From NCBI GenBank assembly GCA_020402745.1, contig JADBYZ010000019.1, positions 30,189 through 94,188 on the forward strand: a DNA stretch of 64,000 bases, given 5' to 3'. Of this stretch, positions 1 through 64,000 are shown in pieces. Position 1 is the stretch's first letter; every line of letters starts with the position of its first letter. Made by a program: the position numbers and the translations under genes. Under the pieces are notes generated by a model, which was given only the letters and a program-made list of their open reading frames with translations, was not told the origin of the DNA and did no database searches. The stretch comes from Phenylobacterium sp. Lineage in GTDB: Bacteria; Pseudomonadota; Alphaproteobacteria; Caulobacterales; Caulobacteraceae.

Positions 1-1117
<1,117 letters not shown>

Positions 1118-1174
1118 ATCTTGATCTCTCCGTTTAGGACGAGGGTTTTCGGAACTCCCGGGCCGGAGCCGCTG

Positions 1175-1201
1175 TTGGCAGCCTATGCGCCCGAGTGCTA
1201 A
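1175..1201. promoter_or_regulatory. CIRCE operator of groESL (HrcA site)
   Basis: Read on the minus strand, this is TTAGCACTC, nine bases, then GGCTGCCAA. The first arm is the exact CIRCE consensus. The second has three mismatches from GAGTGCTAA. The 9-base spacing is exact. The site starts about 10 bp downstream of the predicted -10 box, so bound HrcA would cover the transcription start. No hrcA gene is in the window. Confidence 0.85.
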
Positions 1202-1210
1202 CGCGCCGTG

Positions 1211-1239
1211 GAGGTAAGATCGGGGGCGCGCGGAGTCAA
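1211..1239 (-). promoter_or_regulatory. Probable groESL promoter
   Basis: On the minus strand, TTGACT (1234-1239) and TACCTC (1211-1216) are separated by 17 bp. The -35 is part of CTTGAC, which also resembles the CTTGAA-type -35 of heat-shock sigma factors, so a second overlapping RpoH promoter is possible. The CIRCE arm starts immediately downstream. Confidence 0.5.
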
Positions 1240-1338
1240 GCGCGGGCGGCGGAAACCGGCGCTCAGTTCCGGTTGGACCGGAGCCGCCGCCACCGCTAAG
1301 GTCGCGCCGAGCTGTGACGCCATAACAAGGAAACGCCC

Positions 1339-1761
1339 ATGCGCCGCGCGCCCGTGATCGCCGCCCTCTCGGCCCTCGCCCTCGCCCTGCCCGCTGTCGC
1401 CGAGACCTGGACGCCCTACACCGAACCTACGGATACGGGGCTCCAGTGGTCTTACGACGCCGATTACTCCTACCGTGACGCCGGGTCGGGCCGGATCGTG
1501 GTCATGACAGCCATTGGTAAGGTCGGCGCGACGCCCAGGATGGGCCCTTCCGCCCCCGGCGCCGCAGATGGGGTGGGTTTCGTCTACGCCCTGGACTGCA
1601 ATGCCAAGAACCTGATCCCCATGGGCGGCTACTCGCCGAAGAAGCCGCTCGAGATCGCCTCCAACTGGCGGGGCGTCGCCCCCAAGAAGGCGGACGGGGC
1701 CGACGATGCGGCTTTGATGCGCCAGGTCTGCGCGGCGTCGGCATCCCTCCCCACCCGGTAA
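1339..1761 (+). CDS. Small secreted protein of unknown function
   Basis: This encodes 140 residues with a clear Sec signal peptide ([21 protein letters not shown], cleavage probably after AVA, residues 19-21), so it is likely periplasmic. The mature part is about 118 residues with WTPYTEP, YSYRD and an MTAIG strand. Two cysteines (in YALDCN and RQVCAA) could pair. The spacing of strands plus a late Cys recalls the small surface-adhesin-E-like proteins, but I do not assign a function. It stands alone, preceded by AAGGAAACGCCC before the ATG, and converges on the acyl-CoA dehydrogenase gene. Confidence 0.75.
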
Positions 1762-1786
1762 ACGAGGGGGATTTTCTCACCGACCG

Positions 1787-1808
1787 GGGCGGCCCGTCAG
1801 AGCCGCCC
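1787..1808. terminator. Hairpin between convergent genes, possible terminator
   Basis: GGGCGGC (1787-1793) and GCCGCCC (1802-1808) form a perfect 7-bp stem with an 8-base loop, between the small secreted protein gene and the convergent acyl-CoA dehydrogenase gene. There is no clear U-tract on either side, so termination is inference. Confidence 0.4.
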
Positions 1809-1822
1809 TCTTCGTAGGATCC

Positions 1823-3121
1823 TCATCGCATGCCCACCGGAACCCGCTCAGCGTCACGCTCGGCGCGGATCTTCATCTGAAGGTCGCCGTACTTCGCCAG
1901 TTCCATGCGGGCGATGGTGCGATTATGGACCTCGTCCGGTCCGTCCGCCAGGCGCAGGGTGCGCTGGCTGGCATAGGCCTTGGCCAGGCCAAAGTCGCTG
2001 GTCACCCCGCCGCCGCCATGGGCCTGGATGGCGTCGTCGATGACCTTGATCGCCATGGTCGGCGCCTGGACCTTGATCATGGCGATCTCCATCCGGGCGA
2101 CCTTGTTCCCGGCCTTGTCCATCATGTCCGCCGCCTTGAGGCAGAGCAGGCGGGTCATCTCGATGTCGATACGGGCCCGGGCGATCCGCTCTTCCCAGAC
2201 CGAGTGCTCGGAGATGTACTTGCCGAAGGCCTTCCGGGTCATGAGGCGGCGGCACATCTTCTCCAGAGCCACCTCGGCGGCGCCAATGGTGCGCATGCAG
2301 TGATGAATGCGGCCCGGACCCAGGCGGGCCTGACTCATTTCGAAGCCCCGGCCCTCGCCCAGCACCAGGGACTCCGCCACGGGCACGCGGACATTCTCCA
2401 GCAGGACCTCGGCGTGGCCGTGCGGGGCGTCGTCATAGCCGAACACCGGCAGCATGCGCAGGACCTTGATCCCGGGCGTATCCAGGGGGACCAGCACCTG
2501 CGACTGCTGGGCGTGCAGGGCGGCCTCGGAATTGGTCTTCCCCATCACGATGGCGATCTTGCAGCGGGGGTCGCCCACGCCCGACGACCACCATTTGCGG
2601 CCATTGATCACATAGTGGTCGCCGTCCCGGTCGATGCGGGTCTCGATGTTCGTAGCGTCCGAGGAGGCCACCAGGGGCTCGGTCATCAGGAAGGCCGAGC
2701 GGATCTCGCCGCGCATCAGGGGCGCCAGCCAGCGGTCCTTCTGCTCGCGGGTCCCGAAGCGGTTCAGAACCTCCATGTTTCCGGTGTCCGGCGCCGAGCA
2801 GTTGAAGACCTCGGAGGCGAAGCTCACCCGCCCCATGATCTCGGCGATGGGGGCGTACTCCAGATTGGACAGCTGGACGCCTTCGAAGACGAAGGTGTCA
2901 TCCACGTGAGGATGGCCGGAGTCCGGCGGCATGAACATGTTCCAGAGACCCGCTGCGCGGGCCGTGGCCTTCAAGTCCTCGACGACCGGGATGACCTTCC
3001 AGGGATCGCCTTCGGCCTGCTGGGCCTCGTAGACGGGGACGGCGGGCAGGATGTGGGCGTCCATGAAGTCGCTGACGCGGCGGATGAGCGCCTTCTGGCG
3101 GGCGGAGTACTCAAAATCCAT
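1823..3121 (-). CDS. Acyl-CoA dehydrogenase family protein (ACAD10/11-like)
   Basis: This 432-residue flavoprotein would oxidise an acyl-CoA to the 2,3-enoyl-CoA, passing electrons to ETF. It shows the ACAD order: helical N domain, [18 protein letters not shown] in the beta domain (residues about 146-163, the FAD/substrate motif), and a C-terminal helical domain with [18 protein letters not shown]. The closing segment [20 protein letters not shown] is characteristic of the ACAD10/11-like branch. It is long for a classic 380-residue ACAD but normal for that branch. The substrate is not deducible. It is convergent with the preceding gene and divergent from the acetyltransferase. Confidence 0.93.
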
Positions 3122-3257
3122 GGCGGTCGCCTTTTCTTCAAGCGCCCGCCGAAGCGCCGGGGGTCGCCTTGCCGAAAGTCCAAGCTTGAGGGCTCAGCGT
3201 CCTTGATCTGGCTCAACCGGGGCTGGTCAATCCGGCAACAGCGCGCCAGCATGGGGC

Positions 3258-3860
3258 ATGGTCCCGGACTTTCCCCATCGCCCGCTCGCCAACGCCTTCG
3301 TGACCCTTGAGCCCCTGTCGGAGGTCCACCGGGAGCCGCTGCGCGCCGCCTGCGCCGCCGATCCGGAGATCTGGGAGGCCCAATACTCGCTCTCCCTCCT
3401 GGGCGAACACTTCGACCGATTCTGGACAGAGATGCGGCCCGCCGCCGCCGCCTCAGGCGCCTGGAGACACTTTGCGGTGATGAGCGGCGGCCGTTGTGTC
3501 GGGATCACGGCCTTTCTCAAGATCGACCCGGCCAACGCCGCCCTCGAGATCGGCCTGACCTACTACACGCCCGACGCGCGGGGCGGACCGGTCAATCCCG
3601 CCGCCAAGCGGCTCCTTCTCGGCGAGGCCTTCGACGCCGGCTTCGGCAGGGTCCAGTTCCACGTGGACGAGACCAACGCCCGGTCCCGCGCCGCCGTCCT
3701 GAAGCTGGGAGCCACCTTCGAGGGGATACAGCGCTGGGACCGGATCGTCTGGACCGGCCGCCGACGCAGCACGGCGGTCTACTCCGTCATCGCCCCCGAA
3801 TGGCCCGCCGTACGCGAGGGCCTGGACCGGCGGCTCGCCGCCTTCGGGCCCGGGGCCTGA
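3258..3860 (+). CDS. GNAT family N-acetyltransferase (RimJ/RimL-like)
   Basis: A 200-residue GNAT-fold protein transferring an acetyl group from acetyl-CoA. The opening MVPDFPHRPLANAFVTLEPL and the motif LEIGLTYYTPDARGGPVNPA (about 97-116) resemble the RimJ/RimL subgroup. The stretch VQFHVDETNARSRAAVLKLG (about 133-152), with N-x-x-S-x-x-x-x-x-K-L-G, is the usual C-terminal GNAT motif. The target could be a protein N-terminus or a small molecule. Its 3' end faces the broken SDR gene 16 bp away. Confidence 0.85.
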   Translation: MVPDFPHRPLANAFVTLEPLSEVHREPLRAACAADPEIWEAQYSLSLLGEHFDRFWTEMRPAAAASGAWRHFAVMSGGRCVGITAFLKIDPANAALEIGLTYYTPDARGGPVNPAAKRLLLGEAFDAGFGRVQFHVDETNARSRAAVLKLGATFEGIQRWDRIVWTGRRRSTAVYSVIAPEWPAVREGLDRRLAAFGPGA

Positions 3861-3876
3861 AGGTGGCGGGGCAGGA

Positions 3877-4755
3877 TCAGCGGACCGGCGCAGTCCGGGT
3901 CTGGCTCTCCGCGAAGAAGACCTGGGCGGCATGCTCCGCCACCTCCTGGGCTGTGTAGGGCCGGCCCGGCTGGAAGCCCTCCGTCTCCAGCATCTTGATC
4001 TCGCGCACGCCGCGGGAAGAGACCCCCAACACCTTGCCGGTGTGGTCGGCCGCCAGGTCCGAGACCATGTAGAGCACGCCTGGCGCCACGTTCTCGGGCA
4101 GGCTCAGCGGATCCGGCTCGCGGCCGGCGCGACCTGGCAGGTCGGAGGTCATGCGGGTGTAGGCGCCGGGCGCCAGGCCCATGACCCGGATGCCGTACTT
4201 GCGGCCCTCGATGGCCAGGACGCGCATGAAGCCATAGATGCCCGCCTTGGCCGCCCCATAGTTCGACTGGCCGAAGTTGCCATAGAGGCCCGACGTCGAG
4301 CTGGTCATGACGATGACCCCGGGGCGACCATTGTCCTTCAGCCACTTCCAGACCGGCAGGGTGCAGCAGTAGGTCCCCTTCAGGTGGACCTTCACCACCA
4401 GGTCCCAGTCCGCTTCGGTGGTGTTGGCGAAGGACTTGTCGCGCAGGATGCCGGCGTTGCAGACGAGGATGTCGGCCTGGCCGAAGGCGTCCAGGGCGGT
4501 CTACAGGATGTTCTCGCCGCCCGCCAGGGTCGAAACGTCGTCGCCGTTGGCCACCGCCCTGCCGCCCTCGGCGAGGATCTCGTTGACCACCTTCTGCGCC
4601 GCGCTGACCGAGCCGTCCCCCGATCCATCACGGGCGCCGCCCAGATCATTGGCAACCACGGCGGCCCCTTCCCGCGCGAAGAGCCGGGCGTAGGCCTCTC
4701 CGAGCCCGCCGCCCGCGCCTGTGATGATGGCCACCTTACCGTCGAGCAGTCCCAT
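3877..4755 (-). pseudogene. SDR-family oxidoreductase interrupted by an in-frame amber codon
   Basis: The full reading frame (292 sense positions) matches short-chain dehydrogenases of the 3-hydroxyacyl-CoA/17-beta-HSD type IV group. It has GAGGGLGEAYARLFAREGA (NAD-binding, residues about 13-31), VANDLGG, NAGILRDKSF and SNYGAAKAG (catalytic Tyr and Lys). The frame is broken at 4501-4503 by TAG after GGENIL, and the same frame continues TALDAFGQADILVCNAG with no frameshift. A CAG-to-TAG change (Gln) would explain it. As written, only an 84-residue fragment would be made. Reinitiation at 4398 would give a protein without the cofactor site. A base-call error is possible. The start ATG follows GGGAGACGCACC. 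Confidence 0.8.
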
Positions 4756-4791
4756 GGTGCGTCTCCCTAAGGTTTTCTGAAGAGCCCACTT

Positions 4792-4864
4792 TCCAACCGG
4801 TCCGAGGGGGAGTCGAGTCCGGGTCGGCGCCCTGCTTTCCGACTCCACAAGCGTCCCGGTTGGA
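4792..4864. repeat. Near-concentric inverted repeats in divergent intergenic region
   Basis: An outer 9-bp pair, TCCAACCGG (4792-4800) and CCGGTTGGA (4856-4864), encloses an inner 7-bp pair, GGAGTCG (4809-4815) and CGACTCC (4840-4846). Their centres differ by half a base. The structure lies between the divergent starts of the broken SDR gene and the MFS gene, so it could be an operator or a leader hairpin. Function is unknown. Confidence 0.5.
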
Positions 4865-4918
4865 GTAGGCTCCCGGGACAGCCAGCGCACCAGACGCTGG
4901 CGACGGGGGGAAAACGCC

Positions 4919-6382
4919 GTGTCCGCAAACCTACCAGCCGGCGAGGCCCATGGGCCGGGCGCCGTCGTCGATTCCCCCATTGCCGCTGAACTTGCCGGAG
5001 ATGGCCGCATGAACCGCGGGGCGGTCGCCTGGTCGCTCTTCGAGGGCGCCCGCAACCCCTATGTTGTCCTGGTCACCATCTACATCTTCGCCCCCTACAT
5101 CGCCTCGGTGATGATCGGCGATCCCGTGAAGGGCCAGGCGGTGATCTCCCAGTGGAGCCAGTATTCGGGCTGGATCATCATGGCCACTGCGCCCTTTCTG
5201 GGGGCCTCCATCGACCAGCTGGGCGGCCGCAAGCTCTGGCTGGGCCTGGTGGTCGCCGCCATGGTCCCGATGATGGCGGCGCTCTGGTGGGCCAAACCGG
5301 ATGGGTCAGGCCTGTCGGTCACTGTCACCATGCTGCTCATCACCCTGATCGGCCTGGGCTTCGCCTTCTCTGAGGTGCTCCACAATTCTCTGCTCATCCG
5401 GGCGGCGGGCATGCGGGCGGCGCACAAGGCCTCCGGTCTTGCTCTCGCCCTGGGCAATGGCATCTCCGTCCTGGCCCTGGCCTTCACCGCCTGGGCCTTC
5501 GCCCTTCCCGGCCGGGTCGACTGGGCCTGGGTGCCCAAGGCGCCCCTCTTCGGCCTGGACACCGCCGCCCATGAGCACGAGCGGATCGTCGCCCTCATGG
5601 CGGCGGGCATCTTCGCGATCGGCGCCCTTCCCCTGTTCCTCTTCACGCCAGACGCGCCGCGGACGGAAATCCCCGTTCTGCGAGCCTTCCGGAACGGGGC
5701 CCGCCAGCTCTGGGAGATGCTCGCCACTGTCCGCAACTACCGGGATGCGGCCATCTATCTTGTCAGCCGGATGGCCTTCGTCGACGGCATGAACGCCATT
5801 CTCATCTACGCCGGCGTCTACGCGGTCGGCGTCATGAAGTGGCAGGCCCTTGAGATGTTGGCCTACGGAATTCTGCTTTCCGTTCTGGCCGTCCTGGGCG
5901 GCTTCACCGGGCGCTGGATGGACGCCGCCCTTGGCCCCAAGAACGCCCTGCGGGTGGCCATCTTCATGTCTATCCTCGGCATTGTCGCCATGCTGGGCAT
6001 GTCGCCGACGCGGATTCTCTTCTTCTGGACCTTCGATCCCTCGGCCTACCCGCCGGTATGGGAGGGTCCGGTCTTCCGCACCCTGCCCGAGGTGATTTTC
6101 CTGCTGATTGGCTTTGTGAACGCTGTCTTCATCACCGCCCAGTACGCCTCGGCGCGCACCATGCTGACCCGGCTGACCCCCCCGGACAAGACGGGAGCCT
6201 TCTTCGGCGTCTACGCCCTCTCCGGCGTCGCCACCGGCTGGCTGGGCCCCATGATGGTGAACTTCGGCACCAATCTGACCCGAACACAACAGGGGGGTTT
6301 CGCTACGGTTATCATTCTGCTGGTCGCTGGCCTGATCGGGCTCGGATTTGTCCGGGGCGGGGGGAAAACTCTCGAGGTCTGA
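4919..6382 (+). CDS. MFS transporter, UMF1/Atg22-like
   Basis: A 487-residue, about 12-segment inner-membrane permease. The motif AWSLFEGARNPYVVLVTIYI near the N terminus and the overall pattern resemble the UMF1 (Atg22-like) branch of the major facilitator superfamily. GASIDQLGGRKLWLG (about 97-111) is the inter-helix motif A. The substrate is unknown. The start given is GTG at 4919 behind a GGGGGG run. ATG at 5009 (MNRGAVAW), with GGAG eight bases upstream, is an equally plausible start that would remove a 30-residue charged extension. It is divergent from the SDR gene. Confidence 0.88.
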   Translation: MSANLPAGEAHGPGAVVDSPIAAELAGDGRMNRGAVAWSLFEGARNPYVVLVTIYIFAPYIASVMIGDPVKGQAVISQWSQYSGWIIMATAPFLGASIDQLGGRKLWLGLVVAAMVPMMAALWWAKPDGSGLSVTVTMLLITLIGLGFAFSEVLHNSLLIRAAGMRAAHKASGLALALGNGISVLALAFTAWAFALPGRVDWAWVPKAPLFGLDTAAHEHERIVALMAAGIFAIGALPLFLFTPDAPRTEIPVLRAFRNGARQLWEMLATVRNYRDAAIYLVSRMAFVDGMNAILIYAGVYAVGVMKWQALEMLAYGILLSVLAVLGGFTGRWMDAALGPKNALRVAIFMSILGIVAMLGMSPTRILFFWTFDPSAYPPVWEGPVFRTLPEVIFLLIGFVNAVFITAQYASARTMLTRLTPPDKTGAFFGVYALSGVATGWLGPMMVNFGTNLTRTQQGGFATVIILLVAGLIGLGFVRGGGKTLEV

Positions 6383-6464
6383 TGTTTTATCCGCGGTAAT
6401 TTTTACTGTTAACTATATCTGTAAACCTTATTGCGCGAACTCTTGTTGGCTGTTTTACATAGAA

Positions 6465-6479
6465 TTTACTTCTCGTTAA
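6465..6479 (+). promoter_or_regulatory. Possible CtrA box upstream of the Flp-like gene
   Basis: TTTA, seven bases, TTAA (6465-6468 and 6476-6479) matches the CtrA consensus TTAA-N7-TTAA at seven of eight positions. It lies in a conspicuously AT-rich stretch (about 6383-6480) within a very GC-rich chromosome, about 100 bp before the pilin-like gene. A second, weaker match starts at 6409 (TTAA-N7-TGTA). Regulation is inference. Confidence 0.4.
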
Positions 6480-6576
6480 CTTATCCCGGACAAGTGTGAT
6501 CGCGAGTGCGCGGGGAAGCTGAAAGGCTCAAACGGGGCGTGGGGACTCCCGCCCTCCCGTGACACGGGAGAACAGA

Positions 6577-6747
6577 ATGTCCAGGTTGCTCGCCAGGGTC
6601 CTCCGGCAGGAGGCCTCTGCACCGGTTGTCGAATACGGGGTCGTCGCGGCCCTGGTCGCGGCTGTGCTTCTGGCGGCCGCCAGCCTCAGCCCGGCCCGCC
6701 AGCCGAGCCCGGACCCGCCGCCGTCCCTTCGCGCCGATCCTCACTGA
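6577..6747 (+). CDS. Flp/Fap-type pilin-like small protein
   Basis: A 56-residue protein with a short basic N terminus (MSRLLARVLRQEASAP), then VVEYGVVAALVAAVLLAAA. That is the E-Y-G plus hydrophobic helix signature of Flp type IVb pilins. The residue where prepilin peptidase normally cuts after Gly is Ser here (EASAPVVEYG against ESGATAIEYG), and the C-terminal 20 residues are Pro-rich and unlike pilins. GGGAG lies 6 bases before the ATG. No cpa/tad genes are nearby. It may be an orphan or degenerating pilin paralogue, or a small membrane protein derived from one. Confidence 0.65.
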   Translation: MSRLLARVLRQEASAPVVEYGVVAALVAAVLLAAASLSPARQPSPDPPPSLRADPH

Positions 6748-6832
6748 TTCCCGCGCCGCCCGCCGCCCGTTGCGGCCGGGAGCGCTTTGGCCCAAATGAC
6801 CCCCAGGGCCCGTGAGGGGCGAAACCGGGGAC

Positions 6833-8218
6833 ATGATGATGGCCGTCACTTACACGCCTGAAGCCGGGGAGACGCCCGTTCCGCTCATCGCCCTCTGCGA
6901 GGAGGACCTGTCCGCCTGGCGCGAAGACGCCTCGCCCCTGGAGCAGGGACTTGCGGGCGCGGACTTCCGGGCCCGGCCGGGCCAGGTGGTCATCGTCCCG
7001 GGGCCAGACGGGAAGCCGGCCCGGATTCTGCTCGGACTCGGCGCCTCGCCCGGCGAAGCTTCCGCCTTCCGGACCCTCGCCGGGCGCCTGCCGCCGGGCG
7101 AGTTCCGGCTGGAAGGCCGGCCCAGCGGCCTGGAGCCGACAGATGCGGCCCTGGCCTTCGCCCTGGGCCTCTACCGCTTCGAGCGTTACCGGCGCCGAGA
7201 AACCGCGCCTCCGCAGCTGTTCGTCCCGGGCGCCGATGTGGCCGAGGTCGAAAGCCTGGCGGAGGCCTGCGCCCTCGCCCGGGACCTGATCAACACGCCC
7301 GCCAACGATCTGGGGCCGGCCGAGCTCGAGGGGGCGGCCCGAGAGCTGGCGGGCCGCTTCGGCGCAGGGATCGAGGTGATCGCCGGGGACGAGCTCCTGG
7401 CGAAGGGGTATCCCGCCGTTCACGCGGTGGGGCGGGCGGCGGCCCCCGGCCGGGAGCCGCGGATGATCGAGATCACCTGGGGCGAGGCAGGGCGACCGGG
7501 GCTCGTCCTCGTCGGCAAGGGCGTGATGTTCGACACCGGAGGCCTCGACCTCAAGCCCTCCGCCGGCATGCGGCTGATGAAGAAGGACATGGGCGGGGCG
7601 GCGCATGTCCTGGCCCTGGGCGCCATGGTCATGGAGGCCCGCCTGCCGGTGCGGCTCTCCATCCTGGTTCCGACCGTGGAGAACGCCGTCAGCGGCGACG
7701 CCATGCGTCCCGGCGACGTCCTGGCCACGCGCAAAGGCCTGAGCGTCGAGGTCGGGAACACCGACGCCGAGGGACGCCTGATCCTCGCCGACGCCCTCAC
7801 CCGGGCCTCGGAGCTCTCCCCTGACCTCACCCTCGACCTGGCCACCCTGACCGGCGCCGCCCGGGTCGCCCTGGGGCCCCAGTTGCCGCCCTTCTTCACA
7901 GACGATGACGACCTCGCCGCCGCCATCGAGGCGGGCGCGCGCAAGGCTTCCGATCCGGTCTGGCGGCTCCCCCTGTGGAAGGGGTACCTGCCCTCCCTGG
8001 AGACTGAGATCGCCGACCTCAAGAACGACCCGGACGCCTGGGCCCAGGCGGGCGCCATGACTGCGGCCCTCTTCCTGCAGAAGTTCGCCCCCGCCGGCGC
8101 CTGGGCCCATTTCGACATCTTCGCCTGGAACCCGCGGGCCCAGCCCGGATACCCGGCCGGCGGGGAGGCCCAGGCCATCCGGGGGCTCTTCGCCATGCTG
8201 AAGGCCCGTTACGCGTGA
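6833..8218 (+). CDS. Leucyl aminopeptidase (M17 family)
   Basis: A cytosolic two-metal aminopeptidase of about 460 residues that removes N-terminal amino acids. The C-terminal catalytic domain shows VGKGVMFDTGGLDLKPS (about 226-242, metal-binding Lys and Asp) and the M17 signature NTDAEGRLILADAL (about 308-321). The N-terminal half is the variable P-loop-like M17 domain. Three consecutive ATG codons (6833, 6836, 6839) occur. GGGG at 6827-6830 suits the second or third best. The next gene overlaps by 4 bp (GTGA), so the two are translationally coupled. Confidence 0.94.
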   Translation: MMMAVTYTPEAGETPVPLIALCEEDLSAWREDASPLEQGLAGADFRARPGQVVIVPGPDGKPARILLGLGASPGEASAFRTLAGRLPPGEFRLEGRPSGLEPTDAALAFALGLYRFERYRRRETAPPQLFVPGADVAEVESLAEACALARDLINTPANDLGPAELEGAARELAGRFGAGIEVIAGDELLAKGYPAVHAVGRAAAPGREPRMIEITWGEAGRPGLVLVGKGVMFDTGGLDLKPSAGMRLMKKDMGGAAHVLALGAMVMEARLPVRLSILVPTVENAVSGDAMRPGDVLATRKGLSVEVGNTDAEGRLILADALTRASELSPDLTLDLATLTGAARVALGPQLPPFFTDDDDLAAAIEAGARKASDPVWRLPLWKGYLPSLETEIADLKNDPDAWAQAGAMTAALFLQKFAPAGAWAHFDIFAWNPRAQPGYPAGGEAQAIRGLFAMLKARYA

Positions 8219-9075
8219 GGCCCGACCCCCGCCTCACCCTCGCCCGGCCGGACCTCGCCGCCGGCGACCTTGAGGGCCGCCTGGACGCCCGGCGGTTCGC
8301 GCGCCCCCGCCGGATGCAGGTCGTCGTACCCGCTGCGGCCATCCGCCGCGAACCCCGACCGGACGCAGAGCAGCTGGACCAGGTGCTGCTGGGGGAGCGC
8401 TTCGATGTCCTGGAGACCCGCGACGGGTACGCCTGGGGGCAGGCGGTGCGGGACGGGTATGTCGGACACCTGGCCTTCGGCGCCCTGGTTCCGGAAGGCG
8501 CGCCGCCGACACATTGGGTCAGGGTTCCCCTGACCTACGGGTTCGAAGCCCCGACCATCAAGTCGCGACCCACGGGCCCGATCTCCCTGAACAGCCTGGT
8601 GACCGTCACGGCCCGGGAGGGACGACTGGTGCAGTGCGACGCGGGCTTCTGGCTCCCGGAGTCCCACCTGTCGTCCCTGGGCGACGTCGCCGGCGACCCC
8701 GCCGGGATCGCCGAGGCGCACCTCGGCGCCGCCTACCTCTGGGGCGGACGGGAGGGATGCGGGATCGACTGCTCAGGCCTTATCCTCCAGGCGCTCCTCG
8801 CCTGTGGCCGCGCTTGCCCGCGGGACTCAGACCTGCAGCAGACCCTTGGCGCGCCCGTGGCGGCGGGGGATCTGGAACGGGGGGATCTGGTCTTCTGGAA
8901 GGGTCATGTGGCCATCCTTGTAGACGGCGCCCAGATCATCCACGCCAACGCCCATCACATGGCGGTGGCGCAGGAGCCCCTGAGGGAGGCGATCGAGAGA
9001 ATTCGCAGTTCGGGCGGCGGCGACCCTACCGCCTACAGGCGACCCCTGGCGCGGACCCGACCGGGTCCGGCCTGA
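8215..9075 (+). CDS. NlpC/P60 family cell-wall endopeptidase with SH3 domain
   Basis: A 286-residue putative peptidoglycan hydrolase cleaving within stem peptides. A bacterial SH3-type region (about 40-150) precedes an NlpC/P60 domain. That domain has catalytic Cys in CGIDCSGLILQALL (about 184), His in WKGHVAIL (about 230) and a third residue in HANAHHMAV. There is no signal peptide, so it acts inside the cell or on imported peptides, as expected for the dipeptidyl-peptidase VI-like group. The start is GTG, overlapping the aminopeptidase stop by 4 bp. Pairing with an aminopeptidase suggests muropeptide recycling (inference). Confidence 0.9.
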   Translation: MRPDPRLTLARPDLAAGDLEGRLDARRFARPRRMQVVVPAAAIRREPRPDAEQLDQVLLGERFDVLETRDGYAWGQAVRDGYVGHLAFGALVPEGAPPTHWVRVPLTYGFEAPTIKSRPTGPISLNSLVTVTAREGRLVQCDAGFWLPESHLSSLGDVAGDPAGIAEAHLGAAYLWGGREGCGIDCSGLILQALLACGRACPRDSDLQQTLGAPVAAGDLERGDLVFWKGHVAILVDGAQIIHANAHHMAVAQEPLREAIERIRSSGGGDPTAYRRPLARTRPGPA

Positions 9076-9102
9076 GCCTGACCGACCGCAGTAATCAGGC
9101 CG
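9068..9102. terminator. Inverted repeat carrying both stop codons of a convergent pair
   Basis: CGGCCTGA (9068-9075) and TCAGGCCG (9095-9102) are perfect 8-bp arms. The TGA of the NlpC gene ends one arm and the TGA of the cytochrome gene (read on the minus strand) begins the other. The loop is 19 bases. A bidirectional transcription-end signal is inferred. Confidence 0.45.
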
Positions 9103-9733
9103 CGGGCTTGGCGGCGGGATCCGCCGCAGGAGCCGCATCGGCAGGTGCGGCGGCCTCGGCGGGAGCCGCTGCAGGCGCCGCCGCCGCGGGGTTCGGAGCC
9201 GGCAGGGGCAGGCTGCCGCCCTGAGCGCGCAGGTAGGCAATCATGTTGACCCGGTCCTCGGACTTCTTGAGGCCGACGAAGGACATCTTGGTGCCCGGAA
9301 CATACTTCTGGGGCGCCCTCAGGTACTCGTAGAGTTGAAGGTCGTCCCAGACGGCCTGCTTGGCTCCAAATTCCGTCATGGCCGCTGAATAGGCGTAGCC
9401 GGCGTGCGTCCCGGGCTTAAGACCGACAACGCCCCAGAGGTTGGGGCCAATGCCGTTGGCGCCGCCATTGGCGATGTTGTGGCAGGCCTGGCACTTGGCG
9501 AAGACGGCCTCGCCGGCCTTTACGTCGGCGATTGGAAGAACGGTCCCGAAATCAGGAATCACCTCGGCGACGGCCGCCTCGCCGCCACCTTCAACGGTCG
9601 CCTCGATCAGATAGCCGGGCTTCTCCGGCGCCTCGACATTGAAGAGCCCCGTCGTGACTTCCCGAAGCCCGACGATGGCCAGGGCCGTCGCGAGCCCGGC
9701 GCCGGCGATCATGTTAAAGTTCAGATTGCTCAT
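9095..9733 (-). CDS. Membrane-anchored c-type cytochrome (class I)
   Basis: A 212-residue cytochrome c. An N-terminal uncleaved hydrophobic segment (MIAGAGLATALAIVGL, about 7-22) anchors it on the periplasmic side. Haem attaches at CQACH (about 80-84), and a distal Met is available in PGTKMSFVGL. The pattern matches the CycM/cytochrome c552 family that carries electrons between the bc1 complex and cytochrome oxidase. The C terminus is a low-complexity Ala/Pro tail of about 35 residues. The start chosen (MSNLNF) follows GGGACG. It is divergent from kdsB. Confidence 0.93.
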   Translation of the reverse strand: MSNLNFNMIAGAGLATALAIVGLREVTTGLFNVEAPEKPGYLIEATVEGGGEAAVAEVIPDFGTVLPIADVKAGEAVFAKCQACHNIANGGANGIGPNLWGVVGLKPGTHAGYAYSAAMTEFGAKQAVWDDLQLYEYLRAPQKYVPGTKMSFVGLKKSEDRVNMIAYLRAQGGSLPLPAPNPAAAAPAAAPAEAAAPADAAPAADPAAKPAA

Positions 9734-9900
9734 CGTCCCGAAACCGATTCTTTTCGGGACCGAAGCCCCGCCACCCAAAACCTGCAAGGCCGACTGAAGG
9801 CCCTGCGGAACCGGAGATTCCCGGCCCCTTATTGCGTTGGCGTCTCTTACACGCTACCGGCGCTCGCGCAACCGCGCAGATGGCTCCAGGCCTCAGCTTC

Positions 9901-10647
9901 ATGACTCCGATCCTCCTCATCCCGGCGCGAATGGCCGCGACCCGACTGCCCGGCAAACCCCTGGCGGACATCGGCGGCCTGCCGATGATTGTCCGAGTCC
10001 TGCGCCAGGCCGAGGCCGCCGGTATCGGCCCGGTGGCCGTGGCGGCGGGAGACGCCGAGATCGTCCAGGCGGTCGAGGCGGCCGGAGGGCGCGCCGTCCT
10101 GACCGATCCGGACCTGCCGTCCGGGTCAGATCGCATCCTGGCCGCCCTGGGCGCACTTGACCCGGAGGGCCGCCACAACGTGGTGATCAATCTCCAGGGC
10201 GACATCCCCTTCATCGCCCCGGAGGCGATCCGCGCCTGCGCCGACCTCCTCGACCAGCGACCCGAGGCTGACATCTCCACCGTCATGGTCGCCGAGGCGG
10301 GCCCCGAGGACCGGACCAACCCGGACATGCCCAAGGTGGTCGCGGCCATGGACCCGGACGGACGGTCCGGCCGGGCCCTTTACTTCACCCGATCGGTGCT
10401 TTTCGGCGAAGGTCCGGTCTGGATCCATCACGGAATCTACGGCTACCGGCGTGAGGCGATTCAGCAGTTCACCGCCGCCCCGCCCTCTCCCCTGGAGCGC
10501 CGCGAGCGGCTCGAGCAGCTTCGGGCGCTGGAGCTGGGCATGACGATCTGGTCAGCCGTACTGGACGAGGCGCCCGTCTCGGTAGACAACCCCGCCGACC
10601 TGGAACGCGCCCGCGCCCACGCCCGGAGCCTTGGAGCCCCCGCATGA
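9901..10647 (+). CDS. kdsB: 3-deoxy-manno-octulosonate cytidylyltransferase
   Basis: A 248-residue enzyme that activates Kdo with CTP to CMP-Kdo for lipopolysaccharide inner-core synthesis. The nucleotide-binding opening IPARMAATRLPGKPLADIGG (about 6-25) and NLQGDIPFI (about 97-105) are the family signatures. The start ATG at 9901 gives the usual family length. In-frame codons upstream overlap the divergent cytochrome promoter and are unlikely. Its stop overlaps the pheA start by 4 bp (ATGA). Confidence 0.96.
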   Translation: MTPILLIPARMAATRLPGKPLADIGGLPMIVRVLRQAEAAGIGPVAVAAGDAEIVQAVEAAGGRAVLTDPDLPSGSDRILAALGALDPEGRHNVVINLQGDIPFIAPEAIRACADLLDQRPEADISTVMVAEAGPEDRTNPDMPKVVAAMDPDGRSGRALYFTRSVLFGEGPVWIHHGIYGYRREAIQQFTAAPPSPLERRERLEQLRALELGMTIWSAVLDEAPVSVDNPADLERARAHARSLGAPA

Positions 10648-11498
10648 ACCGCAACCGGATCGCCTTTCAGGGAGAGTTGGGCGCGAACGGTCACGAAGCC
10701 TGCCTGGCCGCCTACCCAGACATGGAGCCCGTGCCCTGCGCCACCTTTGAGGAGGCCTTCGAGGCCGTCAGCGCGGGCGAGTGCCGGCTGGGCATGATCG
10801 CGGTTGAGAACTCGATCGCCGGGCGGGTGGCCGACGTCCATCACCTCCTGCCCTCTTCGGGCCTGCGGATTATTGGCGAACACTTCAAGCCGATCCACTT
10901 CCAGCTGATGGCCAACCCCGGCGTGAGGGTGGACGACCTGAAGTCGGTGGCGTCCATGCCCATCGCCTTCGCCCAGTGCCGCGGAACCATCGCCCGCCTG
11001 GGCCTGACCCGAGAACCCGTCAGCGACACCGCCCTGGCCGCCCGCCAGCTGTCCGAGCGGCCAGACCCGACCCGTGCGGCGATCGCTCCGGCGCTGGCGG
11101 CGCGCCTCTATGGCCTCGACATCCTGCTTCCGGACATCGAGGACACACATAACAACACCACCCGCTTCCTGGTGATGACCGCTGACGCTGACGCCGAAGC
11201 CCCGGCCCCCGGGCCGGGCGTGACGTGCGTGACCAGCTTCGTCTTCCGGGTCCGCAACCTGCCCGCCGCCCTCTACAAGGCGCTGGGAGGCTTTGCGACA
11301 AATGGGGTCAACATGACCAAGCTGGAAAGCTACATGGAGAACGCCGCCTTCACGGCGACCTTCTTCTACTCCGAGATCGACGGGCGGCCCGAGGACGAAG
11401 CCGTCGCCCGCGCCTTCGAGGAGCTGCAGTTCTTCTCCGAGCGCTTCGAGATTCTCGGCGTCTATCCCGCAGCTCCCTACCGGGCCCAGGTGGGATAG
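10644..11498 (+). CDS. pheA: Prephenate dehydratase
   Basis: A 284-residue monofunctional enzyme that converts prephenate to phenylpyruvate in phenylalanine synthesis. The catalytic domain starts RIAFQGELGANGHEA and contains the substrate motif NNTTRFLVM (about 169-177). A C-terminal ACT domain (about 195-275), with NLPAALYKALGGFATNGVNM and TKLESYM, should bind phenylalanine for feedback control. There is no chorismate mutase domain. It is translationally coupled to kdsB. Copy A of the palindromic repeat begins 45 bp after its stop. Confidence 0.96.
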   Translation: MNRNRIAFQGELGANGHEACLAAYPDMEPVPCATFEEAFEAVSAGECRLGMIAVENSIAGRVADVHHLLPSSGLRIIGEHFKPIHFQLMANPGVRVDDLKSVASMPIAFAQCRGTIARLGLTREPVSDTALAARQLSERPDPTRAAIAPALAARLYGLDILLPDIEDTHNNTTRFLVMTADADAEAPAPGPGVTCVTSFVFRVRNLPAALYKALGGFATNGVNMTKLESYMENAAFTATFFYSEIDGRPEDEAVARAFEELQFFSERFEILGVYPAAPYRAQVG

Positions 11499-11542
11499 CG
11501 AACAAGCGCCCGCAGACGGTAGGTCTGGGGGGTCGGCTTAAG

Positions 11543-11664
11543 CGCCGTTGACCCCCTCCGTCCCGCTACGCGGTCCACCTCCCCCTTGGGGGGAGGAATT
11601 AGAAGCGCCAATTGCTCCCCCAAGGGGGAGCTGTCAGCGAAGCTGACTGAGGGGGTCAACGGCG
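11543..11664. repeat. Palindromic multi-hairpin element, copy A (complete)
   Basis: This is a 122-bp element between convergent pheA and nudC. Perfect 16-bp terminal inverted repeats occupy 11543-11558 and 11649-11664 (CGCCGTTGACCCCCTC and its complement). Inside lie four hairpins: CCGC/GCGG (11563-11573), CCTCCCCC/GGGGGAGG (11578-11596), GCTCCCCC-AA-GGGGGAGC (11614-11631) and GTCAGC-GAA-GCTGAC (11633-11647). The element ends 2 bp from the nudC stop. It has no coding capacity. It belongs to the same family as copies at 23868-23996 and 63801-63886. Confidence 0.9.
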
Positions 11665-11666
11665 GT

Positions 11667-12596
11667 TCAGCTGACCTCCTCCGCCCAGGCTTTGATGAGC
11701 TGGTGCGCGATGGCCATGCCGCCGGGGGAGAAACTGCCCTTGATCTCGCCGGCCAGCAGCGCCCGGGCGTCCTCGCGGGTGTACCAGCGCACCTCAGACA
11801 ACTCGGTCTGATCCGGACGGGCGTCATCGCTGTCGACCTCGGCGATCAGGCCGATCATCAGGGAGTTCGGGAAGGGCCAGGGCTGGGTGGAGTGGTAGCG
11901 CACCGTGGTGGCCCTCAGCCCCGCCTCCTCGAGGAGCTCGCGGGCGCAGGCCTCCTCGATGCTCTCGCCGGGCTCGAGGAAGCCGGCGAGGGCGGAGAAC
12001 ATCCCAGGCGGCCAGACCTCCTGGCGGCCCAGCATGCAGCGGTCGCCATGGACGGCCAGCATGATCACGACCGGATCGGTCCGGGGGAAGTGATCGGCGC
12101 CGCAGGCCGGGCATTCGCGCTTCCAGCCGCCCTCGGCGGTGCGGGTGGGCTCGCCACAGACGGAACAGGCCCGGTGCTTGCGCCGCCATTCGAAGACGCC
12201 CTTGGCGGTGCCGACGATGGCGATCTCGCCCGCCGGCAGGCTGGAGGCCAGGGCTCGCGCGTCCTCGAACCGTCCCATGCCCTGGAGCGGGCCATCCGTC
12301 GGGTCCGCGGGCCCCTCCAGATCGACGGCGAAGACCGCCGTGTCCTGCCACAGGCCCATGAACAGCAGCCGCTCGGGGCCCCCGGCCAGGTCCTCCACAA
12401 GCCGCGACGGCAGGTAGGCGATCTGGGTTCCGCCCGAGCCGGAGCGCTCCACGAGGGCCTTTCCGTTCCAGAGCACGAGACCCAGGGACTGGTCAGAGGA
12501 GAGGCGCTCGGCGAGCCAGGCGGAGTCCTTTCGGCGCTCGCTGGCGCGGTCCAGGGGGTTGCCGGCGAAGGTGTTCTGGAAGGCGTTCAAGGGCAT
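11667..12596 (-). CDS. nudC: NAD(+) diphosphatase / RNA-decapping Nudix hydrolase
   Basis: A 309-residue NudC: it hydrolyses NADH to NMNH and AMP, and known family members also remove NAD caps from RNA. It carries a four-Cys zinc ribbon, CSVCG ... CPACG (about 143-165). The Nudix box is GFLEPGESIEEACARELLEE and following residues (about 200-222). The motif after the box is the family-typical QPWPFPNSLMIG. The start MPLNAFQNTFAGN (ATG ending at 12596) gives normal length. Its promoter region backs onto that of the SRP RNA. Confidence 0.95.
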   Translation of the reverse strand: MPLNAFQNTFAGNPLDRASERRKDSAWLAERLSSDQSLGLVLWNGKALVERSGSGGTQIAYLPSRLVEDLAGGPERLLFMGLWQDTAVFAVDLEGPADPTDGPLQGMGRFEDARALASSLPAGEIAIVGTAKGVFEWRRKHRACSVCGEPTRTAEGGWKRECPACGADHFPRTDPVVIMLAVHGDRCMLGRQEVWPPGMFSALAGFLEPGESIEEACARELLEEAGLRATTVRYHSTQPWPFPNSLMIGLIAEVDSDDARPDQTELSEVRWYTREDARALLAGEIKGSFSPGGMAIAHQLIKAWAEEVS

Positions 12597-12635
12597 GAGT
12601 CGTCTTTTAGCCCACAGGCGACAATCTGCACACGC

Positions 12636-12664
12636 TTGCATGCACGTCTCGGGACCGCGATATA
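12636..12664 (+). promoter_or_regulatory. Probable promoter of the SRP RNA gene
   Basis: TTGCAT (12636-12641) and GATATA (12659-12664), 17 bp apart, sit with a spacing that places the start close to 12671, the first paired base of the RNA. Confidence 0.5.
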
Positions 12665-12670
12665 GGGGAT

Positions 12671-12764
12671 GGAGATCGGCGATGGGCGGACGCCTCGCCA
12701 ACCCGGTCAGGTCCGGAAGGAAGCAGCCGTAACGAGTCCCGTTCCGGGTCGTCGTCCGGTCTCC
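12671..12764 (+). ncRNA. ffs: Signal recognition particle RNA (4.5S type)
   Basis: The universal SRP apical motif GGTCAGGTCCGGAAGGAAGC lies at 12705-12724 and continues AGCC. This is the asymmetric-loop and tetraloop region bound by Ffh. Flanking sequences GGAGATCGG and CCGGTCTCC pair to close a single long hairpin of about 94 nt, the short bacterial form. Position directly before dnaX is typical for alphaproteobacteria. Ends are estimated from the pairing, so they are accurate only to a few bases. Confidence 0.95.
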
Positions 12765-12775
12765 ACCCAGCCCAA

Positions 12776-14587
12776 ATGGCGACCATGGCCGACGAAGACC
12801 TCACGCCCGAACCCGATGCGCCGGAGCGTGATCCCGACACCGCGGACATGTTCGGCGACCCCGCCCCCGCCCAACCGGCGGCGGCGCCTGCGCCGGCTGG
12901 CAACGCCGCCTATACCGTCATTGCGCGGAAGTACCGGCCCCGCACCTTCGAGGACCTCTATGGCCAGGAGGCCATGGTCCGGACCCTTCGCAACGCCTTC
13001 GCGGCCGGGCGGATCGCCCACGCCTTCATGCTCACCGGCGTCAGAGGGGTGGGCAAGACCACCACGGCCCGGCTGCTGGCCCGGGCCCTGAACTACCAGA
13101 CCGACGCCGTCGACGCGCCCAGCCTGGACCTCGCCGTCGAGGGGCGGCACTGCCGGGCCATCATCGAGGGCCGGCACATGGATGTGCTGGAGCTGGACGC
13201 CGCCAGCCGGACCGGCGTGGGCGACATGCGCGACCTGCTCGACGGGGTGCGCTACGCCCCGGTGGAGGCCCGCTACAAGGTCTACATCATCGACGAGGTG
13301 CACATGCTCTCGACGGGGGCGTTCAACGCCCTCCTGAAGACCCTCGAGGAGCCCCCGCCCCACGCCAAGTTCATCTTCGCCACCACCGAGATCCGCAAGG
13401 TGCCGGTCACCATCCTCTCGCGCTGCCAGAGGTTCGACCTGCGCCGGGTGGAGCCGGAGGACATCATCCGCAACCTGCAAATGATCCTGGAGGCCGAAGG
13501 CGTGCGGGTCGAGGCCGAGGGCCTGACCCTCATCGCCCGGGCCGCAGAGGGTTCGGTGCGGGACGCCCAGTCCCTGCTGGACCAGGCCATCGTCCAGGCC
13601 GAGCCTGGCCAGACCGTCCCCGCCGCCCTGATCCGCGACATGCTGGGCCTGGCCGACCGGGCCGGGACCCTCGACCTCTTTGAGCTTGTCCTCAAGGGCG
13701 ACCCCGGCGGCGCCGTCAGCGCCTTCCGCCACCTCTACGCCCTGGGCGCCGACCCCGCTCAGGTGGTCCTTGACCTGATGGAGCACGTCCACGGCGCCTC
13801 CGTCGCCCGCGCCGTCGGCCCCCAGGCCCTGGCCCTGCCGAAAGACCAGGCCGCCCGGCTGGCCGCCGCCGGCGCGGCGGTCTCCGCCCCTATCCTCGCC
13901 CGCCTCTGGCAGATGCTGCTCCGGGCCCACGAGGAGGTCGGGCGGGCGCCGGACCCGGCGGCGGCCACGGACATGGCCCTCATCCGCCTGGCCCACGCCG
14001 CGGATCTGCCCGGCCCGGAAGAGGCGCTCAAGCTCCTCAGGAACGGGGAGAGTCCGGGCGGTGGAAGCGTCCCGGGCGGCGGCGGCGGCGGCGCGGGACA
14101 GGGCGGCGCCGCGCGCGCCCTTTCGCCCCAGGCCTCCCCCCAGGCCTCCCCCCAGCTCGAGGCGCGCCAGGCCCCCACCCTGCAGACCTTCGAGGACCTG
14201 GTCGCCCGGATCGACGCCGAGCGGGACATCGCCCTGAAGCTGGATGTCGAGCGTTTCGTCCGGCCCATCAGCTTCCGGCCCGGCGTCCTGGAGTTCGAGC
14301 CCGCGCCCGGCGCGCCGGCCAACCTCGCCCAGCGCCTGGTGGGCCGCCTCAAGGCCTGGACCGGCCAGCCCTGGCTGGTGGCGGCCCAGGGCGGCGGCGG
14401 GGCGGAAAGCCTCTGGGAGCGCCAGACCCGCGAGGCCCGCGAGACCCGCGCCGAGATCGCCCAGGACCCCTTCGTCCTGTCGGTGATCGAGGCCTTCCCC
14501 GGCGCCGAGGTCGTCCAGATCCGCCACCTGCCCCCGCCCGAGCCGGCCCTGGTCGACGACCTGGCTGAGGAGGCCGGCGAGGACTAG
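12776..14587 (+). CDS. dnaX: DNA polymerase III subunits gamma/tau
   Basis: A 603-residue clamp-loader ATPase. Walker A is GVRGVGKTTTARLLARALNY (about 88-107), Walker B is IIDEVHML (about 170-177), and LDAASRTGVGDMRDLLDG is a sensor region. The zinc-binding cysteine cluster of enterobacterial DnaX is reduced to one Cys (GRHCRAIIEGRH). This also seems usual in Caulobacter relatives. A low-complexity Gly/Pro/Gln linker (about 420-460) leads to the tau C-terminal domain. No obvious A-rich frameshift slip site for gamma was seen. It lies just after the SRP RNA. Confidence 0.97.
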   Translation: MATMADEDLTPEPDAPERDPDTADMFGDPAPAQPAAAPAPAGNAAYTVIARKYRPRTFEDLYGQEAMVRTLRNAFAAGRIAHAFMLTGVRGVGKTTTARLLARALNYQTDAVDAPSLDLAVEGRHCRAIIEGRHMDVLELDAASRTGVGDMRDLLDGVRYAPVEARYKVYIIDEVHMLSTGAFNALLKTLEEPPPHAKFIFATTEIRKVPVTILSRCQRFDLRRVEPEDIIRNLQMILEAEGVRVEAEGLTLIARAAEGSVRDAQSLLDQAIVQAEPGQTVPAALIRDMLGLADRAGTLDLFELVLKGDPGGAVSAFRHLYALGADPAQVVLDLMEHVHGASVARAVGPQALALPKDQAARLAAAGAAVSAPILARLWQMLLRAHEEVGRAPDPAAATDMALIRLAHAADLPGPEEALKLLRNGESPGGGSVPGGGGGGAGQGGAARALSPQASPQASPQLEARQAPTLQTFEDLVARIDAERDIALKLDVERFVRPISFRPGVLEFEPAPGAPANLAQRLVGRLKAWTGQPWLVAAQGGGGAESLWERQTREARETRAEIAQDPFVLSVIEAFPGAEVVQIRHLPPPEPALVDDLAEEAGED

Positions 14588-14677
14588 CCTCCGCTGGCTG
14601 CAGGCGCTGGCTTGGACAGAATCACCCCGGGGGGTGCACCCTGCAGCATCCTTTGCGACCGAATGGAGGCAGGGGCC

Positions 14678-15280
14678 TTGGCCGCATCCGCCGGACCCGA
14701 GATCGAACGGCTGATCAGCCTCCTGTCCCGCCTGCCGGGGCTGGGGCCCCGGTCCGCGCGCCGCGCCGCCCTCGCCCTGCTCAAGCGCCGGGAGCAGCTC
14801 ATGACGCCCCTGGCCGAGGCCATGGCGGAGGCCGCGGCCAAGGTCCGGGCGTGCTCCGCCTGCGGCGCCCTCGACACCCGCGATCCCTGCACGGTGTGTT
14901 CCGACGGCTCGCGGGACGCGGCCCTGATCTGCGTGGTCGAGGAGGCCGGCGCCCTCTGGGCGCTGGAGCGGGCGGGCGCCTTCCGGGGCCGCTACCATGT
15001 GCTGGGCGGCCTGCTCTCGGCTCTCGACGGGGTCGGGCCGGACGACCTGCGCATTGCCGGCCTGCTCTCCCGGGTCGCCGCAGGGGGCGTGCGAGAGGTC
15101 ATTCTCGCCCTGCCGGCCACCGTCGACGGCCAGACCACCGCCCACTACCTGGTCGAGCGCCTCTCCGGGAGCGGCGCAGAGGTCACCCTCCTGGCCCGGG
15201 GCGTGCCCGTAGGCGGCGAGCTCGACTGGCTGGACGATGGCACCCTGACCCAGGCCCTGCGCGCCCGCCGGCCCGCCTGA
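14678..15280 (+). CDS. recR: Recombination protein RecR
   Basis: A 200-residue protein of the RecFOR pathway, which loads RecA on gapped DNA. It contains helix-hairpin-helix [19 protein letters not shown] (about 15-33), a four-Cys zinc site [16 protein letters not shown] (about 58-73) and a Toprim domain starting [15 protein letters not shown]. The start chosen is TTG at 14678, because GGAGG lies 8 bases upstream and the length becomes exactly that of RecR. ATG at 14663 would add 5 residues. It follows dnaX by 90 bp. The ybaB gene usually found between the two is absent. Confidence 0.95.
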
Positions 15281-15324
15281 CCGCGCCCGGTGACACGGCG
15301 GCGATTCCGACTTAAGAACACTTC

Positions 15325-16554
15325 ATGAACTCTGAGCTCCTCATCGCCCTGCTGGGCTTTGCCGTCGCCCTGGTCGCCGTCATCTGGGCCGTGCTTGAGC
15401 GGGGCCGGGCGGACCGGGCGGAAGCGCGGGTCGCCGACCTCCAGGCCACGGCCGCCCGAGTCCAGGTCATCGAGGAGATGGCCGCCCGCAACGCCGAGCT
15501 GCTGCAGGCCGAGGCCGCCGGCGCCATCGCCGAACAGCTCATCGCCCGGGCCAATGAGAGCTTCGAACTGCGCGAGAAGCTGGCGGAGGAGAAGCTGGCC
15601 GGCCAGCTCAAGCCCGTGACCGAGACCCTCGAGAAGTTCCAGAAGCAGGTCACGGACATGGAGACGGCCCGGGCCCAGGAGACCGGGGGCCTGCGTGAAC
15701 AGATCGGCGCCCTCCTCCAGGCCTCGACCGCGGCCCGGGACGAGACCCAGAAGCTCACCGCCGCCCTTCGCCGGGGGGTCGGCGTCCAGGGTCGCTGGGG
15801 CGAGCAGACCCTGCGCAACGTCCTGGAAATGGCCGGCCTGCAGAACCGTTTCGACTTCCTCGAGCAGATCACGGTCACCACCGGCGAGCGCCGCCAGCGG
15901 CCCGACGTTGTGGTGCGCATGCCCGGCGGCGGCGAACTGGTCATCGACGCCAAGGTCTCCATCGGCGCCTTCCTCGACGCCCAGGACGCTCCGGACGAGG
16001 CCCAGCGCGAGGCCGCCCTCGCCCGTCACGCCGACAGCGTCCGCACCCATGTGCGCACCCTCGCCTCCCGGGGCTATCAGGATGAGCTGGGCGGCAGCGC
16101 CGACTTCGTGGCCATGTTCATCCCCGGCGACAGCTTCCTGGTCGCCGCCCTCGACCGCCAGCCCGACCTCCTGAACGAGGCCATGGCCCAGAAGGTCGTG
16201 GTGGTCACGCCCACCACCCTCTTCGCCCTGTGCAAGGCGGTCTCCTACGGCTGGCGGGTGGAGGACCAGGCGCGGGGCGCCGCCGAGATCGCCAGGGTCG
16301 CCCGCGAGCTCTACAAGCGCCTGTCCGACATGGGCGGTCATGTGGCCGGGGTCGGCAAGGCCCTGACCCAGGCCGTGGAGAAGTACAACCAGGTGGTCGG
16401 CTCGCTGGAGAGCCGGGTCCTGCCCCAGGCCCGTCGCTTTGAGGCCCTGGGGGTCGACCATGAGGGCAAGCCCATGCCCGAACTGCCCCACGTCGAGACC
16501 GGGGTCCGCCCCCTCGCCCGCCTGGACCCCAAGGCGGACGACGGCGCGGCTTGA
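15325..16554 (+). CDS. rmuC: DNA recombination protein RmuC
   Basis: A 409-residue protein. An N-terminal membrane segment (MNSELLIALLGFAVALVAVIW) is followed by about 140 residues of coiled coil rich in Ala, Glu and Arg. The PD-(D/E)XK-like RmuC core contains GVQGRWGEQTLRNVLEMAGL (about 153-172), RPDVVVRMPGGGELVIDAKV and VVTPTTLFALCKAV. The family limits inversions and recombination at repeats. It precedes def by 33 bp and may be cotranscribed with it. Confidence 0.94.
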   Translation: MNSELLIALLGFAVALVAVIWAVLERGRADRAEARVADLQATAARVQVIEEMAARNAELLQAEAAGAIAEQLIARANESFELREKLAEEKLAGQLKPVTETLEKFQKQVTDMETARAQETGGLREQIGALLQASTAARDETQKLTAALRRGVGVQGRWGEQTLRNVLEMAGLQNRFDFLEQITVTTGERRQRPDVVVRMPGGGELVIDAKVSIGAFLDAQDAPDEAQREAALARHADSVRTHVRTLASRGYQDELGGSADFVAMFIPGDSFLVAALDRQPDLLNEAMAQKVVVVTPTTLFALCKAVSYGWRVEDQARGAAEIARVARELYKRLSDMGGHVAGVGKALTQAVEKYNQVVGSLESRVLPQARRFEALGVDHEGKPMPELPHVETGVRPLARLDPKADDGAA

Positions 16555-16587
16555 CGCTGCCCGGACCCATCCCTAACTGGCGAAGCC

Positions 16588-17097
16588 ATGGCCGTCCTCG
16601 ACATCCTCACCGTCCCCAACCCCGTCCTCAAGCAGGTCTCCACCCCTGTCGAACAGGTGGATGACGACCTGCGCCGGCTCATGGACGACATGCTGGAGAC
16701 CATGTACGCGGCGCCCGGCATCGGCCTCGCCGCCATCCAGGTGGGTGTGCCCAAGCAGGTGATTGTCATGGACCTCGCCCGGCAGGGCGAGCCGCCGGAG
16801 CCGCGCTACTTCGTCAATCCCGAGATCCTCTGGGCCTCGGAGGAGACCGCACCCTATGAGGAGGGCTGCCTGTCCGTACCCGAGATCTATGACGAGGTTG
16901 ACCGTCCGGCCCGGGTCAAGCTGCGCTATCTCGACTATCACGGCAAGGACGTCACCGAGGACGCCGAGGGCCTCTTCGCCGTCTGCATCCAGCACGAGAT
17001 GGACCACCTCAAGGGCGTCCTCTTCATCGACCATCTGTCGCGGCTGAAGCGCGACCGGGCCGTGGCGCGGGTGCGCAAGCTGGCCCGCACGGGCTGA
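16588..17097 (+). CDS. def: Peptide deformylase
   Basis: A 169-residue metalloenzyme that removes the formyl group from nascent N-formylmethionine. All three motifs are present: [10 protein letters not shown] (about 44), EGCLSVPE (about 91, metal Cys) and QHEMDHLKG (about 134, metal His pair and catalytic Glu). Length is normal. It is first in def-fmt-truA, an arrangement that places removal and addition of the formyl group together. A 50-bp gap precedes fmt. Confidence 0.98.
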
Positions 17098-17147
17098 TCC
17101 CGGCCCTTCCAGTTCCCTCGCCGGCGCGGGAGGGGTAAACCCCGCCC

Positions 17148-18074
17148 ATGCGCCTCGCCTTCCTCGGGACCCCTGACATCGCCGCCGCCTGCCTGAGGGC
17201 CGTCGCCGCCGCGGGCCATGAGGTCGCGGCCGTCTACGCCCAGCCCCCGGCGCCCCGCGGACGCGGCCAGGCGCTGCGCCCCTCGCCGGTGCAAGCCCTG
17301 GCGGACGCCCTCAGCCTGCCCGTCCGGACCCCCGCCTCGATGCGCGATCCGGCCGAGGTCGAGGCCTTCCAGGCCCTGGGCCTCGACGCCGCCGTGGTGG
17401 TCGCCTACGGCCAGATCCTGCCCCGGGAGGTGCTGGAGGCGCCGCGCCTCGGCGCCTTCAACCTGCACGCCTCCCTCCTGCCCCGCTGGCGCGGCGCAGC
17501 CCCCATCCAGCGCGCCATCATGGCCGGCGACGCTGAGACCGGAGTCCAGGTCATGCGCATGACGGAGGGGCTGGACGAGGGGCCCATCCTCTCCACCGCC
17601 CGCCTGGCCATCGGGCCGGACGAGACCGCCGGGACCCTGCACGACCGGATGGCCAAGGTCGGCGCAGACCTGCTGGCAGCCACCCTGGCCGACATCGCCG
17701 CCGGCCGGGCCATCGAGACCCCTCAGGCCGACGAAGGCGCCACCTACGCGAAGAAGATCAGCGCCCGGACCGCCCGCCTGCGCTGGACCCGCCCCGCCGC
17801 CGAGCTGGATTGCAAGATCCGCGGCCTCTCGCCCTTCCCCGGCGCCTGGTTCGAGGCCCCCGGGCCCCGCGGTCCCGTCCGGGTCAAAGCCCTGCTCAGC
17901 CGGGCCGAAGCCGGGTCAGGCGCGCCGGGAGAAGTGTTGGACGACGCCCTGCTGGTGGCGACGGGCGAAAGTGCGGTGCGCCTGCTCCGCCTCCAGCGCG
18001 AGGGACGCGGCCCCCAGGACGCCGCCGACTTCCTGCGCGGCCTGCCCCTGCCCGCCGGGACGCAGCTGGCCTGA
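17148..18074 (+). CDS. fmt: Methionyl-tRNA formyltransferase
   Basis: A 308-residue enzyme that formylates initiator Met-tRNA using 10-formyl-tetrahydrofolate. The N domain has [12 protein letters not shown] and the active-site segment [20 protein letters not shown] (about 103-122), including catalytic Asn and His. The C-terminal tRNA-binding domain starts about residue 205. The stop overlaps the truA start by one base (TGATG), so the two are coupled. Confidence 0.97.
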
Positions 18075-18832
18075 TGCCCCGCTACCGCCTGACCCTCGAA
18101 TACGACGGCGGCCCCTACAAGGGCTTCCAGGCCCAGGGCGACCTGCCCACGGTCCAGGGCGTGGTGGAGCGGGCGGTCCTGGCCTTCACCGGCGAGGCCG
18201 TGCGCCTGCAGGCCGCCGGCCGCACCGACACCGGCGTCCACGCGACGGGCCAGGTGGTGCACGTGGACCTGACCCGGGACTGGCCGGCCCAGACCGTGCG
18301 CAACGCCCTCAACGCCCACCTGATCGAGGAGGCCGTGGTCGTCCTCGACGCCGCGGTCGCCCCGGAGGGCTGGCACGCCCGGTTCTCGGCCACCGAGCGG
18401 CGTTATCTCTACCGCATCCTCAACCGCCCGGCGCCTCCGGCGCTGGACAGGGGCCGGGTCTGGCACGTCAAGACGCCCCTGGACGCCGAGGCCATGCATG
18501 CCGCCGCCCAGGTCCTGGTCGGCCACCACGACTTCACCACCTTCCGCGACCTGGCCTGCCAGGCGAAGTCGCCGGTCAAGACCCTGGACCTGGCCGAGGT
18601 CAGCCGCCGGGGCGAGGAGGTCTGGCTCAGCTTCGCCTCGCGCTCCTTCCTGCACCGGCAGGTCCGGTCCATGACCGGAACCCTGGCCGAGGTGGGCGTC
18701 GGGCGCTGGACGGCGCAGGACGTGAAGGCCGCCCTGGAGGCGCGCGACCGCCGGGCCTGCGGTCCCGTGGCGCCGGCCTCGGGCCTCAGCCTAACCGGCG
18801 TCGCCTACGCCGAGGGCGGGGCGGCGAAGTAG
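18074..18832 (+). CDS. truA: tRNA pseudouridine(38-40) synthase
   Basis: A 252-residue enzyme that isomerises uridines 38-40 in the tRNA anticodon arm. The opening [20 protein letters not shown] and the catalytic-Asp motif [17 protein letters not shown] (about 47-63) are diagnostic. It is translationally coupled to fmt. Its last 28 bp overlap the convergent dapE 3' end, so both proteins use the same DNA for their final residues. Confidence 0.97.
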
Positions 18833-19959
18833 CGCCGGATCAGGGTCTCGTAGACGGCCTGGAGGCGGCGGATCTCTTCCACCGGCGCCCGCTCGTCCGC
18901 CGCGTGCATGGTGCGGCCCACCAGGCCCAGCTCCACCACCGGGCACAGGGCCCGGATGAAGCGGGCGTCGGACGTGCCCCCCGTGGTGGACAGGTCCGGC
19001 CTCTGTCCCGACACGGCCTCGACCGCGCCCGCCACCAGCTCTGTGAAGGGACCCTGTTCGGTCAGGAAGGCCTCGCCGCTGATCGCCGGGGTCAGGGTGA
19101 GGGTCCCGGGGAAGCCCTCGGCGGCGCGGTCGGCCTCGGCCTGGATCCAGGCGGCCAGGTCCGCGCCCCGGTGGGCGGGATTGAAGCGGATGTTCAGCCG
19201 CGCCGAGGCGACGGCGGGAATGAGGTTGGTGGTGGGATTGCCCACGTCCACCGTGGTGACCTCCAGGTTCGACGGCTGGAAGTCGGCGTATCCCTCGTCC
19301 AGCACCCGCGCCTGCAGGGCGGCCAGCAGGCGGATCAGGACAGGGACGGGGTTGGCCGCCCGGTGCGGATAGGCCACATGACCCTGGATCCCCTCGACCC
19401 GGACGCCGACATTGATCGAGCCCCGGCGACCGATCTTGACCATGTCGCCAAAGCTCTCGGCGCTGGTCGGCTCACCGACGATGCAGTGATCGATCACCTC
19501 ACCCTCGGCCTTCAGGGTCTCAACCACCCGCTTGGTCCCGTCGAGGGCCACACCCTCCTCGTCGCCGGTGATCAGGAAGGACAGGGAGCCCTTCACCGCG
19601 CCCTCGGCCAGGGCTGCAGCGGCGGCGGCGGCGAAGGCGGCGATGGCGCTCTTCATGTCCACGGCGCCCCGGCCGATCAGCACCCCGTCGACGATGTCGG
19701 CGGCGAAGGCCTCGCGGCTCCAGGCCCCGGCGTCACCCACCGGCACCACGTCGGTGTGGCCGGCGAAGCAGAGGTTGGGCCGGGCGGTCCCGATCCGGGC
19801 GTAGAGGTTCTCGATCTCGCCGAACCGCATCCGCCGGCAGGCAAAGCCGAGGCCTGCCAGGACCTGCTCGACCACGTCCATGGCCCCGGCGTCGGCCGGC
19901 GTCACCGAGGGTCGGCGGATCAGCTCGCGGGTCAGCTCGACGGCGTCGATCCCGGCCAT
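18805..19959 (-). CDS. dapE: Succinyl-diaminopimelate desuccinylase
   Basis: A 384-residue M20-family zinc hydrolase that releases succinate from N-succinyl-LL-diaminopimelate in lysine and peptidoglycan synthesis. [13 protein letters not shown] (about 65-77) supplies a metal His and Asp, and [12 protein letters not shown] (about 130-141) supplies the catalytic and bridging Glu. It is last in argB-HAD-dapD-dapE, 4 bp after dapD. Its 3' end overlaps truA by 28 bp. Confidence 0.96.
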
Positions 19960-19963
19960 GGGC

Positions 19964-20800
19964 CTAGTCCCTCAGGAGTTCGTTGATGGAGGTCTTGGCC
20001 CGGGTCCGGGCGTCCACCGTCTTCATGATCACCGCGCAGTAGGTGCCGGGCAGGCCCTCGTGCGGGCTTGGCCGGCTGCCGGACATGACCACCGAATAGG
20101 GCGGCACCTCGCCGGTGAAGACCTCGCCCGTGCGCCGGTCGATGATGGGGGTTGTAGAGGTCAGGTAGACGCCCATGGACAGGACGCTGCCCTCGCGCAC
20201 GATCACGCCCTCGGCCACCTCGGAGCGGGCGCCGATGAAGCAGTTGTCCTCGATGATGGTCGGGTTGGCCTGCAGGGGCTCCAGCACCCCGCCGATCCCC
20301 GCCCCGCCGGACAGGTGCACGTTCTTGCCGATCTGGGCGCAGGACCCGACGGTGGCCCAGGTGTCGACCATGGTTCCCTCGTCCACGAAGGCGCCGATGT
20401 TCACGAAGGAGGGCATCAGGACCACATTGCGGGCGATGAAGGCGCCCTTGCGCACCACGCAGCCGGGCACGGCGCGGAAGCCGGCGGCCTCGAAGCGGGC
20501 GACCTCCCAGCCCTCGAACTTGGTGTCCACCTTGTCCCAGTAGGGGCCGGGCCCGGGGGCGTGGTGGACCCGGTTGGGGTTGAGACGGAAGGACAGGAGG
20601 ATGGCCTGCTTGACCCACTGGTGGGTCGTCCAGGCGCCGTCCTCGCCCCGGCTCGCCACCCGCAGGTCGCCGCTGTCGAGCTGGCGCAGGGTCTCGTCCA
20701 CGGCGGTGCGCACCGGGCCGGTGGTGGCGGTGGAGACCCCGTCGCGGGCCTCCCAGGCGGCTTCGATCTCGGCGCGGAGGTCGGCGTAGGTCAGGCTCAT
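19964..20800 (-). CDS. dapD: Tetrahydrodipicolinate N-succinyltransferase
   Basis: A 278-residue trimeric left-handed beta-helix enzyme that succinylates tetrahydrodipicolinate, the step two before DapE. The helix repeats are visible from about residue 105 ([49 protein letters not shown]). Ala-rich N-terminal helices precede it. Its start shares a base with the stop of the HAD gene (TGATG), so it is coupled. Confidence 0.97.
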
Positions 20801-21462
20801 CAGGCGGTCTCCCGGAGGCGGGCGTGATTGAGGAAGGGGGTCAGGCGTGCGGTCCTGTGATGGACGTAGGGGGCCTCGGAGGCGCTCGCCCGGGGCCCGA
20901 CCAGAACGGTGGTCATGCCCAGGTCATGGGCCGGCTTCAGGTTGCGCTCGGAGTCCTCGAAGAAGGCGGTGGCGGCGGGGTCGAGGCCATGGCCCTCGAT
21001 CATCCGCGTAAAGCCCAGGGGGTCGGGCTTGGGCGCAAAGCCGAAGGAGTGGATGTGGAAGACCTCGTCGAACAGGTGGGTCAGGCCCAGGTGGTTCATC
21101 ACACGCTCGGCATGGAAGTCATCGGCGTTGGTGAAGATCAGCCGCCGCCCGGGCAGGCGGGCCAGGGCCACCAGCAGCTCCGGATCGTGCGCCAGGGCGT
21201 CCAGGCTCAGGTCGTGGAACAGGGCGTGGAAGTCCGCCGGGTCCACCCCGTGGTGCCGCATCAGCCCGCCCAGGGTCAGGCCGTGCTCGGCCAGGTACTT
21301 CTTCTGGAGGGCGAAGGCGGCGTCCCGCTCCAGGCCCGTCACCTTCATCACGAAGGCGGTCATGCGGCTCTCGACCTGCCGCATGAAGCCGGACTCCTCC
21401 GGGTAGAGGGTGTTGTCCAGGTCGAACAGCCAGGTGTCGATGTGGCTGAGGTCCGGGCTCAT
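20800..21462 (-). CDS. HAD-family pyrimidine 5'-nucleotidase
   Basis: A 220-residue HAD phosphatase. Motif I is [14 protein letters not shown] (about 13-26), motif II is [15 protein letters not shown], and [10 protein letters not shown] is the late acidic motif. This combination is typical of the SDT1-like pyrimidine 5'-nucleotidases. It overlaps argB by 4 bp and dapD by one base. The physiological link to arginine and lysine synthesis is not clear, although the position is conserved in alphaproteobacteria as I recall it. Confidence 0.88.
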
Positions 21463-22391
21463 CGGGTGATCAGGGTTCCCGACCCGTGCTCGGTGAAAAG
21501 CTCGACCAGCATGGCGTGAGCGCGCCGGCCGTCCAGGATGACCACGGCCTCGACCCCGGCCTCGACCGCGGCGATGGCCGTCTCCAGCTTGGGGATCATG
21601 CCGCCCGAGGCCACGCCGGAGGCGATGGCCGCCCGGGCCTCGTCCACGGACATCTGGCGGATCAGCTCACCGTCGGCGCCCAGGACGCCCGCCACATCGG
21701 TCAGCAGCAGCATCCGCTTGGCCGACAGCGCCCCGGCCAGGGCGCCGGCCACCGTATCGGCGTTGATGTTGTAGGTCTGACCGTCCTCGGAGACGCCAAT
21801 GGGGGCGATGACCGGGATGTAGTCGTGCTCGGCCGAGATCAGGCCCTGGATCAGCTGGGGGTCGATCCGGGTCGGTTCGCCGACAAAGCCCAGGTCCACC
21901 ACCTGCTCGATCTGGCTGTCGGGGTCCTTGCGGGTCCGGGTCGCCTTCTCCACCGTGATCAGGCGGGCGTCCTTGCCCGACAGGCCCACCCCGCGCACGT
22001 CCGCCTCGGCGCCCGCCAGGGTGATCCAGTTGGCGATCTCCTTGTTGATGGCGCCGGACAGGACCATCTCGGCCACCTCCATGGTGGCCTGGTCGGTGAC
22101 CCGCAGGCCGTCCACGAAGGTCGACTTCACGCCGGCCTTGTCCAGCATGCGCGAGATCTGCGGACCGCCGCCATGCACGACCACCGGATGCAGGCCGAGC
22201 AACTTGAGCAGGACCGCGTCTGCGGCGAACAGGCGCGCGGTCTCCTCCTGGCCCATGGCGTGGCCGCCGTACTTGATGACCACGGTCTCGCGGTCGTACT
22301 GCTGGATGAAGGGCAGGGCCTCGGCCAGGGTCCGGGCGGTGGCCCAGCCCTGCGCCTCGGCGCCTTCGCGGGTGGCTGACGTATCGCTCAA
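21459..22391 (-). CDS. argB: Acetylglutamate kinase
   Basis: A 310-residue enzyme that phosphorylates N-acetylglutamate in arginine synthesis. Signatures are [11 protein letters not shown] (about 38-48) and [14 protein letters not shown]. The start is assigned to TTG at 22391, because AGGAGGT lies 7 bases upstream and no in-frame ATG or GTG fits. The longer upstream open frame is not homologous to ArgB. It leads the argB-HAD-dapD-dapE operon. The strong hairpin at 22463-22506 lies upstream, between it and the divergent amidohydrolase. Confidence 0.96.
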
Positions 22392-22462
22392 GTCCCGGAC
22401 CTCCTGCACGCGTCGCGCGCTCCGATACCGGACACAGGCCCCCGTGTCACCCGCCGGGCGCC

Positions 22463-22506
22463 CCCAATGGCGCCCCCAATAGCGCCCTTGGGGGGGCGCC
22501 ATTGGG
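22463..22506. repeat. Strong inverted repeat between divergent argB and amidohydrolase genes
   Basis: CCCAATGGCGCCCCCAA (22463-22479) and TTGGGGGGGCGCCATTGGG (22488-22506) pair over about 17 bp with two extra G bases, around an 8-base loop. A further partial copy of GCGCCCCCAATGG overlaps it. It lies 72 bp before the argB start codon and 51 bp before the other start, so it could act as an operator or a shared leader structure. Confidence 0.65.
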
Positions 22507-22557
22507 AGTACGGGGCATGCTAGAAGGACTTTCCCCCTCTTCACCCCGGAGTCCGCC

Positions 22558-23826
22558 ATGCGACGCCTCGCCTCTCTCGCCGCCGCCCTCACCCTCGCGG
22601 CGCCCGTCGCGCAGGCGGGCACTGTCGCCGTCACCGCTGACAGGCTGATCGATGTGGCCACCGGCGCCCGCGTCGAGCGCCCCCAGATCATCATCACCGA
22701 CGGTCGGATCACCCAGGTCGGCCGACAGGGCGATGTGATCCCGGCGGACGCGGAGAGGGTCGACCTGCCGGGCGTGACCCTGACGCCGGGCCTGATCGAT
22801 ATGCATGTGCACATCACCTCCTCGCCCCTCTACGGCGGCTACAACAGCCTGCTTTTCACCGACTCCTTCTGGACGGCCATTGGCGTCGCCCACGCGAAAT
22901 CCACCCTGGAAGCCGGCTTCACCACCATCCGCAATGTCGGCTCGGAGGGGTATGGCGACGTCGGCCTCAAGCAGGCGATCGAGGAGGGTTTTGTTCCGGG
23001 CCCACGCATCGTGCCTGCGGCCTACGCCATCGGCGCCACGGGCGGGCACTGTGACTCCACCTTCTTCCCCCCGTCCATGAACCAGCAGAGCCCGGCGGTC
23101 GTCGACAGCCCGGACGAGGCCCGGCGCATGGTCCGCCAGATGCGCAAGTACGGCGCCGAGGTGATCAAGATCTGCGCCACGGGCGGGGTCTTTTCCCGCG
23201 GATCCTCCCCCGGCGCCCAGCAGATGACCCTGGCGGAGATTCAGGCCGTCGTGGAGGAGGCCCGGGCCGCCGGGATGAAGGTGGCTGCCCACGCCCATGG
23301 CGCCTCGGGCATCCGCCAGGCCCTCGAGGCCGGGGTCGACACCATCGAGCACGTCAGCCTGGTGGATGACGAGGGCATCCGCCTGGCGGTCCGCAAGGGC
23401 GCCTGGTTCGCCATGGACATCTACAACACCGACTACACCCAGGCTGAGGGCGCAAAGAACGGCGTGCTGGAGGAGAACCTCCAGAAGGACCGGGACGTCG
23501 GCCTTATCCAGCGCCAGAATTTCCAGAAGGCGCTCCGGGCCGGGGTGAAGATGGTCTACGCCACGGACGCGGGGGTCTATCCGCACGGAGACAACGCCAA
23601 GCAGTTCGCCGTCATGGTCCAGTGGGGCGCCACGCCCCTCCAGGCCCTGCAGTCCGCCACGATCAACGCCGCCGAGGCCCTCGGACAGGCCGGCCAGGTC
23701 GGCCAGATCAAGGTTGGCGCCTGGGGCGATCTGGTGGGTGTGAGGGGCGACCCCCTCTCGGACGTGAAGGTGCTGGAAGCGCCGGTCTTCGTCATGAAGG
23801 GCGGCGAGACGGTCCTTCGGCCCTAG
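22558..23826 (+). CDS. Secreted metal-dependent amidohydrolase (imidazolonepropionase/Xaa-Pro dipeptidase-like)
   Basis: A 422-residue exported protein. The signal peptide is [20 protein letters not shown]. The binuclear metal site of the amidohydrolase superfamily is complete: HVH in IDMHVHITS (about 82-84), carboxylatable Lys in [11 protein letters not shown] (about 203), His in AHAHGASG and IEHVSLVDD, and Asp in [11 protein letters not shown] (about 338). This subgroup hydrolyses dipeptides or cyclic amides in the periplasm. The exact substrate is unknown. It sits, with the next acyl-CoA dehydrogenase, between argB and engB. Confidence 0.9.
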
Positions 23827-23867
23827 TGTATTCCCACGCGCACCTGGACTTTGGGGGACTGCTGAAG

Positions 23868-23996
23868 CGCTGTTGACCCCCTCACCGCGCTTCGCGCGGA
23901 GCTCCCCCTTGGGGGAGCAATTGGCGCTCTAATTCCTCCCCCGAGGGGGAGGTGGACCGGGGCAAGCCCCGGGCCGGAGGGGGTCAGCTGAGGCGC
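23868..23996. repeat. Palindromic multi-hairpin element, copy B (complete, inverted relative to A)
   Basis: Terminal repeats GTTGACCCCCTC (23872-23883) and GAGGGGGTCAGC (23977-23988) pair with one mismatch. Internal hairpins are CCGCGC-TTC-GCGCGG (23885-23899), GCTCCCCC-TT-GGGGGAGC (23901-23918), CCTCCCCC-GA-GGGGGAGG (23935-23952) and CCGGGGC-AA-GCCCCGG (23957-23972). The middle matches copy A read in reverse, including AATTAGAGCGCCAATT. A degenerate half copy (GGCTTCGCTGACAGC, 24012-24026) follows. It is located between convergent genes. Confidence 0.9.
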
Positions 23997-24047
23997 CGTC
24001 GCCCCCTAAATCGGCTTCGCTGACAGCGGAGCGCGCTCTGAAGCCAG

Positions 24048-25190
24048 TCAGAGCGAACGGGCCACGACCTCCTTCATGATCTCGGACGTGCCGCCGTAGA
24101 TCCGCTGGACCCGGGCGTCGCGCCAGAGGCGGGCGATCGGGTATTCGTTCATGTAGCCGGCGCCGCCATGCAGCTGCAGGGCAGCGTCGCAGACCTCCCA
24201 CTGCAGCTCGGTGTGGAAGAGCTTGGCGGCCGAGGCTTCGGCGGCGGTCAGCTCGCCCTTCAGGTGGCGGGCCGTGCACCAGTCCAGGTGCGCCCAGCCC
24301 GCCTGCAGCTTGGCCTTCAGGTTGGCCAGGGTGAAGCGGGTGTTCTGGAAGTCGAAGACGGTCTGGCGGAAGGCCTTGCGGTCCTTGGTGAACTTCACGG
24401 CCTCGTCAAAGGCCCTCTGGGCGCCGGCCTGGCCGGAGATGGCGATCTGCAGGCGCTCCTGGGGCAGCTGGGTCATCAGGTAGACGAAGCCCTGGTTCTC
24501 CTGGCCCAGCAGGTTGCCGGCAGGGACCCGGACATCCTCGAAGAAGAGCTCGGAGGTGTCGGCGGAATTCTGGCCGATCTTGTCCAGGTTGCGTCCGCGC
24601 CGGAAACCCTCGCGGGTGGCCTCCACCAGGATCAGGGAGATGCCCTTGGCGCCCTTGTCCGGGTCGGTCTTGGCCACGACGACGACGATGTCGGCGCTCT
24701 GGCCGTTGGTGATGTAGGTCTTGGACCCCGAGATCACATAGTCATCGCCGTCCCGCCGGGCGGTGGTGCGCACCCCCTGCAGGTCCGAGCCGGCGCCCGG
24801 CTCGGTCATGGCGATGGCGGCGATGGCCTCGCCCGACACCATCTTCGGCAGCCAGGCCTGCTTCAGCTCTTCCGAGGCGTAATGAATGAGGTAGGGGGCC
24901 ACAATGTCCGACTGCAGGGTGATGCCCGCCGTCGAGCCGGCATAGGTCAGCTCCTCGCCGATCACGGCGTTGTAGCGGTAGTCCAAGTCCAGGCCGCCAT
25001 AGGCCTGCGGGACCTGCGGACAGAGCAGGCCCGCGTCGCCGCAGGCGCGCCAGAAGGCCCGGTCCACCACACCCTCTTCCTCCCACCGGTCCAGGTGGGG
25101 CGTCAGGTGCTGGGCGAAGACCTTGCGCACCTGCTCGCGGAAGATCTTCAGATCCTCGTCGAAGATCGTACGGGCTGAGGTATCGAGCAT
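24048..25190 (-). CDS. Acyl-CoA dehydrogenase
   Basis: A 380-residue flavoprotein of the classic ACAD length, oxidising acyl-CoA with electrons going to ETF. Motifs are IAMTEPGAGSDLQGVRTTAR (about 131-150), ITNGQSADIVVVVAKT, and the C-terminal QLHGGAGYMNEYPIARL and YGGTSEIMKEVVARSL. The Glu of GTSEIM is the likely catalytic base. The N-terminal part has YGGLDLDYRYNAVIGEEL. The substrate (long-chain, branched or citronellyl-type) cannot be fixed from the sequence. No partner gene is adjacent. Confidence 0.94.
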   Translation of the reverse strand: MLDTSARTIFDEDLKIFREQVRKVFAQHLTPHLDRWEEEGVVDRAFWRACGDAGLLCPQVPQAYGGLDLDYRYNAVIGEELTYAGSTAGITLQSDIVAPYLIHYASEELKQAWLPKMVSGEAIAAIAMTEPGAGSDLQGVRTTARRDGDDYVISGSKTYITNGQSADIVVVVAKTDPDKGAKGISLILVEATREGFRRGRNLDKIGQNSADTSELFFEDVRVPAGNLLGQENQGFVYLMTQLPQERLQIAISGQAGAQRAFDEAVKFTKDRKAFRQTVFDFQNTRFTLANLKAKLQAGWAHLDWCTARHLKGELTAAEASAAKLFHTELQWEVCDAALQLHGGAGYMNEYPIARLWRDARVQRIYGGTSEIMKEVVARSL

Positions 25191-25235
25191 GGCGGCCTCC
25201 CGGGATCCGGCTTGAGGCCTTCAGTTTATGCCGCC

Positions 25236-25922
25236 TCACGCCGCGTCAGGCGAGTCCCCGATGGCGCAGGCCTCGGCGATCGCGGCGCGCAGTTCCGGCA
25301 GGCCGGTCCCCTTCTCCGAGGAGGTGGCGATCACCCCCGGGAAGGCGGCGGGCCGCTTGGCGACCTGCGCCTCGGTGCGGGCGCGCACGGCCTCAACCTC
25401 GGCGGGCTTGAGCTTGTCGGCCTTGGTCAGGACCACCTGGTAGGAGACCGCCGCCCGGTCGAAGGCCGCCATGGGCTCCTCGTCCACGTCTTTCAGGCCA
25501 TGGCGCGCGTCGATCAGCAGGTAGGCCCGGCGCAGGTTGGGCCGGCCGCGCAGGTAGTCGCGGCCCAGGGCCTGGAACTTCTTGACCTCGCCTTTGGCCG
25601 CCCGGGCCCAGCCATAGCCGGGCAGGTCCACCAGCCGCAGCCGGTCGTCGACCACGAAGAAGTTCACCTCCCGGGTGCGCCCCGGCTCGTTCGACGCCCG
25701 GGCCAGGTGCTTCTGGCCGACCAGACCGTTGATCAGGGACGACTTGCCCACGTTGGAGCGGCCGGCGAAGGCCACCTCGGGAAGGTCCGGGGCCGGCAGG
25801 CCCTCCACCGAGACGGCGCCCATGAGGAAGACGGCGGGGCGGGCGAAGAGCACGCGCGCGGCCTCGATCTCCTCGTCGGAGAAGACGCCCTCGTCTGGCG
25901 CCGGCGCGCCCTCCGGGCTCAC
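25236..25922 (-). CDS. engB: Ribosome biogenesis GTP-binding protein EngB (YihA/YsxC)
   Basis: A 228-residue TrmE-Era-EngA-like GTPase needed for 50S assembly. G1 is [20 protein letters not shown] (about 49-68), G3 is [20 protein letters not shown], and G4 is [10 protein letters not shown]. The start is GTG at 25922, overlapping the yidC stop by 4 bp (GTGA). The longer open frame upstream lies inside yidC. It is last in rpmH-rnpA-yidC-engB. Confidence 0.95.
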
Positions 25923-27709
25923 CCGGCGGCCTTCCGCGCCCGGATCTTGGCGATGAAGTCGTCGATGGGGTTCTCCACCTGGTACTTCCGCATGATGACG
26001 TACTGCTGGAGGATCGTGAGCACGTTGCTCCAAGTGTAGTAGATCATCAGGCCGACCGCGAACGGAGCCATGACGAAGGTGAAGATCACCGGCATCAGCT
26101 CCATGATCTTCTGCTGGATCGGGTCCGGCGCCGGGGGGCTCATCTTCATCGAGAGCCACTGGGTGATGCCGTAGGCCAGGGGCCAGATGCCGATGTGCAG
26201 GGGGCCATTCAGCAGGCCGCCGATGAAGGGCGCGGTCGCCGGATCCCAGGGGATCAGGCCGAACAGGTTCAGAACGGTGGTCGGATCCCGGGAGGAGAGG
26301 TCCTGGATCCAGCCATAGAAGGGCGCATGGCGCATTTCGATGGCCACGGAGAGCACCTTAAAGAGGGCCAGGAAGATCGGGATGGTCGCCAGCATGGGCA
26401 GACAGCCCATCAGCGGGTTGATCTTCTCGGACTGGTAAAGTCGCATCAGCTCCTGCTGCTGCTTCTGCGGGTCGTCCTTCAGCCGGGCGCGCAACTCCTC
26501 CACCTGAGGCTGGACCTTTTTCATCTTGGTCAGCGACTCGTAGGACAGGTTCGCCGGATAGAACATCAGGAGCCGGACCACGACGGTCAGGGCGAGGATC
26601 GCGAGGCCGAAATTGCCCATCCAGCCGTAGAAGACCTCCAGCAGCCAGAAGATCGGCTTGGTGAAGAAGTACAGCCGGCCCCAGTCCACGGCGTCCTGGA
26701 ACTTTGAGATTCCGAGGGTCTCCTCGTAGGCGCGCAGGACCGGAACGGTCTTGGCCCCCGCGAAAAGGCGGCTGACATGGGTGTAGGTGGCGCCGGGCTG
26801 CACCACCCGGGGCTGGGCCACGAAGTTGGCCTCGTAAATGTCCACGCCGGAGAGGTTGGTGCTGCGGTAGGCCGCGTTCACCTTTTCCTTCTGCTCGGGG
26901 ATGACGGCGGCCAGCCAGTACTTGTCGGTGATGCCCATCCATCCGCCTGTGGCGGAGAAGGCCGCCTCGCCCTCCTTCTTGAGCTGCTTGTAGTTCAGCA
27001 TCTCCAGGACCCCGTCCATGACGCCCACCGCGCCCTCATGGGCGTTGGCGGCGGGAACGGCGGGGGCCCCGCGGCGCTGCACGGTGGCGTAGGGCGCGAT
27101 GGTGACCGGGTTGGACAGGCTGTTGGCCACCGTATCGGTGACCGTGAACATGAACTTGTCGTCCACCTCGATCCGCCGGGTGAAGGCCAGACCCTGTCCG
27201 GCGTCATAGCGCAGGACGACGGGGCGGCCCGGCGACAGGCGGTCGCCCTGGACCAGGGTCCACTGGGCGCCGGAGGTGGGCAGGCCGGGCAGGTTGGCGC
27301 CGGTCCAGCCGAACTCGGCGAACCAGGCGTCGCGAACACCCTCAGGGCGGAGGAGCTCCACCGGGGGCGACCCGGCGTCGACTTCGGTCCGGTAGTCCCG
27401 CAGGAAGAGGTCGTCGATGCGCCCGCCGCGCAGGGAGAGCGAGCCCTCAAGGGCGGGGGTGTCCACCTGAATCCGCGGCGATCCTGAAATGGCGGTCGAC
27501 CTCGGGATGAAGACGGGGCCGGCTGGCCCGGCCGGGCCAGCGGCGGCGGGGCCATTCGCCGGCTGGGTCGCCTGGGCCGTTTCGCGGGCCTTGAGCTCGG
27601 CCTCCCTCTGCTTGTTCTGCGGGCCCAGCACCAGGGCCTGGTAGCCGAACAGCAGGGCCATCGAGAGGATGACGAAGAGGATCGTGTTGCGGTTCGTGTT
27701 GTCGGGCAT
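25919..27709 (-). CDS. yidC: Membrane protein insertase YidC
   Basis: A 596-residue inner-membrane insertase of the Gram-negative type. TM1 is at about residues 9-26 ([20 protein letters not shown]), then a large periplasmic P1 domain (about 60-345). The conserved insertase core starts about 365, including [58 protein letters not shown] and [20 protein letters not shown]. The Arg in [10 protein letters not shown] is the hydrophilic-groove residue. It is coupled to engB and lies 12 bp after rnpA. Confidence 0.97.
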
Positions 27710-27721
27710 TCGGGCGCGCGC

Positions 27722-28132
27722 TCAGTCTGTTGAAGAGGGGGCGCGGTCAGGCGCGCGGACAGGGCGGTCGCCCTCGGCCGCGAGGCTTATCAGCGCGGTT
27801 TTCACGTCGTCAAGCAAACGCGGCCAGGGACGGGTCGGCGTCCCGCCCCGGGCGATCAGGACATAGTCGCATCCGGGGCGTCCGAGCACTGGCACAAGCA
27901 GGCGGGCGGCCTCGCGGAGGCGGCGTTTGGCCCGGTTGCGGACCACCGCCCCGCCGATCCGGCGGGTGGCGGTGAAGCCCACCCGGACGAGGTCGTCGCC
28001 GTCGGCGCGGTCGCGGACCTGCATCAGCACAGCGCCCCGGGCGCAAGCACGGCCCTTGGCGGCGGCGAGGAAGCCCGGACGGGTCCGGAGCCGTTCGAGA
28101 CGGAGACCTGGAAGGGAGGCGGGTTCCTCCAT
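27722..28132 (-). CDS. rnpA: Ribonuclease P protein component
   Basis: A 136-residue protein subunit of RNase P, which matures tRNA 5' ends. The family signature is RVGFTATRRIGGAVVRNRAK (about 45-64) followed by RRLREAARL. The Arg-rich helix contacts the catalytic RNA. It follows rpmH by 34 bp in the conserved rpmH-rnpA-yidC order. The start ATG gives MEEPASLPGLRLERLR, slightly longer than some homologues. Confidence 0.95.
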   Translation of the reverse strand: MEEPASLPGLRLERLRTRPGFLAAAKGRACARGAVLMQVRDRADGDDLVRVGFTATRRIGGAVVRNRAKRRLREAARLLVPVLGRPGCDYVLIARGGTPTRPWPRLLDDVKTALISLAAEGDRPVRAPDRAPSSTD

Positions 28133-28166
28133 CCGGAGGGCCCTGGGGATCGCCTGCGTCGCCGCG

Positions 28167-28301
28167 TCAGGCGGTCAGGCGCTTGCGGCCCTTGGCCCGG
28201 CGGCGCGCGACGACCTTGCGGCCGTTCTTGGTGGCCATGCGGGCGCGCCAGCCGTGACGGCGCGCGCGCACGAGACGGGAGGGCTGAAAAGTGCGCTTCA
28301 C
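28167..28301 (-). CDS. rpmH: Large ribosomal subunit protein bL34
   Basis: A 44-residue protein of the exact family length. It opens [20 protein letters not shown] and continues with [20 protein letters not shown]. The start is GTG at 28301, preceded by GGAG. The in-frame ATG 60 bases upstream lies inside the promoter and is rejected. It is first gene of rpmH-rnpA-yidC-engB. The bL34 start follows a strong promoter. Confidence 0.97.
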
Positions 28302-28332
28302 GGGACCAGCTCCGGGAGAAAACGAGGCGCGG

Positions 28333-28361
28333 GGAATAGGGGATGCCCGCCCCCCTGTCAA
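28333..28361 (-). promoter_or_regulatory. Promoter of rpmH-rnpA-yidC-engB
   Basis: On the minus strand the exact -35 consensus TTGACA (28356-28361) is followed after 17 bp by TATTCC (28333-28338), 31 bp before the rpmH start codon. It is the best sigma-70-like promoter in the window. Confidence 0.75.
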
Positions 28362-28394
28362 TGCCAGGCGGCGGAAGGGCCTCGCGAAGGCGTC

Positions 28395-29378
28395 TCAGAG
28401 GTCCGGCCGGATGATGGTCTTGCCCACCACGGTCCGCTCGGCCAGGGTGTCGAAGGCCTCGCGCCATCCGTCCAGGGGGAACTCCCGGTCCACTCGCGGC
28501 CGCATGGCGCCTTCGGCCGCCAGCTTCCAGATGGCCTCGTTGTTCTCGCGGCCCTTTTCCGGGAATTTCCGTCCGTACTCGCCGGCCCGGACCCCCATGA
28601 CCGAGAATCCCTTGATCAGGGCATAGTTGACCGGCAGCACAGGCAGGCGGCCCGAGGTGAAGCCGATGGAGAGGATGCGCCCGTCGAAGGCGATGCAACG
28701 CACGCTCTCGTCGAAGACATCGCCGCCGACGGGGTCGTAGATGACGTCCGCGCCGCGGCCCCCGGTGATCTCCTTCACCCGGTCCTTGAAGCCCTTGGTG
28801 ACGTTGACCACGGCGTCGGGGGCGTATTCCTTCTCGATCACCGCCAGCTTGGCGTCGGAGGCTGAGGCGGCGATGACCCGGCAGCCCAGGTGGCGGGCCA
28901 GGTCCACGGCGGCCAGGCCGGTGCCCCCGGCCGCGCCATGCACCAGGACCCACTCGCCCGGCTGGACCTGCGCCCGGCGGACCAGGGCGACCCAGGCGGT
29001 CAGGTAGCAGACCTGGTAGCCAGCGGCCTGGCCATAGGTCAGGGCCTCGGGCTTGCGGTGCAGGGCGCCGGCGGGGCTGACGGCGTATTCGGCGAAGGCG
29101 CCCGTGCGCGAGCCCCCGGCCACGGCGTCGCCCGGCTTCCAGGCTGTGACGCCCTCGCCCACCGCGACCACGTCTCCGGCCATCTCCATGCCCGGGGTGA
29201 AGGGCACGGGCGGCTTGTGCTGATGCTCGCCCCTGGTCTGCATGAGGTCGGGAAAGTTCACCGCCCCGGCCCGGACCTTGACCAGCACCTCTCCCGGCCC
29301 GGGGGTCGGATCCGGCAGGTCCTTGACCCGGCAGCCGGCGTATTCCGCGGCCAGTTCCTCGACGACGAGCGCACGCAT
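28395..29378 (-). CDS. NADPH:quinone oxidoreductase family protein (zinc-less MDR)
   Basis: A 327-residue medium-chain dehydrogenase/reductase. The N-terminal GroES-like domain opens MRALVVEELAAEYAGCRVKD. VLVHGAAGGTGLAAVDLARH (about 143-162) is the Rossmann NADP-binding motif with A-A-G-G-x-G as in quinone oxidoreductases. The structural zinc cysteines are absent, as in that subfamily. It lies 3 bp after the alpha/beta hydrolase and is the last gene of a TetR-hydrolase-oxidoreductase operon. Confidence 0.9.
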   Translation of the reverse strand: MRALVVEELAAEYAGCRVKDLPDPTPGPGEVLVKVRAGAVNFPDLMQTRGEHQHKPPVPFTPGMEMAGDVVAVGEGVTAWKPGDAVAGGSRTGAFAEYAVSPAGALHRKPEALTYGQAAGYQVCYLTAWVALVRRAQVQPGEWVLVHGAAGGTGLAAVDLARHLGCRVIAASASDAKLAVIEKEYAPDAVVNVTKGFKDRVKEITGGRGADVIYDPVGGDVFDESVRCIAFDGRILSIGFTSGRLPVLPVNYALIKGFSVMGVRAGEYGRKFPEKGRENNEAIWKLAAEGAMRPRVDREFPLDGWREAFDTLAERTVVGKTIIRPDL

Positions 29379-29381
29379 GGT

Positions 29382-30434
29382 TCAGTCCTTCTGGAGGGGT
29401 TTGGACAGCCGGGCGGCGACCAGGCCGGCGATCTCCGCGCAGGCCCGGCGGGCCTCCGGGACCACGCCGCCAAAGGCCGTGAAGCCGTGGACCAGGCTGT
29501 CATAGCGTCGGTAGTCCACCGGCACGCCAGCGGCGGCCAGGCGCCGGGCGTAGGCCTCGCCCTGGTCGACCAGGGGATCAAAGCCGGCGGTGGCGATCAC
29601 GGCCGGGGCCAGGCCCGACAGATCCTCGGTCCGGCCCGGCGCATTGCGCGGTTCGGCGGGATCCCCGCCGGGCGGGAGATAGTGACCGATGAACCAGTCC
29701 ATCGTGGCCCGGTCGAGGGGAAAGGCGTCGGCGAGGGTCGTCATGGAGGGGGTCTCGCTGGCCACGTCCACGCAAGGATAGACCAGCAGCTGCAGGTCCG
29801 GTCCCGGCTCGCCGGTCCGCTTCATCTCCTGGGCCAGGGCGGCGGCGAAGAGCCCGCCCATGGAATCCCCGCCGATCGCCGCCCGCCCCGGAGGTCCGCC
29901 CAGGGTTACGGCGTTGTCCCGGGCCCAGCGGAAGGCCGCCAGCACGTCCTCGTAGCCCGCCGGGAACCGGTGCTCGGGGGCCAGCCGGTAATCCACGGAC
30001 AGGACGGGTCCGCCCAGGGTCTCGGCCAGGCGGCCGCAGAAGCCCTCGGTGGTGTCGAGGTCGCCGATCACCCCGCCGCCCATGTGGGCGAAGACCAGGA
30101 TGGGAACCTCCGGCGCAGGCCGGGAGGGACTGTACAGTCGGGCGGGCCGCTCGCCCTCGCCGCCGGGAACCGTCAGGGCTTCGATCCGCACGCCGGGCGG
30201 CGGGGCCTCGGCCGTGGCGCGGAGGGCGGCGGCGCTGGCGCGGCGGGCCTCCTCCGGGGTCAGGGTGCTCATCGGCCGGGACCGGCGTGCGCCGGCGGCG
30301 AGGAACTGCAGGCGGGGGTCCAGGGTCCGCCCCTCCCGGTAGGTGGCGACCCCGCCGGACATCAGGCGAAGCACCGGCGTGGGCAGGGACAGGATCCAGG
30401 ACAGGATCGCCCTCTGTTGGCCTGACCGGCTCAT
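29382..30434 (-). CDS. Alpha/beta hydrolase of the hormone-sensitive-lipase type
   Basis: A 350-residue esterase-like enzyme. The oxyanion motif, usually HGGG, reads HMGGG here (FAHMGGGVIGDLDTTEGF, about 109-126). The nucleophile elbow is GGDSMGG (about 178-184). Asp in TAGFDPLVDQGEAYARRL and His in DSLVHGFTAFGG complete the triad. The N-terminal about 50 residues form the HSL cap. It overlaps the TetR gene by 4 bp (ATGA), so repressor and enzyme are coupled. Confidence 0.9.
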   Translation of the reverse strand: MSRSGQQRAILSWILSLPTPVLRLMSGGVATYREGRTLDPRLQFLAAGARRSRPMSTLTPEEARRASAAALRATAEAPPPGVRIEALTVPGGEGERPARLYSPSRPAPEVPILVFAHMGGGVIGDLDTTEGFCGRLAETLGGPVLSVDYRLAPEHRFPAGYEDVLAAFRWARDNAVTLGGPPGRAAIGGDSMGGLFAAALAQEMKRTGEPGPDLQLLVYPCVDVASETPSMTTLADAFPLDRATMDWFIGHYLPPGGDPAEPRNAPGRTEDLSGLAPAVIATAGFDPLVDQGEAYARRLAAAGVPVDYRRYDSLVHGFTAFGGVVPEARRACAEIAGLVAARLSKPLQKD

Positions 30435-31093
30435 CGCGCCGCCTCCGCCAGGCCCGCCGTGCCGCGCAGGATCAGGGCGACGGCGAAGTCGGTCGCCGCC
30501 GCCGGGTCGATGGGGCGCCGGGCCAGCATCTTCTGGCCGACCTCCCGGGCCAGGCCGATACAGGCGGCGGCCAGGTAATCGGCGTCGACGCCCCGCGCTC
30601 CGCCCCGCTCCGCCTCATCGATGATGGACCGGCGGACCTCCTCGAAGACGGCCGACATTTCGGGAGTCTCGCCCCTCAGGGTCAGGCCCGCCTCTCCGGC
30701 CGGACGACGGGCCATCCAGTTGTCGTGCTCGCTGGCCAGGAAGCCGTAATAGGCGCTGAGCGCTCCGCGGACGAACTCCTCCCAGGTCCGGGCCCGCTCC
30801 CTCTGGGCCTTCAAGACCGGCGAGAACCGACGCGCGCCGTCCCGCGAAAGGGCGGAGGCCACCTCCTCCTTGGAGCGGAAGTAGTTGTAGAAGGTCCCTG
30901 CAGCGAGGCCCGTTCGGCGGATGATGTCGCGCACGGTCACCGCCTCGAACCCCACTTCGCCGAACACCTCGCTTGCGGCGTCGAGGATGGCCTGGCGGTT
31001 CTGCGCCTTGGTGATCTCGCGCTTTCCGGCCGGGGCGAAGGCGGTGTCAGGCATGAACTCGCTCAAAAGATGACGCGCGTCACCATAGGGCAT
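30431..31093 (-). CDS. TetR/AcrR family transcriptional regulator
   Basis: A 220-residue regulator. The helix-turn-helix domain is AILDAASEVFGEVGFEAVTV then RDIIRRTGLAAGTFYNYFRS (about 30-70). The ligand-binding C domain is unassignable. The start at 31093 (MPYGDARH) is used. ATG at 31054 (MPDTAFAP) is an alternative, and a longer frame would run into the M28 peptidase gene. It is followed by, and overlaps, the hydrolase gene it probably controls. Confidence 0.88.
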   Translation of the reverse strand: MPYGDARHLLSEFMPDTAFAPAGKREITKAQNRQAILDAASEVFGEVGFEAVTVRDIIRRTGLAAGTFYNYFRSKEEVASALSRDGARRFSPVLKAQRERARTWEEFVRGALSAYYGFLASEHDNWMARRPAGEAGLTLRGETPEMSAVFEEVRRSIIDEAERGGARGVDADYLAAACIGLAREVGQKMLARRPIDPAAATDFAVALILRGTAGLAEAAR

Positions 31094-31116
31094 CGCGCAT
31101 CCCCGTCGAGCCCCCG

Positions 31117-32772
31117 CTATTTTCTCTGGGCCGCCGTCGAAGCGCGGACGGCGCGGAACTCCGAGCCCGCCTTCCAGTCCGGCCAACGGCGGGAGTTAGC
31201 CAGCGCACGACCGAGATCGTGGAGCAGCGCCCCGTCCTGGGCCGCCCCGGCCAGGTTCCAGTCGGGCGACCATTCGTCAGCAGGCTGATGATAGCGATGG
31301 ATGTTGTAGTCCCTGGCCAGGGCCTCGCCCCGGGCCCGGCCGCCGTCGACCAGGTCCTGGCCCGAGCCGAAGGAGATGGCCGGCACGCCGCGCTTGGCGA
31401 AGGGGAAATGGTCCGAACGGAAGAAGTATCCGGCGCCCGGATTGGGATCCGGCGTGTAGGCCCTGCCGCGCTGGGCGCCGAGGGCGATGAGGTCGTCCTG
31501 CAGGGTCAGGGGCGCATCGCCCGAGGTCGTGAAGTCCCTGGCGGGGCCGGCTGTGGAAGCCCCGTCCATGTTGATCACCCCTGCGGTGGTCGCCAGCGGA
31601 TAGAGCGGATTGGCGGCATAGTACTCCGAGCCCAGCAGGCCCCTCTCCTCGGCGGTCACCGCCAGGAAGACCACAGAGCGGTCCGGGGCCGGCGCCCGGG
31701 CGTACTGACGGCCAACCTCGATCAGCGAGGCGATCCCCAGGGCGTTGTCCTGGGCGCCATTGTAGATCCGGTCGCCGCGGGCGTCCGGAACGCCCACGCC
31801 CAGATGGTCCCAGTGGGCCGTGTAGATCACCGTCTCGTCAGCGTGGCGGCGCCCCGGCTTCCGGGCGACGACATTCTTCGAAACGATCTTCTGCGCCCGG
31901 ATGGCGTAGTCCGTGGAGAAGGTCACGCCCGTCAGCTCCACCGCACGGAAGTCCCGGGTCTGCGCCTTGGCCTTCAGCGCCTCGAAGTCGAGGCCCGCCG
32001 CCTGGAACAGCCCCACGGTCACGTCGCGCTGGATCCAGCCCTCCAGCGGCGCATGGGCCTGGGCAGGGTCGGTGCGGATGATGTCGAAGAGGGTGCTGGT
32101 GTTGGAGTTCTTCACCGTCGCCCAGCCATACGAGGCCGGGGCGGTCTCGTGGATCACCAGGAAGCCGACGGCGCCCCGACGGGCGGCCTCCTCGAACTTG
32201 TAGGTCCAGCGACCGTAATAGGTCATGGCCTTGCCGCCGAAGTCGCCCTGGCCGGTCTCGAAATCCGGGTCGTTGATCAGCACCAGGCCGATCTTGCCCT
32301 TCATGTCGACGTCCTTGAAGTCATCCCAGTTCCGCTCCGGCGCGGTGACGCCATAGCCGATGAAGACCAGGGGCACGTCCTTCAGGGTCAGGCGGTCGAT
32401 CCCGGTCTGGGCCGCGCGGATGGCGATCTCCTCGCCCTGGGTCCTGGCCCGGGTCTGGCCGGCGGCGGTGACGCTGACCGCCACCGGGCCCTCGGTGTCG
32501 AAGCGCGCCAGGGGCACGTCCTGGGTCCAGGCGCGGGTCCCGTCCGCCTGCAGGTCGCCGCCGGGCTGGAGGCCAAAGCTGCTGAACTGCTCGACCAGGT
32601 AGGCCACGGTCTTGCGCTCGCCCTCGGTATCCGGGGCCCGGCCCTCGAAAGCGTCGTCCGACAGCACCTTCACATGCTGGGTCAGGCGCGCCGGATCCAG
32701 GTCAGCGGCCAGGGCGGGAGCGGAGATCACCAGGGCCGACAGACCGGCCAGGAAGGTGCGCTTGAGGGTCAT
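31117..32772 (-). CDS. Secreted M28-family metallopeptidase with PA domain
   Basis: A 551-residue exported zinc peptidase. The signal peptide is at about 1-22 (MTLKRTFLAGLSALVISAPA). A protease-associated domain lies at about 130-260. The M28 core has two-zinc ligands in YTAHWDHLGVG (about 323), GAQDNALGIASLIEVGRQ, AVTAEERGLLGSEYY (catalytic Glu), INMDGAS and FRSDHFPFAKRGVPA. Such enzymes are aminopeptidases or carboxypeptidases of the periplasm. It is expressed toward the TetR gene, 23 bp away, and cotranscription is uncertain. Confidence 0.93.
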   Translation of the reverse strand: MTLKRTFLAGLSALVISAPALAADLDPARLTQHVKVLSDDAFEGRAPDTEGERKTVAYLVEQFSSFGLQPGGDLQADGTRAWTQDVPLARFDTEGPVAVSVTAAGQTRARTQGEEIAIRAAQTGIDRLTLKDVPLVFIGYGVTAPERNWDDFKDVDMKGKIGLVLINDPDFETGQGDFGGKAMTYYGRWTYKFEEAARRGAVGFLVIHETAPASYGWATVKNSNTSTLFDIIRTDPAQAHAPLEGWIQRDVTVGLFQAAGLDFEALKAKAQTRDFRAVELTGVTFSTDYAIRAQKIVSKNVVARKPGRRHADETVIYTAHWDHLGVGVPDARGDRIYNGAQDNALGIASLIEVGRQYARAPAPDRSVVFLAVTAEERGLLGSEYYAANPLYPLATTAGVINMDGASTAGPARDFTTSGDAPLTLQDDLIALGAQRGRAYTPDPNPGAGYFFRSDHFPFAKRGVPAISFGSGQDLVDGGRARGEALARDYNIHRYHQPADEWSPDWNLAGAAQDGALLHDLGRALANSRRWPDWKAGSEFRAVRASTAAQRK

Positions 32773-32843
32773 TGAGGTCCCCGTGGGAGAAAGGCTGGAG
32801 GGGTGATTACCCCCTGGCGCGGGCTTCCGCCAGAAGCGCTGAG

Positions 32844-33830
32844 TCAGAATTCCCCGCGCAGCACCCGGGCGAAAAGGTCCGGATCCACATTGCCCCCGGA
32901 CAGCACCAGACCCACACAGGCGCCGGGTCGGGCCTCGGGGACCCTGCCGGCCATCAGGGCGGCGAGCCCCACCGCTCCGCCGGGCTCCACCGCCAGCTTC
33001 AGGGTTGAGAAGGCCAGCCGCACGGCCGCCGCCACCTCGGCGTCGCTCACCGTCACGATGGCCGCAAGCCTTTGCTTCAGGATGGGAAAGGTCAGCTCGC
33101 CCGTCGACGGGGTCTCCAGGGAGTCGCAGAGGGTCCGAACGGTGGGCGCCGCGCTCTCGCGCCGGCCGCTGGCGAGGGCCCGTCGGGCGTCGTCGTAGAG
33201 CTCCGGCTCCACCCCCACGATCCGGGTCCGCGGCGAGAGGGTCTGGACCGCCAGGGCCACCCCCGCCATCAGGCCGCCGCCGCCCACCGGGCCGACGACC
33301 AGGTCCAGCTCCGCCCCCAGGGCCTGCGCCTGCCGGGCCAGCTCCAGCCCCGCCGTGCCCTGCCCCGCAATGATGTCGGGGTCGTCATAGGCCGGCACGA
33401 TGACCGCGCCCCTCTCTCCCGCCAGCCGGGTCGCAATCGCCTCCCGGCTCTCGGTCATCCGGTCGTAGAAGACGACCTCGGCGCCGTAGCCCCGCGTGGC
33501 CTCCACCTTCACCGCCGGGGCGTCGGCGGGCATGACGATCACCGCCGGCATGTCCAGCAGGCGCGCCGCCAGGGCCACCCCTTGCGCATGATTGCCCGAG
33601 GAAAAGGCCACCACCCCGCGCGGGCGGTCCGCCGGCGCCACCTGCGACAACCGGTTGAAGGCCCCGCGGAACTTGAAGGCGCCCACCCTCTGCAGGGTCT
33701 CGGGCTTGATGAAGACCCTCAGGCCCAGCCGGTCGTTCAGGGCCGGGCTCTCGATGAGGGGCGTGACCACAGCCTGTCCCGCGAGGCGCTCGGCCGCCGC
33801 TTCGATGTCGGCGAAGGTGATGGGGCTCAC
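32844..33830 (-). CDS. Threonine/serine dehydratase (PLP-dependent, no ACT domain)
   Basis: A 328-residue fold-II PLP enzyme that deaminates threonine or serine. Serine racemase activity cannot be excluded. The PLP lysine is in VGAFKFRGAFNRL (about 57). SSGNHAQGVALAARLLDMPA binds phosphate and substrate, and VGPVGGGGLMAGVALA is the glycine loop. The absence of an ACT domain argues for a catabolic type rather than feedback-inhibited IlvA. The start is GTG at 33830, overlapping the VOC gene by 4 bp (GTGA). The very long open frame upstream is a shadow. Confidence 0.92.
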   Translation of the reverse strand: MSPITFADIEAAAERLAGQAVVTPLIESPALNDRLGLRVFIKPETLQRVGAFKFRGAFNRLSQVAPADRPRGVVAFSSGNHAQGVALAARLLDMPAVIVMPADAPAVKVEATRGYGAEVVFYDRMTESREAIATRLAGERGAVIVPAYDDPDIIAGQGTAGLELARQAQALGAELDLVVGPVGGGGLMAGVALAVQTLSPRTRIVGVEPELYDDARRALASGRRESAAPTVRTLCDSLETPSTGELTFPILKQRLAAIVTVSDAEVAAAVRLAFSTLKLAVEPGGAVGLAALMAGRVPEARPGACVGLVLSGGNVDPDLFARVLRGEF

Positions 33831-34243
33831 CGGGCGAACACCATGGCGTCGTCGGCGAAAGCCTTGAACTCCAGGGCGTTGCCGGAGGGATCGAGGAAGA
33901 ACAGGGTCGCCTGCTCGCCCGGCTGGCCCTGGAAGCGGATCTGCGGCGGGATGATGAAGTCGACGCCCGCCGCCTCCAGCCGACCGGCCAGCTCGCGCCA
34001 GGCAGGCAGGTCCAGGATCACGCCGAAGTGGCGCACCGGAACGTTCTCGCCATCCACAGGGTTGGTCGCCACGCTCTCCGGGGCCGGGGCCAGGTGGGCG
34101 ACGATCTGGTGGCCGTGGAAGTCGAAGTCCACCCACTCCGGGCTCGAGCGCCCCTCGGCGCAGCCCAACAGGCCGCCATAGAAGGTACGAGCCTCTTCGA
34201 GGTCGCGGACGGGAAAGGCGAGGTGGAAGCGCGGTCTGGACAT
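33827..34243 (-). CDS. VOC (glyoxalase/bleomycin-resistance) family protein
   Basis: A 138-residue protein with two beta-alpha-beta-beta-beta modules. It opens RFHLAFPVRDLEEARTFYGG (metal-ligand His at residue 6) and has VPVRHFGVILDLPAWRELAG in the second half, plus LFFLDPSGNALEFKAF (ligand Glu). The activity is unknown, and metal-dependent glyoxalase or dioxygenase chemistry is possible. It is coupled by a 4-bp overlap to the threonine dehydratase gene. Confidence 0.88.
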   Translation of the reverse strand: MSRPRFHLAFPVRDLEEARTFYGGLLGCAEGRSSPEWVDFDFHGHQIVAHLAPAPESVATNPVDGENVPVRHFGVILDLPAWRELAGRLEAAGVDFIIPPQIRFQGQPGEQATLFFLDPSGNALEFKAFADDAMVFAR

Positions 34244-34457
34244 GCCCCTGTCCTAGCGCTGCGGGGCCGGCGGCTCCAGACCGAAATCCCTTGACGAGGG
34301 CGCCGCCCGACTGTCTATCCCCCTGGACCGGGAAACAGTCGCCGCTGCGCTCTTCCTGGCCGCGACAATCTGCACACTCCCCCCGCCGAGCGCCTGTCGA
34401 AGGGCGGGGTTGGATCCGCCCGGCAGGCGGCATTCGCGCATCTGACAGGATCACATC

Positions 34458-35747
34458 ATGGGAAACGTCACCGTCATCGGCGGCCAGTGGGGCGACGAGG
34501 GCAAGGGCAAGGTCATCGACTGGCTGGCCGACCGGGCGGATGTCGTGGTCCGCTTCCAGGGCGGCAACAACGCCGGCCACACCATCGTGGTGGGCGACAA
34601 GACCTACAAGCTGTCCCTGCTGCCCTCCGGCGTGGTCCAGGGCAAGCTCAGCATCATCGGCAACGGCGTGGTGGTGGACCCCTGGTCCCTCATGGACGAG
34701 ATCGGCCGCGCCCGGACCCAGGGCCTCACCATCACCCCGGACGTCCTGGTCCTGGCCGACAACGCCACCGTCATCCTGCCCCTTCACCGCGACCTCGACC
34801 AGGCCCGCGAGGCCCGGGCCGGCGCCGGCAAGATCGGCACCACGGGCCGGGGCATCGGCCCGGCCTATGAGGACAAGGTCGGGCGCCGGGCCATCCGCTT
34901 CGCCGACCTGGCTGACCGCGAGGCCCTGGAGACCAAGATCGAGCGCCTGCTGGCCCACCACGGCGCCCTGCGCGCCGGCCTGGGCCTGACCCCCGTCACC
35001 CCTGCCGACATCCTCGCCCAGCTGGCCGAGATCACCCCCCAGGTCGTCCCCTTCGTGAAGCCGGCCTGGCGCATCCTCGGCGACCAGATCCGCGCCGGCC
35101 GCCGGGTCCTGTTCGAGGGGGCCCAGGCCACCCTGCTGGACGTCGACCACGGCACCTATCCTTACGTGACCAGCTCCAACACCGTGGCGGGGCAGGTGGC
35201 GGCGGGGTCCGGCGTCGGACCCCAGGCCGGGGGCTACGTCCTGGGCATCGTCAAGGCCTACACCACCCGGGTGGGCGAAGGCCCCTTCCCCACCGAGCTG
35301 CACGACGAGATCGGCGCCCGGCTGGGCGACCGCGGGCATGAGTTCGGCACGGTCACCGGCCGGCCCCGGCGCTGCGGCTGGTTCGACGCGGCCCTGGTCC
35401 GCCAGTCCATCCGCGTCGGCGGGGTCCAGGGCATCGTCCTGACCAAGCTGGACGTCCTCGACGGGATCGAGACCCTGAAGATCTGCACCGGCTACACTCT
35501 GGACGGCCGGCCCTTCGACTATCTGCCCGCCGGCCTGCGCGACCAGGCCCGCCTGGTCCCGGTCTATGAGGAGATCGAGGGCTGGACCGACAGCACCGAG
35601 GGCGCCCGCTCCTGGAAGGACCTGCCCGGCGCGGCGGTGAAGTACGTCCGCCGAATCGAGGAACTGGTCGGCGCCCCCGTGGCCCTGTTGTCCACCAGTC
35701 CCCAGAGGGACGACATCATCATGATGCGGGACCCGTACCTGGACTGA
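34458..35747 (+). CDS. purA: Adenylosuccinate synthetase
   Basis: A 429-residue enzyme that joins IMP and aspartate with GTP on the path to [23 protein letters not shown] (about 6-25) is the GTP/IMP signature, [10 protein letters not shown] has the catalytic His (about 41), [17 protein letters not shown] is the purine site, and [13 protein letters not shown] is the late motif. The preceding 214-bp gap holds a 16-bp sequence identical to one upstream of the SRP RNA. It is convergent with the lipoprotein hydrolase. Confidence 0.98.
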
Positions 35748-35775
35748 GGCGGGCGCCTTGGCCGGGAACCGAGCC

Positions 35776-36795
35776 CTACGAAGCCGCCGACCTGGGTGAC
35801 GGCGCGCGCAGATGCGTGGTGAAGAACCGGATCACCTCCCGGTCGAAGGTCTCGTGGAAAGCCGCCCTGTCAAAGCCGGGCGTCGGCGCACAGATCGCGG
35901 GCGCAAAGAACTTCAGCTGGGCCGAACAGGGCGGCATGAAGTCGTAATGGCCGGCGCCTTCGACCCGGAAGAACTCCGGCGGCTTCGGCAAGGCGGCTCT
36001 TACGGGCTCCGCATAGCTCGGCGCCGGGAGGATCTGGTCTGCGCCGGCCTGCCACAATTGGACAGGCTGGGTCACCCTGGTCAGGCCCTTGCCGGCGAAG
36101 GTGAAGCCAAGGGCGGGTGCAGCGATCACAAGGGCCTTCAGGCGCGGATCCCGATGGATCATCAGGGCGTCCCGGGCGGGCGGACCTCCGGTCGAGGGAG
36201 TCTGCGTGGCCAGGCGGCAGTCGAAATAGTCGGGATGGGAGCGGCAGTGTTCGACCACCCGGGTCAGGTCCGGCTCCCCGCCGGCTGCCGCCAGCATGGT
36301 GAACCCGCCGGCCGAGTATCCGAAGGCGCCGACCTGCGTCGCGTCGATCCCGCCCCGGCCTTCCCACGCGTTCAGCATGTAATCGATCAGCACAGAGACC
36401 TGGCGCGTCCGCCCGCCCAGGTCGGTCGCCCGGCTCTGGTCGCGCCAGTTGTCGCCTGTATGGGTCAGGGCGACGACGACAAAGCCCGCCCGGGCCAGGG
36501 CCTCGGCAGTGGCGAGGTGACTACGGAAATCCCCTCCAGTGCCGTGCGAGATGACGATCAGGGGGCGGGGCGCCGCCACCGGTCCCGCTGGGCGCCACAC
36601 ACCTGCTTCGATGTCGGGCTGGTCGCCGTCGGGGACCAGGAAGCGTGTGAAGTCGACAGAGTCGCGAACCGCCGCCGCGGTCTTCTGGGGGGCGGCGGGG
36701 GCCCTATTCGGAATGGAGCAGGCCGCTGCCGCCAGGGCGGCGGCGGCAAGGGTCGCCAGGGACAGGGCGGAGAGCGGGCGTGTGCGTATGGACAT
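35776..36795 (-). CDS. Lipoprotein, alpha/beta hydrolase (dienelactone/PAF-hydrolase-like)
   Basis: A 339-residue predicted lipoprotein. The start at MSIRTRPLSALSLATLAA leads into a lipobox ending in Cys (AAAC, residue about 27). The alpha/beta hydrolase fold shows PLIVISHGTGGDFRSHLATA (oxyanion), a nucleophile in GAFGYSAGGFTMLAA (Ser about 171) and His in EGAGHYDFMPPC. Architecture resembles platelet-activating-factor acetylhydrolase/dienelactone hydrolase relatives. Upstream in-frame codons lie across the divergent promoter and were not used. It is divergent from the LytTR gene 145 bp away. Confidence 0.87.
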   Translation of the reverse strand: MSIRTRPLSALSLATLAAAALAAAACSIPNRAPAAPQKTAAAVRDSVDFTRFLVPDGDQPDIEAGVWRPAGPVAAPRPLIVISHGTGGDFRSHLATAEALARAGFVVVALTHTGDNWRDQSRATDLGGRTRQVSVLIDYMLNAWEGRGGIDATQVGAFGYSAGGFTMLAAAGGEPDLTRVVEHCRSHPDYFDCRLATQTPSTGGPPARDALMIHRDPRLKALVIAAPALGFTFAGKGLTRVTQPVQLWQAGADQILPAPSYAEPVRAALPKPPEFFRVEGAGHYDFMPPCSAQLKFFAPAICAPTPGFDRAAFHETFDREVIRFFTTHLRAPSPRSAAS

Positions 36796-36940
36796 GCTGG
36801 GGGCTTTCGAGAAGAAGAGGATGTTGGCTTTGGACCGTGGGGCCGCACTCTCCGCCAGCGACGATGGGCAAATGGGCGAGTGGGTTCGCCAGCCGGCGAG
36901 CGGTCCTGCCCCTCCGGGGCGCCGAGGACAGGAGACTGAG

Positions 36941-37714
36941 ATGGCTTGGGCCTGGGGAAGGGCGGCCTTGCAGCGACCCGCGGTGATCGGCTTCGTCGTG
37001 TCCACCGCCTGCGGCCTGACGCTGGGCGTCCTGGGCCCCTTCGGCAGCTATCTCAGCGGCTCGCTCGGCGTGCGGATCGGCTACTGGCTGGTCTGTGTCT
37101 GGGCTGGATCCCTGACCTTCGCGATCGGCGTGCCGGCCCTCGCGCGGTGGGCGCAGGCCCGGGGCCTGGCCACCTGGATCTGGGCGCCCCCCGCCGTCGT
37201 CCTCCTGACCCTGCCGCCGGCCGCCCTTAGCAGGCTCCTCGCCCTGAAGCTCTGGCCGGTCGTCGGTCAGGTTTCGGTGGCGGAGTGGTTTGGCCAGTGT
37301 CTGGCGATCAGCGCGATCGCGACGACGGTCATCCTCTGGGTGACCCGAGAGCGGGTCACGCCGGCGCCCGCAACGGATCCGACCTCAGCTGACCCGCGGG
37401 ACCGCCTGCCGCCCCGCCTCGGGCGCACTGTCCTCTGCCTGCAGGTGGAGGACCACTATGTACGGGTGCACACATCACAGGGCTCGACCCTGATTTTGAT
37501 GTCCCTGTCCCAGGCCATCGCCGGGCTGAAGGATATCGAAGGGGTACAGACCCACCGGTCCTGGTGGGTGGCGCGCGCCGCCATCACCGGCGTGGTCGAG
37601 GATGGCCGCAACCTGCGCCTCCAGCTGGTTGGCGGCCTGGAGGCGCCTGTCTCTCGCTCACGGGTGGGCCTCCTGCGGCAGGAGGGGTGGCTGGCGGCGG
37701 CCGCGGCGGACTGA
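36941..37714 (+). CDS. Membrane-bound LytTR DNA-binding regulator
   Basis: A 257-residue protein with about four transmembrane segments in its first 130 residues (VIGFVVSTACGLTLGVLG, IGYWLVCVWAGSLTFAIG, WAPPAVVLLTLPPAAL, AISAIATTVILWV). A C-terminal LytTR domain (about 155-255) has VLCLQVEDHYVRVHTSQG and GVQTHRSWWVARAAITGV. LytTR domains bind DNA direct repeats. With no response-regulator domain, it probably senses something in the membrane. ATG at 36941 has GGAG six bases upstream. It is divergent from the lipoprotein hydrolase, a candidate target. Confidence 0.9.
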   Translation: MAWAWGRAALQRPAVIGFVVSTACGLTLGVLGPFGSYLSGSLGVRIGYWLVCVWAGSLTFAIGVPALARWAQARGLATWIWAPPAVVLLTLPPAALSRLLALKLWPVVGQVSVAEWFGQCLAISAIATTVILWVTRERVTPAPATDPTSADPRDRLPPRLGRTVLCLQVEDHYVRVHTSQGSTLILMSLSQAIAGLKDIEGVQTHRSWWVARAAITGVVEDGRNLRLQLVGGLEAPVSRSRVGLLRQEGWLAAAAAD

Positions 37715-37760
37715 ACCGACGCGACCTTGCGGCGGCCAGGGACCCTATCGCCCGGCCCCC

Positions 37761-38354
37761 TCACTCAGGCCCGATCACCCCCTCGATCACGGCGGTGACG
37801 CGCTCGATGAAGGCGGTGCGCTCGGCGCCCTCCAAGGCGGCGCCGCGGATCAGGCGCTCGACCAGGAAGCCGATATAGATGGCGGCCAGCACCCGGGCCC
37901 GCTCCTGGCCGGCCGTGTCGCCCAGCCAGTCCCGGATGGGGGCCAGAAAGCGCTCCTGCACCGCCCGCCCCAGCAGGGGGGCCGTGGTGGGGGAGGTCGC
38001 CGCCTGCAGCAGGAACTGGAAGGTCCGGGTCCGGGGATCGGCGATGTCTGCGGCGCCGGCCATCATCTCGGCCACGTCCCGGGCGAAGCGGCGCCGGTCC
38101 CAGTCGCGCAGGCGGTCCGGGGCAATGGTCGCCTTCAGGGCCTCGGTGAACAGCCCCTCCTTGCCGCCGAAATAGCGAGGGATCAGGGCGACGTCCGACC
38201 CGGCCAGGGCCGCGATGTCGCGCAGGGAGGTCCGGTCATAGCCGGTGACGGCGAAGGCGGTCTTGGCCGCCTCCAATATGGCCGCGCGCGTCGCCGCCGC
38301 GTCACGCCGTCGCGGCGGGGCGAGGACGCCCGCCGCTTGCGCAAGTTCGGTCAT
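37761..38354 (-). CDS. TetR family transcriptional regulator beside CYP153-like P450
   Basis: A 197-residue TetR protein. The helix-turn-helix is AILEAAKTAFAVTGYDRTSL then RDIAALAGSDVALIPRYFGG (about 25-65). The C-terminal effector domain is of the type with conserved LxxATSPTTAPLL. It lies 16 bp downstream of the P450 gene on the same strand, so it is probably cotranscribed with it and may autoregulate the pair. The inducer is unknown. Confidence 0.9.
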   Translation of the reverse strand: MTELAQAAGVLAPPRRRDAAATRAAILEAAKTAFAVTGYDRTSLRDIAALAGSDVALIPRYFGGKEGLFTEALKATIAPDRLRDWDRRRFARDVAEMMAGAADIADPRTRTFQFLLQAATSPTTAPLLGRAVQERFLAPIRDWLGDTAGQERARVLAAIYIGFLVERLIRGAALEGAERTAFIERVTAVIEGVIGPE

Positions 38355-38370
38355 GGGGTCCGGTCCGGGC

Positions 38371-39669
38371 TCAGTTCCGCGCCGGGATGATGACCGGCAG
38401 GGTCTCGAAGCCGTGCACGAAGGCCGAGAAGTTGCGCACCGGCTCTCCGGAGACCCGGATCTCGGGGAAGCGCTTGAGGATCTCTTCCCAGATGATGGTC
38501 AGCTGAAGCTCGGCCACCCGGTTGCCCACGCAGCGGTGCACGCCGAAGCCGAACGACATGTGGTGCCGGGACTGGTCGCGGTCGATGATGTAGGCGTTGG
38601 GATTGTCGATCTCGTCCTCGTCCCGGTTGCCGGAGAGGTACCACATCACCACGCGCTCGCCGGCCTTGATGGTCTTGCCGCCGAGCTCGAAATCGGACTT
38701 CGCCACTCGGGCCATGTGGGCCAGGGGGGTCTGCCAGCGGATGGTCTCGGAGACCATGGAGGGGATCAGGGCCGGGTTGGCGCGCAGCTTGTCGTACTGG
38801 GCCGGGAACTGGTTCAGGGCCACGATGCTGCCGGAGATGGTGTTCCGGGTCGTATCGTTGCCGCCGACGATCAGCAGGATGACGTTGCCGCGATAGGTGT
38901 CGCGGTCCATCTCGCGGGTCGCCGGGTTGTGCACCAGCATGGAGATCAGGTCGGCGGCGGGCTCGGCGTTGACCTTCTGGTTCCAGAGGTTCTCGAAGGC
39001 GACGAAGCATTCGGTGAGGGCCTGGAACTTGTGTTCCCAGCTCTGCACGGGCCCGTGGCCCGGCGGATTGGTGACCATGTCCGACCAGTAGGTCAGCTTC
39101 CGGCGGTCCTCGAAGGGGAAGTCGAACAGGGTCGCCAGGGTCATGGCGGTCAGTTCCTTCGACACCAGGTCCACCCAGTCGAACTCCTTGCCGATGGGCA
39201 GGGAGTCGAGGATCAGGCCCGCCCGCTCGCGGACGATGGGGGCCATGCGCTGCAGGTTGGCCGGCGCCACGGTGGGGCTGACGGCCTTGCGCTGGGCGCC
39301 ATGCTCGGGCTCGTCCATGGTGATGAAGCCGGCGCCGCCGCCGGTGCGGGGCCGGGCCAGTTCGCCCAGCACCTTCTGCTGTTCGGCCAGGGCCACCAGG
39401 TTGGGCAGGGTGATGCCCTGGGCCGAGGAGAAGATCTCATGGTTGGTGTCCACCGCCATGATGTCCTTCCAGCGGGTCACGGACCAATAGGGCCCGAAGT
39501 CGCTCTCGGCGGTGAAGTGGACAGGGTCCTCGCGCCGCAGGCGGGCGAAGACCGGCAGGATGGTGTCCCTCTGGAACCGATCGGGGCGGCCGGGGTTCAG
39601 GAGCTCCAGGGGGGTTTCGTTGGCCTCGCGGATGGCCTCGTCGGAATCGATCCTGACGGCGATGTTCAT
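38371..39669 (-). CDS. Cytochrome P450, CYP153-like (alkane/fatty-acid terminal hydroxylase)
   Basis: A 432-residue soluble P450. Haem Cys is in SFGFGVHRCVGNRVAELQ (about 379), the I-helix is VGGNDTTRNTISG, and ExxR is SETIRWQTPLAHMAR. Family-specific stretches such as EFDWVDLVSKELTAMTLATL and FDFPFEDRRKLTYWSDMVTN strongly resemble CYP153. That family places hydroxyl groups at chain ends of alkanes and fatty acids with a ferredoxin and its reductase. Neither redox partner is nearby. The CYP153 assignment is from memory of family motifs. Confidence 0.9.
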   Translation of the reverse strand: MNIAVRIDSDEAIREANETPLELLNPGRPDRFQRDTILPVFARLRREDPVHFTAESDFGPYWSVTRWKDIMAVDTNHEIFSSAQGITLPNLVALAEQQKVLGELARPRTGGGAGFITMDEPEHGAQRKAVSPTVAPANLQRMAPIVRERAGLILDSLPIGKEFDWVDLVSKELTAMTLATLFDFPFEDRRKLTYWSDMVTNPPGHGPVQSWEHKFQALTECFVAFENLWNQKVNAEPAADLISMLVHNPATREMDRDTYRGNVILLIVGGNDTTRNTISGSIVALNQFPAQYDKLRANPALIPSMVSETIRWQTPLAHMARVAKSDFELGGKTIKAGERVVMWYLSGNRDEDEIDNPNAYIIDRDQSRHHMSFGFGVHRCVGNRVAELQLTIIWEEILKRFPEIRVSGEPVRNFSAFVHGFETLPVIIPARN

Positions 39670-39812
39670 GGCGCTCTCCCGTTCCTGCCGCTCTTGTCGG
39701 CGGGGCCGCGTCTATCCGCAGCCTCACTTGGGAGAAACCTGACTCCGCCCCCCCTTATGTCAATGCGCGTTGACTTACCCGGCGAGCCGGAATCGGGACC
39801 GCTTTCGGACCG

Positions 39813-40700
39813 TCAGGCCTCGACCAGGTTCTGGTCCCGGGCCGCCGCCAGCATCGCCTTCTGCAGCTTCTCGAAGGCCCGGACCTCGATCTGGCGCACC
39901 CGCTCGCGGCTGACCCCGTACTGGGAGGCGAGGTCCTCCAGGGTTGTCGGGTCGTCCTTCAGTCGACGTTCGGTCAGGATGTGCCGCTCACGGTCCGTCA
40001 GCTCGGTCATGGCGGCTTCCAGCAGGCTCATCCGCTGGGTGCGCTCCTGGCTCTCGGCGACCTGGGTCTCCTGGCTGACCGCGCCGGTGTCCTCCAGCCA
40101 GTCCTGCCACTCGCTCTCGCCGTCCACCCGCATGGGGGCGTTCAGGGAGGCGTCAGGACCAGACAGCCGGCGGTTCATCGAAACGACCTCCGACTCCTCC
40201 ACGCCCAGCTTGGTGGCGATCAGCTCGACCTGATCGGGATGGAGGTCGCCCTCCTGGAAGGCCGAGATGGCGCTCTTGGCCTTACGCAGGTTGAAGAAGA
40301 GCTTCTTCTGCGAGGCCGTGGTGCCCATCTTCACCAGGCTCCAGGACCGCAGGATGTATTCCTGGATCGAGGCGCGGATCCACCACATGGCGTAGGTGGC
40401 CAGGCGGAAGCCCTTGTCGGGCTCGAACTTCTTGACGGCCTGCATGAGGCCGACATTGCCCTCGGAGATCACCTCGCCGATCGGCAGGCCGTAGCCCCGG
40501 TAGCCCATGGCGATCTTGGCCACCAGGCGAAGGTGGCTGGTGACCAGGCGGTGCGCCGCCTTCGGGTCCTCGTGTTCACGCCAGCGCTTGGCCAGCATGA
40601 ACTCCTCGTCCTTGGTCAGCATGGGGAATTTGCGAATCTCGGTCAGGTAGCGCGACAGACCGCCTTCGGGGGTCATCACGGCCAGAGCGTTCGCGGACAT
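39813..40700 (-). CDS. rpoH: RNA polymerase sigma-32 factor
   Basis: A 295-residue heat-shock sigma factor. Region 2 includes LVAKIAMGYRGYGLPIGEVI and RLATYAMWWIRASIQEYILR (about 101-120). The RpoH-specific box is QKKLFFNLRKAK (about 132-143). Region 4.2 is LEDLASQYGVSRERVRQIEV (about 255-274). It should direct transcription of groESL and other chaperone genes in this genome. GGAGG lies about 10 bases before the ATG. It is downstream of rluD with its own promoter. Confidence 0.97.
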   Translation of the reverse strand: MSANALAVMTPEGGLSRYLTEIRKFPMLTKDEEFMLAKRWREHEDPKAAHRLVTSHLRLVAKIAMGYRGYGLPIGEVISEGNVGLMQAVKKFEPDKGFRLATYAMWWIRASIQEYILRSWSLVKMGTTASQKKLFFNLRKAKSAISAFQEGDLHPDQVELIATKLGVEESEVVSMNRRLSGPDASLNAPMRVDGESEWQDWLEDTGAVSQETQVAESQERTQRMSLLEAAMTELTDRERHILTERRLKDDPTTLEDLASQYGVSRERVRQIEVRAFEKLQKAMLAAARDQNLVEA

Positions 40701-40756
40701 CGGTCGATTTCCTCCAGATGGGAGGAAGGCAAAGACCCACCCCCCAGGTCGGATTT

Positions 40757-40786
40757 CACCTAGTGAACGAAAAGGGCGGCTTCAAG
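40757..40786 (-). promoter_or_regulatory. Probable rpoH promoter, -35 inside a hairpin
   Basis: On the minus strand CTTGAA (40781-40786) has the heat-shock-type -35 sequence. TTGAAG, 17 bp, then TAGGTG (40757-40762) is the spacing used here. The -35 box lies in the 3' arm of GGCTTC-GCCTT-GAAGCC (40778-40794), which is followed by CCCTTTT and may be the rluD terminator. Confidence 0.45.
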
Positions 40787-40807
40787 GCGAAGCCAAGCGG
40801 CCTCCGG

Positions 40808-41824
40808 TTACAAATCCGACAGGCGCGCCTCGAGGGCGGCCATATCCGGCGGGGGGGTGGACTCGAACCTCAGCCCCTTCCCCGTCACCGGGTGGACAAA
40901 GCCCAGCACCGCCGCGTGCAGGGCCTGCCGGGCCAGGCCGGACTCCCGGAGGGCCTCACGGACCGCCGCGGCCGGCGCCCCAGAGCCGTAAACAGGGTCG
41001 CCCAGGCAGGGAGATCCAAGCGAGGCCATGTGGACCCGGATCTGGTGGGTCCGTCCGGTCTCCAGCCGGCAGGTCACCCGCGCCGCCAGGGGCGCGCCCG
41101 GCGGGCCAAAGGTGCGTTCGGTCCGATAATGGGTCACCGCCTCGCGCCCGCCCGACTTCAGGACCGCCATCTTCATGCGATCATGGGCCGACCGGCCGAT
41201 CCGGGTGCGGATCTCGCCCGCCGGCGGCCTCGGCGCGCCGCGGACCAGGGCGATGTAGCTGCGCTCGATGTCGTGGGCGGCGAACAGGGCGGCCAGGCCC
41301 TGGTGGGCGGCGTCGGTCTTGGCCGCGACCATGACCCCGGAGGTTTCCTTGTCCAGCCGGTGGGCGATCCCCGGCCGGGCCACCCCGCCAATCCCCGACA
41401 GGGAGGCGCCGCAGTGATGCAGCAGGGCGTTGACTAGGGTCCCGTCCGGCACGCCCGGCCCCGGGTGCACGGCCATGCCCGCGGCCTTGTTCACGACGAT
41501 CAGGTCGGCGTCCTCGAACAGGACGTCCAGCGGCAGGTCCTGCGGCTCGGGGATGGCCGCGGCTGGAGGCGGGACCTCCACACGATAGGTCCCGGGGGCC
41601 GCCCGGCCCGAGGCGTCGCGTATCGCCGCGCCATTCCGGGTCACCGCGCCGGCCTCCATCAGGGCCCTCAGCCGGGCCCGGGAGAGTTCCGGCAGGGCGT
41701 CGGCCAGGGCCCGGTCCAGGCGCGCAGCCGAACCCTCGATCAGGACGGCCTCCAGAACCGCCCCGCCGGAGGTCGCCTCCGGCCCGTCTTCGTCGAATCC
41801 GTCTGGAACGTCGCGCGCGGCCAT
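40808..41824 (-). CDS. rluD: RluA-family 23S rRNA pseudouridine synthase (RluD-like)
   Basis: A 338-residue enzyme. An S4 domain sits at the N terminus (ARLDRALADALPELSRARLR, about 34-53). The catalytic domain has IVVNKAAGMAVHPGPGVPDG, catalytic Asp in HRLDKETSGVMVAAKTD (about 161) and ETGRTHQIRVHMASLGSP. RluD modifies positions 1911, 1915 and 1917 of 23S rRNA. The specificity is inferred from architecture and from the location upstream of rpoH. ATG at 41824 is used. ATG at 41875 would add 17 residues. Confidence 0.9.
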   Translation of the reverse strand: MAARDVPDGFDEDGPEATSGGAVLEAVLIEGSAARLDRALADALPELSRARLRALMEAGAVTRNGAAIRDASGRAAPGTYRVEVPPPAAAIPEPQDLPLDVLFEDADLIVVNKAAGMAVHPGPGVPDGTLVNALLHHCGASLSGIGGVARPGIAHRLDKETSGVMVAAKTDAAHQGLAALFAAHDIERSYIALVRGAPRPPAGEIRTRIGRSAHDRMKMAVLKSGGREAVTHYRTERTFGPPGAPLAARVTCRLETGRTHQIRVHMASLGSPCLGDPVYGSGAPAAAVREALRESGLARQALHAAVLGFVHPVTGKGLRFESTPPPDMAALEARLSDL

Positions 41825-41949
41825 GGGGCATGATCCAGACTCCGCCGAGCCGTGCAAGACCTCAGCTCTCGACATGGGTTCGTCATCAGGCTTGTCTAGG
41901 ATTACAGACTTCGGGCCGGGGGACCGGGCGGCAGGGGGAGTTCAAGATC

Positions 41950-43614
41950 ATGCATATCGATCGTCGCAAGGCACTGGCGCTGTTCGGAGCGGGAACCGCC
42001 GCAGCCCCGGGGCCGGCCTTGGCCCAGGATCAGAGGGTGCGGTTTGACCACGGGGTCGCGTCCGGGGATCCCACCGCCGACCGGGTCATCCTCTGGACCC
42101 GAATCACACCCATGAACCCTTCCGCTGGGTCAGTCGCCTATGAGTGGAGCCTCAACCCCATCGACCGCCGGGCCGGCGGGGCGAAATCGGGCCGGGGAAC
42201 CACCTCGGCGGCGCGGGACTACACGGTCAAGGTTGACGTCGGCGACCTCGACCCGGGCCGGGCCTACACCTTCACCTTCACCTCCGGCGGCGTCACCTCG
42301 CCCATGGGCCGCACCCGCACTCTGCCAGAGGGTCCGGTGGAGGACGCCGTCCTGGCGATCGCCTCCTGCGCCCTCTACCCGGGCGGATACTACAACGCCT
42401 ACCAGGCCATCGCCGACCTGCCCCGGGTGGACGCGGTCCTGCACCTGGGCGACTACATCTATGAGTACGCGGCGGACGGCTACGGCGCAGAGACGGGCCG
42501 AAAGCTGAACCGGCTGGTCCGGCCAGCCCACGAGATCATCACCCTCGCGGATTACCGGAACCGCCACGCCCAGGTGAAGACCGATCCCCAGCTCCAGGCC
42601 GCCCACGCCCGGGCGCCCTGGATCGTGGTCTGGGACGACCATGAGACCGCCAACAACGCCTGGGTCGGCGGCGCCGAGAACCACGGCAAGGACGAGGGGT
42701 CCTGGAACCGTCGAAAGGCCGCCGCCATCAAGGCCTATTACGAATGGATGCCGATCCGCGAGCCAGATGGCGGCGGCTTCTCCATCAACCGGGCCTTCGA
42801 GTTCGGCGACCTGGCCACCCTGTTCATGCTCGAGACCCGGCTGACAGCGCGGGACCTGCAGCTGGACTACACCACTGACCTCATGGGCGCCGACGGCAAG
42901 CCGGACGTCGCCCGGTTCCGCGAGCGGCTGGCCGATCCCGATCGGCGCATGATGGGCCCGTCTCAGGCGGACTGGCTGCGCCGGGGCCTCGCCAACTCGG
43001 TCAAGTCCGGCCGGACCTGGCAGGTGCTCGGCAATGAGGTGGTCATGGCGCGGGTGGGCGTCCCCGACCTGCGCACCGCCCTAAGCCCGGAGCAGTTCGC
43101 CGAGGCCGCCGCGGGCCTGGGCCCGGATGGCGCCCGTCGCCTGAACCTCATGTCCGCCGTCGCCAGTCTTGGCCTGCCGTTCGGTCTGGACATGTGGGAT
43201 GGCTATCCCGCCGACCGCCAGCGCCTTTACAGCCTGATCCAGAAGGCCAAGGCCAACGCCGTCGTCGTCTCGGGCGACAGCCACGCCTTTTGGGCCAATG
43301 AGCTCTACGACGCCCCCGAAGGCGGAAACCGGGTGGGGGTGGAGTTCGGAACGACCGCGATCACCAGCCCGAGCCTCGGCGACATCCTGACCGGCGTCCC
43401 CGTGGGCCAGGTCATGGCCGACGCCAACCGGGAGGTGGTCTATTCCGAACAGTCGGCCAAGGGCTTCGTCCTCCTGACCCTCGGCCGCACCGAGGGCAAG
43501 GCCGAGATGATGGCCGTCTCCACCATCCTGGAGACCACCTTCACCACCAGCGTCCTCAAGACCTTCACCTTCACCCCCGGCGCGGACGGGGTGTCCGGGC
43601 TCAAGGAGGTTTAA
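41950..43614 (+). CDS. phoD: Alkaline phosphatase D family protein
   Basis: A 554-residue metallophosphoesterase. The N terminus MHIDRRKALALFGAG has a twin-arginine pattern (R-R-K-A-L), fitting export of folded PhoD by Tat. There is an Fn3-like N domain (about 30-130), then the metal-site motifs HLGDYIYEYA (about 174), WIVVWDDHETANNAWVG (about 229-245) and VVSGDSHAFWANEL (about 437). It would release phosphate from phosphodiesters or monoesters in the periplasm. GGGGGAG precedes the ATG by 9 bases. No Pho box was recognised. Confidence 0.92.
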   Translation: MHIDRRKALALFGAGTAAAPGPALAQDQRVRFDHGVASGDPTADRVILWTRITPMNPSAGSVAYEWSLNPIDRRAGGAKSGRGTTSAARDYTVKVDVGDLDPGRAYTFTFTSGGVTSPMGRTRTLPEGPVEDAVLAIASCALYPGGYYNAYQAIADLPRVDAVLHLGDYIYEYAADGYGAETGRKLNRLVRPAHEIITLADYRNRHAQVKTDPQLQAAHARAPWIVVWDDHETANNAWVGGAENHGKDEGSWNRRKAAAIKAYYEWMPIREPDGGGFSINRAFEFGDLATLFMLETRLTARDLQLDYTTDLMGADGKPDVARFRERLADPDRRMMGPSQADWLRRGLANSVKSGRTWQVLGNEVVMARVGVPDLRTALSPEQFAEAAAGLGPDGARRLNLMSAVASLGLPFGLDMWDGYPADRQRLYSLIQKAKANAVVVSGDSHAFWANELYDAPEGGNRVGVEFGTTAITSPSLGDILTGVPVGQVMADANREVVYSEQSAKGFVLLTLGRTEGKAEMMAVSTILETTFTTSVLKTFTFTPGADGVSGLKEV

Positions 43615-43621
43615 CGCCAGG

Positions 43622-43675
43622 CGCCCGGAGGCCCCCCCCAGGGGGAGCTGCGGGGAAGTCACGGTGAGGGGGTGC
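43622..43675. repeat. Relic of the palindromic element
   Basis: CCCCCCAGGGGGAGCTG, GGGAAGTCACGGTGAGGGGGT lines up with the right half of copy A (CCCCCAAGGGGGAGCTG, GCGAAGCTGACTGAGGGGGT) with several substitutions and small deletions. It lies between phoD and the convergent hydrolase pseudogene. Confidence 0.6.
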
Positions 43676-43680
43676 TTCCC

Positions 43681-44622
43681 TCAATCAATCATTCCGAGCA
43701 CGTCATTGACTGCTGCGATCACCGCCTCGGGTCGCTCAAGCGGGATCATGTGCCCGCAGTCGATCGTCCGCTGTACCGCCCGCCCGGAAAGGGCTGTGAT
43801 TTCGCAGTGCATCGCTTTCAGCGCTGCCTGGTGGCGAGCGCCGGACTCCCTAGCGGTATCGAAAGATCTGCCTGCAGTCAGCACCACCATCGGAAGCCTT
43901 CCCAGGTGCCGTCGGGCTTGGTCCAACTCCGCTGTGCTCCGAGTCTCGAACGAGTCCATTTCTGAGCCCTACGCCCGAAGATAACCCGGTGCGGTTCGTT
44001 GCCTGTGGAGGCTCTCGCTCATGGCGGCCGGTAGCGTTGGGTCGGGCAATCCCACGAACAACTTGTACGCGTCGGCGCCCGGGCTGAGCTAGCCAGCTCG
44101 GGCCATGGCCAGCGCTCTGGCACGCGCCCGCTGACCCGCGCGGCGCGCGGACAGCCGTTCCTCGGTCGTAAACCACCTCTCCAGCTGACGTTCACAGGAG
44201 GAATCCAAGAGGACGAGGCCTGCAACCTCTTCAGGGTGCAGAAAGGCGAACATCCGGGCCGCCATCCCTCCAATCGAGTGCCCCACCAAGACGTAGGGTG
44301 GGTCAATCTTCAGGCGCCGTAAGGCCGCCCGGATATCTCTCACAGCCGCACCGGAGGTGCGCTGCAGGGGTCCAGGTTGACTGAATCACACCCCCGCATA
44401 GTCGAAGGAAACGCATTTGGCGCCTTCAGCGACCGCGGGTTGAACCCTTCGCCAGTCGAACGTTCCTCCACCAAGTCCCGAAAAGAACACCACCGCTGGG
44501 GAGCCTCTGCCGAGCAGCATGAGATTCAGCCGCCGGCGGGAGTTGATCCGCACGCGTTGCTGAGGCGCGGCGTAGAGGTCTTGATCTTCAGGGGCGGGCC
44601 GAAGTGTCGGTCGCGTCATCAA
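43681..44622 (-). pseudogene. Alpha/beta hydrolase pseudogene with three in-frame stops
   Basis: One uninterrupted frame of about 314 codons, without frameshift, reads as an alpha/beta hydrolase. It has VVFFSGLGGGTFDWRRVQPA (oxyanion region), YVLVGHSIGGMAARMFAFLH (nucleophile Ser) and TIDCGHMIPLERPEAVIAAV (catalytic His). It is broken by TGA at 44386-44388 (after SFDYAGV), TAG at 44089-44091 (after ALAMARAG) and TAG at 43969-43971 (after APGYLRA). The segments between the stops remain hydrolase-like. Base composition looks lower in GC than the flanks. No functional product is expected unless the stops are misread. Confidence 0.85.
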
Positions 44623-44758
44623 TAGCGGGCCATGGGTTGCAATTCAGCTAGGGGTCGCAGATCGCGGCAGCCGGGACAAGCGCACCTCACCTCTCCCCGG
44701 GCCCGGAGGGGGTGTCGGGACTGACGGCGGGATGCAAGGTGGAACCGGGAGGCGCGCT

Positions 44759-45103
44759 TCAGGCCGCCAGTTCCGGAGTCCTGGATCGCCGCGGGACGGG
44801 ATTGCGAGTGCCAACCGAGATCCTGACCCGGACATCGCGGTTAAGCCGCTCAAGGATGCGCATCAGCCTGTCGACCGTAAACCGGTCGAGCCGGGCCTGA
44901 CGGATGCGCGAGAAGTCAGCCGCTGCAATGCCGGTACGCGCCGCCGCATCGCGTACGGTAAGCCGTTCCTTGTCGAGCGCCTTGACGACTTCCGAGGCCA
45001 GGAGGGCCCGAAGCTGGCGCAGGTTTGCGTCAGGTGCGTCGAAGTCTGCAAAGACATTGCCGGAGCCGCGCACCAGTTCGATATCGGGGATGGGGTCGTT
45101 CAC
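44759..45103 (-). CDS. HigA-like XRE-family antitoxin
   Basis: A 114-residue DNA-binding protein. The helix-turn-helix segment is TVRDAAARTGIAAADFSRIR then QARLDRFTVDRLMRILERLN (about 48-87), typical of antitoxins paired with Gp49-like toxins. It would neutralise the toxin and repress the pair. The gene is second in the operon and its ATG overlaps the toxin stop (ATGA), the toxin-first order of higBA. Confidence 0.85.
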   Translation of the reverse strand: MNDPIPDIELVRGSGNVFADFDAPDANLRQLRALLASEVVKALDKERLTVRDAAARTGIAAADFSRIRQARLDRFTVDRLMRILERLNRDVRVRISVGTRNPVPRRSRTPELAA

Positions 45104-45450
45104 GCCAGCGCCTCCTTCAGACGTTTGATCCGGTCGCGCACGAGATCGGTCTCGTAACGCGGCGTTGAAATTCCCTTTGTCGACTTCTTCTGGAAGGCAT
45201 GGACCACCCAGATGTCGTCGCCCAATTGCAGCGCATAGACGACCCGATAGGCATCGCCGCGTTCTCTGATCGCCAGTTCCCAGACCCCGCTGCCCAGTCC
45301 ACTCAGTGGCTTGGCCAGGTCCGGGGTTCCGCCATCGGCGATAATCGTCAGCGCATCTAGCGCCCGATCGATCGCGCGGGCCGGAAACGCCTCGAAATCC
45401 TTCCGCGCCGCCTTAATCCACGAAATCGTCCTGCGGGTCGGGCGCGCCAT
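45100..45450 (-). CDS. RelE/HigB-like toxin (phage Gp49-like family)
   Basis: A 116-residue basic protein. It contains WIKAARKDFEAFPARAIDRA, GSGVWELAIRERGDAYRVVY (about 53-72) and IWVVHAFQKKSTKGISTPRY (about 79-98), all characteristic of the Gp49-like HigB toxins that cleave mRNA at the ribosome. It is upstream of and overlaps the antitoxin. A dyad just before the start may be the operator. The module sits next to a pseudogene between phoD and hisI, suggesting acquired DNA. Confidence 0.87.
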   Translation of the reverse strand: MARPTRRTISWIKAARKDFEAFPARAIDRALDALTIIADGGTPDLAKPLSGLGSGVWELAIRERGDAYRVVYALQLGDDIWVVHAFQKKSTKGISTPRYETDLVRDRIKRLKEALA

Positions 45451-45458
45451 CCCGGAGT

Positions 45459-45476
45459 GTTGTCATATTTGCCAAC
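45459..45476. promoter_or_regulatory. Possible operator of the toxin-antitoxin pair
   Basis: GTTGTCAT and TTGCCAAC (reverse complement GTTGGCAA) form an imperfect dyad with six of eight matching positions, centred about 17 bp before the toxin start, in a locally AT-rich stretch. Confidence 0.35.
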
Positions 45477-45543
45477 TTTTCTCAAGTCGCGCAAAGTGAG
45501 GCCTTCACATGACCGTGCAATGAACCTGCATAACGCTCAAGCC

Positions 45544-45972
45544 TCAGCCGGCCTCGCGGTCGGGCCCGGCGCCGGGCACGAAGGCGAGGCCCGCGCCGTC
45601 CGGGGTCACGCTCCGGAAGAAGCAGGTGCGGGCGCCGACATGGCAGGCCCCGCCGTCACCCTGTGGCCGGACCCTCAGGAGGACGGCGTCCTGGTCGCAG
45701 TCGATCCGCACCTCCTCGACGACCTGGACCTGGCCGGAGGTCTCGCCCTTCTTCCAGACGGCCTGGCGGGCGCGGCTGAAATAGACGGCCTCGCCCGAGG
45801 CCAGGGTGGCCTGGAGGGCCTCGGCGTTCATCCAGGCCAACATGAGAACCTCGCCGGTGTCGGCGTGCTGGGCGATGGCGGCGATGAGGCCGTCGGGGCC
45901 GAAGCGGGGGGCCAGGACGTCGCCAGTCTCCAGCGCCTCGACCGAGGGGGCCGTGGGGAAGTCGGCGGCCAT
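45544..45972 (-). CDS. hisI: Phosphoribosyl-AMP cyclohydrolase
   Basis: A 142-residue metalloenzyme that opens the adenine ring of PR-AMP in histidine synthesis. Motifs are MLAWMNAEALQATLASGEAV (about 43-62), YFSRARQAVWKKGETSG, DCDQDAVLLRV and the zinc-binding GGACHVGARTCFF (about 114-126). There is no HisE domain fused. The start ATG has AGGAG six bases upstream. It follows folE by 8 bp, so the two are cotranscribed. Confidence 0.96.
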   Translation of the reverse strand: MAADFPTAPSVEALETGDVLAPRFGPDGLIAAIAQHADTGEVLMLAWMNAEALQATLASGEAVYFSRARQAVWKKGETSGQVQVVEEVRIDCDQDAVLLRVRPQGDGGACHVGARTCFFRSVTPDGAGLAFVPGAGPDREAG

Positions 45973-45980
45973 GGCGGCTC

Positions 45981-46607
45981 CTATCGGCGGTTGGCGAAGT
46001 CCAGGAAGCGCTGGCGCAAGGCCTCGTCGGTCTTGAAGACCCCCGTGAACTGGGTGGTGATCGTAGAGACGTGCCGGTGGTGCAGGCCGCGGGTGGTCAT
46101 GCACTGGTGGGCGGCGTCGACCAGGACGGCGACGCCCGCGGGGCGCAGGCTGTCGTTGATGGCGTTTGCGATCTGCTGGGTCAGGGTCTCCTGGTTCTGG
46201 AGACGGCGGGCGAAGATGGTCACCACCTTGGCCAGCTTGGAGATGCCCACGACGCGGTTGGTCGGCATGTAGGCCACGTAGGCCTTGCCGAGGAAGGGCG
46301 CCATGTGGTGCTCGCAGTGGCTCTCCACCTCGATGTCCCGCAGCATGACGATGTCGTCATAGCCCTGGACGTCCTCGAAGGTCTTGGACAGCTCCTTGGC
46401 CGGGTCCTGGCGGTAGCCCTCGAACCAGTCCTGGTAGGCGTCGATGACCCGCTTGGGGGTATCGATCACGCCCTCGCGGCGAGGATCGTCGCCAGCCCAG
46501 GCGATCAGGGTGCGGACGGCCTCCATGGCCTCTTCGCGGGTCGGACGGCGCAGGGGCTCGAGGCCTGCAGGGACGGCGGCGGCGTTGGTGTCAGCGGGAG
46601 CGGCCAT
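45981..46607 (-). CDS. folE: GTP cyclohydrolase I
   Basis: A 208-residue enzyme that makes dihydroneopterin triphosphate, the first step of folate synthesis. Zinc and catalytic motifs are IEVESHCEHHMAPFLGKAYV (about 92-111) and AAHQCMTTRGLHHRHV (Cys about 165), with GISKLAKVVTIFARRLQNQE between them. The start MAAPADTNAAAVPAG follows GGAAGGAC. It is upstream of hisI. It is divergent from cysS across 140 bp. Confidence 0.97.
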   Translation of the reverse strand: MAAPADTNAAAVPAGLEPLRRPTREEAMEAVRTLIAWAGDDPRREGVIDTPKRVIDAYQDWFEGYRQDPAKELSKTFEDVQGYDDIVMLRDIEVESHCEHHMAPFLGKAYVAYMPTNRVVGISKLAKVVTIFARRLQNQETLTQQIANAINDSLRPAGVAVLVDAAHQCMTTRGLHHRHVSTITTQFTGVFKTDEALRQRFLDFANRR

Positions 46608-46747
46608 GGCGTCCTTCCTGTTGTCCCGACGCCCAGGCCCTGGGGCGGTCCCCAAAGTCCTTGGCCCGCCGGAGGGCCAGCCTGTATACGGGAGCCGCCC
46701 CGCCGGGGGCAACCTCGCGCCGCAATCCACCAGGTCCAGCCCGTTCC

Positions 46748-48145
46748 ATGCCCCTTTCGCTGTACGACACCCAGGCCCGCGCCAAGCGGCCCTTCGTCCC
46801 CGCCGATCCGGCCCGGGTGACGATGTATGTCTGCGGGCCGACGGTCTACAACTTCGTCCACATCGGCAACCACCGGCCGGTGGTGGTGTTCGACGTTCTG
46901 TTCCGCCTGCTGCGCCGCACCTATGGCGAGGCCGCCGTGCTGTACGCCGCCAACATCACGGACGTGGACGACAAGATCAACCGCAAGGCCGCCGAGGAAG
47001 GCGTCGCCATCGACGTCATCACTGAGCGCTACCTGGCCGCCTACAACGCCGACATGGCCGAGCTGGGCGCCCTTCGGCCCACCTTCCAGCCCCGGGCGAC
47101 CCGGACCATGGACGCCATCATCGCCCTGATCGGCCGGCTGGTCGGGAAAGGCTCGGCCTACGCCGCAGAGGGTCATGTCCTCTTCGACACCCAGGCCTGC
47201 GAGGATTACGGCGTGCTGTCCGGCCACCCCATGGACGAGATGATCGCTGGCGCCCGGGTGGAGGTGGCCCCCTACAAGCGCCACCCCGCCGACTTCGTGC
47301 TGTGGAAGCCCTCCAAGCCCGACGAGCCGGTGTGGGACAGCCCCTTCGGCCCCGGCCGCCCCGGCTGGCACATCGAGTGCACGGCCATGATCGAGCAGTC
47401 CCTGGGCCTGCCCATCGATATCCATGGCGGCGGCATCGACCTGTTGTTCCCGCACCATGAGAACGAGAGGGCGCAGGGCGCCTGCATCCATGACCACGCC
47501 CCGGACAGGGACCGCACCTATGCCCGGTACTGGGTGCACAACGGCTTCCTGAACTTCGGCGAGGAGAAGATGTCGAAGAGCCAGGGCAATGTCGCCCTGG
47601 TGAAGGACCTGGTGAAGACCGCGCCCGGAGAGGCCCTGCGCTGGGCCCTTCTGGTCGGCCATTACCGCGCGCCCCTGGAATGGACCGGCGACCTCATCGC
47701 CCAGTCGGTCAAGGCCCTGGACCGGCTCTACGGCGCCCTTCGCCGGGCGGCGGGGGTGGAGCCGGCCGACACAGGTCCGGACCCGGCCTTCCTGGCCGCC
47801 CTGGAGGACGACCTCAACACCCCCGCCGCCATGGCTGAGCTGTTCGGCCTGGCCACCGCCCTGGAGACGGCGACCGGCCCGGGACGGGCCGAGGCCAAGG
47901 GCCGGTTGCTGGCCTCCGCCGGGCTGATGGGTTTCCTGTTCGGCGATCCTGAGGCCTGGTTCCAGGGTGGCGCCGACGAGGCCCTGAAGGCCCGGATCGA
48001 CGACCTGGTCGCCCGCCGGTCGCAAGCCCGTGCGACGAAGGACTGGGCTTCCGCCGACCGCATCCGCGACGAGTTGGCCGCCCTGAACGTCGAAGTCATG
48101 GACAGCGCGTCCGGCGCGACCTGGAGACTGAGGGAGAGGACGTGA
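46748..48145 (+). CDS. cysS: Cysteinyl-tRNA synthetase
   Basis: A 465-residue class I synthetase that charges tRNA-Cys. Motifs are MYVCGPTVYNFVHIGNHRPV (zinc Cys, and HIGN, the usual CysRS variant of HIGH), WHIECTAMIEQSLG and FPHHENERAQG (zinc ligands), and EEKMSKSQGNVALVKDL (KMSKS loop). The C-terminal helical bundle and a final RDELAALNVEVMDSASGATW are present. The next gene begins in its stop codon. Confidence 0.97.
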   Translation: MPLSLYDTQARAKRPFVPADPARVTMYVCGPTVYNFVHIGNHRPVVVFDVLFRLLRRTYGEAAVLYAANITDVDDKINRKAAEEGVAIDVITERYLAAYNADMAELGALRPTFQPRATRTMDAIIALIGRLVGKGSAYAAEGHVLFDTQACEDYGVLSGHPMDEMIAGARVEVAPYKRHPADFVLWKPSKPDEPVWDSPFGPGRPGWHIECTAMIEQSLGLPIDIHGGGIDLLFPHHENERAQGACIHDHAPDRDRTYARYWVHNGFLNFGEEKMSKSQGNVALVKDLVKTAPGEALRWALLVGHYRAPLEWTGDLIAQSVKALDRLYGALRRAAGVEPADTGPDPAFLAALEDDLNTPAAMAELFGLATALETATGPGRAEAKGRLLASAGLMGFLFGDPEAWFQGGADEALKARIDDLVARRSQARATKDWASADRIRDELAALNVEVMDSASGATWRLRERT

Positions 48146-48681
48146 TGGCGATCCGCCCGCCGCCCATGTTCGGCATGAAGGGGGGCGCTCCCAAGGCGAC
48201 CGGGGGCGCCGTCCCCTTGCGCGTCGAGCACCGGATCGGCGCCCAGGTTCCCCCGGAGGTCCTTTGGGAACTCCTCGTCGAGGTTGATGGATGGGGCGCC
48301 TGGAACCCTCTCTATCCGCAGGCTCAGGGACAGATCCGCATCGGCTCCCAACTGGAGCTGACCGAAGTCCTGCCTGGCCGAACCCCACGCCAGGCCCGGC
48401 CCGTCGTCCTGGAATGGGTGCCCCTGGAACAGATCCACTGGCGGGATTCCCGGTCCGACGGCTGGGTCAAGTCGGTCCGGTTCATAGAGATCGACATCGT
48501 GAGCCCCAACGGCTGCATCATCTCGAACGGCGAGCTCTTCACCGGCTTCTTGGCGAAGCGGCATCTCAAGCTCCACGGCCCGGCGCACCGTGAGGGCTTC
48601 CGAGCCATGAACGAGGCGCTGGTTGACAAGGCCGTCCGCCTCTTGGCCGACCGGGGCGGGTCCCCCGCGGAAGAGCGATGA
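48145..48681 (+). CDS. SRPBCC-fold protein of unknown function
   Basis: A 178-residue protein. From about residue 25 (LRVEHRIGAQVPPEVLWELL and DGWGAWNPLYPQAQGQIRIG) it resembles START/SRPBCC lipid- or polyketide-binding folds, in which the helix-grip cavity holds a hydrophobic ligand. There is no signal peptide. The ligand is unknown. ATG at 48145 overlaps the cysS stop (TGATG), with AGGGAGAGG upstream. Its own stop overlaps the NifU-like gene (ATGA), so it is translated as part of one operon. Confidence 0.75.
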   Translation: MAIRPPPMFGMKGGAPKATGGAVPLRVEHRIGAQVPPEVLWELLVEVDGWGAWNPLYPQAQGQIRIGSQLELTEVLPGRTPRQARPVVLEWVPLEQIHWRDSRSDGWVKSVRFIEIDIVSPNGCIISNGELFTGFLAKRHLKLHGPAHREGFRAMNEALVDKAVRLLADRGGSPAEER

Positions 48682-49130
48682 TCGACGACATTTACTCGGC
48701 CAAGGTCCTGGCCCTGGCGGCCAACCTGCCGCACCTGGGAAGGCTGGAAGCCCCCGATGCCTCGGCGGAGAAGACCTCGCGCCTCTGCGGCAGCCGGGTG
48801 ACGGTGGACGTGGGGCTCGACGACTCCGGCCGGATCGACCGCTTCGCCCAGGACGTGAAGGCCTGCGCCCTGGGCCAGGCCTCGGCCGCCATCCTGGGCG
48901 CCGGGGCGATCGGCGCCAGCCTGAGTGAGCTGGAGTTGGCGACGGACGCCTTCCGCTCTATGCTGAAGGCGGGCGGATCCCCGCCCGAAGGACGCTTTTC
49001 GGATCTCGCCATGCTCGCCCCGGTGAAGGACTATCCCGCCCGCCACGCCTCGACCCTGCTGGCTTTCGAGGCCGCGCTGGAGGCCGTGCGCCAAGCCCGG
49101 GCCCGAACTAGCGCCGCCGGCGCGGCTTGA
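48678..49130 (+). CDS. NifU/IscU-like iron-sulfur scaffold protein
   Basis: A 150-residue protein of the NifU N-terminal family. Two scaffold cysteines are in RLCGSRVTVDVG (about 36) and VKACALGQASAAILG (about 62). The third, usually R-x-x-C-A-L-L, is replaced by Ala in PARHASTLLAFEA. This variant is common in a group of alphaproteobacterial homologues located before yidD, as I recall, so it may not build clusters like IscU. It is coupled to the SRPBCC gene by a 4-bp overlap. Confidence 0.85.
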   Translation: MIDDIYSAKVLALAANLPHLGRLEAPDASAEKTSRLCGSRVTVDVGLDDSGRIDRFAQDVKACALGQASAAILGAGAIGASLSELELATDAFRSMLKAGGSPPEGRFSDLAMLAPVKDYPARHASTLLAFEAALEAVRQARARTSAAGAA

Positions 49131-49185
49131 TCGGGCGGACTCCCCGGGATAAGCGCAAGCTCAATTCGCAAGCCTGCGAGCCGGC

Positions 49186-49461
49186 ATGACCCTCTACGAA
49201 CGCTGCGTCAGGGGCGCCCACCGCGCCTATAAGCTGACGCTCTCGCCCCTGATCGGGCGCCAGTGCCGGTTTCTTCCGACCTGTTCGGATTACGCCGCCG
49301 AGGCCCTGATCACGCACGGTCCCTGGAAAGGCGCCGGACTGGCCGCCAGCCGACTGTGCCGATGCAATCCCTGGGGGGGATCGGGCTTTGACCCGGTGCC
49401 GCCCCGGAGCCCGAACGACCCCGCTGCAGCGGAGTCCGAGGCTCCGAATCGGACGACCTGA
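49186..49461 (+). CDS. yidD: Membrane protein insertion efficiency factor YidD
   Basis: A 91-residue protein with an amphipathic helix and the family signature YKLTLSPLIGRQCRFLPTCS then DYAAEALITHGPWKGAGLAA and RLCRCNPWGGSGFDPVP. It assists YidC in insertion of membrane proteins. In many bacteria it lies between rnpA and yidC. Here it is about 21 kb away, between the NifU-like gene and thrS (3 bp before thrS). The charged C-terminal tail is variable. Confidence 0.95.
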   Translation: MTLYERCVRGAHRAYKLTLSPLIGRQCRFLPTCSDYAAEALITHGPWKGAGLAASRLCRCNPWGGSGFDPVPPRSPNDPAAAESEAPNRTT

Positions 49462-49464
49462 ACC

Positions 49465-51405
49465 ATGATCGAACTCATCTTCCCTGATGGCTCCAAAAGG
49501 GCCTTCAACGAAGGCGCCAGCGGCCGCGACGTCGCTTCGTCCATCGCCAAGTCGCTGGAGAAGCGCGCCCTCCTGGTGCGCCTGGACGGCCAGCTCCTGG
49601 ACCTTGACCGTCCCCTGCCCGGCGGCGGGACCTTCGAGATCCTGACGCGCGAGAGCCCGGACGCCCTGGAGGTGATCCGCCACGACGCCAGCCATGTCCT
49701 GGCCCAGGCGGTGCAGGAACTCTTCCCCGGCACCCAGGTGACCATCGGCCCGGCCATCGAGGACGGCTTCTATTACGACTTCGCCCGGGACGAGCCCTTC
49801 TCGCTGGACGACCTGGCCACCATCGAGGCCCGCATGGCCGAGATCGTCGACCGGGACGAAAAGATCGTCCGCGAGGTCTGGGACCGCCACGAGGCCATAG
49901 CCCACTTCAAGGGGATCGGCGAGGCCTACAAGGCCGAGATCATCTCCGACCTCCCCAAGGACGAAGTCATTACGGTCTACCGCCAGGGGGACTGGAAGGA
50001 CCTGTGCCTGGGCCCGCACCTCCCCTCGACCCGGCATGTGGGCAAGGCCTTCAAGCTGACCAAGCTGGCGGGCGCCTACTGGCGCGGCGACCACCGCAAC
50101 GCCCAGCTACAGCGCATCTATGGCACGGCCTGGGCCAGCGAGGCGGACCTTGAGGCCCACCTGAAGCGGATCGAGGAGGCCGAACGCCGGGACCATCGCC
50201 GGATCGGCCGGGCCATGGACCTCTTCCACCTGCAGGAAGAAGCCCGCGGGATGATTTTTTGGCATCCCAAGGGCTGGACCCTCTACCGGACGGTGGAGTC
50301 CTACATGCGCCGCCGCGTGGAGGCGGACGGCTATGTGGAGGTCAAGGCGCCGCAGATCATGGACCGGGGGCTCTGGGAGAAGTCCGGGCACTGGGAAAAG
50401 TTCGGCCAGGCCATGTTCACCTGCGAAACGACGGAAGGCGAGGAGCTGGCCGTTAAACCCATGAACTGTCCGGGGCACGTCCAGATCTTCAACTTCGGCC
50501 AGAAAAGCTATCGCGACCTGCCCCTGCGCATGGCCGAGTTCGGCGCCTGCCACCGGTATGAGCCGTCCGGCGCCCTGCACGGAATCATGCGCCTGCGCGC
50601 CTTCACCCAGGACGACGCGCACATCTTCTGCCGCGAGGACCAGATCGAGGCCGAGACGACGAAGTTCGTGAAGCTGCTGAACTCGGTCTACTCCGACTTC
50701 GGCCTCGACCTGCACAGCGTGAAGCTGGCCCTGCGCCCGGACATCCGAGCCGGGTCGGACGAGGTCTGGGACATCGCCGAGGCCAAGCTGGACCGCGCCG
50801 CCCGCCAGGCGGTGAACATGGAGGTCGAGCCCCTGCCCGGCGAAGGCGCCTTCTACGGCCCCAAGCTGGAGTTCCACCTGCGCGACGCCATCGGGCGGAC
50901 ATGGCAGTGCGGCACCCTGCAGCTGGATTTCGTCCTGCCCGAGCGTCTCGACGCCGAGTACGTGGCGGAAGACGGCTCCAAGCAGAGGCCGGTCATGCTG
51001 CACCGGGCGATCTGCGGCTCCATGGAGCGGTTCCTGGGGGTGGCCATCGAGAACTATGCCGGGGCCTTCCCCCTGTGGCTGGCGCCCACCCAGGCGGTGG
51101 TGGCCTCGATCACCTCGGACGCCGACGATTACGCCCGCGAGGTCGCTGCAACCCTGAGGGCGGCGGGGCTGAGGGTCGAGCTCGACCTGCGGAACGAGAA
51201 GATCAACTACAAGGTCCGCGAGCACAGCCTGGCCAAGACCCCGGTCATCGCCGCGGTCGGGCGCCGGGAGGCCGAGACCCGCGCCCTGGCCATCCGCAGG
51301 CTGGGGTCCGAGGGTCAGACCGTCCTGCCCCTGGACGAGGCGGTGGCGGGCTTGGCGGCCGAGGCTGTTCCCCCCGACCTCGCCCGCGCCGCGTTGAGAG
51401 GGTGA
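49465..51405 (+). CDS. thrS: Threonyl-tRNA synthetase
   Basis: A 646-residue class II synthetase. An N-terminal TGS domain (1-60) leads to the editing domain with [15 protein letters not shown] (about 73-87). In the catalytic domain, zinc Cys is in [10 protein letters not shown], motif 2 is [20 protein letters not shown], with [14 protein letters not shown] following, and motif 3 is [14 protein letters not shown]. The anticodon domain follows from about 540. It lies 3 bp after yidD. Its stop overlaps the start of the glycosyltransferase gene by one base (TGATG). Confidence 0.98.
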
Positions 51406-52328
51406 TGCTGGAGCTTGCCAGTCCGGGGGAGTCGTCGGCTGCGGCCCCTGCGCAGAGCGCTGGGGCGTCGGTCGTGCTTGTCGCCTTCATGACGGGAGAC
51501 TCCCTCTTCCCCTCCATCAATAGCGCCCTGGCCCAGCCGGAGGTGGTGGAGGTGGTGGTGGTCGACAACGGCTCGACGCCGCAGGACGCCGCCCGCCTGT
51601 CTGATCTGGCCGCCGCGTCAAACCGGCTGCGTCTGGTCACCGGCCACGGCAATGTCGGCTTCGCCCGCGGCGCTAACCTGGGCGCCCGCGCGGCCCGGGG
51701 CGAGCTCCTGGTCTTCCTGAACCCCGACGCCTTCCTGAGCGCCGGCGGGGTCACCACCCTGGCTGAGGCCCTGGAGGGGCGGCCCTCGCCCAGCCTCGCC
51801 GGAGCCCGGATCCTGAACAGCGATGGGACTGAACAGAGGGGCGGGCGCCGCGGCGAGGTGACACCCCTGTCCACCCTTTTGAGTCTGTCCACCCTGACCC
51901 GCCTGGTCCCGGCCCTGCGCCGGTTCGAAGTGCATCTTGAGGACGAGCCGACACCGTCGGGTGTGGTCGAGACCCCAACGGTCTCCGGCGCCTGTTTCGC
52001 CGTTCGGCGGGCGGACTTCGAGGCTCTGGGTGGCTTTGACGAGGGCTACTTCCTTCATGTCGAGGACATCGACCTGTGTTGGCGCGCCCGGCAGGCGGGC
52101 GGTCAGGTGGTCTTCCAGCCTGCAGCGCAGGTGGTCCATGTCGGCCACACCAGTCGCGCCAACCCCCTGAGGGTGGAGTTTGCCAAGGGCTGCGGCCTCG
52201 CCCGGTTCTTCCGCAAGCGGGCCAGGACACCCTTGGACTATCTGGCCGCCTGGGCCCTGACGCCCTTTATCGTCGCCGCCGCCATCATCCGGCCGTTGAT
52301 CTGGCGGGTGAACGGCCCTCCCGCCTGA
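51405..52328 (+). CDS. Family 2 glycosyltransferase (rhamnosyltransferase-like)
   Basis: A 307-residue GT-A enzyme. VVVVDNGSTPQDAARLSDL (about 46-64) binds the nucleotide sugar, GNVGFARGANLGARAARGEL and VFLNPDAFLS hold the DxD-like NPD motif, and HVEDIDLCWRARQAGGQVVF is the catalytic E-D segment. A C-terminal hydrophobic segment (WALTPFIVAAAIIRPLIW) suggests membrane association. It resembles WbbL-type enzymes that transfer deoxyhexoses to surface polysaccharides. The acceptor is unknown. It is coupled to thrS. Confidence 0.88.
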   Translation: MLELASPGESSAAAPAQSAGASVVLVAFMTGDSLFPSINSALAQPEVVEVVVVDNGSTPQDAARLSDLAAASNRLRLVTGHGNVGFARGANLGARAARGELLVFLNPDAFLSAGGVTTLAEALEGRPSPSLAGARILNSDGTEQRGGRRGEVTPLSTLLSLSTLTRLVPALRRFEVHLEDEPTPSGVVETPTVSGACFAVRRADFEALGGFDEGYFLHVEDIDLCWRARQAGGQVVFQPAAQVVHVGHTSRANPLRVEFAKGCGLARFFRKRARTPLDYLAAWALTPFIVAAAIIRPLIWRVNGPPA

Positions 52329-52342
52329 GCGGGATCAGGCGG
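52321..52342. terminator. Inverted repeat carrying both stop codons of a convergent pair
   Basis: CCGCCTGA (52321-52328) and TCAGGCGG (52335-52342) are perfect 8-bp arms around a 6-base loop. The glycosyltransferase TGA and the mvaB TGA (minus strand) are the inner ends of the arms. A bidirectional end signal is likely. AAAAA follows 11 bases later on the plus strand. Confidence 0.6.
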
Positions 52343-53240
52343 ACAAGGGAAAAAGGCCCGCGCGGGTAACCGAGGCGGTCGGGATCTTGCCCAGAAGCCC
52401 GCAGACCCACTCCGCCGTGGAGATCAGGGCCGGCAGATCGTAGCCGGTCTCAAAGCCCGCCCGCTCCAGCATGTAGACCAGGTCCTCGGTGCCGATGTTC
52501 CCTGTGGCGTTGGGGGCAAACGGACAGCCGCCCAGGCCGCCGCAGCTGGCGTCGAGCACGTCCACCCCGGCCTCGATCCCTGCGAAGGCGTTGGCGAGTC
52601 CGGTATTGCGGGTGTCATGGAAGTGAAGGCGCAGGCGCTTGCCCGCAACTTCGGAGCGACAAGCCTCAACCAGCCGGCGCACCCCCCAGGGATCCGCCAC
52701 GCCAATGGTGTCGGCCAGGGCGATCTCGTCCAGGGGCAGGGCGGCGGCCTCGCGGACCAGGTCGATCACCCGGGCGGGAGCCACCTCACCCTCGAAGGGG
52801 CAGCCGAAGGCGACGGAGAAGGTGACCGACAGGCGGGGGCCGCCCTCAGCGGCCCGACGCTCGGCGATGGCGGCAAGGGTGGCCATCTGCTCGGCTGTCG
52901 TCGATCCCTGGTTGCGGAGTCCGAAGGCGTTGGAAGCGCAGACCACCACATTGGCCTCGTCGCATCCAGTGGAGACGGCGCGGTCCCAGCCGCGCATGTT
53001 CAGCACCAGGCCGATCCGCGAGCGGGCCGCATCCGTCGGAAGCGCTGCGCAGACCTCCTCGGCGCCCGCCATCTGGGGCACCCTGGCCGGGTTGACGAAG
53101 GATACCGTCTCTGTGCGCCGGGCGCCCGCCGCCTCGAGCCGACGGATCAACTCCACCCTCTGGGCAGGAGTCAGGAGCGTCTTCTCATTCTGCAGGCCGT
53201 CCCGCGGCCCGACCTCGACGATCTCGATGAAGCGGCTCAT
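52335..53240 (-). CDS. mvaB: Hydroxymethylglutaryl-CoA lyase
   Basis: A 301-residue HMGL-like aldolase that splits HMG-CoA to acetoacetate and acetyl-CoA, the last step of leucine degradation. Metal and catalytic motifs are EIVEVGPRDGLQNEKTLLTP (about 6-25), LRLHFHDTRNTGLANAFAG and the Cys-loop CGGLGGCPFAPNATGNIGTE (about 233-252). It overlaps the glycosyltransferase 39 gene by 4 bp. Other leucine-pathway genes are not in the window. Confidence 0.93.
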   Translation of the reverse strand: MSRFIEIVEVGPRDGLQNEKTLLTPAQRVELIRRLEAAGARRTETVSFVNPARVPQMAGAEEVCAALPTDAARSRIGLVLNMRGWDRAVSTGCDEANVVVCASNAFGLRNQGSTTAEQMATLAAIAERRAAEGGPRLSVTFSVAFGCPFEGEVAPARVIDLVREAAALPLDEIALADTIGVADPWGVRRLVEACRSEVAGKRLRLHFHDTRNTGLANAFAGIEAGVDVLDASCGGLGGCPFAPNATGNIGTEDLVYMLERAGFETGYDLPALISTAEWVCGLLGKIPTASVTRAGLFPLSA

Positions 53241-54925
53241 GGCCGGGCCTCCGGGGCGGCGCGGGAGGGTGGGGCGTAGACGGTGAGCTCTGTCTCATCG
53301 CCCTTCGAATAGTTTAGACCGGCGATCCGGCCGACCTCCACCGGCCGGACCCCGGCGCGGGCGAGGGCCTCTCGGAACCTGGCCTGCTCGCGGGACTCCA
53401 CCACCGCGGCGCGCCCCGAGGCCAGGGCTTCGGCGGCCTCCTCGGGGCCGCCCAGCCCCGTATCCGTACCAATAAGGAAGACGAGGCTTGGCTCGGCATA
53501 TCCCGCCACCGCTACAGGGCCGGGAATGACCCCCTGGGCGGGAAGCAGGCGGGCGGCGGCGAGGACCTCGGCGGTCCTTCCGGAAAGCATGAGAGGTTTC
53601 AGGCTGGGAACCAGGAAGGCTGTCAGGGCCGCGTGGGCGAGGACGCCGGCGGGCAAAGCCCAGGTTATCGCCCTTCGGGGCTGCCCGCGAAGGAGAAGCA
53701 GAGAGCCCGCCCCGCCCGCCAGGAGAAAGAGCCCTGCGGTCACAGTTGCGGCGGGGGCGTCCCAGTTCTGGCCGTAGGTCAGGACGAGCATAACGGCGAC
53801 GGCGGCCAGCAGCACGCCGGCCAAAGCGTGGAGCGCTGCACCCAGGCGCCGCGCAAGGGGTCCGGTCGCCTCTGACAGACCCGCGGCGCAGAGCCAGGCG
53901 AGGGCGGCATAGCAGGGCAGGACGTAGTGGGGCAGCTTGGTGGGCGTCAACTCGAAGACGAGCCAGGCGGGAAGGAGCCAGGCCAGGGCGAACCTGACCC
54001 CGGGCTCGGCCCGCCGGCGCCAGGCCACAACGGCGGCCGCCGGAAGGAGCAGGGTGGCGGGGAACATCAGCAGGGGCGCGGCCAGGGCGTGCATTCCGGG
54101 AGGGGCGCCATGGCTCTCGTGCCCGCCCGCCAGCTTCGGCGCAAGGTCGCCGCCGATGGCCACGGCCCAGAAGGCTCCATCTGTGGCGACGGTCACCGCC
54201 CAGGCCCAGGGGCCGACAATGGCGGCGAAGAGGATCAGGCCCCAGGTCCAGTTTATCGGGCGCGCCGTCAGGGGCCGACGGTCGGCGAAACGTAGCGCCA
54301 GAGCGGTGAGGCCGACGACCAGGAGAGCGATCGGCCCCTTGACCAGAACCGCCAGCGAGAGGGCGACCCAGAGGACGGGGGTCGCAAAACCTCCCGCCGC
54401 CGGACCGCCCCGGGCCTCTGCGTAGAGGCGCCCCAGGGCCGCCATGGCCAGGACCGTCAGGCCGGCGAGCATGGCGTCCGTCTTGGCGATGAAGGCCTCT
54501 GTGGACAGGAGGAGGCCGCCGCCGAGGATCAGCCCCGACAGAAGAGCCACGCCCCGGCTGAAGAAGCCCGCTGCACCCCAGACGCAGGCTGCAGCCGCGA
54601 GCATGGCGCCAAGCAGGGAAGGAATCCGGTAGAGCCGGATATCCCTCTCCCCCGCATCCCCGAGGGTGGCCACCGTCGCCGCCTGCATCCAGTGGATACC
54701 CACCGGCTTTTTGAAGCGGGGCTGGTCCTGGAGGCGGATGACCACATAGTCGCCCTGTTCGAGCATCTGGGCGGTGGCCTGAGCGAACCGGGCCTCATCG
54801 CGGTCGAGGGGCGGCAGAGCGAGCAGGCCAGGCAGGCCGGCAAGCAGGGCGAAGACCGCCGCTACAGCGGGACCCCGCCAGCCGCCGGCACGCCGGAAGA
54901 CGTCGATGATGTCCGAGAGCCACAT
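53237..54925 (-). CDS. ArnT-like membrane glycosyltransferase (GT39/GT83)
   Basis: A 562-residue multi-spanning enzyme using a polyprenyl-phosphate sugar. The periplasmic-loop motif LPPLDRDEARFAQATAQMLE (about 36-55) with the D-E pair, and QPRFKKPVGIHWMQAATVAT (about 64-83), are the ArnT/PMT hallmark. About 12 hydrophobic segments follow, then a short soluble C-terminal domain. It would modify lipid A or other surface glycans. The divergent GT2 gene likely makes its polyprenyl-linked donor. Its last codons overlap the mvaB start by 4 bp. Confidence 0.9.
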   Translation of the reverse strand: MWLSDIIDVFRRAGGWRGPAVAAVFALLAGLPGLLALPPLDRDEARFAQATAQMLEQGDYVVIRLQDQPRFKKPVGIHWMQAATVATLGDAGERDIRLYRIPSLLGAMLAAAACVWGAAGFFSRGVALLSGLILGGGLLLSTEAFIAKTDAMLAGLTVLAMAALGRLYAEARGGPAAGGFATPVLWVALSLAVLVKGPIALLVVGLTALALRFADRRPLTARPINWTWGLILFAAIVGPWAWAVTVATDGAFWAVAIGGDLAPKLAGGHESHGAPPGMHALAAPLLMFPATLLLPAAAVVAWRRRAEPGVRFALAWLLPAWLVFELTPTKLPHYVLPCYAALAWLCAAGLSEATGPLARRLGAALHALAGVLLAAVAVMLVLTYGQNWDAPAATVTAGLFLLAGGAGSLLLLRGQPRRAITWALPAGVLAHAALTAFLVPSLKPLMLSGRTAEVLAAARLLPAQGVIPGPVAVAGYAEPSLVFLIGTDTGLGGPEEAAEALASGRAAVVESREQARFREALARAGVRPVEVGRIAGLNYSKGDETELTVYAPPSRAAPEARP

Positions 54926-54995
54926 GGGAGGCTGGTTAGCATGATCCGGGGGCGGCGTCGTTTCCCTTCAGACGGGAATGGTCGTAGGGTGGCTC

Positions 54996-55751
54996 ATGCC
55001 TCTCGATCCTCCCACGATCCCGACGGCGAGCCCTGCGCCCCAGGTCTCGGTGGTGGTCCCGGTGTTCAACGAGGCCGGTGCGGCGCCGGACCTGGCCCGG
55101 GAGATCGCAGGAGCCTTTGCGGGACAGACCGTCGAAATCCTCTTTGTGGACGACTGCAGCCGCGACGATACCCGAGAGCGTCTGGCGGCGCTGAAGTCAG
55201 AGATCCCGACCCTGCGGCTTCTCGCCCACAGCGCCAACTCCGGACAAAGCCGGGCGGTAAGGACGGGTGTTCTGGCGGCAAGGGGCGACATCATCGTCAC
55301 CCTGGACGGGGATGGACAGAACGATCCCGCCGATGCTCCGAAACTGGTCGACGCCCTCAGGGCGGGCCCGCCCGATCTCGCTCTGGTGGGGGGCGAGCGG
55401 GTGAAACGGCAGGACAACGCCGCCAAGAAAATCGCCTCGCGGATCGGCAATGGCGTGCGGCGCAGACTGTTACGCGACACGGCCAACGATACCGGCTGCG
55501 GACTGAAGGCCTTTCGGCGGGAGGCCTTTCTGCGCCTGCCCTACTTCGACCACATCCATCGCTACCTGCCGGCTCTGATGTTGCGGGAAGGCTATACGAC
55601 GCTCTTCCTGCCGGTGGGTCACCGGCCGAGGACAAGCGGGGCCTCCAAGTACACCAACCTCGGCCGGCTTTGGGCCTCGGCGTCTGACCTCGCCGGTGTG
55701 ATGTGGCTGCAATCCCGGGCGCGCCGGCCGGGCCCAGTCATTGAGCTCTGA
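54996..55751 (+). CDS. Polyprenyl-phosphate glycosyltransferase (ArnC/DPM1-like GT2)
   Basis: A 251-residue GT-A enzyme. SVVVPVFNEAGAAPDLAREI (about 16-35), EILFVDDCSRDDTRERL, IIVTLDGDGQNDPADAPKLV (DxD) and DTGCGLKAFRREAFLRLPYF match the ArnC/dolichyl-phosphate-mannose synthase family. It lacks the C-terminal membrane helices of ArnC proper. It probably charges undecaprenyl phosphate with a sugar used by the divergent ArnT-like enzyme. ATG at 54996 follows AGGGTGG. ATG at 54978 has GGGA only one base away and is less likely. Confidence 0.88.
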   Translation: MPLDPPTIPTASPAPQVSVVVPVFNEAGAAPDLAREIAGAFAGQTVEILFVDDCSRDDTRERLAALKSEIPTLRLLAHSANSGQSRAVRTGVLAARGDIIVTLDGDGQNDPADAPKLVDALRAGPPDLALVGGERVKRQDNAAKKIASRIGNGVRRRLLRDTANDTGCGLKAFRREAFLRLPYFDHIHRYLPALMLREGYTTLFLPVGHRPRTSGASKYTNLGRLWASASDLAGVMWLQSRARRPGPVIEL

Positions 55752-55770
55752 CCCTTTGGGAAACTCACCG

Positions 55771-55839
55771 TCAGGTGAAAGCTGTAAAGATGGCGACGAC
55801 CACGGCGATGTCGAAGAACCGGGCGATGAAGGCGGGCAT
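55771..55839 (-). CDS. Possible 22-residue hydrophobic minigene
   Basis: ATG at 55839 is preceded by CCGGAGTTCCACC (GGAG, 7-base spacing). It opens a 22-codon frame: a short N terminus MPAFIARFFD, then an uninterrupted hydrophobic helix IAVVVAIFTA and a TGA stop. The stop sits in a small CACC-GTCA-GGTG hairpin. An AT-rich stretch upstream (about 55904-55930) could hold a promoter. It is convergent with the GT2 gene. I do not recognise the peptide. The size and composition fit a single-pass membrane microprotein. Confidence 0.4.
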   Translation of the reverse strand: MPAFIARFFDIAVVVAIFTAFT

Positions 55840-55986
55840 GGTGGAACTCCGGCGAAGGTTTTCACCAAAGGCGGAGCAAGCGCCGGGCCATGGCCTTGGA
55901 GCCTGAAAACATAAGATAAAATAAGGTTTAGAGCATTGTCGGGCAGGGCAATCCCGACCGGGCGGCGGAAATGACCGGGCGCAGGG

Positions 55987-56310
55987 TCAGGTCTTGATGC
56001 GCGCCTTCTTGCCCGACTTCTTGCGGCGGTCGGCGCCGCCGGACCACTCCGTCGTTTCGTAAACCGAGCGTGCGGCGTCAAGGACAGGCGGTCCTCCCTT
56101 CAGTCCGCGACGCACGCTCTCCTGTCCGATGAGGTGGGCGCGGAGGGCGACGGCGGCTTCCGCAAGGGGTGTTTCCGGCGGCGGCTTGACCCGGTCGCTT
56201 CGCCCCGCGCCAGCGTTTGGCGCCGGGAGTTCCGGCGCGGGTTCACCAGAGAGATTCCGGGTGTCACGGCTTCTCCGGGTGCGGCGGATGGGATCGATCG
56301 ACCCGGTCAT
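55987..56310 (-). CDS. Basic, probably disordered protein in the phaR operon
   Basis: A 107-residue protein, rich in Arg, Pro, Gly and Ser in its first half and Lys/Arg at the C terminus (RRKKSGKKARIKT). A short helical stretch (LAEAAVALRAHLIGQESVRR, about 49-68) may be the only folded part. Its ATG overlaps the phaR stop (ATGA), so it is translated with phaR. No family recognised. A nucleic-acid-binding or granule-associated role is only a guess. Confidence 0.6.
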   Translation of the reverse strand: MTGSIDPIRRTRRSRDTRNLSGEPAPELPAPNAGAGRSDRVKPPPETPLAEAAVALRAHLIGQESVRRGLKGGPPVLDAARSVYETTEWSGGADRRKKSGKKARIKT

Positions 56311-56939
56311 CGTCCTGAGGCGAGCTTCTCGATCTGGGCCGACATCTCATCCATCCGGCGCTTCAAATCCGCAATGGCGACCTCTGAGGCCTTCTCAGAG
56401 GTCACGGATACGGGTTCAGGCCCAGCTGCAACCGGAGCGAGCGGGTCCGAGGCGGCGGCGTCAGGGCGTCCGTAGGTGAAAGGTGAGAACATCTGCATAG
56501 CTTGGCTGAACAGGGCCATATTCTTCTTCACTTGGTCCTCGTAGGCGGCCAGGCCGGGGGGCTGGCCGGCACCGGCGAGCTGCTGGCGCAAGCGCTCCTG
56601 CTGCTCGGCGAAGGAGGCCAGGGACATCTCGAGGTAGGAGGGAAGGAAGGCCTGCATGGAGTTGCCATAGAAGCCGATCAGCTGGCGCAGGAACTGGATA
56701 GGCAGCAAGCTTTCCGAGCGGCTCTCCTCGTCAAAGATGATCTGAGCCAGCACCGAGCGGGTGATGTCGTCATTCGTCTTGGCGTCATAGACGACGAAGT
56801 CGACCCCCTTGCGCACCATGTCGGCCAGGTGCTCGAGTGTGACGTAGGTGCTCGAGGCCGTGTTGTAGAGGCGGCGGTTGGCGTACTTCTTGATGACGAC
56901 CGCGCCCTCGCCCGTCTTGGCGCGTTTAGAGTCGGCCAT
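56307..56939 (-). CDS. phaR: Polyhydroxyalkanoate synthesis repressor PhaR
   Basis: A 210-residue regulator. The DNA-binding N domain is [20 protein letters not shown] then [20 protein letters not shown] (about 15-54), followed by the PHB-accumulation-regulator domain [13 protein letters not shown] and [22 protein letters not shown]-terminal coiled-coil tail follows. PhaR binds nascent PHB granules and is released from DNA when polymer forms. It is divergent from phaA, with an 11-bp direct repeat between them that is a candidate operator. Confidence 0.96.
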
Positions 56940-56973
56940 TCCGTTTCCTTCCTGCGCAATCTGCGCCAGCGCG

Positions 56974-56997
56974 TGCAGTATTGCATTGCAGTATTGC
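56974..56997. promoter_or_regulatory. Candidate PhaR operator: direct repeats between phaR and phaA
   Basis: TGCAGTATTGC occurs twice, at 56974-56984 and 56987-56997, with a 13-bp period. The TGC/GCA-rich pattern is the kind of site reported for PhaR in other alphaproteobacteria. It lies 35 bp before the phaR start and 79 bp before phaA, so one site could control both directions. Confidence 0.6.
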
Positions 56998-57075
56998 CGA
57001 TGCGAGCGTCTTGTGAATGGCGACGGAAACGGCCTGCGGGTCCCGACCGTCCCAGCCCTGAAGGAGCCTCAAGCC

Positions 57076-58251
57076 ATGACCGACGTCGTCATCGTCTCCG
57101 CCGCCCGGACCCCTGTCGGGTCCTTCAACGGCGCCCTTTCCGGCCTCTCCGCCCACGCCCTGGGGAGCGCCGCCATCGCCGGCGCCCTCGATCGGGCGGG
57201 GGTCGCCGCGGCGGACGTCAACGAGGTCATTCTGGGCCAGGTTCTGCAGGCAGGCGCCGGCCAGGGTCCAGCCCGCCAGGCGGCGATCCACGCCGGCGTC
57301 CCGGCGGAGGCCCCGGCCTGGAGCCTGAACCAGCTCTGCGGCTCCGGCCTGCGGGCCGTGGCCCTCGGCGCTCAGCAGATCACCGACGGCGCCGCCAGGG
57401 TGGTGGTGGCCGGGGGGCAGGAGAGCATGAGCCAGGCCCCTCACGCCCAGTATCTGAGGGGCGGCCAGAAGATGGGCGATCTGGCCTTCGTGGACACGAT
57501 GATCAAGGATGGGCTCTGGGACGCCTTCCACGGTTATCACATGGGCCAGACTGCGGAGAACATCGCCGCCCGCTGGCAGATCACCCGCGAGGACCAGGAC
57601 CGCTTCGCCGTCACTTCCCAGAACCGCGCAGAAGCGGCGCAGAAGGCGGGCCGCTTCGCCGCCGAGATCGTCCCGGTCACCCTGAAGGGCCGCAAGGGCG
57701 ATACGGTGGTCGACCAGGACGAGTACATCCGCCACGGGGCGACCCTGGACAGCGTGTCGGGACTGCGCCCGGCCTTCACCAAGGACGGGTCGGTGACGGC
57801 GGCCAACGCCTCTGGGATCAATGATGGGGCGGCGGCCCTGGTGCTGATGTCGGCGACCGAGGCGAAGGCTCGGGGCCTGACGCCCCTGGCGCGTATCGCC
57901 TCTTGGGCCCAGGCCGGGGTCGAGCCCGAGATCATGGGAACGGGGCCCATCCCCGCAACCCGCCGGGCCCTAGAGCGCGCTGGCTGGAGCGTGGCGGACC
58001 TGGACCTGGTGGAGTCCAACGAGGCCTTCGCCGCCCAGGCCCTGTGCGTGGTGCGCGAACTGGGCCTCGACCCCGACAAGGTGAACGTCAATGGCGGGGC
58101 GATCGCCATCGGCCATCCCATCGGCGCCTCCGGCGCGCGGATCCTGACCACCCTGCTGCATGAGATGAAGCGGTCGGGCGCGGCCAGGGGCCTGGCGACC
58201 CTCTGCGTCGGCGGCGGCATGGGTGTGGCCCTCTGCGTTGAGCAGGTCTGA
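57076..58251 (+). CDS. phaA: Acetyl-CoA acetyltransferase
   Basis: A 391-residue thiolase that condenses two acetyl-CoA to acetoacetyl-CoA for polyhydroxybutyrate synthesis. Active-site Cys is in [18 protein letters not shown] (about 88). [37 protein letters not shown] (His about 348) and the C-terminal [14 protein letters not shown] motif (second Cys) complete it. ATG at 57076 has AAGGAG upstream. It lies 26 bp before phaB and forms an operon with it. Confidence 0.96.
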
Positions 58252-58277
58252 GATTCTGAAACCCCACGGAGGCGGCG

Positions 58278-59003
58278 ATGGCGAGAGTGGCGTTTGTGAC
58301 GGGCGGGACCCGGGGCATTGGCCGGGCGATCTGTGAGCGTCTGAAGTCCGACGGCATGAAGGTGGCGGCGGGCTATTCCGGTAATGAGGAGGCGGCCCAG
58401 GCCTGCGCCCGGGAACTGGGCGTCATGGTGGTGAAGGGCAATGTCGGATCCTTTGAGGACTGCGACCGGGCGGTGCGGGCGGTGGAGGCCGAACTCGGGC
58501 CGGTGGACGTGCTGGTCAACAATGCCGGCATCACCCGGGACGGCGTCTTCCACAAGATGTCGCCCGCCCAGTGGTCCGAGGTGATCCGGGTGAACATGGA
58601 CTCGGTCTTCAACATGACCCGGCAGGTCATCGAAGGCATGCGCGAGCGCGAGTGGGGCCGCATCGTCAACATCTCGTCCATCAACGGCCAGAAGGGCCAG
58701 ATGGGCCAGACCAACTATGCCGCCGCCAAGGCCGGCGTGATCGGCTTCACCAAGGCCCTGGCCCTGGAGAATGCGCGCAAGGGCGTGACGGTGAACTGCA
58801 TCTGCCCCGGCTACATCGACACCGAGATGGTGCAGGCCGTGCCCGAGAATGTGCTGGCCTCGATCATCGCCCAGATCCCGGTGGGCCGGCTGGGCCGCGG
58901 CGAGGAGATCGCCGACATGGTGGCCTTCCTGTCGGGCGAACACGCCGGCTTCGTCACGGGCTCCACCCTTTCGTTGAACGGCGGGCAGTACATGGCGGGA
59001 TGA
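58278..59003 (+). CDS. phaB: Acetoacetyl-CoA reductase
   Basis: A 241-residue SDR that reduces acetoacetyl-CoA to (R)-3-hydroxybutyryl-CoA with [25 protein letters not shown] (about 4-23) is the cofactor site, [14 protein letters not shown] holds the loop, and [20 protein letters not shown] has the catalytic Tyr and Lys (about 151-155). It follows phaA. The PHA synthase gene is not in the window. Together with PhaR this accounts for precursor supply. Confidence 0.96.
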
Positions 59004-59051
59004 GGACAGCGTCCAAAATCCGCCCCAGTCGTTGTGCTATGATTGTCCGTG

Positions 59052-59840
59052 ATGCCTACCGCCGGACATCCTGACCGAGCGTCCCCAAGCCGCCGCGGCC
59101 CCTTCTCCGCCCTTCTGGCGGTGGGAGTCGTCCTTGCCTTGCCGGTCGATGCGCCCGCCCAGTCGGCGCCGACGACCCGGGGGGTCTTGTTCAGTCCGGC
59201 CGCCGGACAGGCGGGGCCGGCCGGGGCGCCGCCGGTGGCCCGCTACATGAGTGAGACGGGGGTCCGCTTCACCTTCGACCGCAGCCAAGGCCTGCCCCTC
59301 GTCAAGTTCGACCGCAGCCCCGAAGTCTGGGTCCTGAGGCCCCAGCCGGCGCCTCGGGGCGACATCCTCTACCTGAATGACCTCGGGGAGCCGATCCTGC
59401 GGGCCAGCCGGACCGGGGGCCTGACGGTCTTCACCACCGACCGGCCGGACGGCCTGGCCGTGGCCCTGTCCGGGGGCGGCGGCGCCCTCAGGATGACCGC
59501 CCTCGGGCCCCAGCAGCTTCTGGAGAGGCTGGCCCTGGCCAGCACCCGGGCGACCCGCGCGGCCCGGCGCCTCATCCCCTTTGAGGCCGACGCCTCCCCG
59601 GCCTCCTCCGCCCTCACCGCCGACGCCGCCATGGTCACCGCAGAGGCCATCATCCGAATGACGCGGCTGCCCGACGGTCGCATGATCCTGGGTTCGCTGG
59701 AGCGGGTCCGGCTGGTGGAGGGCCGGCAGGCAGGGGCCGACCTTCGCGAGGGCGTGATCGAGATCACGGTGGCCCCCGGCCAGGGCATGTCGGGCCGGCC
59801 GTCCTCCGACCGGATCCTGGCCGCCGCGGGAATCCGCTAG
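59052..59840 (+). CDS. Secreted protein of unknown function (DUF4908-like)
   Basis: A 262-residue exported protein. The signal segment is PFSALLAVGVVLALPVDAPA, so it is periplasmic. The mature part shows YMSETGVRFTFDRSQGLPLV, VWVLRPQPAPRGDILYLNDL and a late VRLVEGRQAGADLREGVIEI. These motifs remind me of a Caulobacterales-restricted domain listed as DUF4908, but I cannot confirm it. ATG at 59052 is preferred over TTG at 59043. It is probably a single-gene transcript, facing gloB. Confidence 0.75.
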   Translation: MPTAGHPDRASPSRRGPFSALLAVGVVLALPVDAPAQSAPTTRGVLFSPAAGQAGPAGAPPVARYMSETGVRFTFDRSQGLPLVKFDRSPEVWVLRPQPAPRGDILYLNDLGEPILRASRTGGLTVFTTDRPDGLAVALSGGGGALRMTALGPQQLLERLALASTRATRAARRLIPFEADASPASSALTADAAMVTAEAIIRMTRLPDGRMILGSLERVRLVEGRQAGADLREGVIEITVAPGQGMSGRPSSDRILAAAGIR

Positions 59841-59858
59841 GTCCGCAGTCCCGGGCAG

Positions 59859-59874
59859 GAGGGGGTCAAGGGCG
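59859..59874. repeat. Solo terminal-repeat relic of the palindromic element
   Basis: GAGGGGGTCAAGGGCG matches the right terminal repeat of copy A (GAGGGGGTCAACGGCG) at 15 of 16 bases. It lies in the 54-bp gap between two convergent genes. Confidence 0.5.
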
Positions 59875-59894
59875 TTTCCGCCTCACCCTTCCCG

Positions 59895-60641
59895 TCAGCC
59901 GCGGAACCCGTCCTTCTCGGACCGCAGGGCCGCGAAGGCCTCGTGCGGGGGAAGGCCCGGGCGAAGCCGGGGCGCCCGCAGGAAGGGATTGGTGGCCTTC
60001 TCCTCGGCCAGGGTGCTGGGCACGGTGGGCTCTCCCCGCTCCCGAGCCGCAAAGACCGCGTCGGCGCGGGCCTTCACCGCCGGGTCGGAATCCACGGCCA
60101 GGGCGAAGCGGGCGTTGGAGGCGGTGTACTCGTGCGCACAGTAGATCCGGGTGGCGTCCGGCAGGGCGGCGAGGCGTTGGAGGCTGGCCCACATCTGCGC
60201 CGGCGAGCCCTCGAACATGCGGCCGCAGCCGAGGGCGAACAGGGTGTCCCCGACGAAGGCCGCCCCGGCGGAGGGGACGAAGTAGGCGATATGGCCAAGG
60301 GTGTGCCCGCCGGACTCCAGCACCTGGAATTCGGTCTCGCCGAGAGTCACCGTCTCACCGGGCGCCAGGACCCTGTCCACCGGGAAGCGGCCCGTCACCT
60401 CGGACGGACCGAGGAGCTCGCAGCCGGTGGCGGCCTTGACCTCGGCGTTCCCCCCGGCGTGGTCCGCGTGCCAGTGGGTGTTGAGCACCAGGTCCAGCCC
60501 CCAGCCCAGTCTGTCCAACTCGGCCAGGATGGCGGCGGCGTCCGGGGTGTCGATGCAGGCGGTCCGCCCGGAGGCCTCGTCACGGACCAGGTAGCCGTAA
60601 TTGTCGGACAGGCAGGGGAACTGGTGAACGGTCAGGGTCAT
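59895..60641 (-). CDS. gloB: Hydroxyacylglutathione hydrolase (glyoxalase II)
   Basis: A 248-residue metallo-beta-lactamase-fold enzyme that hydrolyses S-lactoylglutathione to lactate and glutathione. The binuclear metal motif is LNTHWHADHAGGNAEVKAAT (His at about 55-60). GHTLGHIAYF, FVGDTLFALGCGRMFEG and YCAHEYTASNARFAL supply further ligands. The C-terminal glutathione-binding helices (TNPFLRAP) are present. The start MTLTVHQFPCL is divergent from the methyltransferase gene across 75 bp, an arrangement often seen for these two genes. Confidence 0.96.
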   Translation of the reverse strand: MTLTVHQFPCLSDNYGYLVRDEASGRTACIDTPDAAAILAELDRLGWGLDLVLNTHWHADHAGGNAEVKAATGCELLGPSEVTGRFPVDRVLAPGETVTLGETEFQVLESGGHTLGHIAYFVPSAGAAFVGDTLFALGCGRMFEGSPAQMWASLQRLAALPDATRIYCAHEYTASNARFALAVDSDPAVKARADAVFAARERGEPTVPSTLAEEKATNPFLRAPRLRPGLPPHEAFAALRSEKDGFRG

Positions 60642-60716
60642 GGCGTCCTTCCTCCGGCGCGCTTTCCGGACCTTCCGGGGCTCGCGGTCGCGCGCGACTA
60701 GGCCTAAATCCGCGTC

Positions 60717-61472
60717 ATGCGGCAAGACATCTCTGATCTGGCGGCCTTCTACGCCTCACCCCTGGGCCAGGCGGCCCGGGACATGACTCTGCGCAAGGTG
60801 CTGGAGAGCTGGGGCGACTGCGCGGGGCTGGAAGTGCTGGGTTCAGGCTACGCAATTCCGATCCTGGCGGCCCTTTCGGACCGCGCAATACGGGCGGTGG
60901 CCGTCATGCCTCCCGAGCAGGGCGCCAAGGCCTGGCCCGCGGCCCACCGTAACCGGGTCGCCCTCGCCGCCGAGGACGCCCTGCCCTTTCCCAACGCCCG
61001 GTTCGACCGGGTCCTGCTGGTTCACGCCCTGGAGGAGAGTTCGCAGCCGGAGGTCCTGCTCAGGGAGATGACCCGTGTCCTGGCGCCGGCGGGCCGGCTG
61101 ATCGCCGTGGCCGCCGCGCGCAACGGGCCATGGGCGCCCTTCGAGTCCACGCCCTTCGGCCATGGCCGCCCCTTTAGTCGCCGGCAGCTCGCCGAGGGCC
61201 TGCGCGCCGCCGGGCTGGAGCCTACCGGCTGGACCCGAGCCCTCTATGTTCCACCCCTGCCCTGGCTGGCGGGATGGGCTGAGGGCTTCGAGCAGGCCGG
61301 CTCCCGCCTCTGGCCGCCCCTCTCGGGGCTGATCCTCATGGAGGCCGTCAAGCAGACCCTCGCCCTTCAGCCCCGGCCCGAACGCGCCGGCGTCCGCAGG
61401 CGCACCGCCCGCAGGGGGGCGACAGTCGGGGCGAGCCCGCAACCCGCTGGCCGCCGCCCGGCGGGGGCTTGA
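60717..61472 (+). CDS. Class I SAM-dependent methyltransferase
   Basis: A 251-residue predicted methyltransferase. It opens MRQDISDLAAFYASPLGQAA. LEVLGSGYAIPILAAL is a variant motif I (about 39-54, glycine-rich loop), LPFPNARFDRVLLVHALEES is motif post-I to II, and FESTPFGHGRPFSRRQL is a later conserved piece. Its location beside gloB is a recurrent pairing. The substrate is unknown. The C-terminal tail (about 220-251) is Arg- and Gly-rich and probably flexible. Overlapping in-frame stop usage is unremarkable. Confidence 0.85.
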   Translation: MRQDISDLAAFYASPLGQAARDMTLRKVLESWGDCAGLEVLGSGYAIPILAALSDRAIRAVAVMPPEQGAKAWPAAHRNRVALAAEDALPFPNARFDRVLLVHALEESSQPEVLLREMTRVLAPAGRLIAVAAARNGPWAPFESTPFGHGRPFSRRQLAEGLRAAGLEPTGWTRALYVPPLPWLAGWAEGFEQAGSRLWPPLSGLILMEAVKQTLALQPRPERAGVRRRTARRGATVGASPQPAGRRPAGA

Positions 61473-61522
61473 TCCGACGCGGCCCCATCGCCACCCTCAC
61501 AGGGATCAGGACAGGAGACGGC

Positions 61523-62323
61523 ATGGACCGAAGACTCGCCCTCGTGACCGGCGCCTCCGCCGGGATCGGCGCGGCACTGGCGCGCAGCCTGGCCGCGCGG
61601 GGCTATGACCTGGCTCTCACCGCCCGGCGGCGCGAAAGGCTGGACGCCCTGGCGGACGAAGTGCGCCTGCGTTTCGGGGTTGAGGCCCTGGTCCTGCCCG
61701 AGGACCTGGCCGACCCTGCCGCGCCCGCCCGGCTCCTGGCGGCGGTGGACGCTGCGGGCCGCGACGTGGATGTACTGGTGAACAACGCCGGTTACGGCCT
61801 TCCAGGGGTTTTTGCCGAGACGGGTTGGCAGGAGCAGGCCGACTTCCTGCAGGTGATGCTTCACGCCCCCACTGAGCTGTCGCACCGGGTCATTCCCGGC
61901 ATGACCGAACGCCGTTTCGGGCGCATCCTCAATGTCGCCTCCCTCGCAGGCCTGTTGCCTGGGGCCCGGGGCCACACCCTCTATGCGGCGACCAAGGCCT
62001 ATCTGGTCCGCTTCTCACAGAGCCTGCACCTGGAGACCCGCCCGCTGGGCGTTCATGTCAGCGCCCTCTGCCCTGGATTCACCTGGTCGGAGTTCCATGA
62101 CGTCAACGGGACCCGGGATCTGACCCGGCAGGCCACCCCTGACTGGCTCTGGATGGGCGCTGACGAGGTCGCTGAGGCCGGGGTGGAGGCGCTGGAGGCG
62201 AACCGCCCGGTCTGTGTGCCCGGCGCCCCGAACAAGGTGATCGCCGCGGTCGCCCGCCTGATTCCGGAAGACTGGGCGCTGGCCTTGATGGAGAGCCAGG
62301 GGGGACGCTTCCGAAAGCCCTGA
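61523..62323 (+). CDS. SDR family NAD(P)-dependent oxidoreductase
   Basis: A 266-residue short-chain dehydrogenase. LALVTGASAGIGAALARSLA (about 6-25) is the cofactor site, LVNNAGYGLPGVFAET holds N-N-A-G, and HTLYAATKAYLVRFSQSLHL has catalytic Tyr and Lys (about 154-158). LGVHVSALCPGFTWSEFHD is the substrate-side segment, close to the DltE/YdfG-like group. AGGAG lies 5 bases before the ATG. The role cannot be specified. It converges with marC. Confidence 0.88.
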   Translation: MDRRLALVTGASAGIGAALARSLAARGYDLALTARRRERLDALADEVRLRFGVEALVLPEDLADPAAPARLLAAVDAAGRDVDVLVNNAGYGLPGVFAETGWQEQADFLQVMLHAPTELSHRVIPGMTERRFGRILNVASLAGLLPGARGHTLYAATKAYLVRFSQSLHLETRPLGVHVSALCPGFTWSEFHDVNGTRDLTRQATPDWLWMGADEVAEAGVEALEANRPVCVPGAPNKVIAAVARLIPEDWALALMESQGGRFRKP

Positions 62324-62334
62324 CGGCGGTCAGG
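62319..62334. terminator. Inverted repeat carrying both stop codons of a convergent pair
   Basis: CCTGAC (62319-62324), GGCG loop, GTCAGG (62329-62334). The SDR TGA and the marC TGA (minus strand) lie in opposite arms, with 6 bp between the two genes. Confidence 0.5.
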
Positions 62335-63019
62335 ATTTGTAGGGCTGGGAGGCCTCCTCGAGGATCAGGCCGGTGGTCGAGTCCGCGATCCCGGAGAGGA
62401 TAAACTGCACCGCCATCGCACACAGGATCAGGCCCAGCACCCGGACGACGATGGCGAGGCCGATCCTGCCCAGCAAGCGGGAGATCAGCGGGGTCGCCCA
62501 GAAGGACAGCATGGTCGAGAGGGCGACCAGGACGATCACTCCCACCCCGGTGGCCACGCCGGCGACGCCATAGTCGCGCGCTTCGCTGGCGTAGATGATC
62601 ACTGTAGAGATGGCGCCGGGGCCGATCAGAAGGGGCATGGCGAAGGGCACGATCATGGACTCGAACCGCCGGCGAGCCTGCGCTGTGCGACCGCCCTCCT
62701 GGGGCTCGTCCGGACCGGCGGCGATGGACTCCGCAAAGTCGTTCCGGGTCATGTCCAGACCGAGCAGCAGAAGCAGGATTCCCCCGGCGATACGGAAAGC
62801 GGGCAGGGAGATGCCGAAGAAGGCCAGAAGGCTGAGGCCGGTGAAGTAGAAGAAGATCAGGAAGCCCAGAACGAACAGGGCCACGAAGACGGCGATCAGT
62901 CGCGCGGTGCTGTCCTTCACCCCCCGGGTCGCCGCAGCAAACAGGGGTACGTTGCCCACCGGGTCAATCAGGGCGAAGAGGGCGATGAAGAAGTTGACGG
63001 CGAAAATCTCGGGGATCAT
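62330..63019 (-). CDS. MarC family integral membrane protein
   Basis: A 229-residue inner-membrane protein with six hydrophobic segments. IFAVNFFIALFALIDPVGNV (about 4-23) is the family opening with the P-V-G-N motif. GGILLLLLGLDMTRND and MIVPFAMPLLIGPGAISTVI (about 119-138) are the second-half repeat. Function of MarC/UPF0056 proteins is unproven despite the name, which suggests antibiotic resistance. The start MIPEIFAV is used. Six upstream codons are an alternative. It is divergent from pyrF across 51 bp. Confidence 0.9.
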   Translation of the reverse strand: MIPEIFAVNFFIALFALIDPVGNVPLFAAATRGVKDSTARLIAVFVALFVLGFLIFFYFTGLSLLAFFGISLPAFRIAGGILLLLLGLDMTRNDFAESIAAGPDEPQEGGRTAQARRRFESMIVPFAMPLLIGPGAISTVIIYASEARDYGVAGVATGVGVIVLVALSTMLSFWATPLISRLLGRIGLAIVVRVLGLILCAMAVQFILSGIADSTTGLILEEASQPYKS

Positions 63020-63070
63020 GGGAGGTCCATACCCCATTTCGCCGCCGCCGCCGACCCCGGAGAGCCCAGG

Positions 63071-63829
63071 ATGAAGACGCCCGCCGCGGATTCCCGCCTC
63101 ATCGTCCCCCTAGACCAACCCGGCCTTGCCGAGGCCCGCGCCCTCGTGGAGACCCTTGGCGACCGGGTCAGCTTCTACAAGGTCGGGCTGGAGCTGTTCG
63201 CTCGGGGCGGCATGGAGCTGGCGCGGGAGCTGAAGGGGAAGGGCAAGCAGGTCTTCCTTGATTGGAAGCTGCACGACATCGGCGCCACGGTGGAGCGGGC
63301 CGCCGCCGCCCTCTCGGACTCCGGCTGCGATCTCCTGACCGTGCACGCCGAGCCCCAGGTTATGGCCGCCGCGGTTCGGGGCGTGGGCCGGTCCGGCCTG
63401 AAGGTCCTGGCCGTCACCGTCCTGACCAGCCTGTCCGACGAGGACCTGAAGGCGATCGGTTACGCCTCCGGCGCGCGAAGCCTCGTGGAGCGACGCATCC
63501 ACCAGGCCCTTGAGGCCGGCTGCGCCGGGGTGGTGGCCAGTCCCCAGGAGGCCGAGCTGGCCCGGCGGATCGGCGGGAAGGACTTCCTGGTGGTCACGCC
63601 TGGGGTCCGCCCCGAATGGTCAGCGAAGAACGACCAGGTCCGGGCCGCAACACCCGCCGAGGCCCTGCGCGCCGGCGCCTCGCACCTGGTGTGCGGCCGG
63701 CCGATCTCAGCGGCGAACGACCCGGCCGAGGCGGCCCTGAAGGTGATCGCGGAGATGGCGGCCGTTCCGGCCCAGGACCCGAGAGTCAGGAACGGCGCTT
63801 CCGTTGACCCCCTCAGTCAGCTTCGCTGA
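63071..63829 (+). CDS. pyrF: Orotidine 5'-phosphate decarboxylase
   Basis: A 252-residue TIM-barrel enzyme that makes UMP from OMP. The catalytic motif VFLDWKLHDIGATVERAAAA (about 57-76) holds the D-x-K-x-x-D array. LTVHAEPQVMAAAVRG and VVTPGVRPEWSAKNDQVRAA (phosphate loop) follow. The last 10 codons (ASVDPLSQLR) and the stop TGA fall in the terminal repeat and first hairpin of palindromic element copy C. The native C terminus was therefore replaced or extended by the insertion. Confidence 0.95.
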   Translation: MKTPAADSRLIVPLDQPGLAEARALVETLGDRVSFYKVGLELFARGGMELARELKGKGKQVFLDWKLHDIGATVERAAAALSDSGCDLLTVHAEPQVMAAAVRGVGRSGLKVLAVTVLTSLSDEDLKAIGYASGARSLVERRIHQALEAGCAGVVASPQEAELARRIGGKDFLVVTPGVRPEWSAKNDQVRAATPAEALRAGASHLVCGRPISAANDPAEAALKVIAEMAAVPAQDPRVRNGASVDPLSQLR

Positions 63830-63886
63830 CAGCTCCCCCTTGGGGGAGCAATTGGTGCTCTAATTCCTCCCCCCAGGGGCAGGGGA
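63801..63886. repeat. Palindromic multi-hairpin element, copy C (right end lost), overlapping pyrF
   Basis: CCGTTGACCCCCTC (63801-63814) is the terminal repeat. Hairpins are GTCAGC-TTC-GCTGAC (63816-63830), GCTCCCCC-TT-GGGGGAGC (63832-63849) and a decayed CCTCCCCCC/GGGGCAGG (63866-63883). The fourth hairpin and the other terminal repeat are missing. The orientation is the same as copy B and inverted relative to A. The pyrF stop codon is inside the first hairpin. Confidence 0.88.
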
Positions 63887-64000
63887 ATCGCATATGCCGC
63901 CGCCTCTGACAGGAAACCGACGCTGGTAAGCGTCTGCAGTCCAAGAGGCAGTCACCGATTCCGTTTTGTTCCCGGTTTTTTGATCGAGCGAGTCTTGCGC
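63887..64000 (+). other. Non-coding end of window
   Basis: No gene was recognised here. It contains a perfect GACGCT-GGTA-AGCGTC hairpin (63919-63934) and an unusually T-rich stretch ending in six T (63976-63981). It may be the promoter region or leader of the next gene, or a small RNA, but nothing decides between these. Confidence 0.3.

Follow-up and report, generated by a model that had tools for sequence, protein, structure and literature searches.

Position and architecture of the element

The window analysed here is a 64,000-nucleotide stretch (G000:C11:30189-94188) of a 2.87-Mb genome in 46 contigs, hereafter G000, and coordinates given without a genome or locus label refer to it. Element A (11543-11664, 125.4 bits) lies between two convergent genes, each recognised as an open reading frame with homologues: one on the + strand (10644-11498), which we take to be the prephenate dehydratase gene pheA, and one on the - strand (11667-12701, start uncertain), presumably the NUDIX hydrolase gene nudC, whose stop codon occupies 11667-11669. 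A bacterial small SRP RNA (Rfam RF00169, 60.1 bits) is found at 12670-12768, just upstream of the start of an open reading frame that we assume to be dnaX-like. Over the whole window (1-64000) GANTC is strongly depleted, with 111 sites against 276 expected in shuffles, as is expected where CcrM methylation matters.

An earlier note on this DNA had described a 122-bp element with perfect 16-bp terminal inverted repeats. The two ends (11543-11558 and 11649-11664, both annotated on the + strand) are exact reverse complements over 16 of 16 bases, forming the 5' and 3' arms of a closing stem, and the core from 11543 to 11664 is real; the extent of 122 bp, however, omits outer arms of the repeat. 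With mismatches allowed the arms reach 35 nt at 86% (11528-11562 and 11645-11679), the outer left arm (11528-11542, +) joining an inter-unit hairpin in tandem units and the outer right arm (11665-11679, +) holding the stop codon of the facing gene, which reads TCA on this strand. Between the arms of the closing stem lie, on the + strand, hairpin H1 (11560-11576; Y unit, with a variable stem that contains one C.T mismatch in element A), H2 (11578-11596; Y unit, CCTCCCC/GGGGAGG), a linker (11597-11613) with AATT on both sides in the alignment, H3 (11614-11631; Z unit, GCTCCCC/GGGGAGC) and H4 (11633-11647; Z unit, GTCAGC-GAA-GCTGAC), the hairpin coordinates being converted by hand from alignment columns. 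A half-unit is made up of a stem arm, a variable hairpin, a strong hairpin and AATT, and the element is two such half-units placed face to face.

Both strands fold far better than 200 dinucleotide shuffles: the + strand, with RNA parameters, at -96.8 kcal/mol against a shuffled mean of -57.6 (z -9.3, 0/200), and the - strand, with DNA parameters, at -54.3 against -26.3 (z -9.3, 0/200). The minimum-energy fold of element A is a single long imperfect hairpin in which the halves pair together, not four hairpins; the four consecutive hairpins that had been proposed are backed by covariation in 24 copies, though not by element A's own energy.

Covariation and helix conservation

Covariation was measured in an alignment (A1) of 24 copies from G000, for which 25 two-half copies out of 43 placed copies were considered; one, c42d, whose H2 arm is damaged (GGTATGG) and whose linker is short, was left out, and because this damaged copy was dropped A1 is biased to intact copies. 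The four hairpins and the closing stem are paired in 94.2% of 911 cells. Five measures of covariation were taken in all. The four-hairpin structure contains 64 cells with double-sided changes, against a shuffled mean of 27.5 (0/500 shuffles reach 64), its covariation score is 0.172 against 0.056 in shuffles, and at most three double-sided changes remain when partners are shifted by 1-3 columns; two measures gave no excess over shuffles, namely double-changed pairs (8 against 7.3, 217/500) and further pair types (11 against 11.4, 419/500). The long-palindrome structure, with only one double-changed cell against 2.9 in shuffles, was rejected, and it is because of the 24-copy covariation that the four local hairpins are preferred over it.

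Compensatory variation is present in both variable hairpins. The H1 column pairs 17-35 and 20-32 are changed on both sides in 7/24 and 8/24 copies, respectively, and H4 shows both-sided change in five of its six pairs, with 99.3% of cells paired. H2 and H3 carry no double-sided change within G000, and compensating pair differences are found between the halves and between genera. Template switching in quasi-palindromes can also yield covariation of DNA palindromes, without selection on RNA, and the compensatory stems may accordingly be a mutational by-product in which one arm is copied onto the other and the hairpins need no function. Arm-templated correction would give just what is seen in H4, a small set of distinct arm pairs that are almost always complementary, whereas the column pair at the base of H1 (16-36) is unpaired in 14/24 copies and the strong stems vary little from genus to genus; we regard such an origin as somewhat unlikely, whilst giving it real weight.

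The same five helices are kept in 18 sequences, four from G000 and 14 from five other genera, with 142/144 pairs in the outer helix, 87/90 in H1, 126/126 in each of H2 and H3 and 90/90 in H4, counts that are flattering across genera because arms were picked for best pairing. The weakest helix is H1 of locus L285 (3/5 pairs). The structure-blind alignment A2 misplaces hairpin gaps in these distant members, and helices were hence counted by script; 17 distant loci were examined, with L269 and L281 (short) and L277 (composite) left out. Members from other genera bear CCTTCCC/GGGAAGG and GCTTCCC/GGGAAGC stems.

Copies and distribution

Searching G000 with the element by blastn gave 101 rows, collapsed by hand to at least 56 distinct places, a lower bound with the best 40 of 99 candidates scored. 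Copies are solitary, in unrelated surroundings, or strung together in tandem and joined by a shared linking hairpin; the best other copy is 95% identical to element A over 124 bp. The two further copies that the earlier note had placed in the window were both confirmed: copy B (23872-23988, - strand, 121 bits) and copy C (63803-63879, - strand), which comprises a Z unit and part of H2, broken at the hairpin tip. The window also holds a 56-bp family fragment between two gene ends (59841-59896), missing in the relative G048, and a degenerate half-unit (43631-43673), neither assigned to a strand.

The wider distribution was searched with a covariance model, as the earlier note had suggested; this model, R1, was built from the 24 copies, and many further copies were found in G000, in the genus and in the order; numbers per genome are lower bounds, with the 8-40 best candidates scored in each. 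Within the genus, which the closest named contigs indicate to be Phenylobacterium, 47/101 genomes match R1 at E 1e-5 and 54/101 have no match. Thirteen genomes of 2.3-3.1 Mb carry at least 25-37 matches each, 37 being the most that were scored, and the other matching genomes 1-18, and the copy-rich genomes do not form a single clade, G019 standing apart from six others in a pheA tree of 11 rows. Around pheA homologues (80 named loci, 1.42 Mb), matches at E 1e-3 or better occur at two loci, L066 from an uncultured MAG (89 bits) and L085 from a Caulobacter MAG (39 and 36 bits). Over the order, R1 matches are present in 45/249 genomes and 17/48 sampled genera, and another genus of the same family contains a second group rich in copies. 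Three of 289 genomes match in the class sample, namely G000 itself, G353 (11 matches) and G618 (one match); G353 (loci L286, L289 and L291) is an alphaproteobacterium outside the order, several of its matches are closely spaced, and they reflect either distant kinship with the family or a convergent architecture.

In the complete genome G065 a 400-kb stretch contains 33 clusters, two of which are the sides of one insert-split element, and the 643-kb contig G048:C18 contains 10. A different, single double-hairpin unit, CTCCCTCCC..GGGGAGGGA together with GACCGC-GAA-GCGGTC, was observed right after the pheA homologue in a Phenylobacterium MAG (L071, from 2262), which suggests that the dimer may have arisen later than the half-unit.

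Comparison with known repeat families

No Rfam family matched the element at gathering score (the best, whalefall-1, was rejected at 17.4 bits against the 37 needed), and neither a published name nor a named family for it was found in open-access papers, in keeping with the earlier note, which did not recognise the family. In architecture the family is REP/BIME-like, as had been proposed, with related double-hairpin half-units inverted and alternating, often in arrays, in intergenic positions and at high copy number, and it constitutes a variant for which we found no published name. We use the label BIME-like only, as the unit is a double hairpin against the single hairpins described, and it is by description that the family is set apart from enterobacterial REPs. 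The tetranucleotide GTAG, or its complement CTAC, occurs anywhere in 5/24 copies, within a loop or in variants of the ends and not as a conserved tag (by eye). At the base of H1, CGTC is found in 10/24 copies, CGGC in 11/24 and CGAC in 3/24, and the stems have no A-T start (again by eye).

The CGTC-tagged REPs of alphaproteobacteria, as described in PMC3733652, each consist of one hairpin, whose 8-9-bp stem begins with A-T pairs and is preceded by a CGTC (or TGTC, CCTC) tag. Like the present element they are described there as palindromes arranged mostly as head-to-head dimers at the 3' ends of convergent ORFs, and as not associated with transposase genes; the element differs in having two hairpins per half-unit, no A-T-first stem and CGTC in only the 10/24 copies noted above. 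The words Caulobacter, Phenylobacterium and Brevundimonas are absent from the main text of that paper. With the REP/BIME and REPIN systems of Enterobacteria and Pseudomonas, as far as the cited portions of PMC2817692 and PMC3116915 describe them, the element shares alternating inverted units, arrays and intergenic location, but it differs in its two hairpins per unit, in lacking a conserved GTAG and in the absence of a RAYT over cut-off (see below). The CIR1-4 repeats of Caulobacter (Chen and Shapiro 2003, via PMC2229807) are likewise described as intergenic structured repeats of about 110 bp in Caulobacter and relatives; according to that secondary account they carry a conserved GANTC, whereas GANTC occurs in 0/24 copies of the element and nowhere in window 11528-11680, and a CIR identity was rejected on this mark, by description and not by sequence. 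Br-REP1 of Bradyrhizobium, described in PMC5082802 as a set of three stem-loops that lies between convergent genes and shows up in RNA data, is similar in placement and differs in sequence (CCGGAATCTCGAGATTCCGG).

Mobility and the search for a mobiliser

The presence of the element varies between relatives. Site A is occupied by the element in G000, by the outer arm alone in G048 and by a remnant in G042, and is empty in G007 and G038; G030 has two copies, in a different intergenic stretch, and the MAG L066, a relative of G038 and G007, nevertheless carries a diverged copy. G048 lacks copy C, copy c24 and the 59841-59896 fragment at the corresponding sites. One explanation for such differences is that the element is a fixed cis-regulatory 3' element, held by selection and immobile, with deletions and recombination accounting for the variation. 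Sites common to the species G000 and G048 (c35 and c45, with differing copy numbers) fit this, and the state of G048 at site A could be a deletion that left the outer arm; the span within the genus from genomes with no match to those with at least 37, and the 95%-identical copies at unrelated loci in G000, speak against it, and we consider immobility improbable.

An automatic comparison of relatives yielded 17 filled/empty pairs, of which nine were inspected at base level. In the cleanest, G042 against G048 (flanks 95-97% identical), the 13-bp direct repeat GCCCGCCTCGGGG brackets the G042 array on both sides and is present once in G048; the insertion is also found in G078, where the second repeat has decayed. 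The other inspected sites showed no clear target duplication by eye, and several resemble the replacement of a short intergenic stretch. These observations bear on the suggestion, also made in the earlier note, that the element is a MITE, in the strict sense one derived by deletion from a DDE insertion sequence, with a transposase that would recognise the CGCCGTTGACCCCCTC ends and generate a duplication of about 13 bp. The perfect 16-bp ends and the G042 array speak for such an origin, but a target duplication is evident at only one site among the nine inspected pairs, and a solo half-unit exists (G048:C18 391192-391262, absent from G042); we judge a MITE origin unlikely.

The earlier note had also proposed an unlinked REP-type transposase as mobiliser, and this part of its account was not borne out. 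No match to PF01797, the Y1 family to which RAYT belongs, exists in G000, and 0/13 element-rich genomes have one over cut-off, G094 having one sub-threshold match broken by two stops; the proposed mobiliser is unsupported because no Y1 protein exceeds the cut-off in these 13. Over the genus PF01797 matches occur in 20/101 genomes (18 over cut-off), and 12 scanned Y1 loci, of 23 matches, had no copy in the fetched flank (best model match E 0.74). A cognate RAYT was accordingly rejected. A classical REP or REPIN whose RAYT disappeared later, or acts from elsewhere, would fit the inverted short-palindrome dimers at 3' ends, which the cited part of PMC3733652 gives as typical of REPs, and the occurrence of Y1 transposases in the genus. 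Against this stand the copy-rich genomes with no RAYT over cut-off, the 12 scanned Y1 loci without adjoining copies and the lack of a conserved GTAG tag at hairpin bases, and we give this scenario little credence.

Sequences that lie far apart on the G048 contig C18 meet at the element in locus L362 (G030:C54), at 1371-1594 and 9168-9282, reflecting either recombination between copies or assembly chimaeras at a repeat. At 43610-45542 the window contains a 1.9-kb segment missing in G048 (about 11 bp there), with the degenerate half-unit at its left edge; its only ORFs, of 141 and 271 aa, were not labelled by any search. Plasmid and phage records gave short partial matches only, in five plasmids (Rhizobium, Methylobacterium, Deinococcus) and one phage, and a plasmid or phage origin of the element was rejected.

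A landing site for two other mobile elements

The element serves as a landing site for two other mobile elements. The first is a 164-bp MITE-like insert with ends CAGGG...CCCTG, found at many contig ends of G000 with 49 junction rows (23 + 26) in the 46 contigs. Every one of the 46 scored junctions coincides with the tip of a hairpin; the stem is of H2 type, the usual insertion point, in 45 of them and of H3 type in the remaining one. Three unscored junctions (C11, which is copy C, C31 and C44) also lie at tips, that of C31 being H3-type. The right end of the window is itself such a junction, the start of the insert (63880-64000, +) being cut by the contig end. Duplications of 10 bp (CCCCTGGGGG and CCCCAAGGGG) border the full inserts of G065 and G048, and a full insert in G042 has no clear duplication. 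In G048, CCATCCACGG is found at two contig ends, which are probably opposite sides of a single copy; the site there is not a palindrome, so the preference of the insert for tips is not absolute in G048. The possibility that the insert represents the ends of a full-length insertion sequence was rejected, since readings from contig ends meet after 164 bp and full copies exist in G065, G048 and G042. It is present in 4/101 genus genomes, and its 64-nt end had no match in plasmids. Three GANTC sites fall within the 121 bp of the insert in the window; other loci carrying it are L252, L253, L254, L264 and L266.

The second is an IS110-type element. In G042 an ORF with the IS110-type domain PF02371 (65.8 bits) ends beside a Z unit, the right end of the element lying in the Z half-unit at one fixed point (L369 15246-16199, G042:C193) and the other side keeping the GGTTGACCCTC arm. 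Two G000 contig starts (L008 1-140 and L310 1-140) have a closely similar 3' end at the same Z-unit point; PF02371 was not found in the G000 assembly, where these short tails are without a Pfam match over cut-off. The matching end of one gene carries the 164-bp insert in G000 and the IS110-type element in G042; this gene we assume to be thiolase-like.

Insertion sequences specific to palindromic repeats are reported in the consulted part of PMC1525189 (ISPsy8, ISPa11, ISPpu9/10, ISRm22 and ISRm19). The present case resembles these in that mobile elements target a repeat, and differs from them in two ways: one of the users is MITE-like, measures 164 bp and shows a 10-bp duplication at the tip, and an IS110-type element also enters, at another point of the same family.

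Gene context and a possible role at mRNA 3' ends

The earlier note had considered a bidirectional module at transcript ends, and placement at gene 3' ends holds, with convergent placement enriched in two of three genomes. In G000, 15/23 clusters lie between convergent genes, against 111/532 neighbour pairs in G048:C18 (Fisher 1e-5), the background, about 20%, being borrowed from G048 in this case; in G065 the figure is 17/33 against 71/360 in the same stretch (p = 1e-4), and in G048 just 3/10 (p = 0.35). Gene calls were our own and GC3-based, and gene context in G000 refers to 23 of 45 fetched loci, the others lying near contig ends or overlapping; a cruder gene-strand script again gave 15/23 and 3/10 convergent, with the remainder split differently. 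The distance from element to facing stop is -7 to 69 nt in 45/47 cases (G000 and G048 together) and -8 to 85 nt in 39/45 (G065). Stop codons fall within or just outside the repeat at site A and at copy C (by eye), and at copy C the upstream frame enters the element, that of G048 stopping earlier (by eye). This placement agrees with that of convergent REPs in general, as described in the cited part of PMC3733652.

No intrinsic-terminator-like site (a GC hairpin followed by a T run) was found on either strand of 11400-11800, and a Rho-independent terminator was rejected. The two half-units mirror each other around the AATT-flanked linker, so a polymerase arriving from either gene would make the variable and then the strong hairpin some tens of bases past the stop; a transcript from either side would thus present a short stem arm, the variable hairpin and the strong hairpin, in that order. 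Such hairpins would block 3'-5' exonucleases from the mRNA 3' end, and the element would aid factor-dependent termination or stop opposing polymerases, not intrinsic termination, a barrier and factor-dependent stop being what we infer because there is no T run. Judged from sequence and placement, the element is probably a bidirectional mRNA 3' end-piece, and its presence at 3' ends would be tolerated, perhaps selected; alternatively, the hairpins might be kept by the copying mechanism itself.

Interpretation

The reading we favour, with moderate confidence, is that of a high-copy, REP/BIME-like, non-autonomous repeat that would act as a bidirectional mRNA 3' end and would spread by a transposition-like process, for which an enzyme was not found. 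More tentatively, and with rather less confidence than we place in that reading, the family may belong to a paired double-hairpin superfamily throughout the Caulobacterales, known by architecture over sequence, which would spread to 3' ends without RAYT and provide a landing pad for at least two unrelated mobile elements at different fixed points.

A practical effect is that such elements end contigs, the window's own end included. The 46/46 targeting of tips by the 164-bp insert offers a natural experiment in how a target is chosen by its structure. Many bacteria are rich in REP-like repeats, with RAYT as the best-supported mobiliser, and the copy-rich genomes without a RAYT over cut-off, in the order of the model organism Caulobacter, make the question of what moves orphan REPs testable. 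If the superfamily reading is true, convergent gene ends would constitute a shared neutral harbour for mobile DNA.
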